Positions 1-64,000 of a stretch of DNA of 64,000 nucleotides are shown here, in pieces (position 1 is the stretch's first letter; each line of letters opens with the position of its first letter). Origin of the DNA: Maribacter sp. 1_MG-2023. Its GTDB lineage: Bacteria; Bacteroidota; Bacteroidia; Flavobacteriales; Flavobacteriaceae. The notes beneath the pieces were generated by a model, which saw only the letters and a list, made by a program, of their open reading frames with translations, was not told the DNA's origin and did not search any database. Both the position numbers and the translations under genes were made by a program. The DNA lies in assembly GCF_030547005.1 (NCBI RefSeq), contig NZ_JAUOPN010000013.1:62001-126000 (forward strand), read 5' to 3'.

Positions 1-955
1 TATCATTTGCCCTATTATTCTGTGCAGAAGAAAGTCCTAACGCATCTGCACCTGTAGAAATGGAGCTTCCTCCTCTAGAATTCAAATTCCTGAATCCGCC
101 TGTAAAATTTCTGTAATCATTACGTGTAAATGGTACTTCACCTATATTATTTAAATCGGTGATAATATTTATGCTGTATTTAGGACTGTAGTAGAATAAT
201 TTAGGATGTGCTAAATAGCGATCATCAGGACCATATCCTGCCGTTATTTCTCCGAACCAAAAGTTCTTTTTCCCCTCTTTCAGTTTTATATTCAAAGCCA
301 CATTGTCATCGTCATTAGTCAACCCTTTCATTTGAGAAACCTCATTGAAATTACGTAACACTTCTACTTTACTTAAGGCATTCGCCGGAATATTCTCTAC
401 CGCCAATTTGGTATCGCCATCAAAAAAATCCTTGCCTTCTACCATGATCTTATTCACGGTTTTACCTTCTACTTCTATTTGACCATCATCGTTTATCTCA
501 ATACCCGGAAGGTTTTCCAACACATCTTTTAATTTCTTTTCGGTACCCGATACAAACGAATCGGTATCATAAACTATTGTATCTCCTTTTACAGAAACCG
601 GCATTTCATAGGTAACATCTACCTCATCTAATTGCGCCGCTTGCTCTTGCAATACAATATCTTTGACAGCATCGTTTTCGCCAGCCGTAAATGTGAACGA
701 TTCTGGTTTAAAACCGAGATAACTGATTTTAACCGTGTATTGCTGACCAGACTTTAGCTTCAGCTTAAATAAACCTGCATGGTTGGTTATCCCATAAGAT
801 TCCAAACCTTGTGTGGCCGTATTTATAGCAATTACGTTTGCCATATCGACACCAACGCCCAGACTATCTTTTACAGTACCCGACAATGCTATTTCTTGAG
901 CTGAACCAATAGCAACAGCCAATAAAAGCAGGGTAATAAATACTTTATTTCTCAT
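1..955 (-). CDS. Outer membrane receptor-like beta-barrel protein, N-terminal part (cut by window)
   Basis: The reading frame is open from the ATG at 955 down to base 1, so about 318 residues are visible and the C-terminus lies outside. The protein starts with a signal peptide (MRNKVFITLLLLAVAIGSAQ). A carboxypeptidase-regulatory-like beta-sandwich follows (roughly residues 20-105, with the typical 'SYLGF' turn), then a plug-like region (VYDTDSFVSGTEKKLKDVL ... LPGIEIND) characteristic of Bacteroidota TonB-dependent or OMP beta-barrel family proteins. It is an outer membrane protein; whether it is a true TonB-dependent transporter cannot be judged without the barrel. The GLPGLI gene 40 bp upstream is on the same strand and probably in the same operon, a pairing common in this phylum. 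The substrate is unknown. Confidence 0.85.
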   Translation of the reverse strand, partial: MRNKVFITLLLLAVAIGSAQEIALSGTVKDSLGVGVDMANVIAINTATQGLESYGITNHAGLFKLKLKSGQQYTVKISYLGFKPESFTFTAGENDAVKDIVLQEQAAQLDEVDVTYEMPVSVKGDTIVYDTDSFVSGTEKKLKDVLENLPGIEINDDGQIEVEGKTVNKIMVEGKDFFDGDTKLAVENIPANALSKVEVLRNFNEVSQMKGLTNDDDNVALNIKLKEGKKNFWFGEITAGYGPDDRYLAHPKLFYYSPKYSINIITDLNNIGEVPFTRNDYRNFTGGFRNLNSRGGSSISTGADALGLSSAQNNRAND

Positions 956-995
956 GTGATAGCAATAAAAAAGAATGAATTATGTAGTACAATAT

Positions 996-1853
996 TTAGT
1001 TTGGTCTACCGCCACCACGACCGCCTCTGTTTCTAAAATTCTCTCGCATTTCTTTCATCTTTTCTTGAGAGATTTCATCATACTCTGCTTGGGATACCTT
1101 TTTACCTTTACTTGGTGCTTTTATTTCCATTTTCTCAGAAGGATTCATTGTGATTTCTGAGCATACAATTGTAGTAATATCATCATTTACCGCTAATATT
1201 AAACCCGGCAGCCCCCAATAAAGTCCAGGACCTTGATTTATTGGAATTTCTGGTGTATACCACGCTACAATTTCTACTTCCTTAATCGTAAATTCTTCCT
1301 CTTTCTTCTCTTCATCTTTATTTTCTTCTCCCCTACCCGGTCTTCTGAAAATAGCACTCATATTTGGTCGTTTAATGGTTTTAGTTGCTGTTGCCTTAAA
1401 GGCAGTGTAATTTCCAATTTTCTTAGATTCGCTACCCATTTTCCACTCTAAGGCTTCCAGTTCATCATCGATCAAGAATATTTTACCTAACAGCTCATTT
1501 TTTATCAAATAACGTTGCTCTTTAATATCCTTATACAAATCACCATCAGTACCGGCCATAGCTCCAAAACGCGGACCACGACCTCCACCTCTTTCACCTG
1601 GTTGTTCTAATTTTTCTTCTTCTTGATAAATTGATGCTGTTTGATTGAAATTGAGTACAAAGGTCTTTTCATTTGCCTTTTTTATACGCTCCAACATTTC
1701 TTTTTTTCTATCCTCAGGAATATTTCTGTTCCCAAAATCGAAATTTACTTGAGTTTTACTCTGATAAACTGCCTTACCTTGAAAATCTTGTGCTTGCCCG
1801 GTAACACCTATAAAAACAATTGCAAATGCTATAAACCAATTAAATCTTTTCAT
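996..1853 (-). CDS. GLPGLI family protein
   Basis: This 285-residue protein has an N-terminal signal peptide ending near AQA/AQD (residues 1-21) and carries the family signature, here 'YWGLPGLILAVND' near residue 213. The centre is rich in charged residues (an EEKKEEE stretch) and the C-terminus is rich in glycine and arginine (RNRGGRGGGRPN). GLPGLI proteins are exported Bacteroidota proteins of unknown biochemical function, very often encoded beside an outer-membrane receptor. That is the arrangement here: the receptor-like gene follows after 40 bp on the same strand, so the two are probably co-transcribed. The role is inferred only from this association. Confidence 0.9.
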   Translation of the reverse strand: MKRFNWFIAFAIVFIGVTGQAQDFQGKAVYQSKTQVNFDFGNRNIPEDRKKEMLERIKKANEKTFVLNFNQTASIYQEEEKLEQPGERGGGRGPRFGAMAGTDGDLYKDIKEQRYLIKNELLGKIFLIDDELEALEWKMGSESKKIGNYTAFKATATKTIKRPNMSAIFRRPGRGEENKDEEKKEEEFTIKEVEIVAWYTPEIPINQGPGLYWGLPGLILAVNDDITTIVCSEITMNPSEKMEIKAPSKGKKVSQAEYDEISQEKMKEMRENFRNRGGRGGGRPN

Positions 1854-2048
1854 TTTCTAGAATTAAATATAGAAGTATGACATTATTTTTCGCTTTTGGT
1901 TTAATCGATATCTGTTAATAAATGAATTCAGATAATTATTTTTATGCCATACAACAAATATGTTTTTACTTCCTGTAGTTATCTTGTATCTTGTACCATC
2001 AGAATCTTATTCTGAAATAAGAACACAACCATTAATCAATTTAATTCT

Positions 2049-2663
2049 ATGCACATAGCAGTTGCCGGAAATATCGGTGCCGGAAAAACAACCCTAACTA
2101 GATTACTTTCAAAACATTATAAATGGGAAGCTCATTATGAAGATGTTGTTGAGAACCCATATTTAGATGATTTTTACAATCAGATGGAACGCTGGAGTTT
2201 TAATCTTCAGATATACTTTTTAAACAGTAGGTACCGCCAAATTCTTCAAATTAAAGAAAGTGGTAAAGAAATAATTCAGGATAGAACTATTTATGAGGAT
2301 GCACATATTTTTGCACCCAACCTACATGCTATGGGTCTAATGACCAATAGAGATTTTCAGAACTATTCTAGTTTATTTGATTTGATGGAGACCTTAGTGG
2401 ACCCGCCAGATCTTTTGATTTACCTACGTAGCTCTATTCCTAATTTGGTGAAGCAAATTCACAAGAGAGGTAGAGAATATGAAAACACTATTTCTATTGA
2501 CTATCTAAGCCGATTGAACGAACGTTACGAAGCTTGGATTCATGGATATGAAAAAGGAAACTTATTGATCATCGATGTTGACGATTTAGATTTTGTTGAC
2601 AATCCTGAAGATTTAGGTAGTATCCTTAATAAAATTGACGCTCAAATTAACGGTCTATTTTAA
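2049..2663 (+). CDS. Deoxynucleoside kinase (dNK/dGK-dAK family)
   Basis: This 204-residue cytosolic enzyme phosphorylates deoxyribonucleosides to monophosphates for nucleotide salvage. The P-loop GNIGAGKTT is at residues 8-16. The catalytic and substrate motif DRTIYEDAHIF lies near residue 78, and the arginine-rich LID segment IHKRGREYE near residue 138. Length and motif order fit the bacterial deoxyadenosine/deoxyguanosine kinase family; which nucleoside it prefers cannot be read from sequence. pabB follows after 26 bp on the same strand, so dNK, pabB and the pabC-like gene probably form one transcript. A weak -7-like box (TATCTTG) lies about 65 bp upstream of the ATG. Confidence 0.92.
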   Translation: MHIAVAGNIGAGKTTLTRLLSKHYKWEAHYEDVVENPYLDDFYNQMERWSFNLQIYFLNSRYRQILQIKESGKEIIQDRTIYEDAHIFAPNLHAMGLMTNRDFQNYSSLFDLMETLVDPPDLLIYLRSSIPNLVKQIHKRGREYENTISIDYLSRLNERYEAWIHGYEKGNLLIIDVDDLDFVDNPEDLGSILNKIDAQINGLF

Positions 2664-2689
2664 GTTCAATTTCGCAAAGTCCGAAACCA

Positions 2690-3664
2690 TTGGAAAATTT
2701 TGAAAAAAAAGTCACAAGCTTTCTTCAAGATGAAATTCCGTTTTTCTTTATTATAGATTTTGAAAAAGAGGTAAAAAAGGTTTTTACGTTTGAAGAAGCT
2801 GCAAACGAAAATATCTTCTTCAATATCAAAGGCAACGGTAATGATGAAAATCTTGCTAAAACTAATCTTGAAGGTGTCGATTTTGATTTAAAACCAACAT
2901 TGGTTTCTAAAGAAATTTACGAAAGAGCTTTCAACACCGTCAAGCAAGAATTGAATAATGGCAATAGCTTTTTGCTAAATCTTACGTTCCCTACTGCTCT
3001 CAATACAGCGGTAGATTTAAATGAGATTTATCAAAAAGCCCATGCCCCATATAAGCTTCTTTACAAAGACAAATTCGTTGTTTTCTCACCAGAATGCTAT
3101 CTAAAAATAAAGAACGGAAGCATTTTCTCGTACCCAATGAAAGGCACTATCAACAGTGATGTGCCAAATGCTGAAGAACTATTATTGTCGAATAAAAAAG
3201 AACTGTACGAGCATAACACTATCGTTGACCTTATACGAAACGACCTTTCTATGATTGCTAAAAAAGTAAGGGTAAATAAATTTAGATTCGTAGATAAAAT
3301 TAAAAAAGGAGATCAAGAACTATTACAGACCAGTACCGAAATTCAAGGAGAATTACCTGAGAACTGGAAAGATAACTTCGCCTCTTTATTACTAAAAACA
3401 TTACCGGCAGGATCGATAAGCGGAGCACCAAAAAAGAAAACTTTAGAAATTATTTCTAAAGCGGAAATTGAACCACGTGGTTTCTATACCGGGATCTTTG
3501 GTGTATTCGATGGAGACCAAATTGACAGTGCCGTAAGTATACGATTTATTGAAAAAAATAATAAAAGGCTTTTTTACAAAAGTGGCGGTGGCATTACTCA
3601 CTTGAGCGAGATGGAAGAGGAATACCAAGAACTTTTAGAAAAAATATATGTACCCATTATTTGA
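2690..3664 (+). CDS. pabB: Aminodeoxychorismate synthase component I
   Basis: The enzyme converts chorismate plus ammonia to 4-amino-4-deoxychorismate, the first step from chorismate to p-aminobenzoate and folate. It is 324 residues and contains only the chorismate-binding domain. Diagnostic segments are PMKGT (residues 149-153, the PIKGT-type motif with lysine), 'HNTIVDLIRNDLS', 'LPAGSISGAPK' and 'YTGIFG'. The initiation codon chosen is TTG at 2690; no ATG in frame exists near the 5' end, and the frame covers the whole domain from here. It overlaps the pabC-like gene by 17 bp, indicating translational coupling. The glutamine amidotransferase partner PabA is not encoded nearby and may be shared with anthranilate synthase. 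Confidence 0.88.
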   Translation: MENFEKKVTSFLQDEIPFFFIIDFEKEVKKVFTFEEAANENIFFNIKGNGNDENLAKTNLEGVDFDLKPTLVSKEIYERAFNTVKQELNNGNSFLLNLTFPTALNTAVDLNEIYQKAHAPYKLLYKDKFVVFSPECYLKIKNGSIFSYPMKGTINSDVPNAEELLLSNKKELYEHNTIVDLIRNDLSMIAKKVRVNKFRFVDKIKKGDQELLQTSTEIQGELPENWKDNFASLLLKTLPAGSISGAPKKKTLEIISKAEIEPRGFYTGIFGVFDGDQIDSAVSIRFIEKNNKRLFYKSGGGITHLSEMEEEYQELLEKIYVPII

Positions 3665-4250
3665 ATCTGTTTGTATTGAGAATAGCCAAATTAAGAATGC
3701 AGCATACCATGAGGCTAGATTCAATAGGTCTTATATGCAGCAGTATAAAACACACCCAACCTACACTTTGTTCGATGGTATACATCTAACAAATTTAGAC
3801 GATACCTTAAAATATAAGTTGCGCATTGGCTACAAACAAAACGGTACACGCTTCTCTTTTTCTGAATATGAAAATAACATAGCGACCTCACTAAAGTTGG
3901 TGAGTGACGACACCATTTCTTACGCCTTAAAAAAGAACAATCGCAAAAAGTTAAATGCCCTTTTTTTACAAAGAGGAGAAGCTGATGATGTATTGATTAT
4001 TAAAAACAGACAAGTTACAGACGCATCTTACTCAAACGTACTTTTCTTTGATGGCAAACAAATAGTAACGCCTTCTACTCCACTACTTGAAGGTACTTGC
4101 AGAGCGAGACTTTTAGCTAAAAATAGTATTATCGAGAAATCTATTTCGGTAGATGAGCTGCAAAATTTTGAAAGTTTTCAGTTGGTTAATGCACTCAATG
4201 ATTTTGATGAAAACAGGTGGAATCCCATTCAGAACATCAAAAGGGACTAA
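3648..4250 (+). CDS. pabC: Aminotransferase class IV, probable 4-amino-4-deoxychorismate lyase
   Basis: This 200-residue fold-type IV PLP enzyme probably releases pyruvate from aminodeoxychorismate to yield p-aminobenzoate. The ending 'ADDVLIIKNRQVTDASYSN' followed by 'TPSTPLLEGTCRARLL' is the typical C-terminal half of the family, and LKKNNRKKLNALF contains the probable PLP-lysine region. It is shorter than the roughly 270 residues of Escherichia coli PabC, mainly at the N-terminus, which is normal for small Bacteroidota homologues. The 17-bp overlap with pabB is the main reason for assigning the ADC lyase role rather than a branched-chain or D-amino-acid transaminase. The gene ends 4 bp from the convergent App1-type gene. 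Confidence 0.8.
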   Translation: MYPLFESVCIENSQIKNAAYHEARFNRSYMQQYKTHPTYTLFDGIHLTNLDDTLKYKLRIGYKQNGTRFSFSEYENNIATSLKLVSDDTISYALKKNNRKKLNALFLQRGEADDVLIIKNRQVTDASYSNVLFFDGKQIVTPSTPLLEGTCRARLLAKNSIIEKSISVDELQNFESFQLVNALNDFDENRWNPIQNIKRD

Positions 4251-4254
4251 AGGT

Positions 4255-5256
4255 CTAAATGAATCCGTTTTTCTTGGCGTGGTCTATAGCTTCTTCTGTT
4301 TTATTGACCATTAAAAAGGGAATGTTTTTAAAATCTACAAATAGATTTTCTATTCTCTTCATTCGTTTTGAGTGATTTACACTTCGTAAATAAATAGCTT
4401 TTATTCTACCAGGAAAAAGTGTGGAAATTTCCTGATAAATATCGCCATCTTTTTCACCACTATCACCGATTAGTATAAATTTCAAATCTGGATAGGATTT
4501 TAATAAGTTCGATATCTCTTTTTGCTTCTGCGGTTTCTCATCACTTTTTGTTCTCACTTTAAAGCTCGCCATACTACGTAATAGAATAGGACCCTTGGGG
4601 AAATTATTCGTTTTCAAGAAGAGTTCAAGATATCTGTATAAATTCCACGGACTATGACTTACATAAAATATTGGGTTTGCCTCATTACCCGTTTTACCTA
4701 GATGTAGTTTTGTGTAAAAATCTGAAGTTCCCTCTAATTGTAATCGCTTGGTTGCTCGTTTGAACATGGTATTCAAAATCACTTTCCATTTTAGCGAAGA
4801 AACCACGCCTGTATGCAGAATAGTATCATCAATATCGCTGATAACCCCAAACTTGGCATGTTCACTAGGTATCAACATCTCACCGGGAAAACGATTTTGC
4901 AGAAGTATCTCCCTTTTTAAATTTGTATTGCCAAACGATAGCTCAAATTTTACCCAACCTTCATCATTTGCCAAATCTTGAAGCCCCTCTATATTCTCAT
5001 CAATTAGATAATAACCATCACCATCAGTAGTACCTTCTACTGTTTCACCGTTAGAAAATGTAATTTTTAAAGGAGCATTTTTAATTTCATCGGTTTCAAA
5101 ACGCTTCCATGTATTTTTAATCAAATTGAAAAAACCTTTTTGATCTAAATCGATATTTTCATCTTCAATTGCCCTACCTCTTACATACAAACGATTAGCG
5201 CTACCGTAGGACTGAAAATTAATAATCTGAAGTTTATCTTTTTTAAAAATACCCAT
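4255..5256 (-). CDS. App1/DUF2183 family phosphatase-like protein
   Basis: This is a 333-residue cytosolic protein without a signal peptide. The HAD-type catalytic motif DIDDT occurs near residues 141-145 (ISDIDDTILHTG), followed by a serine-containing 'FYVSHSPWNLY' segment and 'FILIGDSGEKD' near the C-terminal third. These define the DUF2183 family related to yeast App1, a phosphatidate phosphatase. The first half is a beta-rich domain with 'TDGDGYYLI'. The ATG at 5256 (MGIFKKDK) is preferred over an in-frame TTG nine codons upstream at 5283. The physiological substrate in bacteria is unknown. The gene converges on pabC with only 4 bp between the stops and no terminator. Confidence 0.8.
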   Translation of the reverse strand: MGIFKKDKLQIINFQSYGSANRLYVRGRAIEDENIDLDQKGFFNLIKNTWKRFETDEIKNAPLKITFSNGETVEGTTDGDGYYLIDENIEGLQDLANDEGWVKFELSFGNTNLKREILLQNRFPGEMLIPSEHAKFGVISDIDDTILHTGVVSSLKWKVILNTMFKRATKRLQLEGTSDFYTKLHLGKTGNEANPIFYVSHSPWNLYRYLELFLKTNNFPKGPILLRSMASFKVRTKSDEKPQKQKEISNLLKSYPDLKFILIGDSGEKDGDIYQEISTLFPGRIKAIYLRSVNHSKRMKRIENLFVDFKNIPFLMVNKTEEAIDHAKKNGFI

Positions 5257-5487
5257 GACGTTAAAATTACGGTCTTTCAACAACCTTTAAAATTTTTATT
5301 TCAAGAATTATTGATTTTACCACCTATAAGCAATTATAAGAGCCTGTTTCAAATGAATGTCTCTTTCACTCACTCAAAAGCAGCGTTAACTCATTACTCG
5401 TTTCACAGCCTTTAGGTTTACTATAGTTTTAGACAAGCAAATAAATAATAACCCTACTTGTTTATGCAAGTCTAAAATTCAAACATT

Positions 5488-6195
5488 ATGAGACCAAAAA
5501 AAAATCCACAGAAAGACCTGAACAAAAAGAGCGGAACGTTCTTTGTAATCGGACTACTATTAGTATTAGGTATGGTGTACACCGCATTAGAATGGAAATC
5601 ATTTGACCCTATCTATGATATTGATGTAGCCTTGAACGATGTTGATGACTCAATTGACGATGAAGAAGTTCCAATTTTCGAAATAGAAGTAACTCCGTCT
5701 CCAAAACCACCAGTTTTACCAACTGAGATAGAAATTATCGCTGATGATGATCCAACTGAAGAAACTGAAGTTATCGCCATCGAAGTAAACACGGAAACCG
5801 AGGTGATAAACGCATCAGATTTCGAGGTTATAGAAGAAGAGGAAGAGGTAAAAGTTATTTGGACAACAATTGAAGAAGTTCCGGTATTCCCAGGTTGTGA
5901 AAATGAAAAAGACAAAAGGGCTTGCTTTAATGACATGATGCAAAAGCATATTCGTAAAAACTTTCGTTACCCAGAATTAGCTCAAGAAATGAATATACAA
6001 GGTAGAGTGAATACTCAATTTATGATAAATAGTGATGGCACTATTGGAGCTATTCGAAAAAGAGGTCCACACGATGTATTAGAAAAAGAAGCCGTAAGAA
6101 TTTTATCTAAATTACCAAAAATGACTCCTGGTAAACAAAGAGGTTCTGCTGTAAAAGTATCTTTCGCAATTCCTATCACATTCAAACTACAATAG
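5488..6195 (+). CDS. Energy transducer TonB-like protein with C-terminal TonB domain
   Basis: The 235-residue protein has a short cytoplasmic basic N-terminus (MRPKKNPQKDLNKK), one transmembrane helix at about residues 16-34, and an acidic, proline- and valine-rich periplasmic linker up to about residue 130 with many Glu and Asp. A TonB_C domain follows ('FRYPELAQEMNIQGRVNTQF ...' to the end). The 'PVFPGCENEKDKRACF' cysteine pair ahead of the domain is typical of Flavobacteriia. It probably couples the ExbB/ExbD proton motive force to outer membrane receptors. No exbB/exbD lie beside it; a separate exbBD-tonB set occurs at 60-62 kb, so this is a stand-alone transducer. A strong terminator follows. 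Confidence 0.88.
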   Translation: MRPKKNPQKDLNKKSGTFFVIGLLLVLGMVYTALEWKSFDPIYDIDVALNDVDDSIDDEEVPIFEIEVTPSPKPPVLPTEIEIIADDDPTEETEVIAIEVNTETEVINASDFEVIEEEEEVKVIWTTIEEVPVFPGCENEKDKRACFNDMMQKHIRKNFRYPELAQEMNIQGRVNTQFMINSDGTIGAIRKRGPHDVLEKEAVRILSKLPKMTPGKQRGSAVKVSFAIPITFKLQ

Positions 6196-6204
6196 TTATA
6201 AAAC

Positions 6205-6236
6205 AAAAAAACCATCAGCAATGCTGATGGTTTTTA
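6205..6236. terminator. Bidirectional rho-independent terminator between tonB-like gene and hppA
   Basis: CCATCAG and CTGATGG arms enclose a short loop. They are flanked by an A-run on the left and TTTTT on the right, so the hairpin works on both strands for the convergent genes. Confidence 0.85.
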
Positions 6237-6252
6237 TATTTCAAGTAAAACA

Positions 6253-8679
6253 TTACTGTTTATTAATCTCCACTTTTTCTATAGTAATTTCTGTAGCGGT
6301 TCCTTTCTTGGCAATTGTTGCATTTTCAAATGCTTGCAATTGTGCCTCAACCTCAGCTTTTGTACCATTATAAACTACTTCTTCAGTAATAGATTCACCA
6401 TTTACCGTTGTAGAATACGTAACAATAGCTTCCGCCAAATCTGCACTTTCTACATTCATTTCTATAGTAACCTCTTTTGTATCATTTAACGTTGCAACAC
6501 CTTCATCTGCATGACCACCTAATATTGGCGCAATTACCAAACCTATTAAACAAGTCAATTTAATTAAGATGTTCATTGAAGGACCTGAAGTATCTTTAAA
6601 AGGATCACCAACAGTATCACCAGTTACCGCTGCCTTATGAGCTTCTGAACCTTTATACGTCATTTCACCATTAATTTCAACTCCCGCTTCAAATGACTTC
6701 TTTGCATTATCCCAAGCACCACCTGCATTGTTTTGGAAAATTGCCCATAATACACCAGATACGGTAACACCTGCCATATAACCACCTAACATTTCTGCGA
6801 TAGCCAATTTATTCATTCCGAATAACATAGGAACGAATGCAATTACCAATGGAAAACCAATAGTCAACAAACCTGGCAGCATCATTTCCTTCAAAGAAGC
6901 TTTTGTAGAAATTGCTACACATTTATCATATTCTGGCTTACCTGTACCTTCCATAATACCAGGTATCTCTTTAAACTGACGTCTAACCTCCTGTACCATT
7001 TCCATTGCTGCTTTACCAACAGCATTCATTGCCAATGCAGAAAATACCACTGGCACCATACCACCAACAAATAACATGGCCAATACCGGAGCTTTAAATA
7101 TGTTAATACCATCAATACCCGTGAAAGTTACATAGGCGGCAAATAATGCCAAAGATGTTAATGCTGCAGAAGCAATAGCAAAACCTTTACCTGTAGCTGC
7201 AGTTGTATTACCTACAGAATCTAATATATCTGTTCTTTCTCTTACGATAGGTTCTTGCTCACTCATTTCAGCAATACCACCTGCATTGTCAGAAATTGGT
7301 CCGAAGGCATCAATCGCCAATTGCATAGCTGTAGTTGCCATCATTGCAGAAGCAGCCAAAGCAACACCGTAAAAACCTGCAAATGCATAAGATGCCCAAA
7401 TAGCACCTGCAAACAATAAAACTGATGGGAATGTAGATATCATACCCGTAGCCAAACCTGCGATAATATTCGTACCCGCACCTGTTGAAGATTGCTGTAC
7501 AATTTTTAAGATCGGAGACTTCCCTAATCCTGTATAATATTCTGTTACTGAAGAAATCACTGCACCTACTACTAAACCTACCAAAGTGGCATAGAATACA
7601 CGCATGGAAGATATTTCTAAAAGTCCTTCACCAAAGAATTCCATTTTCATGGTTTCAGGCAACATCCAAGTAACCAAACCAAAACATGAGATTGCAACCA
7701 AAACAATTGATGTCCAGTTACCAATATTCAAAGCACCCATTACCTCAGCTTCTTTGGCATCGTTGCTTTTTATTTTCACCAACATGGTACCGATGATAGA
7801 TATAATAATACCTGCACCAGCAATTGCCATTGGCAATAATATTGGTCCGATACCACCAAAGGCATCTGTAATATTACCACCCATATCTTTAATTACATAG
7901 TTACCCAAAACCATAGCTGCTAAAACTGTTGCAACATAAGAACCAAATAAATCTGCACCCATACCGGCAACGTCACCTACGTTATCACCAACATTATCGG
8001 CAATTGTAGCTGGGTTACGTGGATCATCTTCTGGTATACCTGCCTCTACCTTACCTACTAAATCTGCACCTACATCGGCTGCTTTGGTATAAATACCACC
8101 ACCTACACGAGCAAATAGTGCGATAGACTCAGCACCTAAAGAGAAACCTGCTAGGGTTTCTAAAACTATTGTCATATCCATAGTCGATGTCCAAACACCT
8201 CCCATAAAAAACTGAAAGAATAATATAAAGAATATCGTAAGTCCCAATACTGCTAAACCAGCAACACCAAGTCCCATAACAGTACCGCCACCAAAAGATA
8301 TTTTTAATGCATTAGGCAAACTTGTACGTGCTGCCTGTGTAGTTCTTACATTGGTCTTGGTTGCTATTTTCATACCTATATTACCTGCGTAGGCAGAAAA
8401 TACCGCTCCAAAAATAAATGCTATTACAATTAGCCAATGTGTTGTTGGCACTACGAAAGAAACGATTGCAAGCAGAATACTTACAACTACCACGAATATA
8501 GCCAGAAGCCTATATTCTGCACTTAAAAAGGCTAAGGCGCCTTCATAAATGTGATCTGATATTTCTTTCATTTTTCCATCTCCGGCATGTTGTTTCAATA
8601 CCCAAGATCTTTTAATGCCCATGTAAATTAGGCCTAATACTGCCATAAGAATTGGCATGTAAATCATCATTGACTCCAT
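6253..8679 (-). CDS. hppA: K+-dependent membrane-bound pyrophosphatase (probable Na+-translocating)
   Basis: The protein hydrolyses pyrophosphate and pumps Na+ and/or H+ across the inner membrane. It is 808 residues with about 16 transmembrane helices. The substrate-binding motifs [19 protein letters not shown] (about residue 230) and '[15 protein letters not shown]' are intact. The switch region near residue 491 reads [10 protein letters not shown]: alanine where K+-independent enzymes have lysine, marking the K+-dependent subfamily, which includes the Na+ pumps. After the last membrane segment (about residue 718) there is a soluble acidic extension of some 90 residues, which is unusual for the family. 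The soluble pyrophosphatase lies just upstream on the same strand, separated by a terminator. A doubled TTGTTAG heptamer sits directly upstream of the start codon. Confidence 0.95.
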
Positions 8680-8687
8680 TTAATCTA

Positions 8688-8701
8688 TTGTTAGTTGTTA
8701 G
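8688..8701. repeat. Double heptamer TTGTTAG upstream of hppA
   Basis: Two perfect head-to-tail copies of TTGTTAG lie 9-22 bp upstream of the hppA start, in its presumed leader. Confidence 0.7.
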
Positions 8702-8733
8702 TTCGACTAATGTAGTAAATTAGAATAGAATAA

Positions 8734-8767
8734 AAAAAGCCACTTTTTATTAAAAAAAGTGGCTTAA
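8734..8767 (-). terminator. Terminator downstream of ppa
   Basis: AAGCCACTTTTT pairs with AAAAAGTGGCTT around a short AT loop. On the minus strand it is followed by a T-run. It separates ppa from hppA, so the two pyrophosphatases are likely separate transcripts. Confidence 0.8.
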
Positions 8768-8784
8768 ATGATGTAAAATATTAT

Positions 8785-9312
8785 TTATATCACAAAAGTG
8801 CGCTTCGCTTTGTGCTCACTATCATCATATCTCTTAACACATTCGTGGTAAATTTCGACTGCTTTAGCAGCATCACTCCACCCACCTGTATCAACTTTTT
8901 TCTCTTCTAAATCTTTATATACTTGAAAGAAATGTTCGATTTCTTTTAATCTATGCGGATTCAAATCACTTATATCATTGTTATTGCTCCAGATTGGATC
9001 TGAAACTGGTACACAGATAATTTTCTCATCTGGACCTTTCTCATCTGTCATGTGAAATACACCTATAGGTTTTACTTCCATCACCGTCATTGGATACGTT
9101 GGTTCTGTTCCCATTACTAAAACGTCTAATGGATCTTTATCCAACGCTAAAGTTTCAGGTATGAATCCGTAATCACCAGGATACATCATTGAAGAAAATA
9201 ACATACGATCAAAACGAATTTTATGTAAATCAAAATCGTACTCGTATTTGTTTCTGCTTCCTTTCGGAATTTCTATTAAAACATCAAAGGTTAAGCCTTT
9301 TTCTGCTGCCAT
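8785..9312 (-). CDS. ppa: Inorganic pyrophosphatase (family I, soluble)
   Basis: This 175-residue cytosolic Mg2+-dependent enzyme hydrolyses pyrophosphate to two phosphates. Family I signatures are visible: 'RNKYEYD' near residue 20, the 'YPGDYGFIPETLALDKDPLDVLV' region near residues 52-74 containing the metal-binding aspartates (DKDPLDV), and the C-terminal conserved lysine and tyrosine region. Length matches the bacterial hexameric enzymes. It stands next to the gene for the ion-pumping membrane pyrophosphatase, so this organism has both an energy-dissipating and an energy-conserving PPi hydrolase side by side. A terminator follows it. Confidence 0.95.
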   Translation of the reverse strand: MAAEKGLTFDVLIEIPKGSRNKYEYDFDLHKIRFDRMLFSSMMYPGDYGFIPETLALDKDPLDVLVMGTEPTYPMTVMEVKPIGVFHMTDEKGPDEKIICVPVSDPIWSNNNDISDLNPHRLKEIEHFFQVYKDLEEKKVDTGGWSDAAKAVEIYHECVKRYDDSEHKAKRTFVI

Positions 9313-9384
9313 ATTAAAAATTGTTTAATTTATAGTTTCTTATGAAACGTTACTAAGTTGTTATAATTGTAAAAATTAATCGAA

Positions 9385-11886
9385 TTAAAAGACAAATCCA
9401 AACGTACCGGTTACACCGAACTTTCTTGCATCGGGATTTTCTAAATAATTTCCTCTAAAATTGAAATCTAATCTGAATACTTTAAATATGTTCCCTATTC
9501 CGAAAGAATATTCATAATATATTTTATCTGAAGGCGCAAGTAACGGCGTATTTACCGCTGCGGGTGCGCTTAAAGCTATATTCTCATCAGACAATTCCCC
9601 CCAAACACCACGTAAAGCTATAATCTCCCTCAAATTATATTTTCTAAGAAATGGTATTCTTGAAAAAAACCGACCATTAAAATTATGCTGCAGATGCACT
9701 GCAGCATAGGTATCGGTCACAAATTCATAGAACTCTAAATTTGGGAAGGATCCATAATTAGAGAATAATGTCTGGTTACCTGGTACAACGCTCAACAGAC
9801 CCAAAGGGACCTCACCAAATGTTTTACCAAGTTCAACCGTACTTAATAACCTACCAAAACCACCTAATTGCCAAGGTTGACTGTATGAAAACTGAAGTTT
9901 ACTATAATCAAAATCACTATCAAGAACTCCTTTTGTTCCTTTCGTAAAATTTAATAATAGCGTACTATATGTATCATTAACATCTCTGCGCTCTACACCA
10001 AAACCTATAGTTTTTTTGCCAGGTGTATATAAAACAATAGCATTAAAGTCAAATTGTCGTATTTCAGAGGACACGCCCGTTGGAGATTCTGGATCAACAT
10101 AATCTAAACTGAAATCATTTGGCAAAGCAGAACTTAAGGTTCTAAAAGTACCACCAACAGATAGTTTTAAATTCCTTATTGGTTCAATCTCTAAATTAAG
10201 CGCACTTAGATTAATATTCGTTAATCTATTATTTGCACCAACCGTAAATATTACAGATGAAGCAATACTACGACCAAGTACATCATTTGTTGCGGTTAAA
10301 CTTACACCAAGTTGCTCTATATCTCTTCGGTTACCTCCCGAAACAATTAATCTACTGTTTTTATCTAAAAGTACTTTACCTGCTAAACCATGTTTAAATT
10401 TATGATCCTTAAAACCGTAAGCAGTGAAGCCCTCTAATCGCCAAAGATCATTTTGTCCAAAATAGGTTCTTGCACCCAATCTAACCCTTGCGCCTTCTGC
10501 ACTATTATATCCAAAAAAATCATAGACAGAACCTAAATCTAGGTTCCATTTATCAACCTCAACATACCCAGACCCTAAAATACTTACAAAATTATAATAG
10601 GTTTTAAATTTGGGTACGGTCTTAAGAGTGTCGAGCAATTTGTAAATACCCTGCTCATCTTTATTTAGGCTCTCTAACCTGTTCCGTTCCCAAAAGGCAT
10701 CGTCTTTAATAATCTGCGTTACGTCTAAAGGGTTTCTATCTTTTTTATAGACCTCTCTGGGTTTAACCTTGTTGAAGTCGTAATTATCATAAACACTTGT
10801 TCGTTTACCATACAACCCTTTTGATTCTTCTTTTTTGTTAAAACTGAAATCACTTAACATATAATCGCGCTTCAAAAGAAACACAGAATCATTCATTACT
10901 TCAAAATCTTGCTCAATGTAGATTTCTTTTACCCAGTTGATATTGGCACTTTTGGTAACTTGAAGATTAATGTTTTTCACCGCCCAAGTAGAATCATTTA
11001 CCCAAAAGTCTCCTTTGAAGGTCAATTCGTTTTTCCGACGCGGATAGTATACAATATTATAACACCACTTATTGTCTATAAAAGCACTATCTCGGAGCGC
11101 ATAATTATAAACATCTACTCCGGTTTTTGATAGCGGACTCGTAAAACTTTTATCAAAGAACTTTAAATAGTTATTATACACATCGTACTCTTGATATAAA
11201 TCTTTTACGAATGCAATAATAGCTTGGTTATTTTCGAATCCGGAATTCTTATTTCCTAAAACCTCCTCTTTCTCTTCGCTGATTTTGTTATCTCCATAAA
11301 CTTTAGAAAAAGTCTCGTTTAAGAAAATTGGCAAGTAGGTTTTACCTGTAATACGAGAAGTATCTAAATCTTGAAAAACAAATTCGAGCCCTTTAAACAC
11401 CTTACTTTTTATAAGTGCACTATCAATTGTATTTAAATCGAACTCTACCTTTTCATATTTATCAAAAGCGTATTGATCAAACTGCCTAACACCGTTCTGG
11501 CGTTTTTTTGACCAAATTTTTCGAAGAATATCTACCGCAGGATTATTCTTTTTGGATTGCTTACCGGCTATCAACACCACTTCGTTCAACTGCTCTGCAG
11601 CCTCAACCATGGTTATTTTTAAGTCATATGCAACTTTAGAATCTAACTGAAGTTCGTAATCTGTATAACCGATAAAAGATATAATTACTGTAGGATATTC
11701 ATTTTCAGACTCTAAATAAAACCGACCATCATCATTTGTAATGGTACCTTCTGTAGATTTTTTAAAGAATACGTTAGCGAAGGATACAGGCTCACCCTGC
11801 TCATCAATGACAATACCACCAATTTTGGTCTGACCTTGCCCTATGAAGACACATAGACTTAAGAATATGAAAATTATCCCTCTCAT
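9385..11886 (-). CDS. DUF5686 outer membrane protein with carboxypeptidase-like regulatory domain
   Basis: This 833-residue outer membrane protein has a signal peptide (MRGIIFIFLSLCVFIGQGQ). An N-terminal carboxypeptidase-regulatory-like domain (about residues 22-105, 'IGGIVIDEQGEPVSFANVFF') is followed by the DUF5686 region with many alternating hydrophobic beta-strands running to a C-terminal phenylalanine (FGVTGTFGFVF), the usual end of an outer membrane barrel. The ATG at 11886 is preferred to one 14 codons upstream because the signal peptide begins there. It shares its orientation with pdhB but a terminator lies between them. Function is unknown; it resembles receptor-like proteins without a TonB plug. 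Confidence 0.85.
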   Translation of the reverse strand: MRGIIFIFLSLCVFIGQGQTKIGGIVIDEQGEPVSFANVFFKKSTEGTITNDDGRFYLESENEYPTVIISFIGYTDYELQLDSKVAYDLKITMVEAAEQLNEVVLIAGKQSKKNNPAVDILRKIWSKKRQNGVRQFDQYAFDKYEKVEFDLNTIDSALIKSKVFKGLEFVFQDLDTSRITGKTYLPIFLNETFSKVYGDNKISEEKEEVLGNKNSGFENNQAIIAFVKDLYQEYDVYNNYLKFFDKSFTSPLSKTGVDVYNYALRDSAFIDNKWCYNIVYYPRRKNELTFKGDFWVNDSTWAVKNINLQVTKSANINWVKEIYIEQDFEVMNDSVFLLKRDYMLSDFSFNKKEESKGLYGKRTSVYDNYDFNKVKPREVYKKDRNPLDVTQIIKDDAFWERNRLESLNKDEQGIYKLLDTLKTVPKFKTYYNFVSILGSGYVEVDKWNLDLGSVYDFFGYNSAEGARVRLGARTYFGQNDLWRLEGFTAYGFKDHKFKHGLAGKVLLDKNSRLIVSGGNRRDIEQLGVSLTATNDVLGRSIASSVIFTVGANNRLTNINLSALNLEIEPIRNLKLSVGGTFRTLSSALPNDFSLDYVDPESPTGVSSEIRQFDFNAIVLYTPGKKTIGFGVERRDVNDTYSTLLLNFTKGTKGVLDSDFDYSKLQFSYSQPWQLGGFGRLLSTVELGKTFGEVPLGLLSVVPGNQTLFSNYGSFPNLEFYEFVTDTYAAVHLQHNFNGRFFSRIPFLRKYNLREIIALRGVWGELSDENIALSAPAAVNTPLLAPSDKIYYEYSFGIGNIFKVFRLDFNFRGNYLENPDARKFGVTGTFGFVF

Positions 11887-11934
11887 TAAAATTCGTCGTT
11901 CAATAAAAATTATTTTAACAAATAACATCCTAAT

Positions 11935-11968
11935 AAAAAAAGCTTCTCCAGACTTGGTCGGAGAAGCT
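11935..11968 (-). terminator. Terminator downstream of pdhB
   Basis: The 9-bp arms AGCTTCTCC (11941-11949) and GGAGAAGCT (11960-11968) form a hairpin; the adjacent A-run at 11935-11940 gives a U-tract on the minus strand. Confidence 0.85.
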
Positions 11969-11993
11969 AAAGTACTTTACAAAAGTAAATCTT

Positions 11994-12971
11994 TTATTTG
12001 TATAAAACTCTTTTAACAGCTTCAACCACATCTTTATGATTAGGTAACCACTCTGCCAAAAGTACTGGAGAATATGGTGCTGGTGTATCTGCTGTATTAA
12101 TTTTAACAACTGGTGCATCTAAGTAATCAAATGCATGTGCTTGTATATGATATGTAATTTCTGTTGCTACATTACCAAATGGCCAAGCTTCTTCTAAAAT
12201 TACCAAACGGTTTGTCTTTTTAACAGATTTCAAAATAGCTTCGTAATCCAAAGGTTTTACCGTACGTAAATCAATAATCTCACAACTAATACCTTCTTTT
12301 TCTAATTCATCAGCAGCTTTATCAGCTTCTTTAATAATCTTACCAAAAGAAACAATAGTTACGTCTTTACCTTCTCTACGAATATCTGCAACACCTAATG
12401 GAATAGTGTAATCACCTTCTGGCACCTCACCTTTATCACCATACATTTGCTCAGACTCCATAAATATTACAGGGTCATTATCGCGAATTGCAGCTTTCAA
12501 CAATCCTTTTGCATCTGCTGGGTTAGATGGTACAACTACTTTTAAACCCGGACAGTTGGCATACCAACTCTCAAAAGCTTGTGAGTGCGTCGCCGCCAAT
12601 TGACCAGCAGAACCTGTAGGACCTCTAAATACTATAGGACAAGGAAATTGTCCACCAGACATTTGTCTGATCTTAGCAGCGTTATTTATAATTTGATCAA
12701 TACCTACCAACGCAAAGTTGAAGGTCATGAATTCTATAATAGGTCTATTACCGGTCATTGTCGAACCAACGCCTATACCTGCAAAACCAAGTTCTGAGAT
12801 TGGAGTATCAATAACCCTCTTTGGGCCAAACTCATCCAACATACCCTTGGAAGCCTTATATGCGCCATTATATTCCGCTACCTCTTCACCCATCAAATAG
12901 ATAGATTCATCCTTCCTCATTTCTTCGGACATGGCCTCGGCTATTGCTTGCCTAAATTGTAGTGTTTTCAT
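11994..12971 (-). CDS. pdhB: Pyruvate dehydrogenase E1 component subunit beta
   Basis: The beta subunit of the heterotetrameric E1 completes the thiamine-diphosphate site that decarboxylates pyruvate and acetylates E2. It is 325 residues. The N-terminal pyrimidine-binding transketolase domain begins 'FRQAIAEAMSEEM', with the conserved glutamate segment 'YLMGEEVAEYNGAYK' and 'DTPISELGFAGIGVG'. The C-terminal transketolase domain includes 'ILEEAWPFGNVATEI' and 'DTPAPYSP'. Its partners pdhA and pdhC are at 32.7-35.3 kb, on the same strand but about 20 kb away, so the complex is encoded by split loci. A TATTTTTG -7-like box lies about 42 bp upstream (minus strand). Confidence 0.95.
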   Translation of the reverse strand: MKTLQFRQAIAEAMSEEMRKDESIYLMGEEVAEYNGAYKASKGMLDEFGPKRVIDTPISELGFAGIGVGSTMTGNRPIIEFMTFNFALVGIDQIINNAAKIRQMSGGQFPCPIVFRGPTGSAGQLAATHSQAFESWYANCPGLKVVVPSNPADAKGLLKAAIRDNDPVIFMESEQMYGDKGEVPEGDYTIPLGVADIRREGKDVTIVSFGKIIKEADKAADELEKEGISCEIIDLRTVKPLDYEAILKSVKKTNRLVILEEAWPFGNVATEITYHIQAHAFDYLDAPVVKINTADTPAPYSPVLLAEWLPNHKDVVEAVKRVLYK

Positions 12972-13012
12972 GTATGGTAAATATTATTCTTTGTTATACG
13001 CTATAAAGCAAG

Positions 13013-13020
13013 CAAAAATA
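13013..13020 (-). promoter_or_regulatory. Candidate -7 element for pdhB
   Basis: The minus strand reads TATTTTTG, an exact match to the Bacteroidota TANNTTTG box. It lies about 40 bp upstream of the pdhB start. The same octamer precedes pdhA. No clear -33 TTG is visible. Confidence 0.4.
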
Positions 13021-13109
13021 TGAAATATAATATCAAAAAATAGACTGCCAGATTTAAAAAAAGTTATAAAATTTACTATGCATGCATAGTAAATTAGGAT
13101 TTAAATAGC

Positions 13110-13117
13110 TATCTTCG
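13110..13117 (+). promoter_or_regulatory. Candidate -7 element for etfB-etfA
   Basis: TATCTTCG matches TANNTTTG in seven of eight positions and lies 28 bp upstream of the etfB ATG. No good -33 TTG is visible. Confidence 0.3.
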
Positions 13118-13144
13118 TCACCATTGATATAAAGTTTTTTAAAC

Positions 13145-13885
13145 ATGAAGATATTAGTTTGCATAAGTAATGTTCCAGACACTACGTCTAAGATAAATTT
13201 CACAGATGGCGATACAAAATTTGACACCAACGGTGTACAGTTTGTAATTAACCCGAATGATGAATTCGGGTTAACAAGAGCTATGTGGTTTAAAGAAAAA
13301 CAAGGTGCTACAGTACACATAGCTACTGTTGGCGGTCCAACCGTTGAACCTACAATGCGCAAGGCACTAGCCATTGGAGCAGATGAAGCTTTTAGAATCA
13401 ACACAGAGCCTACTGACGGATTTTCTGTTGCTCAACAACTTGCAGAAGTTGTTAAGAACGGTGGTTACGATTTAGTAATCGGCGGAAGAGAATCTATTGA
13501 TTATAATGGTGGTATGGTACCAGGTATTTTGGCTTCTTTAACAAATATGAATTTCATCAATTCTTGTATTAGTCTTGAAATTGACGGAAACAATGTTACT
13601 GCTGTTAGAGAAATAGATGGTGGAAAAGAAAAATTAAGTAGTTCACTACCTTTAGTAGTAGGTGGACAAAAAGGTCTTGTTGAAGAAAGTGATTTACGTA
13701 TACCTAATATGCGTGGCATTATGATGGCAAGAAAGAAAAGTCTTTCTGTTCTTGAACCGGTTGAGGCTATCAAAGCTACCGAAGACAAAAAATTCGACAA
13801 ACCAGCTCCAAAAGGTCAAGTTAAACTTGCCGATAGTGTAGATCAATTAGTTGATCTATTACATAATGAGGCCAAAGTCATTTAA
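13145..13885 (+). CDS. etfB: Electron transfer flavoprotein subunit beta
   Basis: This is the small subunit of ETF, the soluble carrier that takes electrons from acyl-CoA dehydrogenases to ETF:quinone oxidoreductase. It has 246 residues; the opening 'MKILVCISNVPDTTSKINF' is the usual start of the ETF beta domain. The AMP-binding signature region is represented by 'VVGGQKGLVEESDLRIPNMR' (about residues 173-192). It lies 37 bp upstream of etfA on the same strand, the standard order. A functional partner, an acyl-CoA dehydrogenase, begins at the right edge of the window, though far away. Confidence 0.95.
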   Translation: MKILVCISNVPDTTSKINFTDGDTKFDTNGVQFVINPNDEFGLTRAMWFKEKQGATVHIATVGGPTVEPTMRKALAIGADEAFRINTEPTDGFSVAQQLAEVVKNGGYDLVIGGRESIDYNGGMVPGILASLTNMNFINSCISLEIDGNNVTAVREIDGGKEKLSSSLPLVVGGQKGLVEESDLRIPNMRGIMMARKKSLSVLEPVEAIKATEDKKFDKPAPKGQVKLADSVDQLVDLLHNEAKVI

Positions 13886-13922
13886 TAACCTATTTATTAG
13901 GTAATAATTAAAAACAAAAAAG

Positions 13923-14891
13923 ATGTCAGTTTTAGTATATACAGAATCAGAACAAGGAAAATTTAAAAAGAATGCGTTCGAGGTCGCCTCTTACGCTTCT
14001 GCAGTTGCCAAAATGATGGGTACAACTGTTACCGCAATAGCTTTCAACACTACTGAGGGTGAATCTCTTGGCGAATACGGAGTTTCTAAAGTAATGAACG
14101 TTAAAGACAGCTCATTAGAAACTTTTAACGCTGGCGGTTTCGCAGCATCTATTGCTGAAGCAGTAAAAAGTACAGATGCAAAAGTGGTGATACTTAGCTC
14201 AAGTACAGATACAAAGTATTTAGCTCCTTTATTAGCTGCCAAACTATCTGCTGGTTACGCACCAAATGTAGTTCAGGCACCAGATAGCACTGCACCATTT
14301 ATGGTTAAAAGAACTGCTTTCAGTAATAAAGGTTTTGCACACACTCAAATAGATACAGATATTAAAATAGTGGGTGTATCTAATAATGCCTTTGGTGCTC
14401 ACGAAAACAAGACAGAAGTTTCTGTTGAAGAAATTAGTGGCGCTGCAGATGCTGCTACGAATGATACCAAATCTGTTGAAATAGATAAAGTTGTCGGTAA
14501 AGCTACTATAGCAGATGCTGATATTGTTGTTTCTGCAGGAAGAGGAATGAAAGGACCAGAAAACTGGGGAATGATAGAAGAACTTGCAGATATCTTAGGC
14601 GCTGCAACAGCTTGCTCCAAACCAGTGTCTGATCTTGGATGGAGACCGCACGGTGAGCATGTTGGACAAACAGGAAAGCCTGTTGCAAGTAATCTTTATA
14701 TTGCCATCGGTATTTCTGGAGCAATCCAACATTTAGCAGGGGTAAGTGCTTCTAAAACAAAAGTTGTAATCAATAATGACCCTGAAGCGCCTTTCTTTAA
14801 AGCTGCTGATTACGGTATTGTTGGAGACGCCTTTGAAGTAGTTCCTCAATTGATTGAAAAATTAAAGGATTTTAAAGCACAAAACGGGTAA
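13923..14891 (+). CDS. etfA: Electron transfer flavoprotein subunit alpha
   Basis: The large ETF subunit carries the redox FAD. It has 322 residues. The C-terminal FAD-binding region is clear: 'VSAGRGMKGPENWGMIEEL' near residue 203, the SKPVSDLGWRPHGEHVGQTG segment near residue 238, and 'IGISGAIQHLAGVSASK' near residue 263. The N-terminal half is the Rossmann-like domain interacting with EtfB. It forms an operon with etfB and is followed by a strong terminator. Confidence 0.95.
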   Translation: MSVLVYTESEQGKFKKNAFEVASYASAVAKMMGTTVTAIAFNTTEGESLGEYGVSKVMNVKDSSLETFNAGGFAASIAEAVKSTDAKVVILSSSTDTKYLAPLLAAKLSAGYAPNVVQAPDSTAPFMVKRTAFSNKGFAHTQIDTDIKIVGVSNNAFGAHENKTEVSVEEISGAADAATNDTKSVEIDKVVGKATIADADIVVSAGRGMKGPENWGMIEELADILGAATACSKPVSDLGWRPHGEHVGQTGKPVASNLYIAIGISGAIQHLAGVSASKTKVVINNDPEAPFFKAADYGIVGDAFEVVPQLIEKLKDFKAQNG

Positions 14892-14918
14892 TTTTTTGTT
14901 ATTTTGTGCCCCTTAAAG

Positions 14919-14964
14919 GGCTGTTCGTATAGTTGGAACCCCAAGTATTCGAACAGCCTTTTTT
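14919..14964 (+). terminator. Strong terminator after etfA
   Basis: The 9-bp arms GGCTGTTCG (14919-14927) and CGAACAGCC (950-958 of the same kb) enclose an inner TTGG/CCAA stem and are followed by TTTTTT. It isolates etfBA from the next gene. Confidence 0.9.
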
Positions 14965-14976
14965 AGTTAAAAACCT

Positions 14977-15606
14977 ATGAGTCTAGTACGATTAAAAATA
15001 AAAGGTATCTCTTACAGCCAAACTCAGAACGGAGCTTATGCTCTTATTTTGAACGAAGTTGAAGGCGATAGAAAATTACCTATAGTCATTGGCGCTTTTG
15101 AAGCTCAATCCATAGCAATTGCTTTGGAAAAAGAGATAAAGCCCCCAAGACCACTTACTCACGACCTATTTAAAAATTTTTCCGACAGGTTTGATATTGT
15201 TATCAAACAGGTGATTATACATAAATTGGTGGATGGCGTATTTTACTCTAGCATCATTTGCGAAAGAGACGGTATTGAAGAAATCATTGACGCAAGAACT
15301 AGTGATGCAATTGCCTTGGCATTGCGTTTCAACGCTCCTATATTCACCTATAAGACTATATTGGACAAAGCTGGTATTTTCTTGAAATTCTCATCTAAAG
15401 AGAAAGATCAAAAAGATAACGACGATAGTATTATGGTCGATGAAATTTTGCAAGAAGGGGAAACTATAGAAATAGAATCTGGTGCAAGCGATGGCTACAC
15501 AGAACTTACTATAGATGAATTAGAAGCAGAATTAAAAAAGGCAGTCACCAACGAAGACTACGAAAAGGCGGCAAAACTGAGAGATGAAATCTCTAAACGC
15601 AACTAA
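14977..15606 (+). CDS. Bifunctional nuclease family protein (DUF151) with C-terminal UVR motif
   Basis: The 209-residue protein has the BFN/DUF151 fold at residues 1-135: 'LPIVIGAFEAQSIAIALEK' and 'DARTSDAIALALRFNAPIF' are family hallmarks. The plant homologue has DNase and RNase activity; bacterial function is largely inferred. After an acidic linker, residues 172-209 form a UvrB/UvrC-type UVR motif (LEAELKKAVTNEDYEKAAKL), a short two-helix protein-protein interaction hairpin. The fusion is common in Bacteroidota. The gene is 17 bp upstream of nupC on the same strand and probably co-transcribed. Confidence 0.88.
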   Translation: MSLVRLKIKGISYSQTQNGAYALILNEVEGDRKLPIVIGAFEAQSIAIALEKEIKPPRPLTHDLFKNFSDRFDIVIKQVIIHKLVDGVFYSSIICERDGIEEIIDARTSDAIALALRFNAPIFTYKTILDKAGIFLKFSSKEKDQKDNDDSIMVDEILQEGETIEIESGASDGYTELTIDELEAELKKAVTNEDYEKAAKLRDEISKRN

Positions 15607-15623
15607 ACATTAAATTATAGTTT

Positions 15624-17084
15624 ATGAAAAAGGGCAAATGGTTGCTATTTTTTGCACTGATTCTTACCACAATTACTTTTGCTCAAGACGTAGACGTAAC
15701 TCAACCTTTACAAAGTACAACTGACACTACTTTGGCTGAAGATGTTGCTACTGCTGGTGTTATGGGAATGGAAATCAATGAAGGATTTTCTTTCAACAGT
15801 CTCGGCAGAGGAGTTTTAGGCATGGTAGTCTTATTATTTTTAGCCTTTTTATTCAGCTCTAACAGAAGAGCCATTAATTGGAAAACTGTAGGTATAGGTC
15901 TGGCGCTTCAATTGGTTATTGCCGTTGGTGTACTAAAAATACCTTTCGTACAATTAGTTTTTGAACAAATAGGAAGAATCTTTGTCAGCATACTAGAATT
16001 TACACGTGCGGGCAGTAAATTCCTTTTTGAAGGTTTAGTCGTTGATACTGGTACTTTCGGATACATTTTTGCTTTTCAAGTACTACCAACAATCATATTT
16101 TTCTCAGCTCTAACATCCTTACTATTTTATTTAGGATTAATACAAAAAGTAGTAAAATGGCTTGCTTGGGCACTTTCTAAAACCTTGGGTATTTCAGGAC
16201 CTGAAAGTCTTTCTGTTGCCGGAAACATCTTTCTTGGGCAGACAGAAGCACCTCTTTTAATAAAAGCATACCTAGAAAAAATGACCAAATCAGAGATTCT
16301 GCTGGTTATGATTGGTGGTATGGCAACCGTTGCCGGTGCTGTTTTAGCTGCCTACATTGGGTTTTTAGGTGGTGAAGATGAATTGCTACAGTTGGTATTT
16401 GCGAAACATTTATTAGCTGCCTCCGTTATGGCTGCTCCTGGAGCGATTGTAATTTCTAAAATACTATATCCACAGACAGAAGAAGTAAATACTGAAGTTC
16501 ATGTCTCTTCTGAAAAGATTGGCGCCAACGTATTAGATGCTATAGCAAATGGTACTACAGAAGGACTAAGGCTAGCTGTTAATGTAGGTGCTATGCTTTT
16601 AGTTTTCGTAGCCATTATTGCGATGGTCAACGGTATTCTAGAATGGACCGGAGATTTTACTCACTTAAATAGCTGGATAGCTGAAAATACCTCGTATTCT
16701 AAATTCTCTCTTGAAGCAATTCTAGGCACTATATTTGCCCCTTTAATGTGGTTAATTGGCGTAGCCAATGAAGACATCATGCTTATGGGTCAATTGCTAG
16801 GCATTAAATTAGTGGCAAGTGAATTTGTAGGCTATATACAATTAGCAGAACTTAAAGATCTTAGCACCTTACCACATTTAAAGTTTAACAAGTCTGTTAT
16901 TATGGCTACCTATATGTTATGTGGCTTTGCAAACTTTGCATCTATTGGTATTCAAATAGGTGGTATTGGATCACTAGCACCAGGACAAAGAAAGACTTTA
17001 TCTGAATTTGGAATGAAAGCTGTTCTTGGTGGTTCTCTAGCATCATTACTTTCTGCAACTATTGCAGGTATGATTTTAGGGTAG
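15624..17084 (+). CDS. nupC: Concentrative nucleoside transporter (NupC/CNT family)
   Basis: This 486-residue inner membrane symporter imports nucleosides with H+ or Na+. The CNT signature 'FLGQTEAPLLIKAYL' (about residue 204), 'ANVLDAIANGTTEGLRLAVN' (about residue 306) and the C-terminal 'GFANFASIGIQIGGIGSLAP' are present. The N-terminus carries an additional cleavable-looking signal sequence (MKKGKWLLFFALILTTITFAQ) and about 30 exported Thr/Asp-rich residues before the first core helix; this extension is seen in Bacteroidota relatives but not in E. coli NupC. Together with dNK, cdd and thyA it supports active nucleoside salvage in this organism. Confidence 0.92.
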   Translation: MKKGKWLLFFALILTTITFAQDVDVTQPLQSTTDTTLAEDVATAGVMGMEINEGFSFNSLGRGVLGMVVLLFLAFLFSSNRRAINWKTVGIGLALQLVIAVGVLKIPFVQLVFEQIGRIFVSILEFTRAGSKFLFEGLVVDTGTFGYIFAFQVLPTIIFFSALTSLLFYLGLIQKVVKWLAWALSKTLGISGPESLSVAGNIFLGQTEAPLLIKAYLEKMTKSEILLVMIGGMATVAGAVLAAYIGFLGGEDELLQLVFAKHLLAASVMAAPGAIVISKILYPQTEEVNTEVHVSSEKIGANVLDAIANGTTEGLRLAVNVGAMLLVFVAIIAMVNGILEWTGDFTHLNSWIAENTSYSKFSLEAILGTIFAPLMWLIGVANEDIMLMGQLLGIKLVASEFVGYIQLAELKDLSTLPHLKFNKSVIMATYMLCGFANFASIGIQIGGIGSLAPGQRKTLSEFGMKAVLGGSLASLLSATIAGMILG

Positions 17085-17165
17085 CTTATATTTTCGACTT
17101 TAATTTAGTTAATAAGATTTTCATAACCCATACTTTAAATTCTGCTCAAAAATTCATCTAAATAG

Positions 17166-17173
17166 TATTTTTG
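17166..17173 (+). promoter_or_regulatory. Candidate -7 promoter element for thyA
   Basis: TATTTTTG matches the Bacteroidota TANNTTTG consensus exactly and lies 45 bp upstream of the chosen thyA ATG. It also argues against translation starting at the in-frame TTG at 17171, which overlaps it. Confidence 0.45.
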
Positions 17174-17218
17174 CAATACGTCGATGAATCAATTTGGCGT
17201 ATACATAATTCTATTGCT

Positions 17219-18043
17219 ATGAAACAATACCACGACCTTTTAAAACATGTTCTTAATGAAGGAAACCAAAAAGGTGACCGTACAGGAACCGGAACTAAAA
17301 GTGTTTTTGGGTATCAGATGAGATTTGACCTCAGCGAAGGTTTCCCCATGGTTACCACCAAAAAATTACATTTAAAATCTATTGTATATGAATTACTTTG
17401 GTTTTTAAAAGGTGATACCAACATCAAGTATTTACAAGAAAACGGTGTTCGAATCTGGAACGAATGGGCTGATGATAATGGAGATTTAGGTCCTGTTTAT
17501 GGTCATCAATGGCGTAATTGGAACGATGATGAAATCGATCAAATCAAAGAAGTAGTACACTCTTTAAAAACGAACCCCAATAGTAGAAGAATGTTAGTAT
17601 CTGCTTGGAACCCTAGCGTGTTGCCAGATACTTCTAAATCCTTTTCCGAGAATGTTTCTAACGACAAAGCTGCTTTACCCCCTTGCCATGCATTCTTTCA
17701 GTTTTATGTTGCAGACGGCAAATTATCTTGCCAATTGTACCAACGTAGTGCAGATATCTTCTTAGGCGTACCATTCAATATTGCATCTTACGCATTGTTC
17801 ACCATGATGATGGCTCAAGTTTGTGGTTATGAAGCCGGCGATTTTATTCATACTTTCGGTGATGCCCATATTTACAATAATCATATGGAGCAGGTTGAAT
17901 TGCAACTAAGCAGAGAGCCTAGAGCATTGCCAAAAATGAAAATAAATCCTGATGTGAAAGATATTTTTGATTTCAAATTTGAAGATTTTGAATTGGCAGA
18001 TTACAACCCGCATCCTCATATAAAAGGGAAAGTAGCTATCTAA
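17219..18043 (+). CDS. thyA: Thymidylate synthase
   Basis: This enzyme methylates dUMP to dTMP using methylene-tetrahydrofolate. It is 274 residues from the ATG at 17219, close to the usual 264. A TTG 16 codons upstream would add residues absent from the family and overlaps a promoter box. The frame shows '[13 protein letters not shown]' near the N-terminus, the active-site cysteine in '[12 protein letters not shown]', the '[17 protein letters not shown]' segment and 'HIYNNHMEQ'. There is an insertion '[16 protein letters not shown]' just before the active-site PPCH, typical of Flavobacteriia. It yields dihydrofolate that FolA (23.1 kb) recycles. A TonB_C gene follows 3 bp downstream. Confidence 0.96.
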
Positions 18044-18046
18044 ACT

Positions 18047-18862
18047 ATGAAAATAAAAGCATCAATTTTACTTATCGTTTGCACCTTCATTTCAATGAAT
18101 TGTTTTTCGCAAGACGATTCTATTTACTTTCCACAAGAAGAAATCGTTATTGATCAGTGTGCCGATGCTTTAGATAAAAATGACTGCTTAAGTCATAAAA
18201 TTGAAGACGAAGTACTTGATATTCTAGAGGGTTTATTTAAAAAAAGGAACCAGGAAATTGATACGTTAAAAGCAAGAATCACTTTTGAATTAAATGATTT
18301 AAATCAGATTAATGATGAAAGAACTCATACTTACATCAATGATAAAAAACTGAATAAAAAATTCACTAAAGAGCTCAATCAAAGAATTGCTGAATTGCAT
18401 GTTTTAAGAGTCGATAATAAAAAACCCGATAATTACAGACCAAAATACTTTTTGAATTACGATTATTTAACTAGCAATAATCAATTAAACAAAATTCCCT
18501 TAGATAGTAATTTCATTTTCAAAGGTGGTGTCATTGAAGAAACGCCCCTATTCCCCAATCAACCAAGAGTAGATGATTTAACTGATAGAAGAACCTTTAC
18601 ATCGCTTATGCAAAAACATATTGGTTCTAACTTTATTTATCCTAAAGAAGCTATTGCAAAAAAAGTGAGCGGTAGAGTAAGTATTATGTTCTATATTGAC
18701 AAAGAAGGAAATGTTGGCAACATTAAAACAAAAGGCTCTGCACCTATTTTAGAAAATGAAGCTAGAAGAATTATTTCTTTACTCCCAAAGTTTCAACCTG
18801 GTCGTCAAAATGGTGCCCCAAAAAAGATTCCATTTTCCATTCCCATTATATTCAAGCTTTAA
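18047..18862 (+). CDS. Periplasmic protein with C-terminal TonB domain
   Basis: The 271-residue protein begins with a Sec signal peptide (MKIKASILLIVCTFISMNCFS) instead of the permanent membrane anchor of a classical TonB. A charged helical middle (about residues 45-130, many Lys and Glu) precedes a TonB_C domain at about residues 195-271 ('IYPKEAIAKKVSGRVSIMFY ... LPKFQPGRQNG'). 'TPLFPNQPRV' before the domain resembles the linker in the 5.5-kb paralogue but lacks its two cysteines. If the signal peptide is cleaved it cannot transmit energy from ExbBD, so a structural or accessory role is more likely. The Cys at residue 19 is followed by FS, so a lipoprotein is not excluded. It follows thyA by 3 bp. 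Confidence 0.75.
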   Translation: MKIKASILLIVCTFISMNCFSQDDSIYFPQEEIVIDQCADALDKNDCLSHKIEDEVLDILEGLFKKRNQEIDTLKARITFELNDLNQINDERTHTYINDKKLNKKFTKELNQRIAELHVLRVDNKKPDNYRPKYFLNYDYLTSNNQLNKIPLDSNFIFKGGVIEETPLFPNQPRVDDLTDRRTFTSLMQKHIGSNFIYPKEAIAKKVSGRVSIMFYIDKEGNVGNIKTKGSAPILENEARRIISLLPKFQPGRQNGAPKKIPFSIPIIFKL

Positions 18863-18937
18863 TAGTATCAATTTCTTAATTTATCAGGTTAAACTCAATT
18901 GATCATTTTTATTTAACTTTCCATAAAAATTGTTTTC

Positions 18938-20098
18938 ATGGTTAGTACTGATACGTTCTTAGATTTCTTTTTAGAAACCAGAGAACACACCGAGGCTATT
19001 TGCAAGCCTCTAGAAATTGAAGATTATGTGGTACAACCTATCATAGACGTCTCTCCACCAAAATGGCATCTAGGTCATACAACTTGGTTTTTTGAAGAAT
19101 TTATCCTTAAATCATACGATACATCTTATACGGTTTTTGATGAAGATTTTTCATTTGTATTTAACAGCTACTACGAAACCGTAGGCAAACGTGTTGTTCG
19201 TGCCGATCGCGGTAATCTGTCTAGACCTTCAGTAAAGAAGGTGTATGAATACAGACAATATGTAACCCAAGCAATGAAGAGCCTACTAGAATCTAATGAA
19301 GACAGCACATTATTAGCTGTTCTTGAAATTGGTATTCATCACGAAAAGCAGCATCAAGAATTATTGCTTACAGATATTAAATATATTCTCGGAAACAACC
19401 CGCTATTACCTAAATACTCAGATACTTTTCTAGAATTTACCATTGAGAAAGGTACTCAAAGCTGGATTTCTATGACCGAAGGCGTTTATGAAATAGGTCA
19501 TAATTCTACTGACTTCTGTTTTGATAATGAACTAGGTAGACACAAAGTATATCTACATGATTATCAAATATCAAACAAACTTGTTACTAACGCCGAATAT
19601 ATTGAATTCATACAGGCAGGCGGGTATAAACGTTTCGACCTTTGGCATGCCGCTGGATGGGATTGGGTACAACAAAACCAAATAACATCACCATTATATT
19701 GGCACGAGATTGATGGAATATGGTATTACTATAGCCTTAACGGATTGACTGAAGTTGATTTAGACGCACCTGTTACCCATATTTCATATTTTGAAGCATT
19801 TGCCTTTGCTCAATATAAAGAATGTCGCCTACCTACTGAATTTGAGTGGGAAGCTGCGCAGGAACAATTTAATTGGGGACAACGTTGGGAATGGACAGAA
19901 AGTGCCTACCTCCCCTACCCTAATTACAAAAAAGTTGATGGCGCTTTAGGTGAATACAACGGCAAGTTTATGGTGAACCAGAAGGTACTTAGAGGCAGCT
20001 CAATAGCAACACCTACCAAACACGCAAGACACACCTATCGCAACTTTTTTCCAACTGATTTAAAATGGCAGTTTACCGGAATAAGGTTAGCTAAATAA
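18938..20098 (+). CDS. egtB: Ergothioneine biosynthesis sulfoxide synthase
   Basis: EgtB is a non-heme iron enzyme that joins a sulfur donor (gamma-glutamylcysteine or cysteine) to hercynine using O2. The 386 residues contain an N-terminal DinB-like helical domain with the iron histidines: H47 in 'KWHLGHTTWFFEE' and H135/H139 in 'HHEKQHQELL'. The C-terminal formylglycine-generating-enzyme-like domain (about residues 175-386) shows 'RLPTEFEWEAAQ' and 'VLRGSSIATPTKHARHTYRN'. It lies 16 bp upstream of egtD, the diagnostic pairing. No egtA or egtC is adjacent, so the donor thiol could be cysteine. The related OvoA family is less likely because OvoA carries its own methyltransferase domain. Confidence 0.92.
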   Translation: MVSTDTFLDFFLETREHTEAICKPLEIEDYVVQPIIDVSPPKWHLGHTTWFFEEFILKSYDTSYTVFDEDFSFVFNSYYETVGKRVVRADRGNLSRPSVKKVYEYRQYVTQAMKSLLESNEDSTLLAVLEIGIHHEKQHQELLLTDIKYILGNNPLLPKYSDTFLEFTIEKGTQSWISMTEGVYEIGHNSTDFCFDNELGRHKVYLHDYQISNKLVTNAEYIEFIQAGGYKRFDLWHAAGWDWVQQNQITSPLYWHEIDGIWYYYSLNGLTEVDLDAPVTHISYFEAFAFAQYKECRLPTEFEWEAAQEQFNWGQRWEWTESAYLPYPNYKKVDGALGEYNGKFMVNQKVLRGSSIATPTKHARHTYRNFFPTDLKWQFTGIRLAK

Positions 20099-20114
20099 AT
20101 ACGACAGATTACGT

Positions 20115-21083
20115 ATGCAAGACACAAAAACTACACTTACCAATACAAGTGAATTTGAAAAAGAAGTTTCTCAAGGCTTGACCGACAACCCTAAGCACTT
20201 ATCTTCAATGTATTTTTACGACAAAAAAGGAGATAAGCTTTTTCAAGATATTATGGCAATGCCTACTTATTATCTAACTGATTCTGAGTACGAAATTCTT
20301 GAAAGCAATAAAGAAGAAATCTCAAATCTGTTTACCGGTTTTGGATCATTTGACTTAATTGAACTTGGTGCTGGAGATGGTAAAAAGACTAAAATTCTAT
20401 TAAAAGAATTCAGCGACAAAAAAATCGACTTCACTTATGTACCTATCGATATTAGTGACAACGCATTAAATCAATTACAGAATTCTATTGAAAAAGAACT
20501 GCCAGAAGTACAAGTTCAACCTTTTCAAGGAACATATTTTGAAGCTCTTAAAGAAATAAACAATCGCGAGAACAGAAAAATAATTTTGTTTTTAGGTTCT
20601 AATATTGGCAACTTAGAGCATGAGCCGGCAGTTGTTTTTATGAATAAGATTCAAAAGCTAATGCAACCAGAAGACTTATTGTTCATGGGGTTTGACCAAA
20701 AGAAAAATCCGCAGACCATATTAGATGCCTATAATGATAAAGAAGGTGTTACCGCAGCATTCAACAAAAATGTTCTTGCTAGAATAAATACCGAACTAAG
20801 TGCAAATTTTGACTTAGAACAGTTTTTACATTGGGAAGTGTATAACCCCGAAACAGGAACTGCAAAGAGTTATTTAGTTTCGAAAATTGAACAAAGCGTA
20901 CAAATTGAAAATTTAGAGTTAACAGTCAACTTTAACCAATGGGAGACTATACATACCGAAATTTCACAAAAGTATGATGATGAAATAATTAATTGGCTTG
21001 CAAAAGAATCTGGTTTAAAAATGACTACCTCGTATGAATCAAAAACATATGGCTATAAAAACTGTGTCTTTAAAAAAGCTTAG
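20115..21083 (+). CDS. egtD: L-histidine N(alpha)-methyltransferase
   Basis: EgtD trimethylates histidine with S-adenosylmethionine to hercynine, the substrate of EgtB. It is 322 residues, matching the family. The SAM-binding motif I reads 'FDLIELGAGDGKKTKILL' (about residue 78). The upstream 'KHLSSMYFYDKKGDKLFQDI' and 'PTYYLTDSEYEIL' are conserved N-terminal signatures of the EgtD/DUF2260 family. 'ILFLGSNIGNLE' (about residue 158) is the second conserved block. It follows egtB directly on the same strand and ends at a bidirectional terminator. The lyase step (EgtE) is not in this operon. Confidence 0.93.
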   Translation: MQDTKTTLTNTSEFEKEVSQGLTDNPKHLSSMYFYDKKGDKLFQDIMAMPTYYLTDSEYEILESNKEEISNLFTGFGSFDLIELGAGDGKKTKILLKEFSDKKIDFTYVPIDISDNALNQLQNSIEKELPEVQVQPFQGTYFEALKEINNRENRKIILFLGSNIGNLEHEPAVVFMNKIQKLMQPEDLLFMGFDQKKNPQTILDAYNDKEGVTAAFNKNVLARINTELSANFDLEQFLHWEVYNPETGTAKSYLVSKIEQSVQIENLELTVNFNQWETIHTEISQKYDDEIINWLAKESGLKMTTSYESKTYGYKNCVFKKA

Positions 21084-21103
21084 ATTCTACTTCTAAATAG
21101 AAT

Positions 21104-21136
21104 AAAAAAAGCCTGCTATTTTAAATAGCAGGCTTT
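21104..21136. terminator. Bidirectional terminator between egtD and the CBM48-like gene
   Basis: AAAGCCTGCTATTT and AAATAGCAGGCTTT form a 14-bp stem with a tiny loop. The flanking A-run and T-rich tail support termination from both sides. Confidence 0.88.
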
Positions 21137-21158
21137 GTATATTTCAGTATTATTCTTT

Positions 21159-21455
21159 TTACAATTCTAACACGGCATTCTCAGAACCAGCGAAATCATT
21201 CCATTGATAACGATCAGCCTCACCATCATTCACATATTCTCCATCTACAATGTACTTGAACTCAAATGAGTTCTCTTTTGGAAGATCAAAAGTACCTTTA
21301 AAAGAACCATTTTTTTGTTTCTTCAATGCGCTCTTTTTTGCGTTCCAGTTATTGAAATCGCCTACAACAGCTACTTTTTTTGCATCGTCTGTAGGTACCG
21401 TAAAAGTAACCTTACATACTGGCTTAGTTTTTAAATATTTTTTTGCAATTGCCAT
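21159..21455 (-). CDS. Isoamylase early-set / CBM48-like single-domain protein
   Basis: The 98-residue protein is one immunoglobulin-like early-set domain of the CBM48/AMPK glycogen-binding type: 'VTFTVPTDDAKKVAVVGDFNNW' spread over residues 18-39, then 'FEFKYIVDGEYVNDGEADRY' near residues 63-82. The W in 'DFNNWN' and the 'YIVDG' strand are family hallmarks. There is no catalytic domain and no signal peptide, so it is a small cytosolic protein. Such stand-alone domains are widespread in Bacteroidota and have no established function; glycogen binding is a family-based guess. It is monocistronic, with its own promoter-like sequence and a terminator. Confidence 0.85.
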   Translation of the reverse strand: MAIAKKYLKTKPVCKVTFTVPTDDAKKVAVVGDFNNWNAKKSALKKQKNGSFKGTFDLPKENSFEFKYIVDGEYVNDGEADRYQWNDFAGSENAVLEL

Positions 21456-21478
21456 GATATTAGATTTAATATTTAAAG

Positions 21479-21510
21479 CAAAACTAGTATAATAAAATAC
21501 TCATTTACAA
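21479..21510 (-). promoter_or_regulatory. Candidate promoter of the CBM48-like gene
   Basis: Minus strand: TTG (21508-21510), a 21-bp spacer, then TAGTTTTG (21479-21486). This fits the Bacteroidota TTG-N(17-23)-TANNTTTG pattern and lies 24 bp upstream of the start codon. It is the most complete promoter match in the window. Confidence 0.5.
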
Positions 21511-21603
21511 CACTTAAGAGATTTTTATCAAATCCTTAAAATTTATGCTTTTTATAGATGTACAACGAAATTTAACCCTGAAAAATTACTTTATCATGAA
21601 TAG

Positions 21604-22689
21604 CTACTTTCCTGTTTTTAAGATTTTTACAATTGCATCTATTTCTGCTTCGGTATTATAGAAATGAAAACTTAAACGTACTCCGTCACCTCTTTGAGCA
21701 CAAAACACATCATTGTCTATTAGTTTTTGATAAGTAGCTTCATTTGCTTTTATATTAAAAATAGTGCTATGCTGCTTTCTTCCCAAAACCTCATCAGATA
21801 ATAGTCCTAGTTTTTGAAATTCTGCCTTTGCCTTCTCTGATAACTTACGGTTATGTGCTGTTATTTTATCCATCCCTATTCTTTCAAAAAAATCTAGAGA
21901 AAACTTTAAACTCCCAAAAATCAGCGATGACAAATGACCTGGCTCAAGTTTCTTAGCGAATCTAATTTCATCTTTTTTATCAAAATCTCCGTCAGCAGCA
22001 TTAAAACCAATATTATTTATCGCAAACTCATTTTTTACTTGATCTGAAAACAACATAAATCCATTACCATAACCAGCCAACAACCACTTATAAGCACTAG
22101 CTCCTAAAACATCAATTCCAGAATTATCAAAATCAAAGCTAGCACTACCACAAAATTGAGTACCATCTACCATGATAATCAAATTAGGATGTTGTTTTTT
22201 TAAATCTTTCAAAAATCCTAAATCAATGGCAAAACCATCTAGCCACTGTACCAAACTCAAAGCAAGCACATCGATTTTCTGACTTGATATTGTTTCTTGA
22301 ATACGCTCTTCTAAATCAGCAGTCATAGATATATAGGCAACCTCAAAATCTCTATTCTCAAAACTCCAATTAAGAGAAGGATAATCATTCTCAACAAGTA
22401 GCACCTTTTTCTTGGAATTTAACCCCTCTAACAACACATTAAGTCCTGATGAAAAATTGCTCACTAAAGCTACGTTCTCTCGTTTACAATTAAAGAACTT
22501 ACCAACGCTAGTGCGCGTATTTGAAATTACCTTTAACGATTGCTCGCGCATATCGCTACCATCTATTAAAAAGTCTAGATCATGTTCTTGTCGCCATTCT
22601 AACAAAGAATCATACAGCAAACCATATACTGCAGTGTTCGCATAAATACCTTTTCTTAAAACTGGGAATTCTTTTCTAAATTTTTCCAT
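21604..22689 (-). CDS. Aminotransferase class V-fold PLP-dependent enzyme
   Basis: The 361-residue cytosolic enzyme of fold type I, class V, is related to cysteine desulfurases, kynureninases and the ergothioneine C-S lyase EgtE. The PLP aspartate is in 'IMVDGTQFCGS' and the Schiff-base lysine in 'LGASAYKWLLAGYGNGF' (about residue 211). 'ANTAVYGLL' at the N-terminus and 'LSFHFYNTEAEIDAIVKIL' at the C-terminus complete the fold. It lacks the cysteine-loop of IscS-like desulfurases. The egtB-egtD operon ends about 0.5 kb away on the other strand, which makes a C-S lyase role worth testing. Substrate assignment from sequence alone is not possible. Confidence 0.8.
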   Translation of the reverse strand: MEKFRKEFPVLRKGIYANTAVYGLLYDSLLEWRQEHDLDFLIDGSDMREQSLKVISNTRTSVGKFFNCKRENVALVSNFSSGLNVLLEGLNSKKKVLLVENDYPSLNWSFENRDFEVAYISMTADLEERIQETISSQKIDVLALSLVQWLDGFAIDLGFLKDLKKQHPNLIIMVDGTQFCGSASFDFDNSGIDVLGASAYKWLLAGYGNGFMLFSDQVKNEFAINNIGFNAADGDFDKKDEIRFAKKLEPGHLSSLIFGSLKFSLDFFERIGMDKITAHNRKLSEKAKAEFQKLGLLSDEVLGRKQHSTIFNIKANEATYQKLIDNDVFCAQRGDGVRLSFHFYNTEAEIDAIVKILKTGK

Positions 22690-22727
22690 TGATTATAGCG
22701 TATAATACATTTCCTGTATCTTTATAC

Positions 22728-22735
22728 CAAAGATA
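22728..22735 (-). promoter_or_regulatory. Candidate -7 element for the class V aminotransferase gene
   Basis: The minus strand reads TATCTTTG, an exact TANNTTTG match, 38 bp upstream of the start codon. On the plus strand the overlapping segment also contains TATCTTTA facing the divergent 2TM gene, so the two promoters would be nearly back to back. Confidence 0.4.
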
Positions 22736-22743
22736 GGAAGAGT

Positions 22744-23145
22744 ATGTTTTCTAGAAATAAAAATACCTCCAAATTAGATTTAGAGCAGCATGAGCTATTA
22801 GAGAATGCTCAAAAAAGGGTTAAACAAAAAAAACGCCTTTACACGCATTTCGTAGTATTTTTAGTTGGTAGTGTTTTCTTGGTGCTTATTAATAAAATAT
22901 TAAAATACGGACAAGAATATAATTGGTTTGTTTGGGCAATTACCTTTTGGGGATTTCTGTTTGTGCTACATATTTTTAATGTCTTTATTACCAATAAATT
23001 CATGGGTAATGACTGGGAACGCGCTCAAAGAGAAAAATTAGTAGCGAAGCAAAAGCAACGTATTGCTGAAATGGAAAAAGAAATTGAACAGGAAATAAAA
23101 CAACCTACCTCAATTGAACCCGAACCTAAAAAAAAACTACTTTGA
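22744..23145 (+). CDS. 2TM domain-containing protein
   Basis: The 133-residue inner membrane protein has two predicted transmembrane helices at about residues 36-57 and 66-88, matching the '2TM' family of unknown function. A charged N-terminus (LDLEQHELLENAQKRVKQKK) and a long basic/acidic C-terminal helix (about residues 95-125) lie in the cytoplasm. The family is often seen beside histidine kinases or LytTR regulators, but here it is coupled to folA: its TGA stop overlaps the TTG start of folA (TTGA), suggesting translational coupling. No biochemical role is known. Confidence 0.82.
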   Translation: MFSRNKNTSKLDLEQHELLENAQKRVKQKKRLYTHFVVFLVGSVFLVLINKILKYGQEYNWFVWAITFWGFLFVLHIFNVFITNKFMGNDWERAQREKLVAKQKQRIAEMEKEIEQEIKQPTSIEPEPKKKLL

Positions 23146-23657
23146 GTACACTCATAATGATTGCTGCGGCAGCAGAAAACAACGCGCTTGGCAAAGACAA
23201 CGATTTACTTTGGCATTTGCCAGATGATTTTAAAAGATTCAAGAAATTAACGTCTGGTCATAAAATTATCATGGGTAGAAAAACATATGAAAGTTTCCCT
23301 AAGCCTTTACCAAATAGAACTCACATTATCATTACCAGAGATAAAAATTACTCGGTAGACTATGATGAATGTATTGTTGTGCACTCTTTAGATGAAGCAA
23401 TAGATTTAGTAGACAATGAAATTGCCTTTATAATTGGTGGCGGAGAAATTTATAAGCAAGGTGAAAAACGTTCTGACAAAATAGAACTAACCCGTGTGCA
23501 TGCCACTTTTGAAGATGCGGATACCTTTTTTCCAGAAATTGACGAGAACTATTGGATGCTAACAAACCAAGAGTTTCACCCAACAGACGAAAAACACAAG
23601 TTATCATTCACTTATTTAACCTACGTTAAAAAAGAGAATATCCTTAAAAGTCTTTAA
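23142..23657 (+). CDS. folA: Dihydrofolate reductase
   Basis: The enzyme reduces dihydrofolate to tetrahydrofolate with NADPH, regenerating the cofactor consumed by ThyA. It has 171 residues. 'MIAAAAENNALGKDNDLLWH' is the N-terminal substrate and NADPH loop, with W and D/E-equivalent positions in 'HLPDDFKRFK'. 'KIIMGRKTYES' and 'IIGGGEIYKQG' are the cofactor-binding motifs. TTG at 23142 is preferred as start because an ATG five codons later would remove part of the first beta-strand and because the TTG overlaps the upstream stop codon. Its 3' end overlaps the convergent murI by 14 bp. Confidence 0.94.
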   Translation: MSTLIMIAAAAENNALGKDNDLLWHLPDDFKRFKKLTSGHKIIMGRKTYESFPKPLPNRTHIIITRDKNYSVDYDECIVVHSLDEAIDLVDNEIAFIIGGGEIYKQGEKRSDKIELTRVHATFEDADTFFPEIDENYWMLTNQEFHPTDEKHKLSFTYLTYVKKENILKSL

Positions 23658-24432
23658 AAGATACAGTGTATTTAGGCTTAGCCGATTCTAAAATCGAAAT
23701 AAGTACTTTTTCATCGTCATTTGTGTAAAATTGATGTGTACCCTGCTGTGCAGCACCTGTCAACAATTCATTTTTCTCTAAAACTGTTTTAGTTTGTCGA
23801 GCCACCGCCTGTCCAGAGTCAATTATAGTTACATTTTCTGGTAGCATATTTTTCAATAGCGGAATTAAATATGGGTAATGCGTACAGCCTAAAACAAGAT
23901 AATCCATTCCCTTTTCAAGCATAGGCTTTATATACCCCTCTAACAATTGGTATAATTCATCGCTTTGAAGATTTCCGTTTTCAATCATCTCTACTAAACC
24001 GGTACCTCGTTGTTCCAAAACTGTTATACCTGCAGCATGATTTTTTGAGGTACTATGAAACAAACTACTCGACAAAGTCCCCTTAGTAGCTAAAACGCCC
24101 ACAATCTTAGATTTGGTATTTATAGCCGCAGGTTTTAATGCAGGCTCAATACCTATAAAAGGAACAGTATAGTTTGCCCTTAAATAATCAATAGCGTTTG
24201 TCGTTGCCGTATTACAGGCAACGACTATAATCTTACAACCCTGGCTTAATAAATATTCAGTATTCTTTATACTCAGTTCTAGAATTCGCTCTTCAGATTT
24301 TTCACCATAAGGTGCATTCTTACTATCTGCTAAATAAATACAATCTTCATTAGGCATAAGCTCTTGAATTTCGCCCCAGATAGATGTGCCGCCAATACCA
24401 GAATCAAAAATACCTATTTGCCTATCGTCCAT
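23644..24432 (-). CDS. murI: Glutamate racemase
   Basis: This 262-residue enzyme makes D-glutamate for peptidoglycan. Both catalytic cysteine regions are present: 'VVACNTATTNAIDYLR' (about residue 71) and 'LVLGCTHYPYLIPLL' (about residue 181). 'IGIFDSGIGGTSI' (residues 6-18) and 'LADSKNAPYG' are the other family signatures. The start codon is 1 bp downstream of the stop of the PafA-like phosphatase gene, so the two are co-transcribed. The 3' end overlaps that of folA on the opposite strand by 14 bp with no terminator in between. Confidence 0.95.
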   Translation of the reverse strand: MDDRQIGIFDSGIGGTSIWGEIQELMPNEDCIYLADSKNAPYGEKSEERILELSIKNTEYLLSQGCKIIVVACNTATTNAIDYLRANYTVPFIGIEPALKPAAINTKSKIVGVLATKGTLSSSLFHSTSKNHAAGITVLEQRGTGLVEMIENGNLQSDELYQLLEGYIKPMLEKGMDYLVLGCTHYPYLIPLLKNMLPENVTIIDSGQAVARQTKTVLEKNELLTGAAQQGTHQFYTNDDEKVLISILESAKPKYTVSFKDF

Positions 24433-24433
24433 A

Positions 24434-26107
24434 TTATTTAAACACTTCTGTTATAGGCTTACCAGTTGCTCCATTTGGAAAAGATATACCTAACAACGCC
24501 GAAATGGTTGGTGCAATATCAGGAATCTCTGTTCTGTTAACTGTCGAACCCGGTTTTACACCCATACCATAAAACAATAATGGCGCATGTGTATCATAAA
24601 TTTGTGGTGAGCCATGTGTAGACCCTGTAGTATTATAAGAAATAAATCCTGGTTTTAAAACTACCAATACATCACCCGATCTTTTTTGGTTATAGCCATT
24701 TTGCAAGATATAAGGAATACCATGTGTGTAATTAGTACTCCACATTTGATTTGCAGTATAGACCCTATCTATTGCATCGTAACCTAAAACTTCTTGAGCT
24801 ATTTCGACTTGCACCTCAGCCAAGCTAAGGTCTAGGTTTTTAACAATTTTATGATCTAAAAATATTTGATCATTAGAATAGTTTTTAATAATTTCTTCTG
24901 TACCATACTTATACTGTAAAAACTCCGCCAACCTTTTTTTGTTCGCCGCTGTGTTTATATAACCTGACGGTATTTTTTCACTTTTTAAATACGTTGGCAC
25001 CTCAACTGCTCCATGATCTGCAGTTAAGAATAACGTATACTCTCCTTCTCCTACGTTCTTATCCAAAGCTTTGAAAAACCTTTCTAAATCTGCATCTAAC
25101 CTTAAATAAGTATCTTGAACTTCTTTTGAATTTACGCCATACATATGCCCAACATAATCAGTACTTGAAAAACTTACCGCTAGAAAATCTGTTATATCGT
25201 CTTTACCCAAACCCTCTTGCTTCAATGCCTCTATAGCAAAATCTGCAGTTAAAGAATTACCAAATGGCGTTGCCTTTATAATATCAAAATCTTTTGTCTT
25301 ATCTAGTAAAACAGGAGTATTGTGAGGGAATGAAGTTGTTGACTCCCCTTCAAATTTTCCTTCAAAAAGATTATTATCAGTTCCGCTCTCTTTGTACTCC
25401 TTAATATCTTTTAACGTATTCCATTCTCTTTTATAAGATTGTGCTGTTCCAGATGAATTAAAATCATTAACCCATTTTGGAAGTTGATTCATGTAATAAG
25501 AACTTGTTATCCATTTTGCTTCATCTGCACCATGAAACCAATAAGCCGCGTTAGCCGTATGACCACCAGGTAAAACGGCACCTCTATCCTTTAAGGCAAT
25601 GGCGATGGTTTTGCCTTGCATTTGATTATTTAAACGAACTTCGTCTGTTATCGTGGTAACGCCCATAAGGTGTGGTGACATTTTTCCTGCATCTGCCGTT
25701 GTCCCTACAGATGTATACGTATCATCACTGGCACAATACACACTTTCACCAATCTCTTTATCATACCAATTATTACCGATTATACCGTGCACTGCAGGTG
25801 TTGTACCAGTATATACAGATGTGTGCCCCGGTCCTGTGCTTGTTGGCGCATAATTGAAATGGTTGTTTTTACAATTAAATCCTTGTTCTACAAGTCTTTT
25901 GAATCCATCATTGCCAAAATGATCGTAAAAACGTGTTATATAATCATAACGCATTTGATCTACTACAATACCAACTACCAATTTCGGTTTCACCCTTAAA
26001 AGGTCATCATTTGAATTTTCCTTATTTTTCTTTTGAGCGTTTAAAGCGTTTACCAATAACATCGTGCTTACAAATAAAGAAGCGACAAAATATTTTTTCA
26101 TTTTCAT
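24434..26107 (-). CDS. pafA: Secreted alkaline phosphatase family protein, PafA-like
   Basis: The 557-residue periplasmic phosphomonoesterase belongs to the alkaline phosphatase superfamily. After a signal peptide (MKMKKYFVASLFVSTMLLVN) come the metal-binding 'VVGIVVDQMRYDYI' and the nucleophile region 'APTSTGPGHTSVYTG', with threonine nucleophile as in PafA of Bacteroidota. 'HGIIGNNWYD', 'FSSTDYVGHMYG' and 'LFLTADHGAVEVP' hold the remaining Zn ligands. PafA enzymes release phosphate from sugar and other monoesters and are widespread in marine Bacteroidota. The ATG at 26107 is preferred over one at 26128 because the signal peptide starts there; an ATG at 26101 is equally possible. No Pho-box-like repeat is obvious upstream. 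Confidence 0.87.
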   Translation of the reverse strand: MKMKKYFVASLFVSTMLLVNALNAQKKNKENSNDDLLRVKPKLVVGIVVDQMRYDYITRFYDHFGNDGFKRLVEQGFNCKNNHFNYAPTSTGPGHTSVYTGTTPAVHGIIGNNWYDKEIGESVYCASDDTYTSVGTTADAGKMSPHLMGVTTITDEVRLNNQMQGKTIAIALKDRGAVLPGGHTANAAYWFHGADEAKWITSSYYMNQLPKWVNDFNSSGTAQSYKREWNTLKDIKEYKESGTDNNLFEGKFEGESTTSFPHNTPVLLDKTKDFDIIKATPFGNSLTADFAIEALKQEGLGKDDITDFLAVSFSSTDYVGHMYGVNSKEVQDTYLRLDADLERFFKALDKNVGEGEYTLFLTADHGAVEVPTYLKSEKIPSGYINTAANKKRLAEFLQYKYGTEEIIKNYSNDQIFLDHKIVKNLDLSLAEVQVEIAQEVLGYDAIDRVYTANQMWSTNYTHGIPYILQNGYNQKRSGDVLVVLKPGFISYNTTGSTHGSPQIYDTHAPLLFYGMGVKPGSTVNRTEIPDIAPTISALLGISFPNGATGKPITEVFK

Positions 26108-26125
26108 ACGGATAGGATTGTAACA

Positions 26126-26133
26126 CAAATGTA
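26126..26133 (-). promoter_or_regulatory. Candidate -7 element for the pafA-murI operon
   Basis: TACATTTG on the minus strand matches TANNTTTG exactly and lies about 19 bp upstream of the preferred start at 26107. It overlaps the longer ATG candidate at 26128, which supports the shorter start. Confidence 0.4.
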
Positions 26134-26219
26134 AAATAATTTACATCTTTAAAGATTAAACGGAGGTTAAATCAGGTCCTTTATTGTTATTTTTACGGTA
26201 AGAAATATATTTTCAATCA

Positions 26220-26957
26220 ATGAACTATTTAGCATCTGTAGGGAGCTATGCAATTATGATCCGCGAGGTTTTTAAAAAACCTACGAAATGGAGAATAATG
26301 AAGTCCCTTATATTCAAGGAAATAGATGAGTTGATTTTTAGCTCACTGGGCATTATCATATTCATTTCGTTTTTTATCGGTGCCGTTGTAGCCATACAAA
26401 CAGCACTTAATCTTACCAACCCATTAATACCGCGAGATTTAATTGGTTTTGCAACTCGACAATCTGTAATATTAGAATTTGCACCAACTTTTGTATCTAT
26501 TATCATGGCTGGCAAAGTAGGATCCTATATTACATCTAGTATTGGCACTATGCGTGTAACCGAGCAAATAGATGCTTTAGAGGTAATGGGTGTTAATTCA
26601 TTAAATTACTTAGTATTTCCTAAGATTATTGCAATGCTTTTTTACCCATTCGCCATTGCAATTTCTATGTATGTTGGAATATTCGGAGGTTGGATGGCCG
26701 GAGTTTTCGGCGGATTTTTAACTAGTGAAGATTTTATTACAGGATTGCAATCAGATTTTGTTCCTTTTCATATTGCATATGCATTTGTTAAAACCTTGAT
26801 TTTTGCTTTTGCAATTGCGACGATACCATCATTCCATGGATTTTATATGCGCGGCGGAGCTCTAGAAGTTGGTAAGGCAAGTACAACCGCGTTCGTTTGG
26901 ACGAGTGTTGTAATTATCATACTCAACTACATATTAACCCAACTTTTACTAGGATAA
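26220..26957 (+). CDS. mlaE: ABC transporter permease, MlaE family
   Basis: This 245-residue inner membrane permease of the Mla/MCE lipid transport system helps maintain outer membrane lipid asymmetry. It has five to six predicted transmembrane segments. The MlaE/YrbE signature runs through 'FIGAVVAIQTALNL', 'LEFAPTFVSIIMAGKVGSYI' and 'GTMRVTEQIDALEVMG' (about residues 100-125). The stop codon overlaps the ATG of the ATPase gene by 1 bp (TAATG), showing strong coupling. The substrate-binding MCE protein (MlaD) is not adjacent and would have to be encoded elsewhere. Confidence 0.93.
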   Translation: MNYLASVGSYAIMIREVFKKPTKWRIMKSLIFKEIDELIFSSLGIIIFISFFIGAVVAIQTALNLTNPLIPRDLIGFATRQSVILEFAPTFVSIIMAGKVGSYITSSIGTMRVTEQIDALEVMGVNSLNYLVFPKIIAMLFYPFAIAISMYVGIFGGWMAGVFGGFLTSEDFITGLQSDFVPFHIAYAFVKTLIFAFAIATIPSFHGFYMRGGALEVGKASTTAFVWTSVVIIILNYILTQLLLG

Positions 26958-27724
26958 TGATAGAAGTACGAGACATACATAAATCTTTTGGCGATGCTCA
27001 TATCCTCAAGGGGATTTCGACCACTTTCGAAAAAGGGAAAACTAATTTAATCATTGGGCAAAGTGGATCAGGTAAAACCGTTTTTCTAAAATGTTTATTG
27101 GGTCTTTTTGAACCTGAAGAAGGTGGTATTGCATATGACGGAAAATTATATGCTGATCTTGCCGATGAAGAGAAACGTGACCTTAGACAAGAAATGGGCA
27201 TGGTTTTTCAAGGTAGCGCCCTTTTTGATAGTATGACAGTTGAAGGTAATGTAAAGTTCCCTTTAGAAATGTTTACCAAACAGTCTAAATCTGAAATGAA
27301 AGACCGTGTAGATGCAGTGCTAAAAAGGGTAAACCTAATTGATGCGCATCATAAATTTCCATCTGAGATTTCTGGAGGTATGCAAAAACGTGTGGCTATT
27401 GCTCGTGCGATAGTTATGAATCCTAAATATCTTTTTTGTGACGAACCAAATTCTGGTTTAGACCCTAAGACCGCTATTCTTATTGACAACCTTATCAAAG
27501 AAATTACCGAGGAGTATAATATCACTACAGTAATAAATACTCATGATATGAACTCGGTAATGCAAATAGGTGAAAAAATAACCTTCCTAAAAGACGGACT
27601 CCTAGAATGGGAAGGGACTAAAAACGAAATCTTCAAAACGGACAATGAAGCGGTAACTAATTTTGTTTATTCATCTGACCTTTTCAAGAAAGTACGCCAA
27701 ATGTATATTAAAGAACAAAACTAA
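26957..27724 (+). CDS. mlaF: ABC transporter ATP-binding protein, MlaF-like
   Basis: The 255-residue ATPase partners MlaE in phospholipid trafficking. Walker A is 'IIGQSGSGKTVF' (about residues 32-43), the Q-loop 'GMVFQGSALFDSMTV', the ABC signature 'ISGGMQKRVAIARAI' (about residue 142), Walker B 'YLFCDEPNSGLDP' and the H-loop 'INTHDMNSV'. The signature ISGGM and the DEPNSGLDP form are typical of MlaF. An ATG at 26957 is chosen over a frame-compatible codon 60 bp upstream because that extension lies inside mlaE and is not part of the ATPase fold. It ends 2 bp from the convergent DUF389 gene. Confidence 0.93.
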   Translation: MIEVRDIHKSFGDAHILKGISTTFEKGKTNLIIGQSGSGKTVFLKCLLGLFEPEEGGIAYDGKLYADLADEEKRDLRQEMGMVFQGSALFDSMTVEGNVKFPLEMFTKQSKSEMKDRVDAVLKRVNLIDAHHKFPSEISGGMQKRVAIARAIVMNPKYLFCDEPNSGLDPKTAILIDNLIKEITEEYNITTVINTHDMNSVMQIGEKITFLKDGLLEWEGTKNEIFKTDNEAVTNFVYSSDLFKKVRQMYIKEQN

Positions 27725-27726
27725 GC

Positions 27727-29196
27727 CTACTCTATAGGCACCTCTTTAATCTGAATATTCTTATTACTCAATCTTAGACGCAACCAATCTTGTAGCTTGG
27801 TCATATCTTTAACCGTTTCTGCTCTTTTGGCTTCCTTTTTCCATGTCACCTCAAATAATGGTATGCTATCGGTTTTAGCAAAATCTGTTGAAATTAAATA
27901 AGCATAACCTATTCGCTCTAAATTTTCATAATTTGTTTTTGCCTCAAGACTAATTTCTTGAAAAGGAATTTGATTTGATGAAATTTGATTTAAGCGCATC
28001 AACTCAGTCTCTAGAACCTGTATTTTCTCATCTTTACTGGTTAGAATACTTTTCTGAGATTCATATAACTCATTTACATATTTAAGTTCATTCGCCTCAT
28101 CGCTTCTAGAACCCTGAACAACGGCAAGCTCAGTACCATTTAATTGTTTATAACCTGCCATTTGCGTACGCCACATTGCAATTACATTTTCAGGTATGCC
28201 CTCATTACCCATAAAGAACAATTCAATTTTAGAATTACCCTTATCATCGTAAGCTACTTCACTAAAATCTCTAAGAAATCTACCTTCGCCAGTGAATTGA
28301 TATGGTTCTATTTTTTCTGTAATAAAAGACTCTGCATCCCTATTAAATAATGACTTTTTAAATACGTTATAGAATGTAAAACCTGCAGGTATCATAACCA
28401 AAACAGCCAATAAAGAAGCTAGCCTAGCTATTAATTTTCTTCGTTGCGAATTTACGTAACGAACCATGGGAAATTTCAAGAGCTTTATAACCAAGAAGGT
28501 TGCCAAGGCTATAAAAATTGTATTAATAATGAACAGATACATTGCACCACTTGCATACTCCCAGTTTCCGATAGCTAAACCAAACCCTACCGTACATAAA
28601 GGCGGCATTAAAGCTGTGGCAATTGCAACACCAAAAATTACACTAGCAATTGTACCTTTTTTAGCACGGGCTATCACTAATGCTAAACCACCAAAAAATG
28701 CTATTAAAACATCTCTAATATCTGGTTCTGTCCTAGCCAAAAGCTCTGAGGATTCATCCCTTAAAGGAAAAAAGCGATAAAACAAATACGCTGTGATGAC
28801 ACTAAGAACTACCATTACAGCAAAATTCTTTAATGATCTTTTTAATGTATCTATATCATTAATTGCAACTGACATCCCTATTCCTAAAATAGGCCCCATA
28901 AGTGGCGATATTAACATGGCGCCAATTACTACCGCAGTAGAATTGGCATTAAGACCAATAGATGCAATAAAAATAGAACAAATCAAAATCCAAGAAGTAT
29001 GCCCCTTAAAAGGAATATCTGCAATAATAGCTTCTTTAGTTGCTTGTTGATCTGTATTGGTTCTAATGTCCAACAACTCAGAAAGAAACTTTTTTACACT
29101 ACCTAAAAGACCTTGAAAATCTTTTTTCACTTCTTCACTACCACTACCCTCATTATTGTTAGGGGTAATATTATCTTGATTAAGATTGTTCTCCAT
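27727..29196 (-). CDS. DUF389 family membrane protein
   Basis: The 489-residue protein has an acidic, Asn-rich N-terminus (about residues 1-65), six to seven transmembrane helices at about residues 70-290 containing the DUF389 hallmark 'GAMLISPLMGPILGIG' (residue 91 on) and 'GVAIATALMPPLCTVGFGL', and a long C-terminal soluble region (about residues 300-489) that continues after the last helix. A coiled-coil stretch is likely around 370-420 (YESQKSILTSKDEKIQVLE). The DUF389 family has no established function. It is the last gene of a tight operon (M28 peptidase, SDR, SprT-like, guanylyltransferase) with a 2-bp gap to its upstream neighbour. Confidence 0.85.
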   Translation of the reverse strand: MENNLNQDNITPNNNEGSGSEEVKKDFQGLLGSVKKFLSELLDIRTNTDQQATKEAIIADIPFKGHTSWILICSIFIASIGLNANSTAVVIGAMLISPLMGPILGIGMSVAINDIDTLKRSLKNFAVMVVLSVITAYLFYRFFPLRDESSELLARTEPDIRDVLIAFFGGLALVIARAKKGTIASVIFGVAIATALMPPLCTVGFGLAIGNWEYASGAMYLFIINTIFIALATFLVIKLLKFPMVRYVNSQRRKLIARLASLLAVLVMIPAGFTFYNVFKKSLFNRDAESFITEKIEPYQFTGEGRFLRDFSEVAYDDKGNSKIELFFMGNEGIPENVIAMWRTQMAGYKQLNGTELAVVQGSRSDEANELKYVNELYESQKSILTSKDEKIQVLETELMRLNQISSNQIPFQEISLEAKTNYENLERIGYAYLISTDFAKTDSIPLFEVTWKKEAKRAETVKDMTKLQDWLRLRLSNKNIQIKEVPIE

Positions 29197-29198
29197 AT

Positions 29199-30278
29199 TT
29201 AAGCGAATTCATCACCAAAGGTATCCTTTACCTTATTTAAAACTTGTTTAATATCTTGTTCTTTGGTCTTTGGATAGATCAAAAGTACTTCATCTTTATC
29301 AACTATAATATAATCGTTAAGTCCGTCTACAACAACAACTTTACCAGCTTTAGATCTAATCATATTACCATTAGCATCTTCGGTCAACACTTTAGCATTT
29401 ACTATAGCATTTTTATTCTCATCTTTATCTAGCTTGTCGTATAACGAACCCCAAGTACCTAAATCATTCCAATCAAAAGTAGCTTCTTTCACATAGATCG
29501 CTTTTGAATTTTCTAAAATAGCGTAATCGATGGATATATTTTCAGCCTTTGGATAGTTCTCAGAGATAAATTTCTTTTCATCGTCAGTATTATAGCACAC
29601 TAGACCATCTCTAAACAACGCATATTGTTTAGGTTGAAAATTTTCAAATGCATTGACTATAGTTTTTGCACTCCACATAAATATTCCTGCATTCCACAAA
29701 AAGTTACCTTGTGCAAGAAAATCTTTTGCAGTTTCATAATCAGGTTTTTCTCTAAACTGATTTACTTTTTTAATTGAAGCAGTATCAGTTTTATTAGACT
29801 CTATATACCCAAAACCTGTATTAGGGAAAGAAGGTTTTATACCTAACGTACATAAAACATCTTCGGTTTCACACTTTTTAAAACATGCGGTAACATCTTT
29901 TGCAAATGCATCTTCATCTTCTATCCAATGATCACTTGGTGCAACAATCATTACCGCATTTTCATTCATCTTTTGAATTTTCATTGCGGCATATAAAATA
30001 CATGGTGCTGTATTTCTCATTGCAGGTTCAAGAACTACTTGTTCTTGTTTTACCATTGGTAATTGCTCTAACACCAAATCATTATAACGTTCATTGGTAA
30101 GAATCAAAATATTCTCAGTAGGTACGAATTTGTTTAATCTTTGAAACGTTTTTTGAATAAGAGTATCACCCGTACCTAACATATCATGAAATTGCTTCGG
30201 ATTCTCACTTGTACTTATTGGCCAGAATCTAGATCCTACTCCGCCTGCCATTAAAACGGCATAATAATTTTTGTTCAT
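29199..30278 (-). CDS. manC: Mannose-1-phosphate guanylyltransferase
   Basis: The enzyme makes GDP-mannose from mannose-1-phosphate and GTP for envelope polysaccharides and glycosylation. It has 359 residues, so only the nucleotidyltransferase domain without the C-terminal isomerase of bifunctional ManC. The pyrophosphorylase signature 'VLMAGGVGSRFWPIS' is at residues 8-22, 'LEPAMRNTAPCILYAAM' at about residue 82, 'IVAPSDHWI' at about 111, and 'NAGIFMWS' and 'FDWNDLGTW' further on. It sits 1-2 bp from its operon neighbours on both sides. Confidence 0.93.
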   Translation of the reverse strand: MNKNYYAVLMAGGVGSRFWPISTSENPKQFHDMLGTGDTLIQKTFQRLNKFVPTENILILTNERYNDLVLEQLPMVKQEQVVLEPAMRNTAPCILYAAMKIQKMNENAVMIVAPSDHWIEDEDAFAKDVTACFKKCETEDVLCTLGIKPSFPNTGFGYIESNKTDTASIKKVNQFREKPDYETAKDFLAQGNFLWNAGIFMWSAKTIVNAFENFQPKQYALFRDGLVCYNTDDEKKFISENYPKAENISIDYAILENSKAIYVKEATFDWNDLGTWGSLYDKLDKDENKNAIVNAKVLTEDANGNMIRSKAGKVVVVDGLNDYIIVDKDEVLLIYPKTKEQDIKQVLNKVKDTFGDEFA

Positions 30279-30279
30279 G

Positions 30280-30882
30280 TCAGCTTTTTATTAATTCGAC
30301 TTCAGCATTTGGTTGAAAAAGAAACATCCTCCCTGAGGATAATTCTACACACTCATAACGCTTAGTTCGTTTATTTCCTTTTTTAAATAATTTACCATTA
30401 TAGATGCGAAACACACACCCGATTGGTAATTCGTAAACGTAAGTTTTTTCCGATTGTTGTTCATCGAATTGTTTTAAAGCAATAGATAACTGAGCGTCAG
30501 TACTACTACTTGCCTTTGGATTTTTAAAATGTCTAGCTAATAACGGTAATAATTGCGATGGAAATATCTCTGGTCTAATAAACGGGATCATTAAATGTTG
30601 AAATGTTTTTTTCCATTCTAGACCATGCGGTTTAATACCACGCCCATATTTCTCAAAAGCAATTAAATGGGCAATTTCGTGAATTAAAGTAATTAAAAAC
30701 CTGTATTTATTTAAAGAAGCATTTACTGTTATTTGATGATTACCGTCTTTTCTTCTTCTATAATCTCCATGCCTAGTTACACGCTCATTAACGATTTTTA
30801 AATGCACCTGAGTATCCTTAATTAGTTCAAAACAAGGACTAACCGCTAACTCAGGAAGATATTTAGCTAATGTTTGCTGCAT
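30280..30882 (-). CDS. SprT-like domain protein (zinc metallopeptidase-like)
   Basis: The 200-residue cytosolic protein contains a zinc-binding HExxH motif in 'LITLIHEIAHLIAFEKYG' (about residues 64-81), followed by a histidine in 'IKPHGLEWKKTF' as third ligand. The SprT/Spartan-like fold is also suggested by the C-terminal beta-strands ('CVFRIYNGKLFKKGNKRTKR'), which in other family members form a zinc ribbon but here lack the cysteines. DNA-protein crosslink repair is the role of the eukaryotic relatives; bacterial function is unproven. It lies between the guanylyltransferase (1 bp) and the SDR gene (2 bp). Confidence 0.82.
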   Translation of the reverse strand: MQQTLAKYLPELAVSPCFELIKDTQVHLKIVNERVTRHGDYRRRKDGNHQITVNASLNKYRFLITLIHEIAHLIAFEKYGRGIKPHGLEWKKTFQHLMIPFIRPEIFPSQLLPLLARHFKNPKASSSTDAQLSIALKQFDEQQSEKTYVYELPIGCVFRIYNGKLFKKGNKRTKRYECVELSSGRMFLFQPNAEVELIKS

Positions 30883-30884
30883 TA

Positions 30885-31565
30885 TTATGGCGTACTACTA
30901 CTAACCTGTAATATTTTACCGTTATACATTTTCTGTCCCTTTAATGCAAAGTCCATTACATATTCTGCCATTTCCTTTGCACTTACCGGAGCTTCATAAC
31001 CTGGGAATGCCTCTTCTAACATTTCTGTTTGTACTGCCCCCAAAGCCAATGCGTTAAATGACGGACCAGTTTCTTTAAATTCTTCAGCCAATAATTCCGT
31101 CAAAGTCAATACCGCTCCTTTACTTGAACTGTAAGCTGAAAGTCCCGGGAATTTAGCACTACCCTGTATGCCGCCCATAGAACTAATGGTAAGAACATGA
31201 CCGCTTTTACTCATGAACGGAATAGCCAGTTTTGTAACAGCGGCCACACCAAATATATTTACATCATATACCGCCTTAAATTCCTCTTCTGTTATTTCTA
31301 GAAATGGTTTATTTATAAGCTTGCCTGCATTATTTACTAGCGCAATAACATTTCCCTTTTTATCTTTTAAATAATTAGACAAGTTATCTCTATCTTCTAC
31401 CGATGACACATCAAAAGAAAAAGCTTCAATATTTTTATGATTAAGACTTTTAATCGGTTTTTCATTTCTAGATAGCGCCAAGACCTTATAACCGGCATCA
31501 GCTAATAACTTACTTAATTCAAAACCAATTCCTCTACTGGTACCTGTTACAATTACGTATTCCAT
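30885..31565 (-). CDS. SDR family oxidoreductase
   Basis: This 226-residue short-chain dehydrogenase has the Rossmann nucleotide-binding motif 'VTGTSRGIGFELSKLL' (residues 5-20), the 'ALVNNAGKL' strand (about residue 75), catalytic serine in 'TISSMGGIQGS' and the YxxxK pair in 'SAYSSSKGAVLTL' (about residue 145). The short TGxxxGIG form with serine and arginine after the first glycine suggests NADP preference. The substrate cannot be inferred. It overlaps the M28 peptidase stop by 1 bp and is 2 bp from the SprT-like gene. Confidence 0.88.
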   Translation of the reverse strand: MEYVIVTGTSRGIGFELSKLLADAGYKVLALSRNEKPIKSLNHKNIEAFSFDVSSVEDRDNLSNYLKDKKGNVIALVNNAGKLINKPFLEITEEEFKAVYDVNIFGVAAVTKLAIPFMSKSGHVLTISSMGGIQGSAKFPGLSAYSSSKGAVLTLTELLAEEFKETGPSFNALALGAVQTEMLEEAFPGYEAPVSAKEMAEYVMDFALKGQKMYNGKILQVSSSTP

Positions 31566-32602
31566 TAATTATACTTTACTTCTTTTACCTGTGCATTAAT
31601 AATACCTTCTAACATCGGTACTGATTCATTTACAATTGTTGCCATAAATTCATAATCCATCAACGATGCCTCATCACCTACTTTATGGTACTCGCCAAAA
31701 TTGGTGAAATCAAAAGAACTATAAGTCTGAGATGGCACATTAAACTCATCGTGAAAAGGAGCATTATCTGATCGTCTGAACAAATTAAACTCTTTTGCTT
31801 TCGGAAGAAATCCTACTAAATTTTTATTTGCATAACCATTACTCAACTCTGCTAAACTCGATAATTCATACCCGGTTAAATAAAGACTATGATCTTTACC
31901 TACCATTGGCACCCCTACCATTTCGAAATTCAACATAGTGTACAAATCAATATTTTCAGCCTTTAATTTTTTAGCTAAATGCTTAGAACCTACCAATCCT
32001 TTTTCTTCTGCGGTGAATAAGGCAAAAATTATACTCCGTTTATTGTTTTTATACTTCCCAAAGTATTTGGCGAATTCTAGAACAGTTGTAGTGCCTGAAG
32101 CATTATCATTGGCTCCGTTCGCAATTTTATCGTTACTATCTCCACTAATCAAACCTATATGATCATAATGTGCTCCTATTAGAACAAATTCATTTTTTAG
32201 TTTTTCATCAGTACCCGGTAAAAAACCTACTACATTATAAGCTATACCGTCACTATAGTTTTCCAATGTATCTCTATATGATGCAAAATAAGGTAGAACA
32301 TTATTGTTCTTGAATATATTTTGAATATAATCCGCAGCCTTTTCAATTCCCTCACTTCCAGTATCTCTACCCTGTAATTCATCTGACGTCAAGAAAATCA
32401 TGGTTGCTTCTATATCAACGGATAACGCCTTAGCAGAAACTTTTGACTTTACACTTTCCAATTGAGCATTTTTCGATGCAGGCAGAACCGAACCCTTAAC
32501 ACCTTTAGGATTCGTTGGGTTCAAAACTGTTGATTGATCAACTTTCGCGCCACCACAACCTAGAGCCAAAGTACTTAGAAGTACAATACTTATATATTTC
32601 AT
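31565..32602 (-). CDS. M28 family metallopeptidase, lipoprotein
   Basis: The 345-residue protein is a probable lipoprotein: the signal peptide ends in a lipobox with Cys16 (STLALGCGG). The M28 aminopeptidase core binds two zinc ions: 'IGAHYDHIG' (about residue 142), 'ANGANDNASGTTTVLEF' (about residue 163), 'FTAEEKGLVGSKHL' (about residue 196, catalytic Glu) and the last His in 'YHKVGDE'. It cleaves amino acids from peptides in the periplasm or at the outer membrane. It heads the five-gene operon and overlaps the SDR gene by 1 bp. A TAAATTTG box at 32611-32618 on the minus strand is very close to the start codon. Confidence 0.9.
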   Translation of the reverse strand: MKYISIVLLSTLALGCGGAKVDQSTVLNPTNPKGVKGSVLPASKNAQLESVKSKVSAKALSVDIEATMIFLTSDELQGRDTGSEGIEKAADYIQNIFKNNNVLPYFASYRDTLENYSDGIAYNVVGFLPGTDEKLKNEFVLIGAHYDHIGLISGDSNDKIANGANDNASGTTTVLEFAKYFGKYKNNKRSIIFALFTAEEKGLVGSKHLAKKLKAENIDLYTMLNFEMVGVPMVGKDHSLYLTGYELSSLAELSNGYANKNLVGFLPKAKEFNLFRRSDNAPFHDEFNVPSQTYSSFDFTNFGEYHKVGDEASLMDYEFMATIVNESVPMLEGIINAQVKEVKYN

Positions 32603-32630
32603 AACAACATCAAATTTAGAATATAAAGAT

Positions 32631-32662
32631 AAAAAAAAAGCATCCCGATAAAAGGATGCTTT
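32631..32662 (-). terminator. Terminator downstream of pdhC
   Basis: AAAGCATCC (32637-32645) pairs with GGATGCTTT (32654-32662); a nine-A run to the left supplies the U-tract on the minus strand. It separates the PDH genes from the M28 operon. Confidence 0.87.
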
Positions 32663-32687
32663 AGCAATTCTATTTTAGAATCAAGTT

Positions 32688-34319
32688 CTACGCTAACATA
32701 GTAACCGGATTCTCTACAAAATATCTTAATGTCTGAAGGAACTGAGCTCCTACAGCACCATCAACAGTTCTGTGATCACAAGCAAGTGTCAACTTCATTG
32801 TATTACCTACAACTATTTCTCCGTTTTTAACAACTGGTTTTTCAACAATTGCACCAACCGAAAGTATAGCTGAGTTTGGCTGATTGATAATACTTGTAAA
32901 CTCAAGTATACCGAACATTCCTAAATTTGATACCGTAAAGGTACTACCTTCCATCTCTGAAGGGGCTATTTTCTTATTACGTGCTTTACCTGCTAAATCT
33001 TTAACGGCGCTACCTATTTGTGTTAAACCTAGTAAATCTGCATGTTTTACAACAGGCACAACTAAACCTTCATCAACAGCTACCGCAACACCCATATGTA
33101 TATGCTTATGATATTTAGTAGCGTCTGCACTCCAAGAAGTATTTACTTGAGGATGCTTTCTAAGTGCCATAGCACAAGCCTTTAAAACCATATCATTAAA
33201 TGACACTTTGGTATCTGGCAAACTATTTATCTGAGCACGTGACGCTTTAGCATTATCCATATCAACTTCAATAGTCAAATAGAAATGTGGTGCGTTAAAT
33301 TTAGAATTACCTAATGCTTTAGCAATTGCTTTACGCATATTAGAATTCTTAACTTCTTCAGTACCTTCTTCACCAGATGGCAATGCCATAGATACTGGTT
33401 GAAATGCTATTGCATTATCTGCTTTTACGTTAGAGGCAGCAACCGGTGCAGCCGTTTTACTTGGCGTGTAATTCTCTATATCTTTCTTAGTAATTCTACC
33501 GTTATCACCAGAACCCGAAACATTAGCTAAATCTACACCTTTATCTGCAGCTATTTTCTTGGCCAAAGGTGATGCAAAAATTCTTGCTCCATCCGCAACT
33601 GGCTTAGAAACTTCTTTATTATCAGATGAATCTGCAGATTTCGGCGCTTCTTTTTTGGTTTCTGTTGCAGCACTTTTTTTACTACCACCAGACCCGCTAC
33701 TTAAAACAGCATCTACATCGGTACCTTCTGGCCCAATAACTGCTAAGACAGCATCTACAGGAGAAGATTCTCCTTCTTGTATACCAACGTACAATAACTT
33801 ACCATTATAGAAAGACTCGAATTCCATAGTAGCCTTATCGGTTTCAATCTCTGCTAATATGTCACCTTCCTCAACATCATCACCAACTTTCTTCAACCAT
33901 GTCGCCACAGTTCCTTCTTCCATGGTGTCACTTAAACGAGGCATTTTTATAATTTCAACTCCCTCAGGAATTTCACCACCGCCTTGCGTTTCTTCATCTT
34001 CTACAACCGGACTATCCTCAGACGTCTCCTCTACTGAAACTGTTGAACTACCTCCACTAACTAAAGCAGAAATATCTTCACCTTCATCACCAATAATAGC
34101 CAATAGACTATCTACAGGTGCAGTATCACCTTCTTGAATACCAATATACAATAGCGTTCCTTCATTAAATGATTCGAACTCCATCGTTGCCTTATCTGTT
34201 TCGATTTCGGCTAATATATCTCCTTCTTCAATTTTATCTCCAACGCTTTTCAACCATTTAGCTACGGTACCCTCTTCCATGGTATCGCTTAAACGGGGCA
34301 TATTTACAACTATAGCCAT
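32688..34319 (-). CDS. pdhC: Pyruvate dehydrogenase E2, dihydrolipoamide acetyltransferase
   Basis: This is the core acetyltransferase of the pyruvate dehydrogenase complex. Its 543 residues contain two lipoyl domains (about residues 3-78 and 123-198), each with the lipoylation lysine in 'ETDKATMEFESF'. A flexible Ser/Lys/Glu linker follows, then a peripheral subunit-binding domain ('IFASPLAKKIAADKGVDL ... GRITKKDIE', about 248-283) and the catalytic domain from about 315. The active-site motif 'DHRTVDGAVGAQFL' is near residue 515. The two lipoyl domains are nearly identical, indicating a recent or conversion-maintained duplication. pdhA ends 4 bp upstream. Confidence 0.95.
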   Translation of the reverse strand: MAIVVNMPRLSDTMEEGTVAKWLKSVGDKIEEGDILAEIETDKATMEFESFNEGTLLYIGIQEGDTAPVDSLLAIIGDEGEDISALVSGGSSTVSVEETSEDSPVVEDEETQGGGEIPEGVEIIKMPRLSDTMEEGTVATWLKKVGDDVEEGDILAEIETDKATMEFESFYNGKLLYVGIQEGESSPVDAVLAVIGPEGTDVDAVLSSGSGGSKKSAATETKKEAPKSADSSDNKEVSKPVADGARIFASPLAKKIAADKGVDLANVSGSGDNGRITKKDIENYTPSKTAAPVAASNVKADNAIAFQPVSMALPSGEEGTEEVKNSNMRKAIAKALGNSKFNAPHFYLTIEVDMDNAKASRAQINSLPDTKVSFNDMVLKACAMALRKHPQVNTSWSADATKYHKHIHMGVAVAVDEGLVVPVVKHADLLGLTQIGSAVKDLAGKARNKKIAPSEMEGSTFTVSNLGMFGILEFTSIINQPNSAILSVGAIVEKPVVKNGEIVVGNTMKLTLACDHRTVDGAVGAQFLQTLRYFVENPVTMLA

Positions 34320-34323
34320 CTAA

Positions 34324-35325
34324 TTAAAATTTATGTTCAACAAATGGAAAATCCTCTTGTTCATAAACCATATCATACAATTGGTTTATAGGTGGATAAT
34401 CTGATTCTTCGGCGAACTTTTCACATTCCTTAACCATAACCTTGACATTCTTGTCAATGTCTTTAATTTCAGCGTCAGTTGCGTATTTATTTTCTTTAAT
34501 AATATCCAAAACTTGAGTAATCGGATCTATTTTTTTGTACTCTTCAACTTCATCTTTAGTTCTATAATGCTGTGCATCTGACATTGAATGACCTCTGTAT
34601 CTATAAGTCTTCATTTCAAGAAAAGTTGGTCCACCACCACTACGTGCTCTTTCTATTGCCTTACTCATTTCTTGAGCAACAGTTACAGGATTCATACCAT
34701 CGACAGGTCCACATGGCATTTCGTAACCCAAACCTAATTTCCATATTTCTGTAGAAAAAGATGTTCTCGCCACAGAAGTCCCCATTGCATAGCCATTATT
34801 TTCACAAATAAAGACAACAGGTAACTGCCATAACATAGCCAAGTTGAAAGTTTCATGTAAAGCTCCTTGTCTTACAGCACCATCACCCATATAACATAAG
34901 GTAACATTATCTCTACCTGCATACTTATCGCCAAAAGCCATACCTGCACCTAATGGAATTTGACCCCCAACGATACCATGACCGCCATGAAAACGATATT
35001 CTTTTGAAAAAATATGCATTGAACCTCCCATACCCTTTGAGGTACCAGTTACTTTACCGAACAACTCAGCCATAACCATTTTAGGATCTACGCCCATACC
35101 TATTGGCTGAACATGATTTCTATAAGCAGTTATCATACGGTCTTTAGAAAGATCCATTGCATGAAGTGCACCAGCCAAAACAGCTTCTTGCCCATTATAC
35201 AAATGTAAAAATCCTCTTACCTTTTGCTGAATGTAAACAGCAGCTAATTTATCCTCAAATTTTCTCCAAAATAGCATGTCTGCATACCACTTTAAATACG
35301 TTTCCTTGGTGATTTTTTTCATCAA
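34324..35325 (-). CDS. pdhA: Pyruvate dehydrogenase E1 component subunit alpha
   Basis: The alpha subunit of E1 binds thiamine diphosphate. It has 333 residues with the ThDP motif beginning 'GDGAVRQGALHETFNLA' (about residue 146) and ending 'ICENNGYAMGT' (about 178). The phosphorylation-loop equivalent 'YRYRGHSMSDAQHYRTKDEV' is near residue 260. 'GKGMGGSMHIF' is the family sequence before the active site. It is 4 bp upstream of pdhC in one operon, whereas the beta subunit gene is about 21 kb away at 12-13 kb. A TATTTTTG box precedes it. Confidence 0.95.
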   Translation of the reverse strand: MMKKITKETYLKWYADMLFWRKFEDKLAAVYIQQKVRGFLHLYNGQEAVLAGALHAMDLSKDRMITAYRNHVQPIGMGVDPKMVMAELFGKVTGTSKGMGGSMHIFSKEYRFHGGHGIVGGQIPLGAGMAFGDKYAGRDNVTLCYMGDGAVRQGALHETFNLAMLWQLPVVFICENNGYAMGTSVARTSFSTEIWKLGLGYEMPCGPVDGMNPVTVAQEMSKAIERARSGGGPTFLEMKTYRYRGHSMSDAQHYRTKDEVEEYKKIDPITQVLDIIKENKYATDAEIKDIDKNVKVMVKECEKFAEESDYPPINQLYDMVYEQEDFPFVEHKF

Positions 35326-35392
35326 TTTTAACTAAAGGTTTAAAATTCTTTATTGATAACAGAGGCAGAATGACCTAAGTATACCAGAAGAG

Positions 35393-35400
35393 CAAAAATA
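35393..35400 (-). promoter_or_regulatory. Candidate -7 element for pdhA-pdhC
   Basis: The minus strand reads TATTTTTG, an exact TANNTTTG match about 67 bp upstream of the pdhA start. It sits in the same AGCAAAAATA context as the box upstream of pdhB. Confidence 0.4.
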
Positions 35401-35510
35401 CACATATAAATGAATCGATAAAAATATTAGAAGCAAATCCATTCAGAAATTACATGCTTAACAAATAAAGCATATAACGTGTTTATTTATAATACTTTTT
35501 GCAGAATTTT

Positions 35511-35999
35511 TTAATTAAGAAAACTGCTATTAAAGCCAAGTGGTAATAAATCTGCCAAAGAATCGCACTCTATTATACAACCGGTTTCACCCATTAAAAG
35601 AATTCTTATAGGTTCTTGCTGTCTAAATTCATATTCAGAAATAGCCTGTCTACAATTACCACAAGGCGCAGCCGGCTCACTTACTTCATGATTTAAGGAT
35701 GCCGCGGTTATAGCAATCGCTTTTATTTTCATACTAGGATATTTTGCACCCGCATAAAAAACAGCAACCCGCTCTGCACATAACCCAGATGGATATGATG
35801 CGTTCTCTTGATTATTACCTTCTATAATTTCTCCATTTTCCAATAAAACCGAAGCTCCAACATTAAAACTAGAATATGGAGCATAAGCTTTTTGTCTAGC
35901 TTTTACAGCAGCTGACATTAGATTTTGATCATTATTTTTAAGTTCGGTTAACGAATCGTACACCGTAATATCAAAACTTATCTTTTTTTGGTTGATCAT
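35511..35999 (-). CDS. cdd: Cytidine deaminase
   Basis: The enzyme deaminates (deoxy)cytidine to (deoxy)uridine in pyrimidine salvage. It has 162 residues. The zinc site is formed by 'CAERVAVFYAG' (Cys and catalytic Glu) and 'PCGNCRQAISEY'. The N-terminal 'ARQKAYAPYSSFNVGASVLL' is the substrate-binding region. 'NASYPSGLCAER' replaces the usual HAE with CAE, as in tetrameric T-CDAs. Its position between pdhA and porV is commonly seen in Flavobacteriia. A terminator separates it from porV upstream. Confidence 0.95.
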   Translation of the reverse strand: MINQKKISFDITVYDSLTELKNNDQNLMSAAVKARQKAYAPYSSFNVGASVLLENGEIIEGNNQENASYPSGLCAERVAVFYAGAKYPSMKIKAIAITAASLNHEVSEPAAPCGNCRQAISEYEFRQQEPIRILLMGETGCIIECDSLADLLPLGFNSSFLN

Positions 36000-36071
36000 T
36001 TTAAAATTTATTTTTCAATCTACGAATATATACTTGTCCTTAATAATAAACGAGAATAAAAAGTTAACGCA

Positions 36072-36101
36072 TAAAAAAACCTGCATAAAGCAGTTTTTTT
36101 T
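36072..36101 (-). terminator. Terminator downstream of porV
   Basis: CTGC-ATAAA-GCAG is flanked by an A-run (36074-36079) and a T-run (36094-36101), giving an AT-extended stem and a U-tract on the minus strand. The GC part is only 4 bp. Confidence 0.65.
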
Positions 36102-36118
36102 ACAAAAATCTATATCTA

Positions 36119-37264
36119 TTAATCATTATAAAGCTCTTCACCTAAATTGAATGTAAGAGAAAAACGAAGCGTATTCTCTAACGGATTTCTTACTTGCGAG
36201 GTTGAAAATAAATAAGATAGATCAACTTGTGCCGCTTTAAATTTAAAACCTGCACCAAGTGTAAAAAACTTTCTAGACCCTTTCTCTTCACTTTCATTAA
36301 AATAACCTGTTCTTAACATAAAAGCATCTTGATATACATATTCAGCACCTAAAGCCCAGGTAAATTCTTTAAGCTCTTCACTAAAACCATCTGGTGCATC
36401 AGAGAAAGAATTAAAAATACCACTGAATCCGCTTTCATTTTGATAAATATCATTATCCGCAGAAGTTATTTCACCGTCACCATCATAATCTTGAGGTGTT
36501 GGTACCAGTAACTTTGTAAATTCTGTTGTTATACCAATAACATTGTCTTGATCCAAAATAAAATCAAACCCACCACCAAAACTTAACTTACTTGGCAAAA
36601 AGTTTTCTTGTCCACCTGCATCATATTGAATTTTACCCCCAATATTAGAGAAGTTAAAACCTGCCCTCCATCTACCATCAAAATTTTTATAAGCCACCTC
36701 TTTAGACCTATAGTAACCCGCAACATCAACCGCGAATGCACTTGCCGCTTGCGAATCTACACTAGAATCTTGAAATTTTAAATTTGAACTAATGAACCTA
36801 CCTCCTACAGCCATAGAGAATGTTGGACTTAGTTTTAAAGAATACGAACCATCTAAAGCAAATTCATTAGGCTTCACAATGGTTCCTATTTCATCAGGAG
36901 TTCGTCTTAACTCTATTTCACCTAACGTAAAATATCTTAAACCTACTGCAAAAGCACTTTGATTATTAATTTTATTATAAAAACTAGCGTTCAACAAAGA
37001 AATATCTGTGATAATACTTTCTAAGTAAGGAGTATAACTTACACCTATACCAATTTTTTGTTCTGCAAAAGCGAATTTAGCAGGATTCCATTGTTGAGAA
37101 AAAGCATCTGCTGAAGTTGCAACACCCATATCTCCCATACCCGCAGATCTTGCATCTGCGGCAATAGTTAGAAATGGCACTGCCGTTGTAATTACACGTT
37201 GGTTGTCTTGCGCAAAAACCTTACCTATAATTAATACAAAGAAAACTATTGAAATTTTTCGCAT
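36119..37264 (-). CDS. porV: Type IX secretion system outer membrane protein PorV
   Basis: PorV (LptO) is a FadL-like outer membrane barrel that shuttles T9SS cargo from the translocon to the PorU sortase. It is 381 residues from the ATG at 37264: signal peptide (MRKISIVFFVLIIGKVFAQ), then the conserved N-terminal block 'TTAVPFLTIAADARSAGMGD' and 'QQWNPAKFAF', and a barrel running to 'LRFSLTFNLGEELYND'. A start at 37411 would add 49 residues ahead of a perfect signal peptide and is rejected. gldJ is divergent upstream; the PorU gene that often accompanies porV is absent here. Confidence 0.92.
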   Translation of the reverse strand: MRKISIVFFVLIIGKVFAQDNQRVITTAVPFLTIAADARSAGMGDMGVATSADAFSQQWNPAKFAFAEQKIGIGVSYTPYLESIITDISLLNASFYNKINNQSAFAVGLRYFTLGEIELRRTPDEIGTIVKPNEFALDGSYSLKLSPTFSMAVGGRFISSNLKFQDSSVDSQAASAFAVDVAGYYRSKEVAYKNFDGRWRAGFNFSNIGGKIQYDAGGQENFLPSKLSFGGGFDFILDQDNVIGITTEFTKLLVPTPQDYDGDGEITSADNDIYQNESGFSGIFNSFSDAPDGFSEELKEFTWALGAEYVYQDAFMLRTGYFNESEEKGSRKFFTLGAGFKFKAAQVDLSYLFSTSQVRNPLENTLRFSLTFNLGEELYND

Positions 37265-37701
37265 TAGAATTAGTTCTTTTAGTAAAAAGGATGAAATATA
37301 CCTTTTAAAAATATTTACTATTATTATTTTACATGTAAACGCTGTTTTTCCCGTTATCTTGCATAAGCAACAAGAATTTTGTAAGAATTTGCCAGCAGAC
37401 CAACAAACCATCTATTTCTTACCTTCTTTAATCATAAAAAATAATAGTTATTTATACTTTCTAAAAGAATTATCAAAAACCATACTAATTAGTTGTTTTA
37501 AGCGTTTACCTATTTAAGCGAGCCTAAATTTATTGACAGTTCGCCGTGAGATTTTTAAAATTATTTTCGATTGTAAAATAATCTCATAAAAACACCGTTC
37601 TATTGAGCGAAAGTGACAAACAAATTAAAAGAAATTATAGTATCATATTCTGTAGCTACCAAACTACTATAGCATATGTAAATTGAACTCAAGTCCTAAT
37701 T
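37265..37701. other. Divergent intergenic region between porV and gldJ
   Basis: There are 437 bp without a convincing gene. It should hold both promoters. On the minus strand a TATATTTC box (37293-37300), one base off TANNTTTG, lies about 30 bp upstream of porV. No PorU-like coding sequence is present on either strand. Confidence 0.6.
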
Positions 37702-39369
37702 ATGAAGAAACATTTAATAAAAGTTGTACTCTCATGCACTGTATTAGTAGGAGGTTTTACAGTAAGTAGCTGTTCTAAATCCTCATCTGGAAAAAATACA
37801 TCTAGAGCTACAGGTTGGAAGATAAATGCCAAAGAAGGTGGTTTTCAATATAATACCGATTTTAAAGAGCAAGAAACTGCTCCTGGATTGGTGTTTGTTG
37901 AAGGTGGTACATTTACGAAAGGTAAAGTACAAGATGATGTGATGCATGATTGGAATAACACGCCTACCTCGCAACATGTTCAGTCTTTTTATATGGACGA
38001 AACTGAGGTAACTAATGTAATGTACTTAGAATACCTTGATTACCTAAAAAGTGTTTATCCTCCAGAAAATCCAAAATACACTAACATATATGTAGGTGCA
38101 TTACCAGATACTTTAGTATGGAGAAATAGATTAGGCTTCAACGAAACAATGACAAATAATTACCTGAGACACCCAGCATACGCAGAATACCCTGTGGTAG
38201 GTGTAAACTGGATTCAGGCTACACAATTTGCAGAATGGAGAACTGACCGTGTAAACGAAGTTATGCTAGAAAGAGAAGGTTACTTATCTGAAGATGCGAA
38301 ATACCAAGCAGCCACAGGTGAAGTTCAAGGTACCTTCAGTACTGAAGCTTACTTAAACAGACCAGAATCTGTTTATAACGGACAAATTGATTCATTACAA
38401 GGAAAGCAGAAAAAAGATAGCACATCTACTTTCGCAAAAAGGAGTAGTGGTGTTATTATGCCAGAATATAGACTACCTACTGAAACTGAATGGGAATATG
38501 CTGCTCAGGCTCAAGTTGGACAGAGAGAATACAATAACTATAGAGGTAGAAAAAAATATCCTTGGGAAGGTGATTACACTCGTAACGGACAACGTGTAGG
38601 TAGAGGTGACCAACTAGCCAACTTCAAACAAGGTAAAGGTGATTATGGCGGAATAGCAGGATGGTCTGATGATGGTGCCGATATTACCGCACAAGTAATG
38701 TCTTATAAGCCTAACGATTTAGGTCTTTATGACATGGCTGGTAATGTTGCCGAATGGACAGCTGATGTTTACCGACCAATAGTTGATGACGAAGTAAGTG
38801 ATTTTAACTACTACAGAGGTAACATTTACATGAAAAGCGCTATAGGCGAAGATGGTAAAGTTAAAATATTAAGAGATTCTATTGTTTATGATACTTTACC
38901 GAACGGAAAAGTAGTTGCAGTAAACTTACCAGGTGAAATTAAAATGGTAGCTGTTGATGAGGAAGAAACATATTTAAGAACAAACTTCTCTTCTAGTGAT
39001 AACAGAGGTTACAGAGATGGTGATTCTGGTTCTTCAAGATTTTATGACAGATTTAATGACGGTGAAGAAGAAGATCCAAACAAGAAAATGTACAACTCAC
39101 CTAAGCATTCTGTTGAAAGAGATTCATTAGGAAACCTTGTTAAAGGCTATGATGCTTCAAACAACAGAACTACATTAATTAATGATGAAGTTAGAGTATA
39201 CAAAGGTGGTTCTTGGAGAGATAGAGCATACTGGTTAGATCCAGCACAAAGAAGATACTTGCCACAATACATGGCTACTGATAATATTGGTTTCAGATGT
39301 GCAATGTCTAGAGTTGGTTCTAAATCAAAAACAAAAAACAAAACAGTTAGAGGAAAAAAAGCTAAATAA
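37702..39369 (+). CDS. gldJ: Gliding motility lipoprotein GldJ
   Basis: GldJ is an outer membrane lipoprotein needed for gliding and for stability of the T9SS protein GldK. It has 555 residues. The lipobox Cys24 ends 'GGFTVSSC'. The body is a sulfatase-modifying-factor (FGE/SUMF1)-like domain with 'YMDETEVTNVMYLEYLDYL' near residue 95, 'RLPTETEWEYAAQAQVG' near 257, 'GLYDMAGNVAEWTADVY' near 345 and 'VYKGGSWRDRAYWLDPAQR' near 500. It lacks the catalytic cysteines of true FGE. The basic tail (SKTKNKTVRGKKAK) resembles GldJ. It is divergent from porV and followed by a terminator, then murF. Confidence 0.93.
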   Translation: MKKHLIKVVLSCTVLVGGFTVSSCSKSSSGKNTSRATGWKINAKEGGFQYNTDFKEQETAPGLVFVEGGTFTKGKVQDDVMHDWNNTPTSQHVQSFYMDETEVTNVMYLEYLDYLKSVYPPENPKYTNIYVGALPDTLVWRNRLGFNETMTNNYLRHPAYAEYPVVGVNWIQATQFAEWRTDRVNEVMLEREGYLSEDAKYQAATGEVQGTFSTEAYLNRPESVYNGQIDSLQGKQKKDSTSTFAKRSSGVIMPEYRLPTETEWEYAAQAQVGQREYNNYRGRKKYPWEGDYTRNGQRVGRGDQLANFKQGKGDYGGIAGWSDDGADITAQVMSYKPNDLGLYDMAGNVAEWTADVYRPIVDDEVSDFNYYRGNIYMKSAIGEDGKVKILRDSIVYDTLPNGKVVAVNLPGEIKMVAVDEEETYLRTNFSSSDNRGYRDGDSGSSRFYDRFNDGEEEDPNKKMYNSPKHSVERDSLGNLVKGYDASNNRTTLINDEVRVYKGGSWRDRAYWLDPAQRRYLPQYMATDNIGFRCAMSRVGSKSKTKNKTVRGKKAK

Positions 39370-39390
39370 TTTTTCTTTTTACGAACTATA

Positions 39391-39420
39391 AAAAGCTCCT
39401 TTCTTAAGGGGCTTTTTTTT
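39391..39420 (+). terminator. Terminator after gldJ
   Basis: AAAAGCTCCTT pairs with AAGGGGCTTTT (one T-G pair), followed by eight T. It lies 21 bp after gldJ and just before murF. Confidence 0.85.
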
Positions 39421-39432
39421 ATCTTCGATTTT

Positions 39433-40710
39433 ATGAAAATTCAAGATTTACATTCCGCTTTTCTAGCCAACCCTTATATCAGTACTGATACCAGAAAAAT
39501 TAAAAAGAACGATATTTTCTTTGCACTAAAAGGAGATAACTTTAATGGCAACACTTATGCTCAAAAAGCTTTAGACAACGGAGCTGCTCTAGTTGTTATT
39601 GATGAAGAGAAATATTTTATTGATGACAGAACAATACTAGTAAAAGACGTTTTAACAACACTACAACAACTAGCAAATTTTCACAGAAGACAATCTAAAG
39701 CGCAGATTATAAGTCTAACAGGTAGCAATGGCAAAACAACTACCAAAGAATTAATTAACGCTGTACTTCGCAATACTTATAGAACAATAGCGACCAGAGG
39801 AAACCTTAACAATCATATTGGGGTGCCATTAACCTTATTAACCATTCAACCTGACACTGAAATCGCCATTGTTGAAATGGGCGCAAATCATCTAAAGGAA
39901 ATTGAATTTTTATGTAAAATTGCAGAGCCAAATTTTGGTTATATCACTAATTTTGGAAAAGCACACCTAGAAGGCTTTGGAGGAATTGAAGGTGTTAAAA
40001 AAGGAAAAAGCGAATTATATGATTACCTGATTTCCCATAAAAAATCGATTTTCTTAAACGCCGACGATCCAATTCAAAAAGACAAACTAAGCACCTACAC
40101 TAAAAAAATCGGTTTTAGTTGTAATGATTCTAAATATTACACTATTAAATTAATAGAAGCTCAACCCTTTGTTAATCTAATTGTAGAAAACATTAATATA
40201 GAAACGAATTTAATTGGAGCCTATAATTTCCCGAACTGCTGTGCAGCAATTATTATGGCAAAATATTTCAATGTTGAGTTAAGCGAAATAAAAAAGGAAC
40301 TTGAAGAATATACTCCAGACAATAATAGATCTCAGATATTACATAATAACGGACACTATATTATTCTTGATGCTTATAACGCCAACCCTTCGAGTATGAA
40401 AGTGGCATTAGAAAATTTCAATTCGTTAAAAAAAGACCAAAAAGTTTTGATTCTAGGCGACATGTTCGAATTAGGAGAGTCTGCAAAAGAAGAACATCAA
40501 AATATTTCAGATTTAGCAACAAGCTTAAATTTTGAACAAGTGATATTGGTTGGAGAGAATTTTTACTCTACTAACTCTACTGCAATTAGACTAAAGAGTT
40601 TTGAAGAATTGAAAGCTTACTTAGTTAACAAGCCTAAACAAACGGAATCTTCTTTCTTGATTAAAGGCTCAAGAGGCATGGCTCTAGAACGCGTTTTAGA
40701 CTATCTATAA
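39433..40710 (+). CDS. murF: UDP-N-acetylmuramoyl-tripeptide--D-alanyl-D-alanine ligase
   Basis: MurF adds D-Ala-D-Ala to the UDP-MurNAc tripeptide, the last cytosolic step of the peptidoglycan precursor. It has 425 residues. The N-terminal domain ('STDTRKIKKNDIFFALKGDN') is followed by the ATP-binding 'SLTGSNGKTTTKELI' (about residues 93-107), the central 'EMGANHLKEIEFL' (about residue 154) and the C-terminal ligase domain beginning 'DNNRSQIL ... LDAYNANPSSMK'. It follows gldJ in the order known from other Flavobacteriia but behind a terminator. It ends 2 bp from the convergent cusB-like gene. Confidence 0.94.
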   Translation: MKIQDLHSAFLANPYISTDTRKIKKNDIFFALKGDNFNGNTYAQKALDNGAALVVIDEEKYFIDDRTILVKDVLTTLQQLANFHRRQSKAQIISLTGSNGKTTTKELINAVLRNTYRTIATRGNLNNHIGVPLTLLTIQPDTEIAIVEMGANHLKEIEFLCKIAEPNFGYITNFGKAHLEGFGGIEGVKKGKSELYDYLISHKKSIFLNADDPIQKDKLSTYTKKIGFSCNDSKYYTIKLIEAQPFVNLIVENINIETNLIGAYNFPNCCAAIIMAKYFNVELSEIKKELEEYTPDNNRSQILHNNGHYIILDAYNANPSSMKVALENFNSLKKDQKVLILGDMFELGESAKEEHQNISDLATSLNFEQVILVGENFYSTNSTAIRLKSFEELKAYLVNKPKQTESSFLIKGSRGMALERVLDYL

Positions 40711-40712
40711 TA

Positions 40713-42428
40713 TTACTTTATGACCTTCACTACACTACCACAGGTCAACATTTTATCACCGAAATATGGATTTTTAATAGCCTTATCTAAACTTAGCCAG
40801 TCACCACCAGTATTGTTATCTGCCATAGGGCAATGTTGAATATAAATTGGATTGCCGTAATCAGTTATTTGAGAAGATACAAAAATAATAGCCTTTGATA
40901 AATTCTTAAATTCTAAACGATTCTTCTCCAAATCCTTACTCTTTTCAATCATAACAAGAGATGTGATGGCAGATTTAATATTACCTTGAAGATTATTATC
41001 CATTCCTGTTTGATCTACTGAGACCAATACCTTATTCAGCTTCTCGGCGAATAATATTGACTTATCAGAATTCGATGCAACTAATTCATCCTTAAAATCA
41101 AAATAAACCTTTAAAACTTCCTTCAACTTCTGATTTTGATTTGAAGTCAATTTATTTAGATGTTCTTGCTGCTTTTTATTTTGCTTCAATTCATTATCAT
41201 TAGAATACATCATAGAATTCTTTCCTTGCAACTGAGCTGCAGCATCAATAACAAAAGTACCATTGGTGACAATTTCATCACCGGTTTGCAAACCTTCTAA
41301 TACTATGTAATTATCACCAACAGATTCTCCCAACTGAACTCTTAAAAGTTCAAATTCAGGTTTAACAGCATTTACTTTTTTGTAGACCACAGACCGTTCG
41401 CCTGTCCAAAGAACAGCACTCTTTGGCACCATCAATAAATTATCATCCGCACTATCAACATTTACCTTACCCTCAATAAACATACCTGGTTTCCATTTAC
41501 CTTCCTTATTTGAAATATCAGCTCTAACAGAGACTACTCTGCTGCCCCTATCTAGTATAGGTTCTATGAAAGATATAGTTGCTTTAAGCGGAGTTCCTTT
41601 GAATGCTTCTGAGCTAATTTCAATTTGCTGCCCTTTTTTCAATAGTGGCATTTGATTTTCGTATGCTTGAAATACCGCCCAAACCGTTGATAAACGAGAC
41701 ACCTTAAACAAAGGATCACCTTGTTTAAAATAATTACCTTCAGAAGCTATAATTTCTACCACTGTACCAGCAACATCAGCAACTAAAGGAAAATTCTGAA
41801 TAGGTTTACCTGTCTTTAACAAATCATCTATCTGTTGATCAGTTAACTTCCAAAGTCCCAAAGTATTTCTCGCAGCAGCATACAATTTTTCGTGAGTATC
41901 TTTATACGAAGCAGATGTCAGTAATTTATCTTGAGCCAAATACAAATCGGGACTATAAATTGTTCCTATAACTTGACCTTTTCTAACATACTCACCAATA
42001 TAATTTACTTCTAATTTATCTAATCGACCATCGAATAATGTAGTCTGAGTAGCATTTGTTTTATCGTTAGAAGTAATCTCACCAGACAAGGTTACTTGTC
42101 CATTTTGTGTATTAAAACCAATAGTGCTTGTTTGAACATTTGCCAAAGCAACTGCACGCTCACTCATCTCAAAACGATTATCAGAGTCCGTACTAACTTC
42201 AACACTCATTTTAACAAGGTCCATTCCACAAATTGGACATGTTCCTTTTTCCTCACTAACAACATCTGGATGCATAGAACAGGTGTATGTGACTTTATCA
42301 ACATGTGACTCAACATCAATAGATTTATCATTTTTTGACTCCCCAAAGAATAAATACCCTAACAGTAAGCCAAAAAGCAATACTGCTAAATAGACCGCGT
42401 ATTTTGAATACTTTGCTAAGTTTCCCAT
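40713..42428 (-). CDS. cusB: Heavy-metal efflux RND periplasmic adaptor, CusB-like
   Basis: The 571-residue membrane fusion protein links an inner membrane RND pump to an outer membrane channel. It is anchored by an N-terminal helix (about residues 9-27). A heavy-metal binding domain follows with the 'YTCSMHPDVVSEEKGTCPIC' signature (residues 48-67) and GMDL. The barrel-sandwich and beta-barrel region spans about 90-400. A C-terminal DUF3347-like segment (about residues 430-571) contains 'HCPMADNNTGGDWLSL' and ends in a Cys-containing tail. The pattern suggests Cu(I)/Ag(I). It overlaps cusA by 1 bp. Confidence 0.9.
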   Translation of the reverse strand: MGNLAKYSKYAVYLAVLLFGLLLGYLFFGESKNDKSIDVESHVDKVTYTCSMHPDVVSEEKGTCPICGMDLVKMSVEVSTDSDNRFEMSERAVALANVQTSTIGFNTQNGQVTLSGEITSNDKTNATQTTLFDGRLDKLEVNYIGEYVRKGQVIGTIYSPDLYLAQDKLLTSASYKDTHEKLYAAARNTLGLWKLTDQQIDDLLKTGKPIQNFPLVADVAGTVVEIIASEGNYFKQGDPLFKVSRLSTVWAVFQAYENQMPLLKKGQQIEISSEAFKGTPLKATISFIEPILDRGSRVVSVRADISNKEGKWKPGMFIEGKVNVDSADDNLLMVPKSAVLWTGERSVVYKKVNAVKPEFELLRVQLGESVGDNYIVLEGLQTGDEIVTNGTFVIDAAAQLQGKNSMMYSNDNELKQNKKQQEHLNKLTSNQNQKLKEVLKVYFDFKDELVASNSDKSILFAEKLNKVLVSVDQTGMDNNLQGNIKSAITSLVMIEKSKDLEKNRLEFKNLSKAIIFVSSQITDYGNPIYIQHCPMADNNTGGDWLSLDKAIKNPYFGDKMLTCGSVVKVIK

Positions 42429-45400
42429 TAGCTATTTTTTTTAAAAATTAATTCTTGCCAAAGACTATATAAAACAGGTACAATCAATAGCGTCACTAGA
42501 GCTATCAACATTCCACCAAAAGCAGGTATAGCCATAGGTATAAGTATATCTTTGCCATGCCCTTTTGCTGTTAATACCGGCAAGAGCGCCAATAAAGTAG
42601 TCGCCGTAGTCATTAAACATGGTCGTATTCTCTTTTTACCCGCATTCAATACCGCTATTCTTATTTCTTTCACTGAATTGGGCTTTTTATCTTCAAAACT
42701 TTGTTTTAAATACGTAGCAATAACTACACCATCATCTGTTGCAATACCAAACAATGCAATAAAACCGACCCAGACGGCGACACTGATATTTATGGTTCTA
42801 ACATTAAATACACTTCTTAAATCATTTCCTAAAAAAGAAAGGTTTAAAAACCAGTCTTGCCCATAAAGCCATAACATCATAAAACCACCTGCAAAGGCAA
42901 CTGCTACACCTGAAAATATCATTAAAGAAACTGCTAAAGACCTGAAATGCAGATACAGTATAAATAATATCGCTATTAGTACCAACGGAATAATTAAAGA
43001 TAAGGTTTTCTCAGCATGAACATTATTCTCATAGGTACCAGCAAATCTATAACGAACACCATCAGGAACAATCAAATCTCCTTCTGTTATTTTGTTTTCA
43101 ATAATTTCTTTCACCTTTTCTACAGCCGTAACTTCTGCAACCCCGTCTGCTTTATCAAACAAAACATAACCTGTTAAAAAACCATCCTCACTTTTAATCA
43201 TTTGAGGTCCTTTTTCGAATTTAATATTCGCAAATTCTGAAAAAGGCACAGAACTGCCATCTGGTAATGAGACAATTATATTTTTTAAGTCTTTAGGATC
43301 AGACCTTAATTCTCTAGGATATCGAATAGTTACATCGAACCGCTCCCTTCCTTCAATGGTCTGGGTCAATACTTTGCCCCCTATTGCAGACTCCAACATT
43401 TCTTGCAATTCATTTATAGTCACTCCATATCTCGCTGCCCTATCTCTATCAAATACAACATTGATGTAAGGTTTTGCCACAATTCTATCGGAAAAAACCG
43501 AGGCATAATCTATTTCTATTATTTGTTTTAATTCCCTCTCCAACTCATAACCAAACTTTTCAATTGATTCTAAATCGGGACCAAAAATTTTAATACCCAT
43601 TGATGAACGCATACCGGTTTGAAGCATTACTAACCTAGTCTCAATTGGCTGTAATTTAGGAGCAGAGGTAACACCAGGTATACTTGTGACTTTTACAATT
43701 TCATTCCAAATATCATCTGCACTATTTATATGTGAACGCCAATTTCTATAATATTCACCGTTGCTATCAACAATTAAATTATTTTGAGAAATACCCGATC
43801 CGGTAGCAACGAATTCTCCACCCTTAGTCTCAAACTTTCCGTCTTCTGAAACCTTAAACGAAAGAGGCTTTCCACTTTCGTTTAACATAAATTCAGTTTT
43901 ATAAATTATTACGTTTTCAAACATTGACAATGGAGCTGGATCAAGTGCCGAACTAACACGACCTGCTTTACCAACAACTGTTTCGATTTCAGGAATAGAT
44001 GCAACTGCCATATCTAATTGTTGCAATATTTTTTTATTTTCAGAAATACCAGAATGAGCTGTAGACGTAGGCATTAACAAAAATGACCCTTCATTTAATT
44101 TCGGCATAAACTCTTTACCAATAGATGCGTATACCAATGAACCCAATAGCAATAAAAATACAGGCAAGCTTAAAAAATAAGCTTTATGAGACATTGCCCA
44201 AAGCAATATCCTTTCATAAAATTCATGAAAAACATAAAGTACTCCCAAAATAGAGAAGACCGCCAATAGCACAAACAAAAAGTCTGAAAAATAATTATTA
44301 TCGTACCCTAACGGATTCCAATAATAGGTTAGAATAAGCAGTATTGATGATACTAGATATAAAACTCTTATTCGTTTAAAATACTTTTTATCGACTACCC
44401 CATATTCTTTTAATAAGTTCAAAATCATTAAACCTAATAGCACCAGACCTATCCAAAAACCAGACAATATTAATAGTAAACCGAGTAAACCTATTAGATA
44501 AGAACCAATATTTTTTACTTTAAATTTCTTGAAGTCAATACTATACCATTTTGCAATTATTGGAGGTATAACAAATAAAGACAACAACATGGCGGCAAGC
44601 AATGCAGCTGTTTTGGTAAAAGCAAGAGGTGTAAACAATCTACCTTCTTCACCACTTAAAGCAAAAACAGGAACAAAACTTAAAATTGTTGTTAAACCAG
44701 CTGTAACTATTGCACCAGACACCTCATTAACACCTTCAATTACCACATCGTCAATTGACTTATCACTTTTATCTTGCTCAAGTTTTCTAACAATATTTTC
44801 TGACAAAATAATACCTAAATCGACCATTGTACCTATTGCGATGGCTATACCTGACAATGCTACAATATTAGCTTCGACACCAAATAACTTCATAGCAATA
44901 AAAACCATTAGCACCGCTACAGGTAATAATGCAGATATTATAATTGATATTTTTAAGTTACGTAGCATTATTAGGACAACTAATATTGCTATTAATATCT
45001 CTAAATACAGTGCCGAACTTAAAGTACCCAAAGTACTTTTTATGAGTTCGGTTCTATCATAAAACGGAACAATGGTCAATTTAGAAATAGAACCATCATT
45101 TAATTTTTTAGAAGGCATACCCTTCCCCAACTCTTTTATCTTGAGCTTGACTGATTCTATTACTTTTTGAGGATTTGAACCATATCTACTTACCACCACA
45201 CCACCTACGACCTCAGCTCCTTCTTTATCTAAAATACCCCTACGTTCTTTTGGACCTAAGGTTACATTGGCAATATCTTTTACTCTAATTGGAACAAAAT
45301 CATTTGAAACCACCACGGAACTTTCGATATCATCGATTTTTCTAACCAGACCCAAGCCCCGTATTAAGTACTCTGCATTATTAATCTCAATGGTCTTTGC

Positions 45401-46108
45401 ACCAACATTCTTATTCGTTTCTCTAACTGCCTTAACAACATCTTTTAATGCAATTTGATATTGGCGCATAAGTTGAGGATTGACCTCAATTTGATACTCT
45501 TGAATATGACCACCTATTGAGGCTACCTCTGCAACATCTCGTGCAGAAGAAAGTGCATTTTTAATATAAAAATCTTGTACTTTTCTTAACTCATGCAGAT
45601 CCCACCCACCAGTAACCTTTCCATTTTCATCTCTACCTTCAAGCGTATACCAAAATAACTGACCTAAAGCTGTAGCATCAGGACCCAGTTTTGGAGAAAC
45701 GCCTTTAGGCAATAAATCTGATGGTAGACTACTAAGTTTTTCTAAGATTCGGCTACGGCTCCAATAAAACTCTACATCATCTTCAAAAATCAAATAAATA
45801 GTCGAAAAACCAAACATAGAAGAGCTACGCACAGATTTTACACCCGGAAGCCCTAATAGATTAGAAGTAAGAGGATAGGTAACCTGATCTTCAATATCTT
45901 GAGGTGATTGTCCCTCCCATTCTGTATAAACTATTTGTTGATTATCGCCAAGATTAGGAATAGCATCTACCGAAACCGGATTTGACCCGACCAATACATT
46001 GTCTACAGTAATTGGAACACTCATTAAACCCCATGTCAAAAGAACTAATAACATTACAAATGCAATTAGTTTATTCTTCACAAGATATTTAATTAATCCG
46101 TTTAGCAT
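42428..46108 (-). CDS. cusA: Heavy-metal efflux RND permease, CusA/CzcA family
   Basis: This inner membrane proton-driven metal exporter is 1226 residues. The family sequence is clear: 'VSVDAIPNLGDNQQIVYTEW' near the N-terminus (residues 43-62), 'GTMVDLGIILSENIV' (TM4 acidic residue), 'FMPKLNEGSFLLMPTS' near residue 670, 'DPAPLSMFENV' and 'GIATDDGVVIATYL' in the second half. The methionines in these last segments match those that bind Cu(I) in E. coli CusA. It is about 180 residues longer than E. coli CusA; the excess is around residues 540-640, with extra hydrophobic helices between the two RND halves. No outer membrane factor gene is adjacent. Confidence 0.92.
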   Translation of the reverse strand: MLNGLIKYLVKNKLIAFVMLLVLLTWGLMSVPITVDNVLVGSNPVSVDAIPNLGDNQQIVYTEWEGQSPQDIEDQVTYPLTSNLLGLPGVKSVRSSSMFGFSTIYLIFEDDVEFYWSRSRILEKLSSLPSDLLPKGVSPKLGPDATALGQLFWYTLEGRDENGKVTGGWDLHELRKVQDFYIKNALSSARDVAEVASIGGHIQEYQIEVNPQLMRQYQIALKDVVKAVRETNKNVGAKTIEINNAEYLIRGLGLVRKIDDIESSVVVSNDFVPIRVKDIANVTLGPKERRGILDKEGAEVVGGVVVSRYGSNPQKVIESVKLKIKELGKGMPSKKLNDGSISKLTIVPFYDRTELIKSTLGTLSSALYLEILIAILVVLIMLRNLKISIIISALLPVAVLMVFIAMKLFGVEANIVALSGIAIAIGTMVDLGIILSENIVRKLEQDKSDKSIDDVVIEGVNEVSGAIVTAGLTTILSFVPVFALSGEEGRLFTPLAFTKTAALLAAMLLSLFVIPPIIAKWYSIDFKKFKVKNIGSYLIGLLGLLLILSGFWIGLVLLGLMILNLLKEYGVVDKKYFKRIRVLYLVSSILLILTYYWNPLGYDNNYFSDFLFVLLAVFSILGVLYVFHEFYERILLWAMSHKAYFLSLPVFLLLLGSLVYASIGKEFMPKLNEGSFLLMPTSTAHSGISENKKILQQLDMAVASIPEIETVVGKAGRVSSALDPAPLSMFENVIIYKTEFMLNESGKPLSFKVSEDGKFETKGGEFVATGSGISQNNLIVDSNGEYYRNWRSHINSADDIWNEIVKVTSIPGVTSAPKLQPIETRLVMLQTGMRSSMGIKIFGPDLESIEKFGYELERELKQIIEIDYASVFSDRIVAKPYINVVFDRDRAARYGVTINELQEMLESAIGGKVLTQTIEGRERFDVTIRYPRELRSDPKDLKNIIVSLPDGSSVPFSEFANIKFEKGPQMIKSEDGFLTGYVLFDKADGVAEVTAVEKVKEIIENKITEGDLIVPDGVRYRFAGTYENNVHAEKTLSLIIPLVLIAILFILYLHFRSLAVSLMIFSGVAVAFAGGFMMLWLYGQDWFLNLSFLGNDLRSVFNVRTINISVAVWVGFIALFGIATDDGVVIATYLKQSFEDKKPNSVKEIRIAVLNAGKKRIRPCLMTTATTLLALLPVLTAKGHGKDILIPMAIPAFGGMLIALVTLLIVPVLYSLWQELIFKKNS

Positions 46109-46262
46109 AAAACTTATAAACCTACTTGTTTATTATAAACTACAAGCCTCTGACAATAAACGTAGGAAACAAGTATAGATTGTAGAAAGAGGGCAAGTAT
46201 TTATCTAGAATCTAAACAAAAAATGACCTTCTATAAATTTAAATATACTAGATAAAAATTTG

Positions 46263-46337
46263 TGGGATATACTGGATTCGAACCGGTGACCTCTGCCCTG
46301 TCAAGGCAGCGCTCTAAACCAACTGAGCTAATATCCC
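46263..46337 (-). tRNA. tRNA-Val (anticodon GAC)
   Basis: The minus strand folds as GGGATAT acceptor / ATATCCC, D-stem GCTC/GAGC, anticodon stem CTGCC/GGCAG with loop TTGACAG (anticodon GAC), 5-nt variable loop and T-loop TTCGAAT. Discriminator base A; CCA is not encoded. The T-stem ACCGG/CCAGT has one C-A mismatch (bases 46285 and 46273), unlike the tRNA-Val at 58.5 kb. It lies 78 bp downstream of the Nramp-like gene on the same strand. Confidence 0.93.
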
Positions 46338-46415
46338 GTTAAAACTCTAAACAAGTCAACAAAGATACTACTTATCCTATTTTATTCAGAAGCGAGACTA
46401 TAAAATTGTTTTGAA

Positions 46416-47687
46416 CTAGAAATAATCCAACAATGCTACAACGCCATTATAAGAAATTACGCAAGAAAAGAAAAGTGCTGCAAAGAGTCCTAAATTAAGC
46501 CAAACTCCCGCCTTATACTTGGTCATTAAATTCTTGTTATTTATAAGAAGTATTATTCCTAATATCACCAATGGCAAAACAAACACATTAAACACTTGAG
46601 ATAGTATTTGCATTTGAATAGGATTAGCTCCATATACAGGAACTATCAGCGCAAATAATGAGGCTATTGCTGTAATTATTCTAAATTGTTTTGAACTAGT
46701 ATCTAACTCCCCTGATTGATAATCTGCCAATAATATTGGAGCAATTAGTAGACATGGAAAAATTGATGATAAGCCAGCACTTAATGTTCCAAAAAAGAAA
46801 AGTGTAAGGGCAAATTTACCAGCAACGGGTTCTAATGTATTCACCATATCCAATACTTGGGTTACCGGTTTCCCTTGATGAAATAAAGCTCCACAAGCTA
46901 CAGCCATTACAGATGCACTAATAAAAAACACAAGCGAAGCTGCAATTATTGCATCTTTCTTTTGTTGCGATCGATTTTTTATCGTCCAACCTTTTCCCTT
47001 TACAAAAAGTGGTCTCGAAAGAAACGTAGCTGCAGCCATGGTCGTGCCTACAAAAGCAGCAACCATCATCTGACCCCCTTCAACTTTTGGTATTGTCGGT
47101 ATCAAACCTTTTACAACTTCAACAGGTAATGGGTACACCATAAATAAGGAAATTATGAATGAAAGCCCCATGATAGTTACAAAAATGACCAATATTTTTT
47201 CAAAAAAGGCATACTTACCAACCATTAACAATCCATAAAATATAACAATAACAGTTATTGCTATTATTAAAACAGACTCATATTTGAAATCTACCAAATT
47301 TGGGAAATAAATTAAAAATATCTCATAAATGACATTCGCGGAAATACCAAGAATACCCATTAATGAATTCCACTGACCAAAAGAAATTCCAAGAATTATA
47401 AGAATAGCAATTAACTTACCCCACTTTAAATGTTTTTTAAAAGCATAAAGTGCAGTTTCACCCGTGACTAAAGCGAAATTACCGTAAGCATACATTAACA
47501 AACCTGAAAAAATACAACTTAAAAGTAGCACCCATAAAAGTTGCATACCATATGTACTACCTGCCACAATCATTGACGTTACACTACCAGTACCAATAGT
47601 ATACCCAATAGCGAATATTCCAGGACCAAATGCCAAAACTAAAGCCAATATTTTTTTCCAAATTGATAGTTTGGCTGAATTATTCAT
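46416..47687 (-). CDS. Nramp-fold membrane transporter lacking the canonical metal-binding motifs
   Basis: The 423-residue inner membrane protein has 11 or so helices and clear overall Nramp/MntH similarity: 'FGPGIFAIGY' at residues 20-29 and 'YGMQLLWVLLLSCI' in helix 2. The helix-1 DPGN motif that binds the metal is replaced by IGTGS (residues 31-35), and the helix-6 MPHN motif by 'VGTTMAAATFLSR' (about residue 212). The Asp, Asn and Met ligands of Mn2+/Fe2+ transporters are therefore missing. The gene is 76 bp downstream of the GntR gene in an alginate locus, where an MFS sugar-acid transporter is usual. It may carry a different substrate such as an unsaturated uronate; this is inference. 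Confidence 0.82.
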   Translation of the reverse strand: MNNSAKLSIWKKILALVLAFGPGIFAIGYTIGTGSVTSMIVAGSTYGMQLLWVLLLSCIFSGLLMYAYGNFALVTGETALYAFKKHLKWGKLIAILIILGISFGQWNSLMGILGISANVIYEIFLIYFPNLVDFKYESVLIIAITVIVIFYGLLMVGKYAFFEKILVIFVTIMGLSFIISLFMVYPLPVEVVKGLIPTIPKVEGGQMMVAAFVGTTMAAATFLSRPLFVKGKGWTIKNRSQQKKDAIIAASLVFFISASVMAVACGALFHQGKPVTQVLDMVNTLEPVAGKFALTLFFFGTLSAGLSSIFPCLLIAPILLADYQSGELDTSSKQFRIITAIASLFALIVPVYGANPIQMQILSQVFNVFVLPLVILGIILLINNKNLMTKYKAGVWLNLGLFAALFFSCVISYNGVVALLDYF

Positions 47688-47763
47688 TTTATTTATTCTT
47701 TAGGTCTATTATTATAAAAATGATTTCGAAGATTAGTAGGCAATAACTATTTAGCTTATTCTT

Positions 47764-48465
47764 CTAAATGTTATAGCAAAATTGATATAAGTTCTTAAAA
47801 TGAACTTTCATTTTTGCTTTCGCCAATTGCGGATTCTGTTCCTCTATAGCGTCAAAAATATCTTGATGCTCTTCTATCCCTCTAAATGCCATATTTTTAT
47901 CACAAACATGGTACTTCTCAAAATTTGTAAGTATTTCTGGTGTAATAATAAGCATGAAAGTGTTCATAGTACTGTTTCCGCTAGCTTTTGCTATAGCCAA
48001 ATGAAATAGCAAATCTTCCTGTACTGCATCTTCACCATTCTCGACCTTTTTACGATAAGCATCCAAAGCACTTTTCAATTGCTTTAAATCTGTATCTGTT
48101 CTTCTTCTAGCCGCAAGCCTTACGGTTTTTAGTTCAAGAAGAATTCTAGTTTCTACCAATGATTTAAAATCAGGTTCTTCTAGGCGCAGAATATCGTTCA
48201 CCATACCGTTCATAGCAATCTGACCTATATCTGCTACAAAAGTTCCACTTTGAGGCTTTGAAATTAAAATTCCATAAAATTCTAATTTCTGAATTGCTTC
48301 TCTAACATTGCTTCGACTAACTCCGAATTTATCTGAAAGCATTCTTTCAGACGGCAATTTATCACCAGGTTCAAGATTTTTATTATTCATTAAATCTCTA
48401 AGCTGAACTATAATCTCATTTTGTATTTCCTGATTTTCAGTCCTTGTGAGGATTTCTAATTTCAT
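47764..48465 (-). CDS. GntR family regulator, FadR subfamily (FCD domain)
   Basis: The 233-residue regulator has an N-terminal winged helix-turn-helix: 'LEPGDKLPSERMLSDKFGVS' then 'SRSNVREAIQKLEFYGIL' (about residues 36-75). The helical FCD ligand-binding domain spans about residues 95-225 with histidine-bearing helices ('LLFHLAIAKASGNSTM', 'EEHQDIFDAI', 'KVHFKNLYQF') that form the usual metal/ligand pocket. FCD regulators typically sense sugar acids, uronates or acyl-CoA. It lies between the PL7 genes and the Nramp-like gene. An operator-like box at 48486-48501 upstream of its own start, related to two boxes before susC, suggests autoregulation and repression of the alginate operon. Confidence 0.9.
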   Translation of the reverse strand: MKLEILTRTENQEIQNEIIVQLRDLMNNKNLEPGDKLPSERMLSDKFGVSRSNVREAIQKLEFYGILISKPQSGTFVADIGQIAMNGMVNDILRLEEPDFKSLVETRILLELKTVRLAARRRTDTDLKQLKSALDAYRKKVENGEDAVQEDLLFHLAIAKASGNSTMNTFMLIITPEILTNFEKYHVCDKNMAFRGIEEHQDIFDAIEEQNPQLAKAKMKVHFKNLYQFCYNI

Positions 48466-48485
48466 ATATAACTTGCTTTAAAGGA

Positions 48486-48501
48486 AAATTGATTACCAAA
48501 T
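48486..48501. promoter_or_regulatory. Candidate operator upstream of gntR
   Basis: AAATTGATTACCAAAT matches the two boxes upstream of susC (AACTGGTTTACCAAAT) in 13 of 16 positions. It lies 21 bp upstream of the gntR start. The similarity continues into the flank (TTCGTTC here, TGGTTCG there). Confidence 0.5.
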
Positions 48502-48595
48502 TCGTTCACCTAAAACCATAATAACCACTTGCTAAAATAAGAAGTTTTATTTTTAACGATAATTACATATTTCAAAACAGCGAATGTTAATGAAA

Positions 48596-48623
48596 TTTAC
48601 CAGCCTTAAAAAAGACTGGTAAA
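48596..48623 (-). terminator. Terminator of the alginate lyase operon
   Basis: Perfect 8-bp arms TTTACCAG (48596-48603) and CTGGTAAA (48616-48623), extended by G-U and G-C pairs, flank a T-rich loop. It lies 63 bp after the last PL7 gene on the minus strand and has only a weak U-tract. The CTGGTAAA arm also resembles half of the susC operator boxes, so a regulatory function is possible. Confidence 0.55.
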
Positions 48624-48685
48624 CTCATTTCAACAAATCTAACTCAAACAACTTTCTTATTTATACTAGGTATATTTATCTTATA

Positions 48686-49666
48686 TCACTCATGAGTGAC
48701 TTCTAACTCGTAATATTTTACTCTGGCTGATGCGCCAGCATCTAGGGTTTGCAAATAATTACCCGCTTTAAAATAATTTTCAAAAACGCTCCACTTTTGC
48801 ATATGTATATCTTCATAGACAACGGAATCGGTTTCGTTTAAAATCACCTCCAACCTACCGTCTGAAGAAATAATCTCTAGAGTAAATGTATTAGCACCTA
48901 TATTCTCTGAGAAAGTATGTCCTTCATTATCTTCCCAAGCATCTGTATGCAAAATCTCTTCGTCTGTAGCATTAAGGTCCTTAAGCTTTTTAGTAAGCAC
49001 TCTTACTTTGCCTTTCTGCCAATAAATTTTCAACATTGGAGGAGCATTATTATCATCTTCCCCTATTAAATCTCTTTGATCATTTGTTAATCTACCGTGA
49101 ATTTGCATGACCAAAGTTCTATGAAAATCACCACCAGCATCTGTAGTAATTTCTGGCACGGATAAAGTGCCCTTCATTCGACCACCTTCTGTAAAAGTCC
49201 AATTAGTACTATTACTACCAGGCACCATTTGTTCTCTTAATTCTGTTCTTGAGTAAGATGAATTAGCTGTTGAAGAACCTGGTGTTGTGTAAAATACCAA
49301 AGAACCATCAGTAGAATCATTATACATATAAGGTATCAACCTTTCATCTGTTGCATAATCTATAATCTCTGGCGGCTCCACTTCATCAGGACTACCAATT
49401 GGCAATGTTACTTTCCAATTGCTCAAATCAATACTCGGCAAAAAAAAGTCCACTCCTTCTACCTGTTCTTCTTCAATAACCACTTCCTCTTCTGGTTCAG
49501 GAGTTGCCTCTACCTCTTCTTCAACCACTTCTTCTTCCTGAACAATTTCCTCTTCTGCCGTTTCTGCATCGTTACTACAACCTACAACGGCAAATGCCAT
49601 TGCAAAAGCAAAAAAATAATTTGCTATCGTTGGTTTACAAAAACGTAAAATATAATTTGTAATCAT
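48686..49666 (-). CDS. PL7 family alginate lyase, lipoprotein
   Basis: The 326-residue surface or periplasmic lyase cleaves alginate by beta-elimination. A lipobox Cys30 ('AFAVVGCSND') is followed by a very acidic linker (about residues 33-75, EEEE-rich) and a complete PL7/alginate-lyase-2 beta-jelly-roll. The three catalytic blocks are 'SRTELREQM' (about residue 140), 'QIHGRL' (about 187, QIH form often linked to guluronate-containing substrates) and 'YFKAGNYLQTLDAG' (about 300). The start could be an internal ATG nearer the lipobox. It is the last gene of the alginate operon, 10 bp after its paralogue. It has no T9SS C-terminal domain. Confidence 0.93.
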   Translation of the reverse strand: MITNYILRFCKPTIANYFFAFAMAFAVVGCSNDAETAEEEIVQEEEVVEEEVEATPEPEEEVVIEEEQVEGVDFFLPSIDLSNWKVTLPIGSPDEVEPPEIIDYATDERLIPYMYNDSTDGSLVFYTTPGSSTANSSYSRTELREQMVPGSNSTNWTFTEGGRMKGTLSVPEITTDAGGDFHRTLVMQIHGRLTNDQRDLIGEDDNNAPPMLKIYWQKGKVRVLTKKLKDLNATDEEILHTDAWEDNEGHTFSENIGANTFTLEIISSDGRLEVILNETDSVVYEDIHMQKWSVFENYFKAGNYLQTLDAGASARVKYYELEVTHE

Positions 49667-49676
49667 ATAATTCTTA

Positions 49677-50588
49677 TTAATGCTTTACTTCAAGTTCATA
49701 AAAACTGACCTTGGCAAATGAACCTTTATCTCTGCTTTGAAAATAATTACCAGCTTTAAAGTAATTTTCAAATACACCCCATCTTTTCATATTGAAATCA
49801 TCGTAAACGGCGAATTCTGTTTTATTTAATGAGACTACCATTTTACCATCTGTAACTTTCACTTCAATTTGAAACTTACCGAAACCTACTTCTTCTTCAA
49901 AATTGAATCCTTCATCATCTGTCCAAGCTTCTTCATGCAATATGCCAAGAGCATTTACATCTGCATATTTTAATTTTTTTGTTTTGACTCTAATTTTACC
50001 ATTCTGCCAATATACCTTTAATACCGGCGGCGCATTATTGTCTTTTTGCTTGATTAAATCTTTTTGATCATTGGTCAACCTACCATGAATTTGTAGAATG
50101 ATTACTTTATGATATTTACCATTCTTATCTCTTGAAACCTCATCAACTGACAGTTTTGCCTTTAAAGTGCCCCCTTGCTTAAATGTCCAATTTACATTGT
50201 CATTTCCTGGAGCCATTTGTTCTCTTAATTCTGACCTAGAATATTTAGTGTTGGCAGTTGTTGCAGTTGTTGGATACGCATAAAAAGTGAGAGCTCCTTT
50301 TGTAGAATCATTGTACATGTAAGGTTTCAGCACCTCATTTGTAGCATAATTCAAAATCTCTGGCGGTGCTACACTTATTGCCCCTCCTTTACCACTACCT
50401 TCTGGTATTGTAACCTTCCAGTTACTTAAATCAATTTCCGGTAGCTTAACTTTCTTCTTTCTTTTCTTGGATTTTTTAAGTTTTACATCCGATTCTGAAA
50501 CGCTACTTTTCTGATTTTGAGAAGTAGCGTTTACAGATAGAAATAGTAATACTAAAAATACCAATATTCCTTTTCGGGTGTTTTGCAT
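49677..50588 (-). CDS. PL7 family alginate lyase, secreted
   Basis: The 303-residue lyase begins with a signal peptide (MQNTRKGILVFLVLLFLSVN, cleavage likely after ATSQ) and a strongly basic segment (KLKKSKKRKKKVKLPE). The PL7 domain carries 'SRSELREQM' (about residue 122), 'LQIHGRLTNDQ' (about 168) and 'YFKAGNYFQSRDKG' (about 280). It is a tandem paralogue of the lipoprotein PL7 next to it; the two share 'DLSNWKVT' and 'LRPYMYNDS'-type blocks, but this one is soluble with a basic instead of an acidic linker. It lies 10 bp from each neighbour, firmly inside the operon. Confidence 0.93.
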   Translation of the reverse strand: MQNTRKGILVFLVLLFLSVNATSQNQKSSVSESDVKLKKSKKRKKKVKLPEIDLSNWKVTIPEGSGKGGAISVAPPEILNYATNEVLKPYMYNDSTKGALTFYAYPTTATTANTKYSRSELREQMAPGNDNVNWTFKQGGTLKAKLSVDEVSRDKNGKYHKVIILQIHGRLTNDQKDLIKQKDNNAPPVLKVYWQNGKIRVKTKKLKYADVNALGILHEEAWTDDEGFNFEEEVGFGKFQIEVKVTDGKMVVSLNKTEFAVYDDFNMKRWGVFENYFKAGNYFQSRDKGSFAKVSFYELEVKH

Positions 50589-50598
50589 GAATTACAAA

Positions 50599-52041
50599 TT
50601 ATGGATTCACTGAACGAACCTTCACATTATCTATGTATGCATCTTTTGGTGTTACCGCATAGAACATTATAGCAACTTCTCCACTGTCATTTGCAGTAAA
50701 AGGAATCTGCACTAAGGTACCTGCACCATCTGTGGTATCTGAGAACTTACCTTCTGCTACATAGCCTTCGTTAAATCCTAAATTATCCCCTATGTTGTCA
50801 ACAGCATCTGCACCATCATCATACTGACCATCTAGAATTAGTCCTACTATTTTTCTACCACCAATTGGATCGGTACCACTATCGTCCTTTATTGCATATT
50901 GATATTCTAAAATATAATCTGCACCAGGAACCAAATTAAGCTCTTGATATGCATATCTAGAACTAGAAGTTCTTAAATCACCACCAGATTGACTTGATGA
51001 CCATTTTGCCCCTCTTGTTTTACTACCCGTATCAACTCCATCATAATCTTGGTTAGAACCATCTGAACTAGAACCAAAAGGATTAGTTTCCCCATCCGTA
51101 AATGTTGTCCATTTCCAAAAATCTTGACCATCTTCAAAATCACCGTTCAAAATAGAAGAACCTGTCATTCTTGACATATAAATATTGTCTACCGTAATTG
51201 TTGCATGATCATTTGCTGTACCCGTACTTCCTAATTCAAAAAGGATTGTTTCAAATTGCGATACAGGAGATGAAAAATCTGTAGCCAAGTCTAAATCAAA
51301 ACCTGACCACTCACCATCTGTTAAATCTAAATCATCAATTACATGACTAGTACCATTTGTACTATCTACCAAAGTTATTTTTAATTTGTCTATACCTGTA
51401 GCAAACTCAGAATATACATCAAAATGAATATCATTTGATCCAACACCGCTATAGAATGCGTCTGCTGCAACCACCTCATCACTTAAAGCAAATTCACCTA
51501 CATCACTATGTAGTCTAGAAAATTCCAATAGATTGTTTCCTGAATCCAAAATTACAGCCTTACCACCTGTACCCGCTGTACCAACAGAACTAGCGTCTGT
51601 AAAAATGTTTAAAAGATTATATCTTTTAACTTCTGGTGACGCAGGAGCACTGTCAATAGATTGCACAGTATGCTCTACCGTAATATCTTCAGTTTTAACC
51701 AGATCAGTTTGCCCTGAAGCTTTAGTCGTAACGGTTATGGTATAGTCTGCAGATGCTTCAACATTAGAATAATCATATGTAGCGGATTCTCCTTGCAATG
51801 CTGTTAACGGTGTACTACCATCACCAAAATCAATTACGTACGAATCTACACCAACAGTTAACGGTGTTACCGTAACAATGGTACCATCTCCACTAGCTGA
51901 TACATCAAAACTTGAAAATACGCTTCCAATAGAACCACCAGAAGAATCAACTGGCTCAATTGGCTCATAACCATCTTCATCACATGACATGATAAGACCA
52001 GTTATCAAAAGGGCACTTATTCCTTTTTTAATTAAACTCAT
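50599..52041 (-). CDS. PKD-containing surface glycan-binding lipoprotein
   Basis: The 480-residue lipoprotein (lipobox Cys20 in 'GLIMSCDED') has a PKD-like Ig domain at about residues 42-125 ('YVIDFGDGSTPLTALQGESA'). A central beta-sandwich lies at about 140-300 and a C-terminal carbohydrate-binding-like sandwich at about 300-480 ('ILNGDFEDGQDFWKW', 'AYQELNLVPGADYILEYQYA', 'AYIDNVKVRSV'). It has no catalytic motif. Position after susCD and before the PL7 genes fits a surface glycan-binding protein presenting alginate to the enzymes and SusCD. A long stem-loop precedes it in the operon. Confidence 0.83.
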   Translation of the reverse strand: MSLIKKGISALLITGLIMSCDEDGYEPIEPVDSSGGSIGSVFSSFDVSASGDGTIVTVTPLTVGVDSYVIDFGDGSTPLTALQGESATYDYSNVEASADYTITVTTKASGQTDLVKTEDITVEHTVQSIDSAPASPEVKRYNLLNIFTDASSVGTAGTGGKAVILDSGNNLLEFSRLHSDVGEFALSDEVVAADAFYSGVGSNDIHFDVYSEFATGIDKLKITLVDSTNGTSHVIDDLDLTDGEWSGFDLDLATDFSSPVSQFETILFELGSTGTANDHATITVDNIYMSRMTGSSILNGDFEDGQDFWKWTTFTDGETNPFGSSSDGSNQDYDGVDTGSKTRGAKWSSSQSGGDLRTSSSRYAYQELNLVPGADYILEYQYAIKDDSGTDPIGGRKIVGLILDGQYDDGADAVDNIGDNLGFNEGYVAEGKFSDTTDGAGTLVQIPFTANDSGEVAIMFYAVTPKDAYIDNVKVRSVNP

Positions 52042-52116
52042 AATATTATATTTTTTTATTTTTTGTTAGATGCTTCTTAAACAATTTAAATTTCTGTTCA
52101 AGAATATACATGATGT

Positions 52117-52183
52117 CTTGAAGTGTAATCTAAAAATGAAACTACTGTTAACTGCAGTGGCATTTTTAAATTACATTTTCAAG
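52117..52183. other. Long intra-operon stem-loop
   Basis: Left arm 52117-52138 (CTTGAAGTGTAATCTAAAAATG, broken here as 6+16) and right arm 52161-52183 are inverted repeats pairing over about 20 bp with one bulge and two or three mismatches. A 22-nt loop contains a further ACTG/CAGT stem. It occupies most of the 150-bp gap between the two PKD lipoprotein genes. Confidence 0.75.
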
Positions 52184-52191
52184 AATTTTCA

Positions 52192-53013
52192 CTAATTCAG
52201 TCTATCAATACTAATTTTAGAGAATCTACATTCTGTTCCTGCATATTCAATATTAAATCTCATGTTCTCTGTATCATCACCTGTTGTAAAAGAGAATGAT
52301 GTTTGAACGTATGATGAAGCTTGATCAGTTAACGGAATTTCTTGTAAAAGAAAATCATCTCCTGTATCTGCATCTTCTATTAATAATGTACCTGCAGAAG
52401 TACCGGTAGTTTTACTTACATACCAGAACGTTATCTCATAAGTTGCACCAGAAACCACACGGATGCTTTGATCAAGAAAGTTAGAACTGCTACTTAGTTT
52501 AGCCGCACCATTATCTTCTGGTGGTGTTGGCGAAGAACTTGCAGAGTAAGAACTAGTAGTTCCCCTATCTACACCGGCCCAAGGTGTTCTTGGATCACAC
52601 AAGAAATCTGGACACTGAAAAGCCGCTACCAACTCATCTACAACCACAACATCTAATGTAACAGTTGATGTAACACCATTACCATCACTTGAAACCAAAG
52701 TAACAGGAAATGTACCTTCACCAGAAAACTGAAATGTAGGATCACGATCTGTAGAAGTTTCACCGCCACCAAAATCCCATAAATAGGAAGACGCTTCAGT
52801 TGAAAGATCAGTAAAATTTATTATAGTAAAATCTGTTTGATCCGCCGTATAATCAAAATTAGCTTCTGGAAATATCGTATCTGCCTTTGAATTAGAATCT
52901 GGCAAATCATCTCTAAAAGTATCTGAACCAACACAACCAACAAAAGAACTTGTAATTACTATACTAAAGAGTAACAGAGTTGTTTTTCGGAAAATATTTT
53001 GTTTAATTTTCAT
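52192..53013 (-). CDS. PKD-domain lipoprotein of the alginate locus
   Basis: The 273-residue lipoprotein has lipobox Cys27 ('ITSSFVGCVG'). A PKD domain follows at about residues 48-125: 'INFTDLSTEASSYLWDFGGG' and 'DRDPTFQFSGEGTFPVTLV' are the typical WDFG and Y/F-TV strands. Residues about 135-273 form a second beta-rich domain ('SIRVVSGATYEITFWYVSK', 'YVQTSFSFTTGDDTENMRFN') resembling a CBM-like sandwich. There is no catalytic motif. It is encoded 19 bp after susD and is probably a surface glycan-binding protein working with SusD. A PKD protein also follows susD in the Zobellia galactanivorans alginate operon. Confidence 0.83.
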   Translation of the reverse strand: MKIKQNIFRKTTLLLFSIVITSSFVGCVGSDTFRDDLPDSNSKADTIFPEANFDYTADQTDFTIINFTDLSTEASSYLWDFGGGETSTDRDPTFQFSGEGTFPVTLVSSDGNGVTSTVTLDVVVVDELVAAFQCPDFLCDPRTPWAGVDRGTTSSYSASSSPTPPEDNGAAKLSSSSNFLDQSIRVVSGATYEITFWYVSKTTGTSAGTLLIEDADTGDDFLLQEIPLTDQASSYVQTSFSFTTGDDTENMRFNIEYAGTECRFSKISIDRLN

Positions 53014-53032
53014 AGTTTAAAAGTTTTAAAAT

Positions 53033-54475
53033 TTAATATCCCGGGTTTTGCGTCAAAAGTCCGCCGCTTATATTTATTTCTCTTGCCGGAATTGGCAATA
53101 ATAATTTTCTAGCATCAAATACATATCCCATTTCAGCAGAATGAGCACTTAGTACAGCTTCAGCAACGCCAAACCTTAGTAAATCGAACCAACGTTGATT
53201 CTCAAATGCTAATTCCACTCTTCTTTCCACTAAAAGATCTTCTTTAGTAATGGTTGAAACAGTTGCCGGTAAACCAGCTCTATCTCTAACCGCTTGAAAA
53301 GAAGCTAATGCTGCGGCATTTGTTGTTGATGCAGAACCTGCCATTATAGCCTCTACATGCATTAAAAGAACATCAGCATAACGTAAAGCGATATAATCAT
53401 TACCTGCATCACGGGCACTAGGACCATAAGAAGGTGGTGTAGTCGTAATATCAGAACCTTCCGGTAGAAATTTAATTACTTCATTTGATGTACCAAAAGT
53501 AATGTATGATTCAGCTGTTCTATCACCACCATATGCAGCAAAATCCAATACTAAATTTTCATTCACAATATTTTGGCCATCCTCTGATCCTGCACGAGTT
53601 GAAGAAGTAAATTCAGATGAAAAACTCTGACTTTCTGCACTGTTACCAGTTTCGTACTGAATAGCAAAAATGATTTCATTATTCAATTCACTATAAAAAA
53701 CATCGTGAAAATCACTCTCTAAACTAAATGCACCACTATTAACTATTGACTCACATAATTGCTGTGCAGCCGCATAATTAGGAGATGCCAATGACAAATA
53801 TGCTTTAGCCAAAATACCTTGTGCCGCAGCTTTAGATGCTCTTGATTTAGACGAATTATCTAAAACACTCGCAGCTTCTTGTAAGTCTGCTATGATCTGC
53901 TCATAAACTTGAGCTTCTGGAATTCTAGTAAACAACGCTTCATTATCAGTAGGACCTACTACAGTCGTAACCAATGGCACATCACCAAACATCCTTACTA
54001 ACTTAAAGTAAGCATACGCTCTCAAAAATTTTGCTTCTGCAGCATATTTAGCCTGATTGCTTTCATCTGCTACATCAATAAAATCCAAGATGTTGTTGGC
54101 TCTAAAAATTACTTCATACATAGAAGCATAATAATCCTCAGATTCTACATTATTAGCATTTACAACGTATCTGTGAAAATCAGCTTTAGAACCTTCAAGT
54201 GTTGCATTTCTTGTATTATCGGTTCTATGCTCTGTTAAAAGATGCTCAAATTGTACACCTCTATTATAATCACCAATATTTGATTGTGTATTACTATTTA
54301 CCCCTTGCAAGGCATCGTATATACCATATACCCCAGACAGTACATCTGCATCAGATTGAAAAAATCCGTCTACAGCAACTGCCGTATCTGGCAATGGGTT
54401 TAAAAACTCTTCAGTATCACAGGAAACAAATACGGATACCGTTACTGCAACTATTAAATATTTTATATGTTTCAT
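53033..54475 (-). CDS. susD: SusD/RagB family nutrient-binding outer membrane lipoprotein
   Basis: The 480-residue lipoprotein has lipobox Cys19 ('SVFVSCDTEEFLNPLPDT'). The SusD-like N-terminal region ('NILDFIDVADE', 'AEAKFLRAYAYFKLVRMFG' near residue 130 with TPR-like helices) is followed by the RagB/SusD C-terminal region ending 'RRVELAFENQRWFDLLRFGV' and 'LLPIPAREINISGGLLTQNPGY', the usual end. It forms the lid of the SusC transporter and binds oligoalginate here by context. It lies 18 bp after susC. Confidence 0.94.
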   Translation of the reverse strand: MKHIKYLIVAVTVSVFVSCDTEEFLNPLPDTAVAVDGFFQSDADVLSGVYGIYDALQGVNSNTQSNIGDYNRGVQFEHLLTEHRTDNTRNATLEGSKADFHRYVVNANNVESEDYYASMYEVIFRANNILDFIDVADESNQAKYAAEAKFLRAYAYFKLVRMFGDVPLVTTVVGPTDNEALFTRIPEAQVYEQIIADLQEAASVLDNSSKSRASKAAAQGILAKAYLSLASPNYAAAQQLCESIVNSGAFSLESDFHDVFYSELNNEIIFAIQYETGNSAESQSFSSEFTSSTRAGSEDGQNIVNENLVLDFAAYGGDRTAESYITFGTSNEVIKFLPEGSDITTTPPSYGPSARDAGNDYIALRYADVLLMHVEAIMAGSASTTNAAALASFQAVRDRAGLPATVSTITKEDLLVERRVELAFENQRWFDLLRFGVAEAVLSAHSAEMGYVFDARKLLLPIPAREINISGGLLTQNPGY

Positions 54476-54493
54476 CGTTTGTTTGTTTTTAGA

Positions 54494-57400
54494 TTAAAAA
54501 TCAACGTTAAGACCAACTGTAACCGTTCTAAATATTGGTGTACCTGCTCTTTGAGAACCATAAGCTCTTGGATCACTACCATCTATATGCTCTGGATTGA
54601 AACCATGATAATCATCTGCAGTGATATATAGTAAATTCTGTGCAGTTGCATAAACTCTTAAGCCACTTACTCCTATACGTTCTGCTACATCTTTTGAAAA
54701 ATTATAACCAAGATTAACGTTACGTAAAGAGAAATAATCCGCACTTGCAATAACATCACTTGTCAATACTTTTTCTTGAATGAACGAAACATCAGATACT
54801 AGACCATTAGCTACCGCTTCTAACTCACCACCACTTCTTGTTCTATTACCAAACCAGTTGTAGAAATATTGATCTCCAATATTATTAACCTGAGCTCCTA
54901 AGCTACCTTGAACCATAAAAGAAAAATCAACATTTCCGAATTTAAATTCGTTAGTGAAACTGTAAACCAAATCTGGATAAGGACTACCCAAAATAGTTTT
55001 ATCTTCCTCTGTAATTAATCCATCCCCATTTAAATCCTTAACAATCGTATCATCAGACTGACCATTAATTCTATTCCAAGGACTGTCAACATATGTTGTT
55101 CTAAAAGAAGTCTCATCAAAAGCCTCTTCATCAACTACGTAACCCCAGAAAGATGAAATAGGCTCTCCAATTCTGTTGATCCATTGAGAGTTTCTACCGT
55201 AAGAATCTTCTATTAAGGCGTTGTTAGAATCTCCAAAGCTTAATAATTCATTTTTATTTGTAGATGCTATTAAAGTTGAATTCCAAGAGAAATTTTCGTT
55301 AGAAACATTTCTAGTTCTTAACTCAAGTTCAACACCTTTGTTTTGAACTTCACCTAAATTAACAATACCACTATTAAACCCTGATATATAAGAAACCGGG
55401 TTGTTCAATAACAACTCATCACTTGTTCTTTCGTAGTAATCAATAGAACCAGAGATTCTATTATTAAAGAAGCCATAATCCAAACCAACAGTCAATTCCT
55501 TTGAAGCTTCCCATTGTAATAATGTGTTAGCAATATTTAGTGGAGATACACCGGCTGCAATACTGCCATCATCTATAGAATTTGAATTCTGCAATAACGC
55601 TAAGTAAGGCCAAGCATTTACAATAGCATCACCTACATTAAAGTTTTCAGCCCCTGTAAGACCATAACTAGCTCTAAACTTCATGGTATTTACAACATCG
55701 CTATTCAATAAGAAATTTTCTTTAGCAACGTTCCAACCTAAAGATACCGCAGGGAAGTTACCCCATTTAGAATCTATACCAAATACAGAACTACCATCTC
55801 GTCTAAAAGAAGCATTCACTAAATACTTTCCTTTATATGCGTAGTTAACTCTTGCAAAGTATCCTAACTTTTTAAGCTCTGTATTGGTTTCTGTAGGAAG
55901 ATCAACTAAAGTAGCTCCTTGAAAGTTTTTAAGTAAATCATTAGAAAAACCACTACCAGTAGTAATACTCTCTTCAGATTTTCTTTTCTGTATAGTAGCC
56001 CCTAATAACAAGTTTAAATCGTGATCATCACCAAATGTCTTTGTATAGTTCAAAGTATTATCAGAAATAACCCTTGTTCTAAATCTATTAGCTAAATAAT
56101 ATGAAGCTCTTGAATTACCACTTGCGTGATGTTTTGTACCATCATATCTAGTTCTCTTTCTTTGCTCAAGAGTAACACCTAATTGCGTTTTAGCCGTAAG
56201 ACCATCTAATAGCTCATAACTTAAGTATGTAGATCCAAATAATTTAGTATTATATTCAAAATGCTCTCTTTCCACATATTGAGCATATGGGTTAGAATCC
56301 CCAGAAGTACGAGGTCTACTATCACTACCATCACCATTAATATCCAATTCTACTAAATGGTTTTCGTAAAAGTAATCACCAACTCCAACATCTGGATAAA
56401 CATCTCTATTTATAAACTGAAGTGATTCTTCTGTATGATAAATAGGTAACCATGGAGATTGACGTGTAGGATTATGAATAGAAGTTGGCAATCTTCTTTG
56501 TTTTGTATAAGAAGGAGTAGCTCTAATACCAAATCTTGCTCTTTCACCAATTTTTGAATCCACTTTCATATTAGCAGAGAACAATTTATAGTCATCTGTA
56601 ATAACAACACCTTCATCATGAAGATACCTTAAAGATGTACTAAACTTAGTATCTTCCGAACCACCTCTAGCAGATAAAGAATGACTAGTTATAGCACCTC
56701 CGTCAAAGAAAACATCTTGCCAATCTCTATCAACACCTGTAGCCTGCACTAACAATTGCGCATACTGAGTTTCATTTGAAAGAGTACCTGTTGCAGCTTG
56801 TTCTATTTTAGCCCATTCAGATACACTTTTTCTGTAATCATCACTACCATGGGCACTTTTAATACCTGTGTAAGTCTGATAGCTGAATTTAGTTTTACCG
56901 GCCTTACCGCTTTTGGTAGTAATTAAAATTACACCGTTAGAACCTTCACTACCATAAATTGCAGCAGAGGCAGCATCTTTTAATACCTCAAAAGATTCTA
57001 CATCATTCATATCAAGGTTACCAAGAAACTCTGAACTTACTACAACCCCATCAATTACCAATGCAGGACCAGAATCAGCAGTTACCGAACCAATACCTCT
57101 AATAGTAATGGTCGGTGCTCCACCAGCTTCAGCGTTTGTTGCCTGAATGTTCACCCCAGATACCTGACCTATTAAAGCGTCATCAACCCTTGATACCGCA
57201 ATTTGATCCAAAGTTTCATTCGTCACCTTAGAAATAGAACCTGTAATTGTAGATTTCTTCTGGGTACCATACCCTACTACTACTACTTCATCAAGCTGAC
57301 TTGCATCTTCTTTCAAAGTAACACCTACAGTTTTTTGAGCTACAATAGCTATTGTTTCTGTTGTATAACCTATATAAGAGAAACGTAACATATCACCACT

Positions 57401-57598
57401 GGTTACCTGAATGGTGAAATTTCCGTCAAAATCACTTTGAGTACCTCTTGTTGTATTTGCAACAACAATATTTGCGCCAGGTATTGGCACATTGTTTGCA
57501 TCTGTTACCGTACCTGATAGATCATAGGTATCTTGTGCAAATAATTGAATGTTGACCAGCAACATTACAACCATAAAAATTTTTAGTTTAAAATTCAT
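54494..57598 (-). CDS. susC: SusC/RagA family TonB-linked outer membrane transporter
   Basis: The 1034-residue outer membrane transporter imports oligosaccharides with TonB energy. A signal peptide (MNFKLKIFMVVMLLVNIQLF) is followed by the carboxypeptidase-regulatory-like domain (about residues 24-105, 'GTVTDANNVPIPGANIVV') and the SusC plug ('DEVVVVGYGTQKKSTITGS', 'RGIGSVTADSGPALVIDG', about 105-235). The 22-strand barrel ends '...TPIFRTVTVGLNVDF' with the C-terminal phenylalanine. It is the first gene of the alginate operon, with a leader of about 340 nt if the -7 box at 57951 is used. Substrate (alginate oligosaccharides) is inferred from the two PL7 lyases downstream. Confidence 0.95.
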   Translation of the reverse strand: MNFKLKIFMVVMLLVNIQLFAQDTYDLSGTVTDANNVPIPGANIVVANTTRGTQSDFDGNFTIQVTSGDMLRFSYIGYTTETIAIVAQKTVGVTLKEDASQLDEVVVVGYGTQKKSTITGSISKVTNETLDQIAVSRVDDALIGQVSGVNIQATNAEAGGAPTITIRGIGSVTADSGPALVIDGVVVSSEFLGNLDMNDVESFEVLKDAASAAIYGSEGSNGVILITTKSGKAGKTKFSYQTYTGIKSAHGSDDYRKSVSEWAKIEQAATGTLSNETQYAQLLVQATGVDRDWQDVFFDGGAITSHSLSARGGSEDTKFSTSLRYLHDEGVVITDDYKLFSANMKVDSKIGERARFGIRATPSYTKQRRLPTSIHNPTRQSPWLPIYHTEESLQFINRDVYPDVGVGDYFYENHLVELDINGDGSDSRPRTSGDSNPYAQYVEREHFEYNTKLFGSTYLSYELLDGLTAKTQLGVTLEQRKRTRYDGTKHHASGNSRASYYLANRFRTRVISDNTLNYTKTFGDDHDLNLLLGATIQKRKSEESITTGSGFSNDLLKNFQGATLVDLPTETNTELKKLGYFARVNYAYKGKYLVNASFRRDGSSVFGIDSKWGNFPAVSLGWNVAKENFLLNSDVVNTMKFRASYGLTGAENFNVGDAIVNAWPYLALLQNSNSIDDGSIAAGVSPLNIANTLLQWEASKELTVGLDYGFFNNRISGSIDYYERTSDELLLNNPVSYISGFNSGIVNLGEVQNKGVELELRTRNVSNENFSWNSTLIASTNKNELLSFGDSNNALIEDSYGRNSQWINRIGEPISSFWGYVVDEEAFDETSFRTTYVDSPWNRINGQSDDTIVKDLNGDGLITEEDKTILGSPYPDLVYSFTNEFKFGNVDFSFMVQGSLGAQVNNIGDQYFYNWFGNRTRSGGELEAVANGLVSDVSFIQEKVLTSDVIASADYFSLRNVNLGYNFSKDVAERIGVSGLRVYATAQNLLYITADDYHGFNPEHIDGSDPRAYGSQRAGTPIFRTVTVGLNVDF

Positions 57599-57782
57599 CT
57601 GTGTTAAATTAAGTTAGTTCTATTGAATTGGCTTTAGCCATCTTTTTGATCTACTTAAAATGCGATTACATATTTCGCATCATGATCTTCAATTTGCCAA
57701 TACTCAAGCTTCCATATTAAATCAATGAAAATTCCTATTTTTACAGGAAATGTGTATTTAGCAATATTTACATGTTTCTTCT

Positions 57783-57847
57783 TTACTTCCCTTCAAAACG
57801 AAGTAATTTTTAATCTAAAAGGATGGGCGAGCACCCGTCCTTTTTTT
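57783..57847 (+). terminator. Double hairpin with plus-strand U-tracts in the susC leader
   Basis: The first hairpin TTACTTC/GAAGTAA (57783-57806) is followed by TTTTT. The second hairpin AAAAGGATGGG/CCCGTCCTTTT (57817-57844) is followed by TTTTTTT. The U-tracts suit termination of plus-strand transcription, although no plus-strand gene is seen upstream. On the minus strand these are structures inside the susC 5' leader. Confidence 0.65.
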
Positions 57848-57913
57848 ATGCAATTCTCTTAGCGTTTCATTTCTTTTATTTTAGTTATTACTTGTTTCAT
57901 AATTATATTTTTT

Positions 57914-57955
57914 AACTGGTTTACCAAATTGGTTCGTCAAACTGGTTTACCAAAT
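57914..57955. promoter_or_regulatory. Two identical operator-like boxes upstream of susC
   Basis: AACTGGTTTACCAAAT occurs at 57914-57929 and again at 57940-57955, a 26-bp period. Each contains the inverted repeat TGGT-TT-ACCA, which resembles FadR-type GntR operators (TGGTNNNACCA). The second overlaps the -7 box. Confidence 0.7.
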
Positions 57956-57958
57956 ATA
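57951..57958 (-). promoter_or_regulatory. Candidate -7 element of the susC operon
   Basis: The minus strand reads TATATTTG, an exact TANNTTTG match, overlapped by the second operator box. It implies a 5' leader of about 340 nt. No clear -33 TTG is visible. Confidence 0.5.
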
Positions 57959-58193
57959 TGTTATTATATTGTTAAAAAAAATTACTTTAATGATTTAAAG
58001 GCTATTTTATTGTGATTTTATGTAAATAAACCTACTTATATTGCGCAATTGATAATAAATAGAACTTCATATCATAATTACACAAATCACGATCAAACAC
58101 CCTATTTCATTACGATTCCACGGGCTGAAATGCATCTAACAGCCAATAGCATTGTTAGATAATTGAGAAATAAGATAAAAGAATAGTATATTT

Positions 58194-58209
58194 TGTGATT
58201 GTTATCACT
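58194..58209. promoter_or_regulatory. CRP/FNR-like palindrome
   Basis: TGTGATTGTTATCACT fits TGTGA-N6-TCACA in nine of ten conserved positions. It lies about 240 bp upstream of the susC -7 box, so its target is uncertain. Confidence 0.35.
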
Positions 58210-58490
58210 TTTGTCTCTTAAAAGCAACATGCTGCTTCTTAAATGCCTCTACACAAGAATAAAGGTCTTTTAAACTATTAAGTGCAAAACGCTCTATAGT
58301 TATCCTTTTACAAATACTGATATTAAATTAACCTAGTCAATTTATAATATGAATTAAAAGATGAATGATGTATCTATAATTTTAAAATTTATCATAGAAA
58401 AAGAGGGTACAAGAAAAATAAAATCTGGACTGGTAAAAATGTAATTAAATACTGAAGAAATTCTGTACTAGGAAAGGTCTAAAAACAAAA

Positions 58491-58518
58491 AAAGGCTTTC
58501 ATTTTCATGAAAGCCTTT
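58491..58518 (-). terminator. Terminator downstream of tRNA-Val(UAC)
   Basis: AAAGGCTTTCAT and ATGAAAGCCTTT form a perfect 12-bp stem with loop TTTC; an A-run on the left provides the minus-strand U-tract. It lies 8 bp after the tRNA 3' end. Confidence 0.9.
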
Positions 58519-58525
58519 TAACCTG

Positions 58526-58600
58526 TGGGCCCTACTGGATTCGAACCAGTGACCCCCTGCTTGTAAGGCAGGTGCTCTGAACCAACTGAGCTAAGAGCCC
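58526..58600 (-). tRNA. tRNA-Val (anticodon UAC)
   Basis: The minus strand folds fully: acceptor GGGCTCT/AGGGCCC (one T-G pair), D-stem GCTC/GAGC, anticodon stem CCTGC/GCAGG with loop CTTACAA (anticodon TAC), T-stem ACTGG/CCAGT with loop TTCGAAT, discriminator A. CCA is not encoded. It lies 59 bp downstream of folC on the same strand and may be co-transcribed with that operon. Confidence 0.96.
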
Positions 58601-58659
58601 CAATGGGGGTGCAAATATATAATACTTTTACATTTCACAAAAGAAAAATCAATAAAAAT

Positions 58660-59871
58660 TTAAAGAACTTCAGCTACTACAAAATTACTACCGCCAACAT
58701 AAATGAAATCATTCTTTTTAGCTCGTTTTTTTGCCGCTTTAAAAGCCTTATTTACAGACTTATAAACTTCACCCTTATAACCTAAATCAGAAAATACACT
58801 TGCTAATTTATTTTCATCAAGTCCCCTAAAATTTTTTGGCTTACAATAATAATATGTACCCTTTTTAGGAAAAAGGGTACATATTTTATTAATATCCTTA
58901 TCCTTTACAAAGCCGATTACAATATGTAATTCGTCATATTTCTGTTTTTTTACTTGTTCCATGACAAGCAAAATACCTTCTTTATTATGTGCTGTATCAC
59001 AAATTATTATAGGGTCTGAACCAATTTGCTGCCACCGCCCCATAAGTTGTGTATTATCTACGACACCTATCAATCCTTGAACTATATTACTTTCAGTTAT
59101 TACGAAACCAGATAAGGTATTTAAAGTTGCAAGTACTCCTTTTATATTTTTCTTCTGATAAGAACCTAACAAACCGATTTCATAATCAGGATAATTAGAA
59201 TCTTCAGCAAAAATTATTTTAGCATTATTATCTTTTGCGACTAAATTAAATACCTGTGCTGTTTCAATATTATACTCACTTATTACCACTGGAACCCCCG
59301 ATTTTATAATACCTGCTTTCTCGCCTGCAATTTTAACGATAGTATCACCGAGCATATCAACATGGTCTAAACCAATATTTGTTATCAGACTAACCTCTGG
59401 CTTAATAATATTCGTAGAATCGAGCTTACCGCCCAAGCCCACTTCAATAATTGCTATATCAACCTTTTCTTGAGCAAAATATGAAAATGCCATACCAACA
59501 GTCATTTCAAAAAATGACAACTTATTTTCAGAAAAATATACTTGATTCTCTTGAATAAATTCAACTATCCAACGCTTAGCTACCTTATTCCCATTAATAC
59601 GAATACGTTCTCTAAAATCTTTTAAATGAGGCGAGGTATACAAACCTACTTTATAGCCAGCTTCTTGAAGAACCGAAGCTAATAGATGACTACTTGACCC
59701 TTTACCGTTGGTGCCAGCTACATGAATACTCTTAAACTGTGTATGAGGGTTGTTTAAATGATGGGCGAATGAAGTAATGCCAGCAAGTTTTGAATTAAAG
59801 GCACTTTTACCTTTATTCTGATACATTGGAAGTTGTGCAAACATCCAATCTAATGTTTCTTTATAGGTCAC
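58660..59871 (-). CDS. folC: Bifunctional folylpolyglutamate synthase/dihydrofolate synthase
   Basis: FolC adds glutamate to dihydropteroate and to folates. It has 403 residues. The ATP-binding 'HVAGTNGKGSSSHLLASVL' is at about residues 49-67. 'YTSPHLKDFRERIRING' follows, then 'VGLGGKLDSTNIIKPEVSLI' and 'NIGLDHVDMLGDTIVKIAGE' (about 145-190), and the C-terminal 'DTAHNKEGI' (about 290). It overlaps the tonB gene by 4 bp at the end of an exbB-exbD-tonB-folC operon, an arrangement common in Flavobacteriia. It complements pabB/pabC, folA and thyA in folate metabolism. Confidence 0.93.
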   Translation of the reverse strand: MTYKETLDWMFAQLPMYQNKGKSAFNSKLAGITSFAHHLNNPHTQFKSIHVAGTNGKGSSSHLLASVLQEAGYKVGLYTSPHLKDFRERIRINGNKVAKRWIVEFIQENQVYFSENKLSFFEMTVGMAFSYFAQEKVDIAIIEVGLGGKLDSTNIIKPEVSLITNIGLDHVDMLGDTIVKIAGEKAGIIKSGVPVVISEYNIETAQVFNLVAKDNNAKIIFAEDSNYPDYEIGLLGSYQKKNIKGVLATLNTLSGFVITESNIVQGLIGVVDNTQLMGRWQQIGSDPIIICDTAHNKEGILLVMEQVKKQKYDELHIVIGFVKDKDINKICTLFPKKGTYYYCKPKNFRGLDENKLASVFSDLGYKGEVYKSVNKAFKAAKKRAKKNDFIYVGGSNFVVAEVL

Positions 59872-60806
59872 TCTCCTAATTTGAAGTTTACTACAACAAA
59901 ACCAACTTGTTGATTTGGGGCATTGCTATCTAAATTCCACTTATGCATGAATGCGGTTTTCTTGGCCGGCTCTAACAAACATGGATTATTATTAGTTGTA
60001 CCTCTTACACCTGGCTCAGCACTTATCACTTTACCATTACGATCTACAATAATCTTTACCACTACCCTACCAGACTCGTTACATTCCTGCTGCACTTGCC
60101 CTTTGTTTACTAATGATCGACCATTTAAGCCATAACCACCAGTTCCAATACCACTACCGGGACTTCCATAATAACTAGTTGCATATGGATCACCGTTTGG
60201 CTGACCTTTATCTCCTGCCTTGTTATCATCACCTTCGCTACCTGATGCTGTGCCGTCAGATTTGTTAAGACCGCCCATCATTGCGTCTAAAGCTTTCTTT
60301 TTAGCTTCTTGCTCTTGGCGCACCTTGTCTTCGGCATCTTTCTTTTGCTTAGCAATTTTTGCTGCTTCAGCCTTTTTCTTATTCTCTGCAGCTTCTGCTT
60401 TTCTTTTTGCATCTGCAGCAGCTTCATCAGCCTTACTTTTAGCTTCTTTTGCCTGATTGATTTTTATAGCCTCTTCATTATCTTGAGTCAATAACTTTTC
60501 TGCAGGCGCCTCTTTCTCGGCCGAAGCTTCTTCGACTTCTTCTACAGGTTCCTCTACAGTTTCTGCAACTTCTTGAATCGTTGTTTCAACGGGAGGAGTA
60601 TCTAAAGGCTCAGATTGTATCTTTTCTTTTGGCTGCACTTTACCACTACCAAATTCCATAGTACCAAAATTCACAGAGATGCCGTTCTCTTCGGGCGGAT
60701 CCATATAATTTAGACCGATATAAAACAGAATCAATAGCAGCGCACTTAACAACAATGTGGTAAGTGTCAATGATTTCTTTTTATGTTTCGTATCTAAAAA
60801 TGCCAT
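59868..60806 (-). CDS. tonB: Energy transducer TonB
   Basis: The 312-residue protein has a cytoplasmic start (MAFLDTKHKKKSLT), one transmembrane helix at about residues 15-32, and a Glu/Pro-rich segment ('VEEPVEEVEEASAEKEAPAE'). A long Lys/Ala/Glu helix follows (about residues 115-180, coiled-coil-like as in TolA), then a Gly/Ser-rich stretch ('YYGSPGSGIGTGGYGLNG') and a C-terminal TonB-like domain ('CNESGRVVVKIIVDRNGKVI', two cysteines). It transmits the ExbBD-driven force to outer membrane receptors such as SusC. It abuts exbD (1 bp apart) and overlaps folC by 4 bp. Confidence 0.88.
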   Translation of the reverse strand: MAFLDTKHKKKSLTLTTLLLSALLLILFYIGLNYMDPPEENGISVNFGTMEFGSGKVQPKEKIQSEPLDTPPVETTIQEVAETVEEPVEEVEEASAEKEAPAEKLLTQDNEEAIKINQAKEAKSKADEAAADAKRKAEAAENKKKAEAAKIAKQKKDAEDKVRQEQEAKKKALDAMMGGLNKSDGTASGSEGDDNKAGDKGQPNGDPYATSYYGSPGSGIGTGGYGLNGRSLVNKGQVQQECNESGRVVVKIIVDRNGKVISAEPGVRGTTNNNPCLLEPAKKTAFMHKWNLDSNAPNQQVGFVVVNFKLGE

Positions 60807-61193
60807 TTAGTTCGGGCGTACTGCCAAAATAACCTTATAATTATTTCTATTTGCGATGTCCATAACATAGACCGCTTCTTTAATCGCAACACTCTCCTCT
60901 GTTCTAAGTATGATAGTAGGACTATCTTGACCAGCTAAAGCTTTTTTCAATTCTATCTCTATATACTCCCCATTAATACGTTCATCATTGACGAAGTATT
61001 GAAGGTTCTTATCTATACTTACAGATACATTTTGGGTATTTGTAGATTTCCCTTTCGCTTTTGGAAGTAATAAATCTAAAGCGTTAGGCGAATTTGCGGT
61101 TAGCATGAAAAAGACCAATAACAAGAATACGATATCTGTCATTGAAGACATACTAAAGTCTGGACTGACTTTATTTCTTCCTTTTAATTTCAT
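60807..61193 (-). CDS. exbD: ExbD/TolR family biopolymer transport protein
   Basis: The 128-residue inner membrane protein has one transmembrane helix near residues 17-38 containing the proton-path aspartate in 'MSSMTDIVFLLLVFFMLTA'. A periplasmic domain follows ('VSVSIDKNLQYFVNDERING') and ends 'YKVILAVRPN'. It works with ExbB as the stator that energises TonB. exbB ends 9 bp upstream and tonB begins immediately downstream. Confidence 0.93.
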   Translation of the reverse strand: MKLKGRNKVSPDFSMSSMTDIVFLLLVFFMLTANSPNALDLLLPKAKGKSTNTQNVSVSIDKNLQYFVNDERINGEYIEIELKKALAGQDSPTIILRTEESVAIKEAVYVMDIANRNNYKVILAVRPN

Positions 61194-61202
61194 AGTATAA
61201 AA

Positions 61203-61892
61203 TTAAAGAGGTTCGTTTAATAAATCTAAGAATTCTACAGCGTTAGCTTCCATTTTATGAACCACCTTATCAGTTCTGTTCACTAAATGATTATACCCCA
61301 CGTAAGCAATAATACCTACAATAAGACCTGCAACTGTTGTTGTCATTGCTGTATAAATACCAGATGCCAATGAACCCATTTCTGCTTGACCACCACTACT
61401 GGCCATTTCATGAAACGCAAGAATCATACCGATAACTGTACCCAAGAAACCAATCATTGGGGCAGCACCTGCTACTGTTGCTAGAATACTCACATTCTTT
61501 TCAAGCTTATAAACTTCAAGAGTACCAGCGTTTTCTATAGCGGTATTTATATCATCCAACGGCTTTCCTATACGAGAAACACCTTTCTCAGTCAATCTAG
61601 CTACCGGCGAATCTGTCTGAGCACATAAAAGCTTTGCAGCATCTAATTTACCCGTAGTGACATAATCTCGTATTTGATTCATAAAATTCTTATCTATTTT
61701 AGATGCTGCATTTACAGCAAGTAAACGCTCAAAATAGATGTATAGAGCTACGCCCAACATTATGAATAATACCGATATAATAATGACACTACCTGTACCA
61801 CCATTAAATATTAAATCTATAACCGAAAGAGTTTTCTCTTCAGACAATAATTCTTCGCTCGCATCTTGAGCCAAATCCTGGAATAATAACAT
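61203..61892 (-). CDS. exbB: ExbB/MotA/TolQ family proton channel protein
   Basis: The 229-residue protein has three transmembrane helices: about residues 34-55, 135-160 ('ATVAGAAPMIGFLGTVIGMI') and 175-197 ('GIYTAMTTTVAGLIVGIIAY'). The last two segments are the MotA/TolQ/ExbB signature with the conserved threonines. The cytosolic loop (about 60-130) is typical. It is the first gene of the exbB-exbD-tonB-folC operon and forms the pentameric proton channel with ExbD. Confidence 0.93.
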   Translation of the reverse strand: MLLFQDLAQDASEELLSEEKTLSVIDLIFNGGTGSVIIISVLFIMLGVALYIYFERLLAVNAASKIDKNFMNQIRDYVTTGKLDAAKLLCAQTDSPVARLTEKGVSRIGKPLDDINTAIENAGTLEVYKLEKNVSILATVAGAAPMIGFLGTVIGMILAFHEMASSGGQAEMGSLASGIYTAMTTTVAGLIVGIIAYVGYNHLVNRTDKVVHKMEANAVEFLDLLNEPL

Positions 61893-61944
61893 AGTATTCT
61901 TTAAGTATTGAATTTGCCTTTATAACGATGAATTGCGAATTAAA

Positions 61945-63315
61945 TTATCCGTGAAGTACAAAATCTCTTAATAGAATAAAAACAACAGCCCCACTAATAA
62001 AACCTGCAAATGCCAACCATGCAATTTTTTTAAGATACCAGAAAAAATCAATTTTCTCCATACCCATAGCAACAACACCTGCGGCAGAACCAATTATCAA
62101 CATACTACCACCTGTACCAGCAGAATAAGCGATAAAATGCCATAACGGATTATCTAAAGGCTCGCTAAACATTCCCATACTTGCAGCAACCAATGGTACG
62201 TTATCAATAACAGCTGACCCTAAACCAAATAATAATACTACAACATCAGTATTGGGTATTGCTTCATTTAGTGCACCTGCAGCATTAAAAAGTATACCTA
62301 ATGACTCCATAGCGGCTACCGCCAATAAAATTCCCAAGAAGAACAATATACTTGGTAATTCTATTTTAGATAAAGATTGGTGAACAGGGCTATGGTGCCC
62401 TTCACTATCTTGACCTTCTTGATCTACTGAAGAGATGCTAAATTTCTTATTACTATATATTTCAGCGAAAGTCGCTACAACAGCCAATGATAACATCATA
62501 CCTACATAAGGTGGTAAATGTGTAACTGTTTTAAAAATAGGAACGAATAAAATAGCACCTAGACCTAAATACAACATTACCCCACTATACTTAGACTTAG
62601 ATTTCTCCTCTTCTAATTCCCCATCAATTAAACCTTTAAACACTTTAAACCTACTTGCAATAACAACAGGTACTAACATACAAACTAATGAAGGTAAAAG
62701 CACATGAAGAACCAATTGACCAGCACTTACTCTATTAGCAATCCACAACATAGTAGTGGTAACATCACCAATAGGCGACCATGCACCACCAGCGTTTGCC
62801 GTAATAACGATCATACCAGCAAACCATAATTTTGTTTCTCTATCCTTAATAACCTTTTGAAGTATAGTAATTAAAACTATAGTAGCCGTAAGGTTATCTA
62901 TTATAGCTGATAATATGAATGCCAAAATTGAAAATAACCAAAGTAATTTTCCTTTCTGCTTTGTTTTAATAAAGCCTTTTATAGTTGCAAAACCATCGAA
63001 ATAATCAATGATTTCAACAATGGTCATCGCTCCTAAAAGAAAGAAAAGAATCTCTGCCGTTTTACCTAAATGATGCAAAAGAGATTCCTCCATCATGTGC
63101 ATTCGATCTAAATGCTCAAAATTACTAAACCCTTCTACAAGACTTTGATGAGCGGAATCAAACCAATTATCATAGCCATCTATTCCAAGAGCAATCAGTG
63201 CCCAAAGTATAGCCATCATAGCTAACGCCGGAATTAATTTATCTATTTTAAGATTGTGTTCTAAGGTAATGGCAAGGTATCCTGCCAAAAAAACAATAAC
63301 AATGATGGTTTCCAT
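61945..63315 (-). CDS. nhaD: Sodium:proton antiporter NhaD
   Basis: The 456-residue inner membrane antiporter exports Na+ in exchange for protons, typical of marine and halophilic bacteria. It has about 12 helices. Family blocks are 'SAIIDNLTATIVLITILQ' (about residue 137), 'TANAGGAWSPIGDVTTTM' (about residue 172) and 'GSAVIDNVPLVAASMGMF' (about residue 365), with the ion-coordinating Asp, Asn and Thr residues. A charged loop rich in Glu and Lys lies near residue 235. It is monocistronic, 53 bp upstream of exbB on the same strand. Its leader contains a tandem TAGTTAG repeat. Confidence 0.93.
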   Translation of the reverse strand: METIIVIVFLAGYLAITLEHNLKIDKLIPALAMMAILWALIALGIDGYDNWFDSAHQSLVEGFSNFEHLDRMHMMEESLLHHLGKTAEILFFLLGAMTIVEIIDYFDGFATIKGFIKTKQKGKLLWLFSILAFILSAIIDNLTATIVLITILQKVIKDRETKLWFAGMIVITANAGGAWSPIGDVTTTMLWIANRVSAGQLVLHVLLPSLVCMLVPVVIASRFKVFKGLIDGELEEEKSKSKYSGVMLYLGLGAILFVPIFKTVTHLPPYVGMMLSLAVVATFAEIYSNKKFSISSVDQEGQDSEGHHSPVHQSLSKIELPSILFFLGILLAVAAMESLGILFNAAGALNEAIPNTDVVVLLFGLGSAVIDNVPLVAASMGMFSEPLDNPLWHFIAYSAGTGGSMLIIGSAAGVVAMGMEKIDFFWYLKKIAWLAFAGFISGAVVFILLRDFVLHG

Positions 63316-63337
63316 ATTAGTTGGTTTTTTGAGTAAC

Positions 63338-63357
63338 TAGTTAGTAGTTAGTAGTTA
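63338..63357. repeat. Tandem heptamer TAGTTAG
   Basis: Nearly three copies of TAGTTAG lie 22-42 bp upstream of the nhaD start. A related double heptamer TTGTTAG precedes hppA at 8688-8701. Confidence 0.7.
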
Positions 63358-63625
63358 TAAATATAGGTTCTAATTCTAAAAAATAAATCTTCCAAATATA
63401 TTTAAAATTGTCTGTGAATTCCTAATGAATTGACAATAATACCGAAGTTATTTGACTTCCAAATACTTAAATCGATACTATTCTAAATTTAACAAGTTTT
63501 TAGTGACCACATTTTAACGCATAAGAAAATGTTAAATATGAACTGATCATATATTACAACGATAGTATTGTTACAAAATCGGTCAAAAGGAGGTCTATAA
63601 GTGTAATATTTAACTACTATATCTT

Positions 63626-63633
63626 TATCTTTG
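63626..63633 (+). promoter_or_regulatory. Candidate -7 element for the acyl-CoA dehydrogenase gene
   Basis: TATCTTTG is an exact TANNTTTG match, 26 bp upstream of the ATG at 63660. No clear -33 TTG is seen at the expected distance. Confidence 0.42.
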
Positions 63634-63659
63634 ATACGTTAACCTTTATATACAATTAG

Positions 63660-64000
63660 ATGGATTTTTCATTAAATGAAGAACAAAAACTTATACAACA
63701 AGCTGCACGTGATTTTGCTGAAACTGAACTGTTAGCAGAAGTAATTGAACGTGATGACGCCCAAAGATTCCCTACAGAGGAAATTAAAAAATTGGGAGAG
63801 CTTGGATTTCTAGGAATGATGGTAGATCCGAAATATGGCGGAAGCGGTCTTGACACATTATCATATGTAATAGCCATGGAAGAAATTTCTAAAATTGACG
63901 CTTCGACTTCAGTTGTTATGTCAGTAAATAATTCTTTGGTATGTTGGGGATTAGAGAAATTTGGTTCTGAAGCTCAGAAAGAAAAATATCTTACCAAACT
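63660..64000 (+). CDS. Acyl-CoA dehydrogenase, N-terminal part (cut by window)
   Basis: The frame is open from ATG 63660 to the window end (about 113 residues). The sequence 'MDFSLNEEQKLIQQAARDFA' is the standard acyl-CoA dehydrogenase N-terminal helical domain, followed by 'ELGFLGMMVDPKYGGSG' and 'EEISKIDASTSVVMSVNNSL', typical of the short/branched-chain or butyryl-CoA group. The enzyme oxidises acyl-CoA to enoyl-CoA and passes electrons to ETF, whose genes lie at 13-15 kb. Chain-length specificity and the catalytic glutamate lie beyond the window. Confidence 0.93.
   Translation, partial: MDFSLNEEQKLIQQAARDFAETELLAEVIERDDAQRFPTEEIKKLGELGFLGMMVDPKYGGSGLDTLSYVIAMEEISKIDASTSVVMSVNNSLVCWGLEKFGSEAQKEKYLTK

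Follow-up and report, generated by a model that had tools for sequence, protein, structure and literature searches.

The window analyzed here is a 64,000-nucleotide stretch of the genome of Maribacter sp. 1_MG-2023. It holds an alginate locus, encoded on one strand, with a gene for an Nramp-related transporter at its downstream end. The features, with the basis of each assignment, are as follows (positions are those of the window).

46262–46337, minus strand: tRNA-Val (GAC), downstream of the transporter, taken as the locus boundary (ARAGORN)
46416–47687, minus strand: gene for an Nramp-related transporter of 423 amino acids, a member of the GTGS/R225 clade (ORF, Pfam, tree, AlphaFold2, Foldseek)
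47013–47015, minus strand: codon of R225 in TM6b, invariant in the clade (alignments)
47583–47594, minus strand: codons of G32-T33-G34-S35, the TM1 motif replacing DPGN (alignments)
47764–48465, minus strand: gene for a GntR/FCD-family regulator (Pfam FCD, GntR)
48686–49666, minus strand: gene for a PL7 alginate lyase (Pfam Alginate_lyase2)
49677–50588, minus strand: gene for a PL7 alginate lyase (Pfam Alginate_lyase2)
50599–52041, minus strand: gene for a 480-amino-acid protein (ORF; no Pfam family at 1e-5)
52192–53013, minus strand: gene for a PKD-domain protein (Pfam PKD)
53033–54475, minus strand: SusD-like gene (Pfam SusD_RagB)
54494–57598, minus strand: gene for a SusC-like TonB-dependent receptor (Pfam Plug, CarbopepD_reg_2)

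The genes thus run, on the same strand, from SusC through SusD, the PKD protein, the 480-amino-acid protein, the two PL7 lyases, and the GntR/FCD regulator to the transporter, whose ORF begins with ATG. The regulator gene ends 76 nt upstream of that start, and its product matches both the GntR and the FCD families of Pfam, which agrees with the initial annotation in placing the transporter beside an FCD regulator. For the 480-amino-acid protein, a glycan-binding role is a guess. No sugar-acid kinase or aldolase gene was found within the window locus, and this counts against the sugar-acid reading of the transporter that we develop below. Across the tRNA-Val gene from the alginate locus, positions 40713–46108 encode an RND efflux pump and an HlyD-type adaptor with a heavy-metal-binding domain.

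The product of the transporter gene (hereafter, the window protein) is a full-length member of the Nramp superfamily. Pfam Nramp (PF01566) covers residues 36–393 at 214 bits (cut-off 29.8), and the AlphaFold2 model, computed from 66 sequences at 35%–93% identity, has a helical LeuT-type fold (pLDDT 81, pTM 0.82). Scores against the NCBIfam MntH models fall below their cut-offs (95 against 430 bits for NF001923, and 35.5 against 272.5 bits for TIGR01197). The model NF037982, “Nramp family divalent metal transporter,” is matched at 80.5 bits against a cut-off of 50, a result that counts against the sugar-acid reading. Among solved structures, the top sequence match is EleNRMT (2e-16), followed by 10ky (BfraNramp) and DraNramp. 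Foldseek ranks DraNramp first and EleNRMT second (TM-scores of 0.77 and 0.80 by query length). The query-normalized TM-scores of the top ten are 0.72–0.80, an integrative YcsG model is found at rank 20, and ApcT, a CAT homolog, and BasC are among the weaker matches, along with chloride cotransporters such as NKCC1. It should be noted that TM1 is modeled as a single unbroken helix, with moderate confidence there, which also counts against the sugar-acid reading; because of these two properties, we make no claim about a binding pocket from the model.

The metal site and the GTGS clade

Where DraNramp and BfraNramp have (I/M)DPGN in TM1, residues 31–35 of the window protein read IGTGS, directly followed by AGSTYGMQLLWV. 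TM6 of canonical members contains GA(T/V)VMPHNLFLHS or similar; the window protein shows GTTMAAATFLSR there, so that A218-A219-A220 stands in place of MPH, and the position of the TM3 glutamate is occupied by I112. By these three tests the protein is not a canonical Nramp/MntH transporter. The initial annotation had quoted the alignment through helices 1 and 2 correctly, and its claim that the known metal ligands are missing is borne out. These changes are shared: GTGS replaces DPGN in 31 of 31 clade rows of our alignment, and the TM3 position is I, V, or L in the same 31 rows. All 17 orthologs recovered with the whole protein as query also carry GTGS, and with both sets in agreement the motif cannot be attributed to a sequencing fault. 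T33 and S35 are likewise invariant within the clade.

The signature of Mg2+ transporters in the family has been given as DxxG in TM1 plus TxxA/T in TM6, and the TM1 aspartate has been described as universally conserved in SLC11 proteins and required in EleNRMT (PMC8806188). The window protein has the TM6 half of this signature (T215-T216-M217-A218) and, with GTGS, lacks the TM1 half. Its most distinctive residue is R225, which is arginine in 31 of 31 GTGS-clade rows versus 0 of 22 other Nramps (these show H, Q, Y, T, or N) and is invariant also in groups A1, A2, and A3. R225 aligns with the second of two conserved TM6b histidines, a position at which EleNRMT has asparagine. Seven further residues (Q105, Y136, T221, S303, T339, N355, and Q360) are fixed in group A, the alginate-linked part of the clade, common to its sisters L180 and L185, and rare in the remaining clade; by this pattern they are candidates for sugar-acid recognition. 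Positions 118 and 355 are N/N in group A, and D, E, or Q at the former with K, R, or T at the latter in the 20 other GTGS-clade rows, as if a charge pair had been jointly lost in group A. We considered a Na+ site based on the TM8 serine pair and dropped it, as S308 is also present in 20 of the 22 other Nramps.

The alignment comprised 53 Nramp-family proteins and the tree 52, the truncated protein C_L168 being out of the tree and kept among the 22 “other” alignment rows. The DPGN rows were drawn from plasmid records plus one PDB chain, four of the ten loci L165–L174 contributed a protein, and rows L030 and L032–L035 of the family-sample alignment were excluded from motif reading. The tree unites the GTGS proteins in a single clade (support 100/99). 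Identity of group A proteins to the window protein is 72%–84% in the family sample and 71%–93% in the named genomes, and the rest of the clade consists of other Bacteroidota proteins (35%–59% identity) and an Escherichia coli protein (40%). Separate clades are formed by the GPGT (99/97), GPGS/GPGN (99/99), GAxD-type (100/100), and DPGN (100/100) proteins. Branching between these clades is partly weak, and the tree program flags long branches meeting, so we draw no conclusion about their order. In a search of 296 Bacteroidota genomes with a GTGS profile, 22 matches in 20 genomes scored at least 394 bits, and the other listed matches scored about 200 or less.

The Maribacter genome itself encodes four PF01566 proteins above the cut-off, plus one weak partial match, and DPGN is absent from TM1 in all four. 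A second GTGS Nramp is encoded on contig C10, in an alginate locus with PL6, PL7, PL17-type, and KdgF-like genes (L053, G000:C10:48601-68600). It is 38%–39% identical to the window protein, and its gene lies between KdgF, which precedes it, and PL6, with a phosphomannose-isomerase-like gene nearby. On contig C42 (L054:7138-10638), the best PF01566 protein of the genome, with IGPGT in TM1, is followed by pxpA, pxpB, and pxpC. Contig C34 (L055:9499-10746) encodes a divergent Nramp-family protein with AIGTSHLV in TM1, scoring 39.6 bits to PF01566.

Gene neighborhoods and co-occurrence with alginate lyases

Neighborhoods in named genomes were taken from the best 80 of 546 confirmed relatives, retrieved with search patterns that held GTGS, so the motif may be present in this set by construction. 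These 80 include members of Maribacter, Zobellia (three species, at L069, L072, and L075), Arenibacter, Flagellimonas, Winogradskyella, and Polaribacter. Two records lie beyond the Flavobacteriaceae, one from an uncultured Saprospiraceae and the other from Labilibaculum. A same-strand gene lies upstream in 76 of the 80, at a median gap of 15.5 nt and at 100 nt or less in 71 of the 76 (gaps that may be understated, given that ORFs were counted from the first start codon). The gene directly upstream encodes a KDPG aldolase in 37 loci, a gluconokinase–6-phosphogluconate dehydrogenase (GntK-Gnd) fusion in 22, an SDR in five, and a PFK in four, and at least one of KdgK, PFK, KDPG aldolase, or GntK-Gnd is encoded no more than three genes upstream in 65 of the 80. 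At least one gene for PL6, PL7, PL17, KdgF, KdgK, KDPG aldolase, FCD, or MFS occurs in 76 of the 80 loci, and a lyase gene in 45 (the names KdgF, KdgK, PL17, and SDR rest on one representative per cluster tested against Pfam/NCBIfam and on blastp similarity of the others). Two layouts recur, each with many variants: SusC-SusD-FCD-MFS-SDR-KdgK-(PFK)-KDPG aldolase-Nramp, and PL6/PL7-GntK/Gnd-Nramp-PL7-SDR-PL17-KdgF-SusC-SusD. In four of the 80 (L070, L092, L105, and L134), none of the alginate/uronate genes sought was found, and this must be counted against the sugar-acid reading.

The placement of the GntK-Gnd fusion gene directly upstream of the Nramp gene in alginate operons (e.g., L040:10749-12626; the 22 cases are among loci L066–L145) is an observation in its own right. 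In a separate sample of 149 Flavobacteriaceae genomes, all eight fusions with at least 66% identity adjoin a group A Nramp. Full-length fusions of 60% identity or less occur away from the Nramp gene in other genomes, and thus the fusion is not tied to group A Nramp alone.

In the same 149 genomes, a group A ortholog is present in 18, PL7 in 37, and PL6 in 35. PL6 occurs in 18 of 18 genomes with the ortholog versus 17 of 131 without it (Fisher p 6e-14), and PL7 in 17 of 18 versus 20 of 131 (Fisher p 3e-11), the genomes not being independent in either comparison. A PL6 or PL7 gene lies within 20 kb (start to start) of the group A gene in 15 of the 18 genomes; in one it is at 21 kb, and in two there is none on the contig. 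For comparison, the 38 alginolytic genomes (a set that omits G010 owing to stop codons in its PL6 match, although the PL6/PL7 co-occurrence count keeps it) encode 27 other Nramps, and 0 of these 27 have a PL6/PL7 gene within 20 kb. The tree and co-occurrence check that the initial annotation had suggested therefore came out in its favor, with a single GTGS clade (100/99) tied to uronate and alginate genes (15 of 18 versus 0 of 27 near PL6/PL7).

The best NCBI model for the MFS protein of these loci is the D-galactonate transporter (255 against 395 bits, below cut-off). At E ≤ 1e-80 it is found in 36 of the 149 genomes, all of which belong to the set of 38 alginolytic genomes. The initial annotation had hinted that the Nramp protein stands in place of the MFS carrier; this is not borne out, as 17 of the 18 genomes with a group A Nramp also have the MFS protein (in the Maribacter genome, on contig C10). 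Conversely, group A Nramp is present in 18 of the 38 alginolytic genomes, and 19 of the 36 that have MFS do without it. Alginate import in general can therefore do without the Nramp protein, a point against the sugar-acid reading, and its coexistence with MFS, together with its presence in 18 of 38, marks it as an accessory carrier. This status makes it less likely to be the sole importer of DEH and more likely to serve a second, related substrate. Replacement had been suggested by an apparent exclusion, MFS (42 loci) and GntK-Gnd (22 loci) never occurring together in the best 80 of 546. It was ruled out with eight sampled genomes in which GntK-Gnd (at least 66% identity) adjoins Nramp: in eight of eight, MFS is encoded on the same contig, 11.8–20.6 kb from Nramp and beyond the flanks that had been fetched.

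Relatives outside group A and the link to pxp genes

Neighbors of more diverse members were surveyed with most of the L186 context left out. L180 is flanked by 2-keto-3-deoxy-galactonokinase, KDPG aldolase, and gluconolactonase genes, and L182 adjoins PL6 and PL7. The neighbors of L183, L187, L188, L190, and L191 are GH2-, NagB-, GH20-, and xylose-isomerase-like, several with an SSF symporter (family assignments Pfam-tested on L183 alone). L194 is found with SDR and RraA, and L195 has no telling neighbor. The B-type members of the family sample adjoin NagB-like and amidohydrolase genes (L057–L059) or Gfo/Idh or phosphomannose-isomerase-like genes. Because distant relatives are found with amino-sugar and GH20/GH2 genes and SSF symporters, the clade does not have one common substrate, which also counts against the sugar-acid reading. 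The E. coli member is present in 546 of 5426 complete genomes; in SK1144 (L198:3409-10396), one flank carries genes for a LacI regulator, a CoA-transferase, and an enoyl-CoA hydratase, and the opposite flank a gene for an FAD oxidoreductase.

Contexts were viewed for 15 of 53 plasmid records. In haloarchaeal plasmids (L178 and L201), GPGT-type Nramps directly precede hydantoinase/oxoprolinase subunit genes. Other non-DPGN Nramps on plasmids lie beside a DHDPS-family gene, amidohydrolase and Gfo/Idh genes, or CoA-transferase/thiolase genes; in four of the 15 viewed records, they have no telling neighbor. The gene for an Arthrobacter DPGN protein (plasmid record) has a metal-dependent regulator gene and a cation-diffusion gene as neighbors, and three other DPGN plasmid records show no metal neighbor within the stretch viewed. 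A Vibrio record is unannotated in that region.

In the 149 Flavobacteriaceae genomes, pxpA lies within 4 kb of 90 of 105 non-GTGS Nramp matches and of 0 of 31 GTGS matches (18 A and 13 B, including two fragments). Most flavobacterial “metal” Nramps therefore look like 5-oxoproline carriers, and the GPGT proteins would, by their synteny, be PxpT. We had intended the flavobacterial “canonical” Nramps as a metal control and rejected them, given that they are GPGT rather than DPGN proteins and mostly sit beside pxpA.

What is reported of PxpT and its homologs is not in agreement. In Corynebacterium glutamicum, a delta-pxpT strain (Cg1142) does not grow on 5-oxoproline and is complemented from a plasmid (PMC13274462). 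Its authors leave metal transport possible, which counts against the sugar-acid reading (PMC13274462). For YcsG (MntG), the Bacillus subtilis PxpT homolog, Mn2+ import is reported based on overexpression and a triple-mutant growth defect, and an earlier 5-oxoproline phenotype of ycsG is considered possibly polar (PMC10448178). The two reports conflict (PMC13274462; PMC10448178). As in these systems, the window protein is an Nramp-family protein in a catabolic operon. PxpT is controlled by a regulator of the GntR type, and C. glutamicum depends on PxpT to grow on an organic acid (PMC13274462). Unlike PxpT and YcsG, which are linked to pxpABC, the GTGS clade has no pxpA linkage when gene neighborhoods are compared, and the GPGT rows form a clade of their own.

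Candidate substrates and what they would mean

The missing metal-holding residues, taken with the place of the gene among alginate genes, lead us to conclude that the window protein probably carries an acid sugar. From sequence and context we infer both the substrate class and the direction of transport, and put the probability that it is an inner-membrane sugar-acid carrier at about 0.6. Context and residues make uronate a candidate substrate. The data establish the fold family (LeuT/APC), the motif, membership in an Nramp-related clade devoid of the metal site, the operon linkage, and the coexistence with MFS, and the protein would act as a secondary transporter in the inner membrane. Its cargo is most likely a small sugar acid of alginate/uronate breakdown (DEH, a saturated uronate, 2-keto-3-deoxygluconate, or an aldonate), imported alongside MFS to feed the cytoplasmic kinase and aldolase that are encoded beside most relatives. 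An anionic substrate is the simplest reading of an invariant TM6b arginine combined with the lack of an acidic ligand at the known site.

A possible mode of binding is offered by amino acid carriers of the same fold. TM1 backbone amides hold the substrate carboxylate at Thr43 and Gly44 in GkApcT and at Ser26/Gly27 in AdiC (PMC5803215), and the G32-T33-G34-S35 turn resembles these turns in make-up. By analogy, the backbone amides of the GTGS turn would hold the carboxylate as the T-G/S-G turns do, with R225 in TM6b as its counter-charge; any ion coupling is likewise putative. ApcT, a CAT homolog, and BasC are weaker fold matches to the window protein, and the carboxylate-binding TM1 turn is known from GkApcT and AdiC (PMC5803215). 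None of the carriers GkApcT, AdiC, and BasC appears in sequence searches with the window protein.

Three other readings have to be weighed. The protein might still be a divalent-metal carrier (e.g., for Mg2+, Mn2+, or Ca2+) with a rebuilt site, serving alginate-breakdown enzymes or handling cations freed from the gel. Its nearest structures are DraNramp and EleNRMT, its T-T-M-A stretch fits the TxxA/T half of the Mg2+ signature DxxG-TxxA/T (PMC8806188), YcsG is reported as a Mn2+ importer (PMC10448178), and an Nramp protein of an Alteromonas alginolytic system has been labeled, by annotation, a metal-ion transporter (PMC6431674). However, 31 of 31 clade rows have glycine in place of the TM1 aspartate and I, V, or L in place of the TM3 glutamate, an invariant arginine occupies TM6b, and the neighboring genes vary with the catabolic pathway, so that we consider metal transport unlikely. 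EleNRMT, first by sequence and second by fold, shares the TxxA half in TM6 but keeps the TM1 aspartate and the TM3 glutamate and has N where the GTGS clade has R225. The canonical MntH/Nramp proteins (DraNramp, BfraNramp) share PF01566 and the LeuT fold, whereas the window protein has neither DPGN, MPH, nor the TM3 Glu and belongs to a separate clade.

A narrower form of the sugar-acid reading, with odds that overlap it, is that the protein specifically carries an aldonate or 2-keto-3-deoxygluconate instead of the alginate monomer; we regard this restriction as possible though rather doubtful. It would fit the KDPG aldolase (37 of 80) and gluconokinase-6PGDH fusion (22 of 80) genes upstream in the best 80 of 546, the eight fusions with 66% identity or more in the 149 genomes that all lie beside group A Nramp, and the presence of an MFS protein that scores best, among NCBI models, against the D-galactonate transporter. 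The window locus, however, consists of lyase, SusCD, and FCD genes with no kinase, and fusions of 60% identity or less occur away from group A Nramp. Such a carrier would presumably make the window protein a functional analog of KdgT or GntT. That it exports or exchanges an organic-acid by-product of uronate catabolism, such as an overflow keto acid, seems improbable. Sequence does not fix direction, and a likely importer (MFS) is already present in most such genomes, but the tested member of the wider family, PxpT, is required for growth that depends on uptake (PMC13274462).

The sugar-acid reading can also be set against what has been described. Nramp-related proteins without DPGN/MPH are recognized as a paraphyletic, mostly uncharacterized set (PMC12873925; PMC10606218), of which the NRMT-like and G-motif 3 (MntG) proteins are characterized exceptions (PMC12873925). 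Compared by description, the “Nramp-related” groups of Ray, Berry and Gaudet lack DPGN/MPH as the window protein does, and in the portions of that paper available to us we found no mention of a link to sugar-acid genes (PMC12873925). The alginate uptake carriers listed in a review are MFS, ToaABC, and ABC systems (PMC8286568), and a paper of 2026 describes a further, tripartite carrier from Vibrio (PMC13390454). None of the matches listed in our search of mostly open-access literature proposes an Nramp protein as a uronate or sugar-acid carrier. An organic-acid Nramp (PxpT) and the lack of DPGN are already known, and the GTGS clade is real, conserved, and alginate-linked. Of the initial suggestion of an undescribed organic-acid or uronate branch, the uronate/alginate linkage stands, and it has to be seen beside the recognized Nramps without DPGN/MPH and the organic-acid precedent PxpT.

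More tentatively, and with somewhat less than even odds in our estimation, GxG-type Nramps may all be carboxylate carriers tied to particular pathways (uronates, galactonate, amino-sugar breakdown, 5-oxoproline, hydantoins, and CoA-activated acids), with DPGN/MPH having arisen late within an ancient family of organic-acid carriers that belongs to the APC superfamily. If so, the name “Nramp family divalent metal transporter” would be a misannotation for most of the flavobacterial proteins that bear it.

The passage of alginate monomers across the inner membrane is a little-tested step in a major pathway of marine carbon, and our results point to a second carrier, so far unstudied and common among flavobacteria that feed on alginate. 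With PxpT as the first case, they give a second indication that Nramp-fold proteins can transport organic acids, with GTGS plus the TM6b Arg as a search motif, and they bear on the origin of the Nramp metal site. They are relevant, too, to “divalent metal transporter” labels assigned automatically, one of which is carried by 546 of 5426 complete E. coli genomes: if the window protein is indeed an acid-sugar carrier, many of the “metal transporters” of this family would be misnamed.
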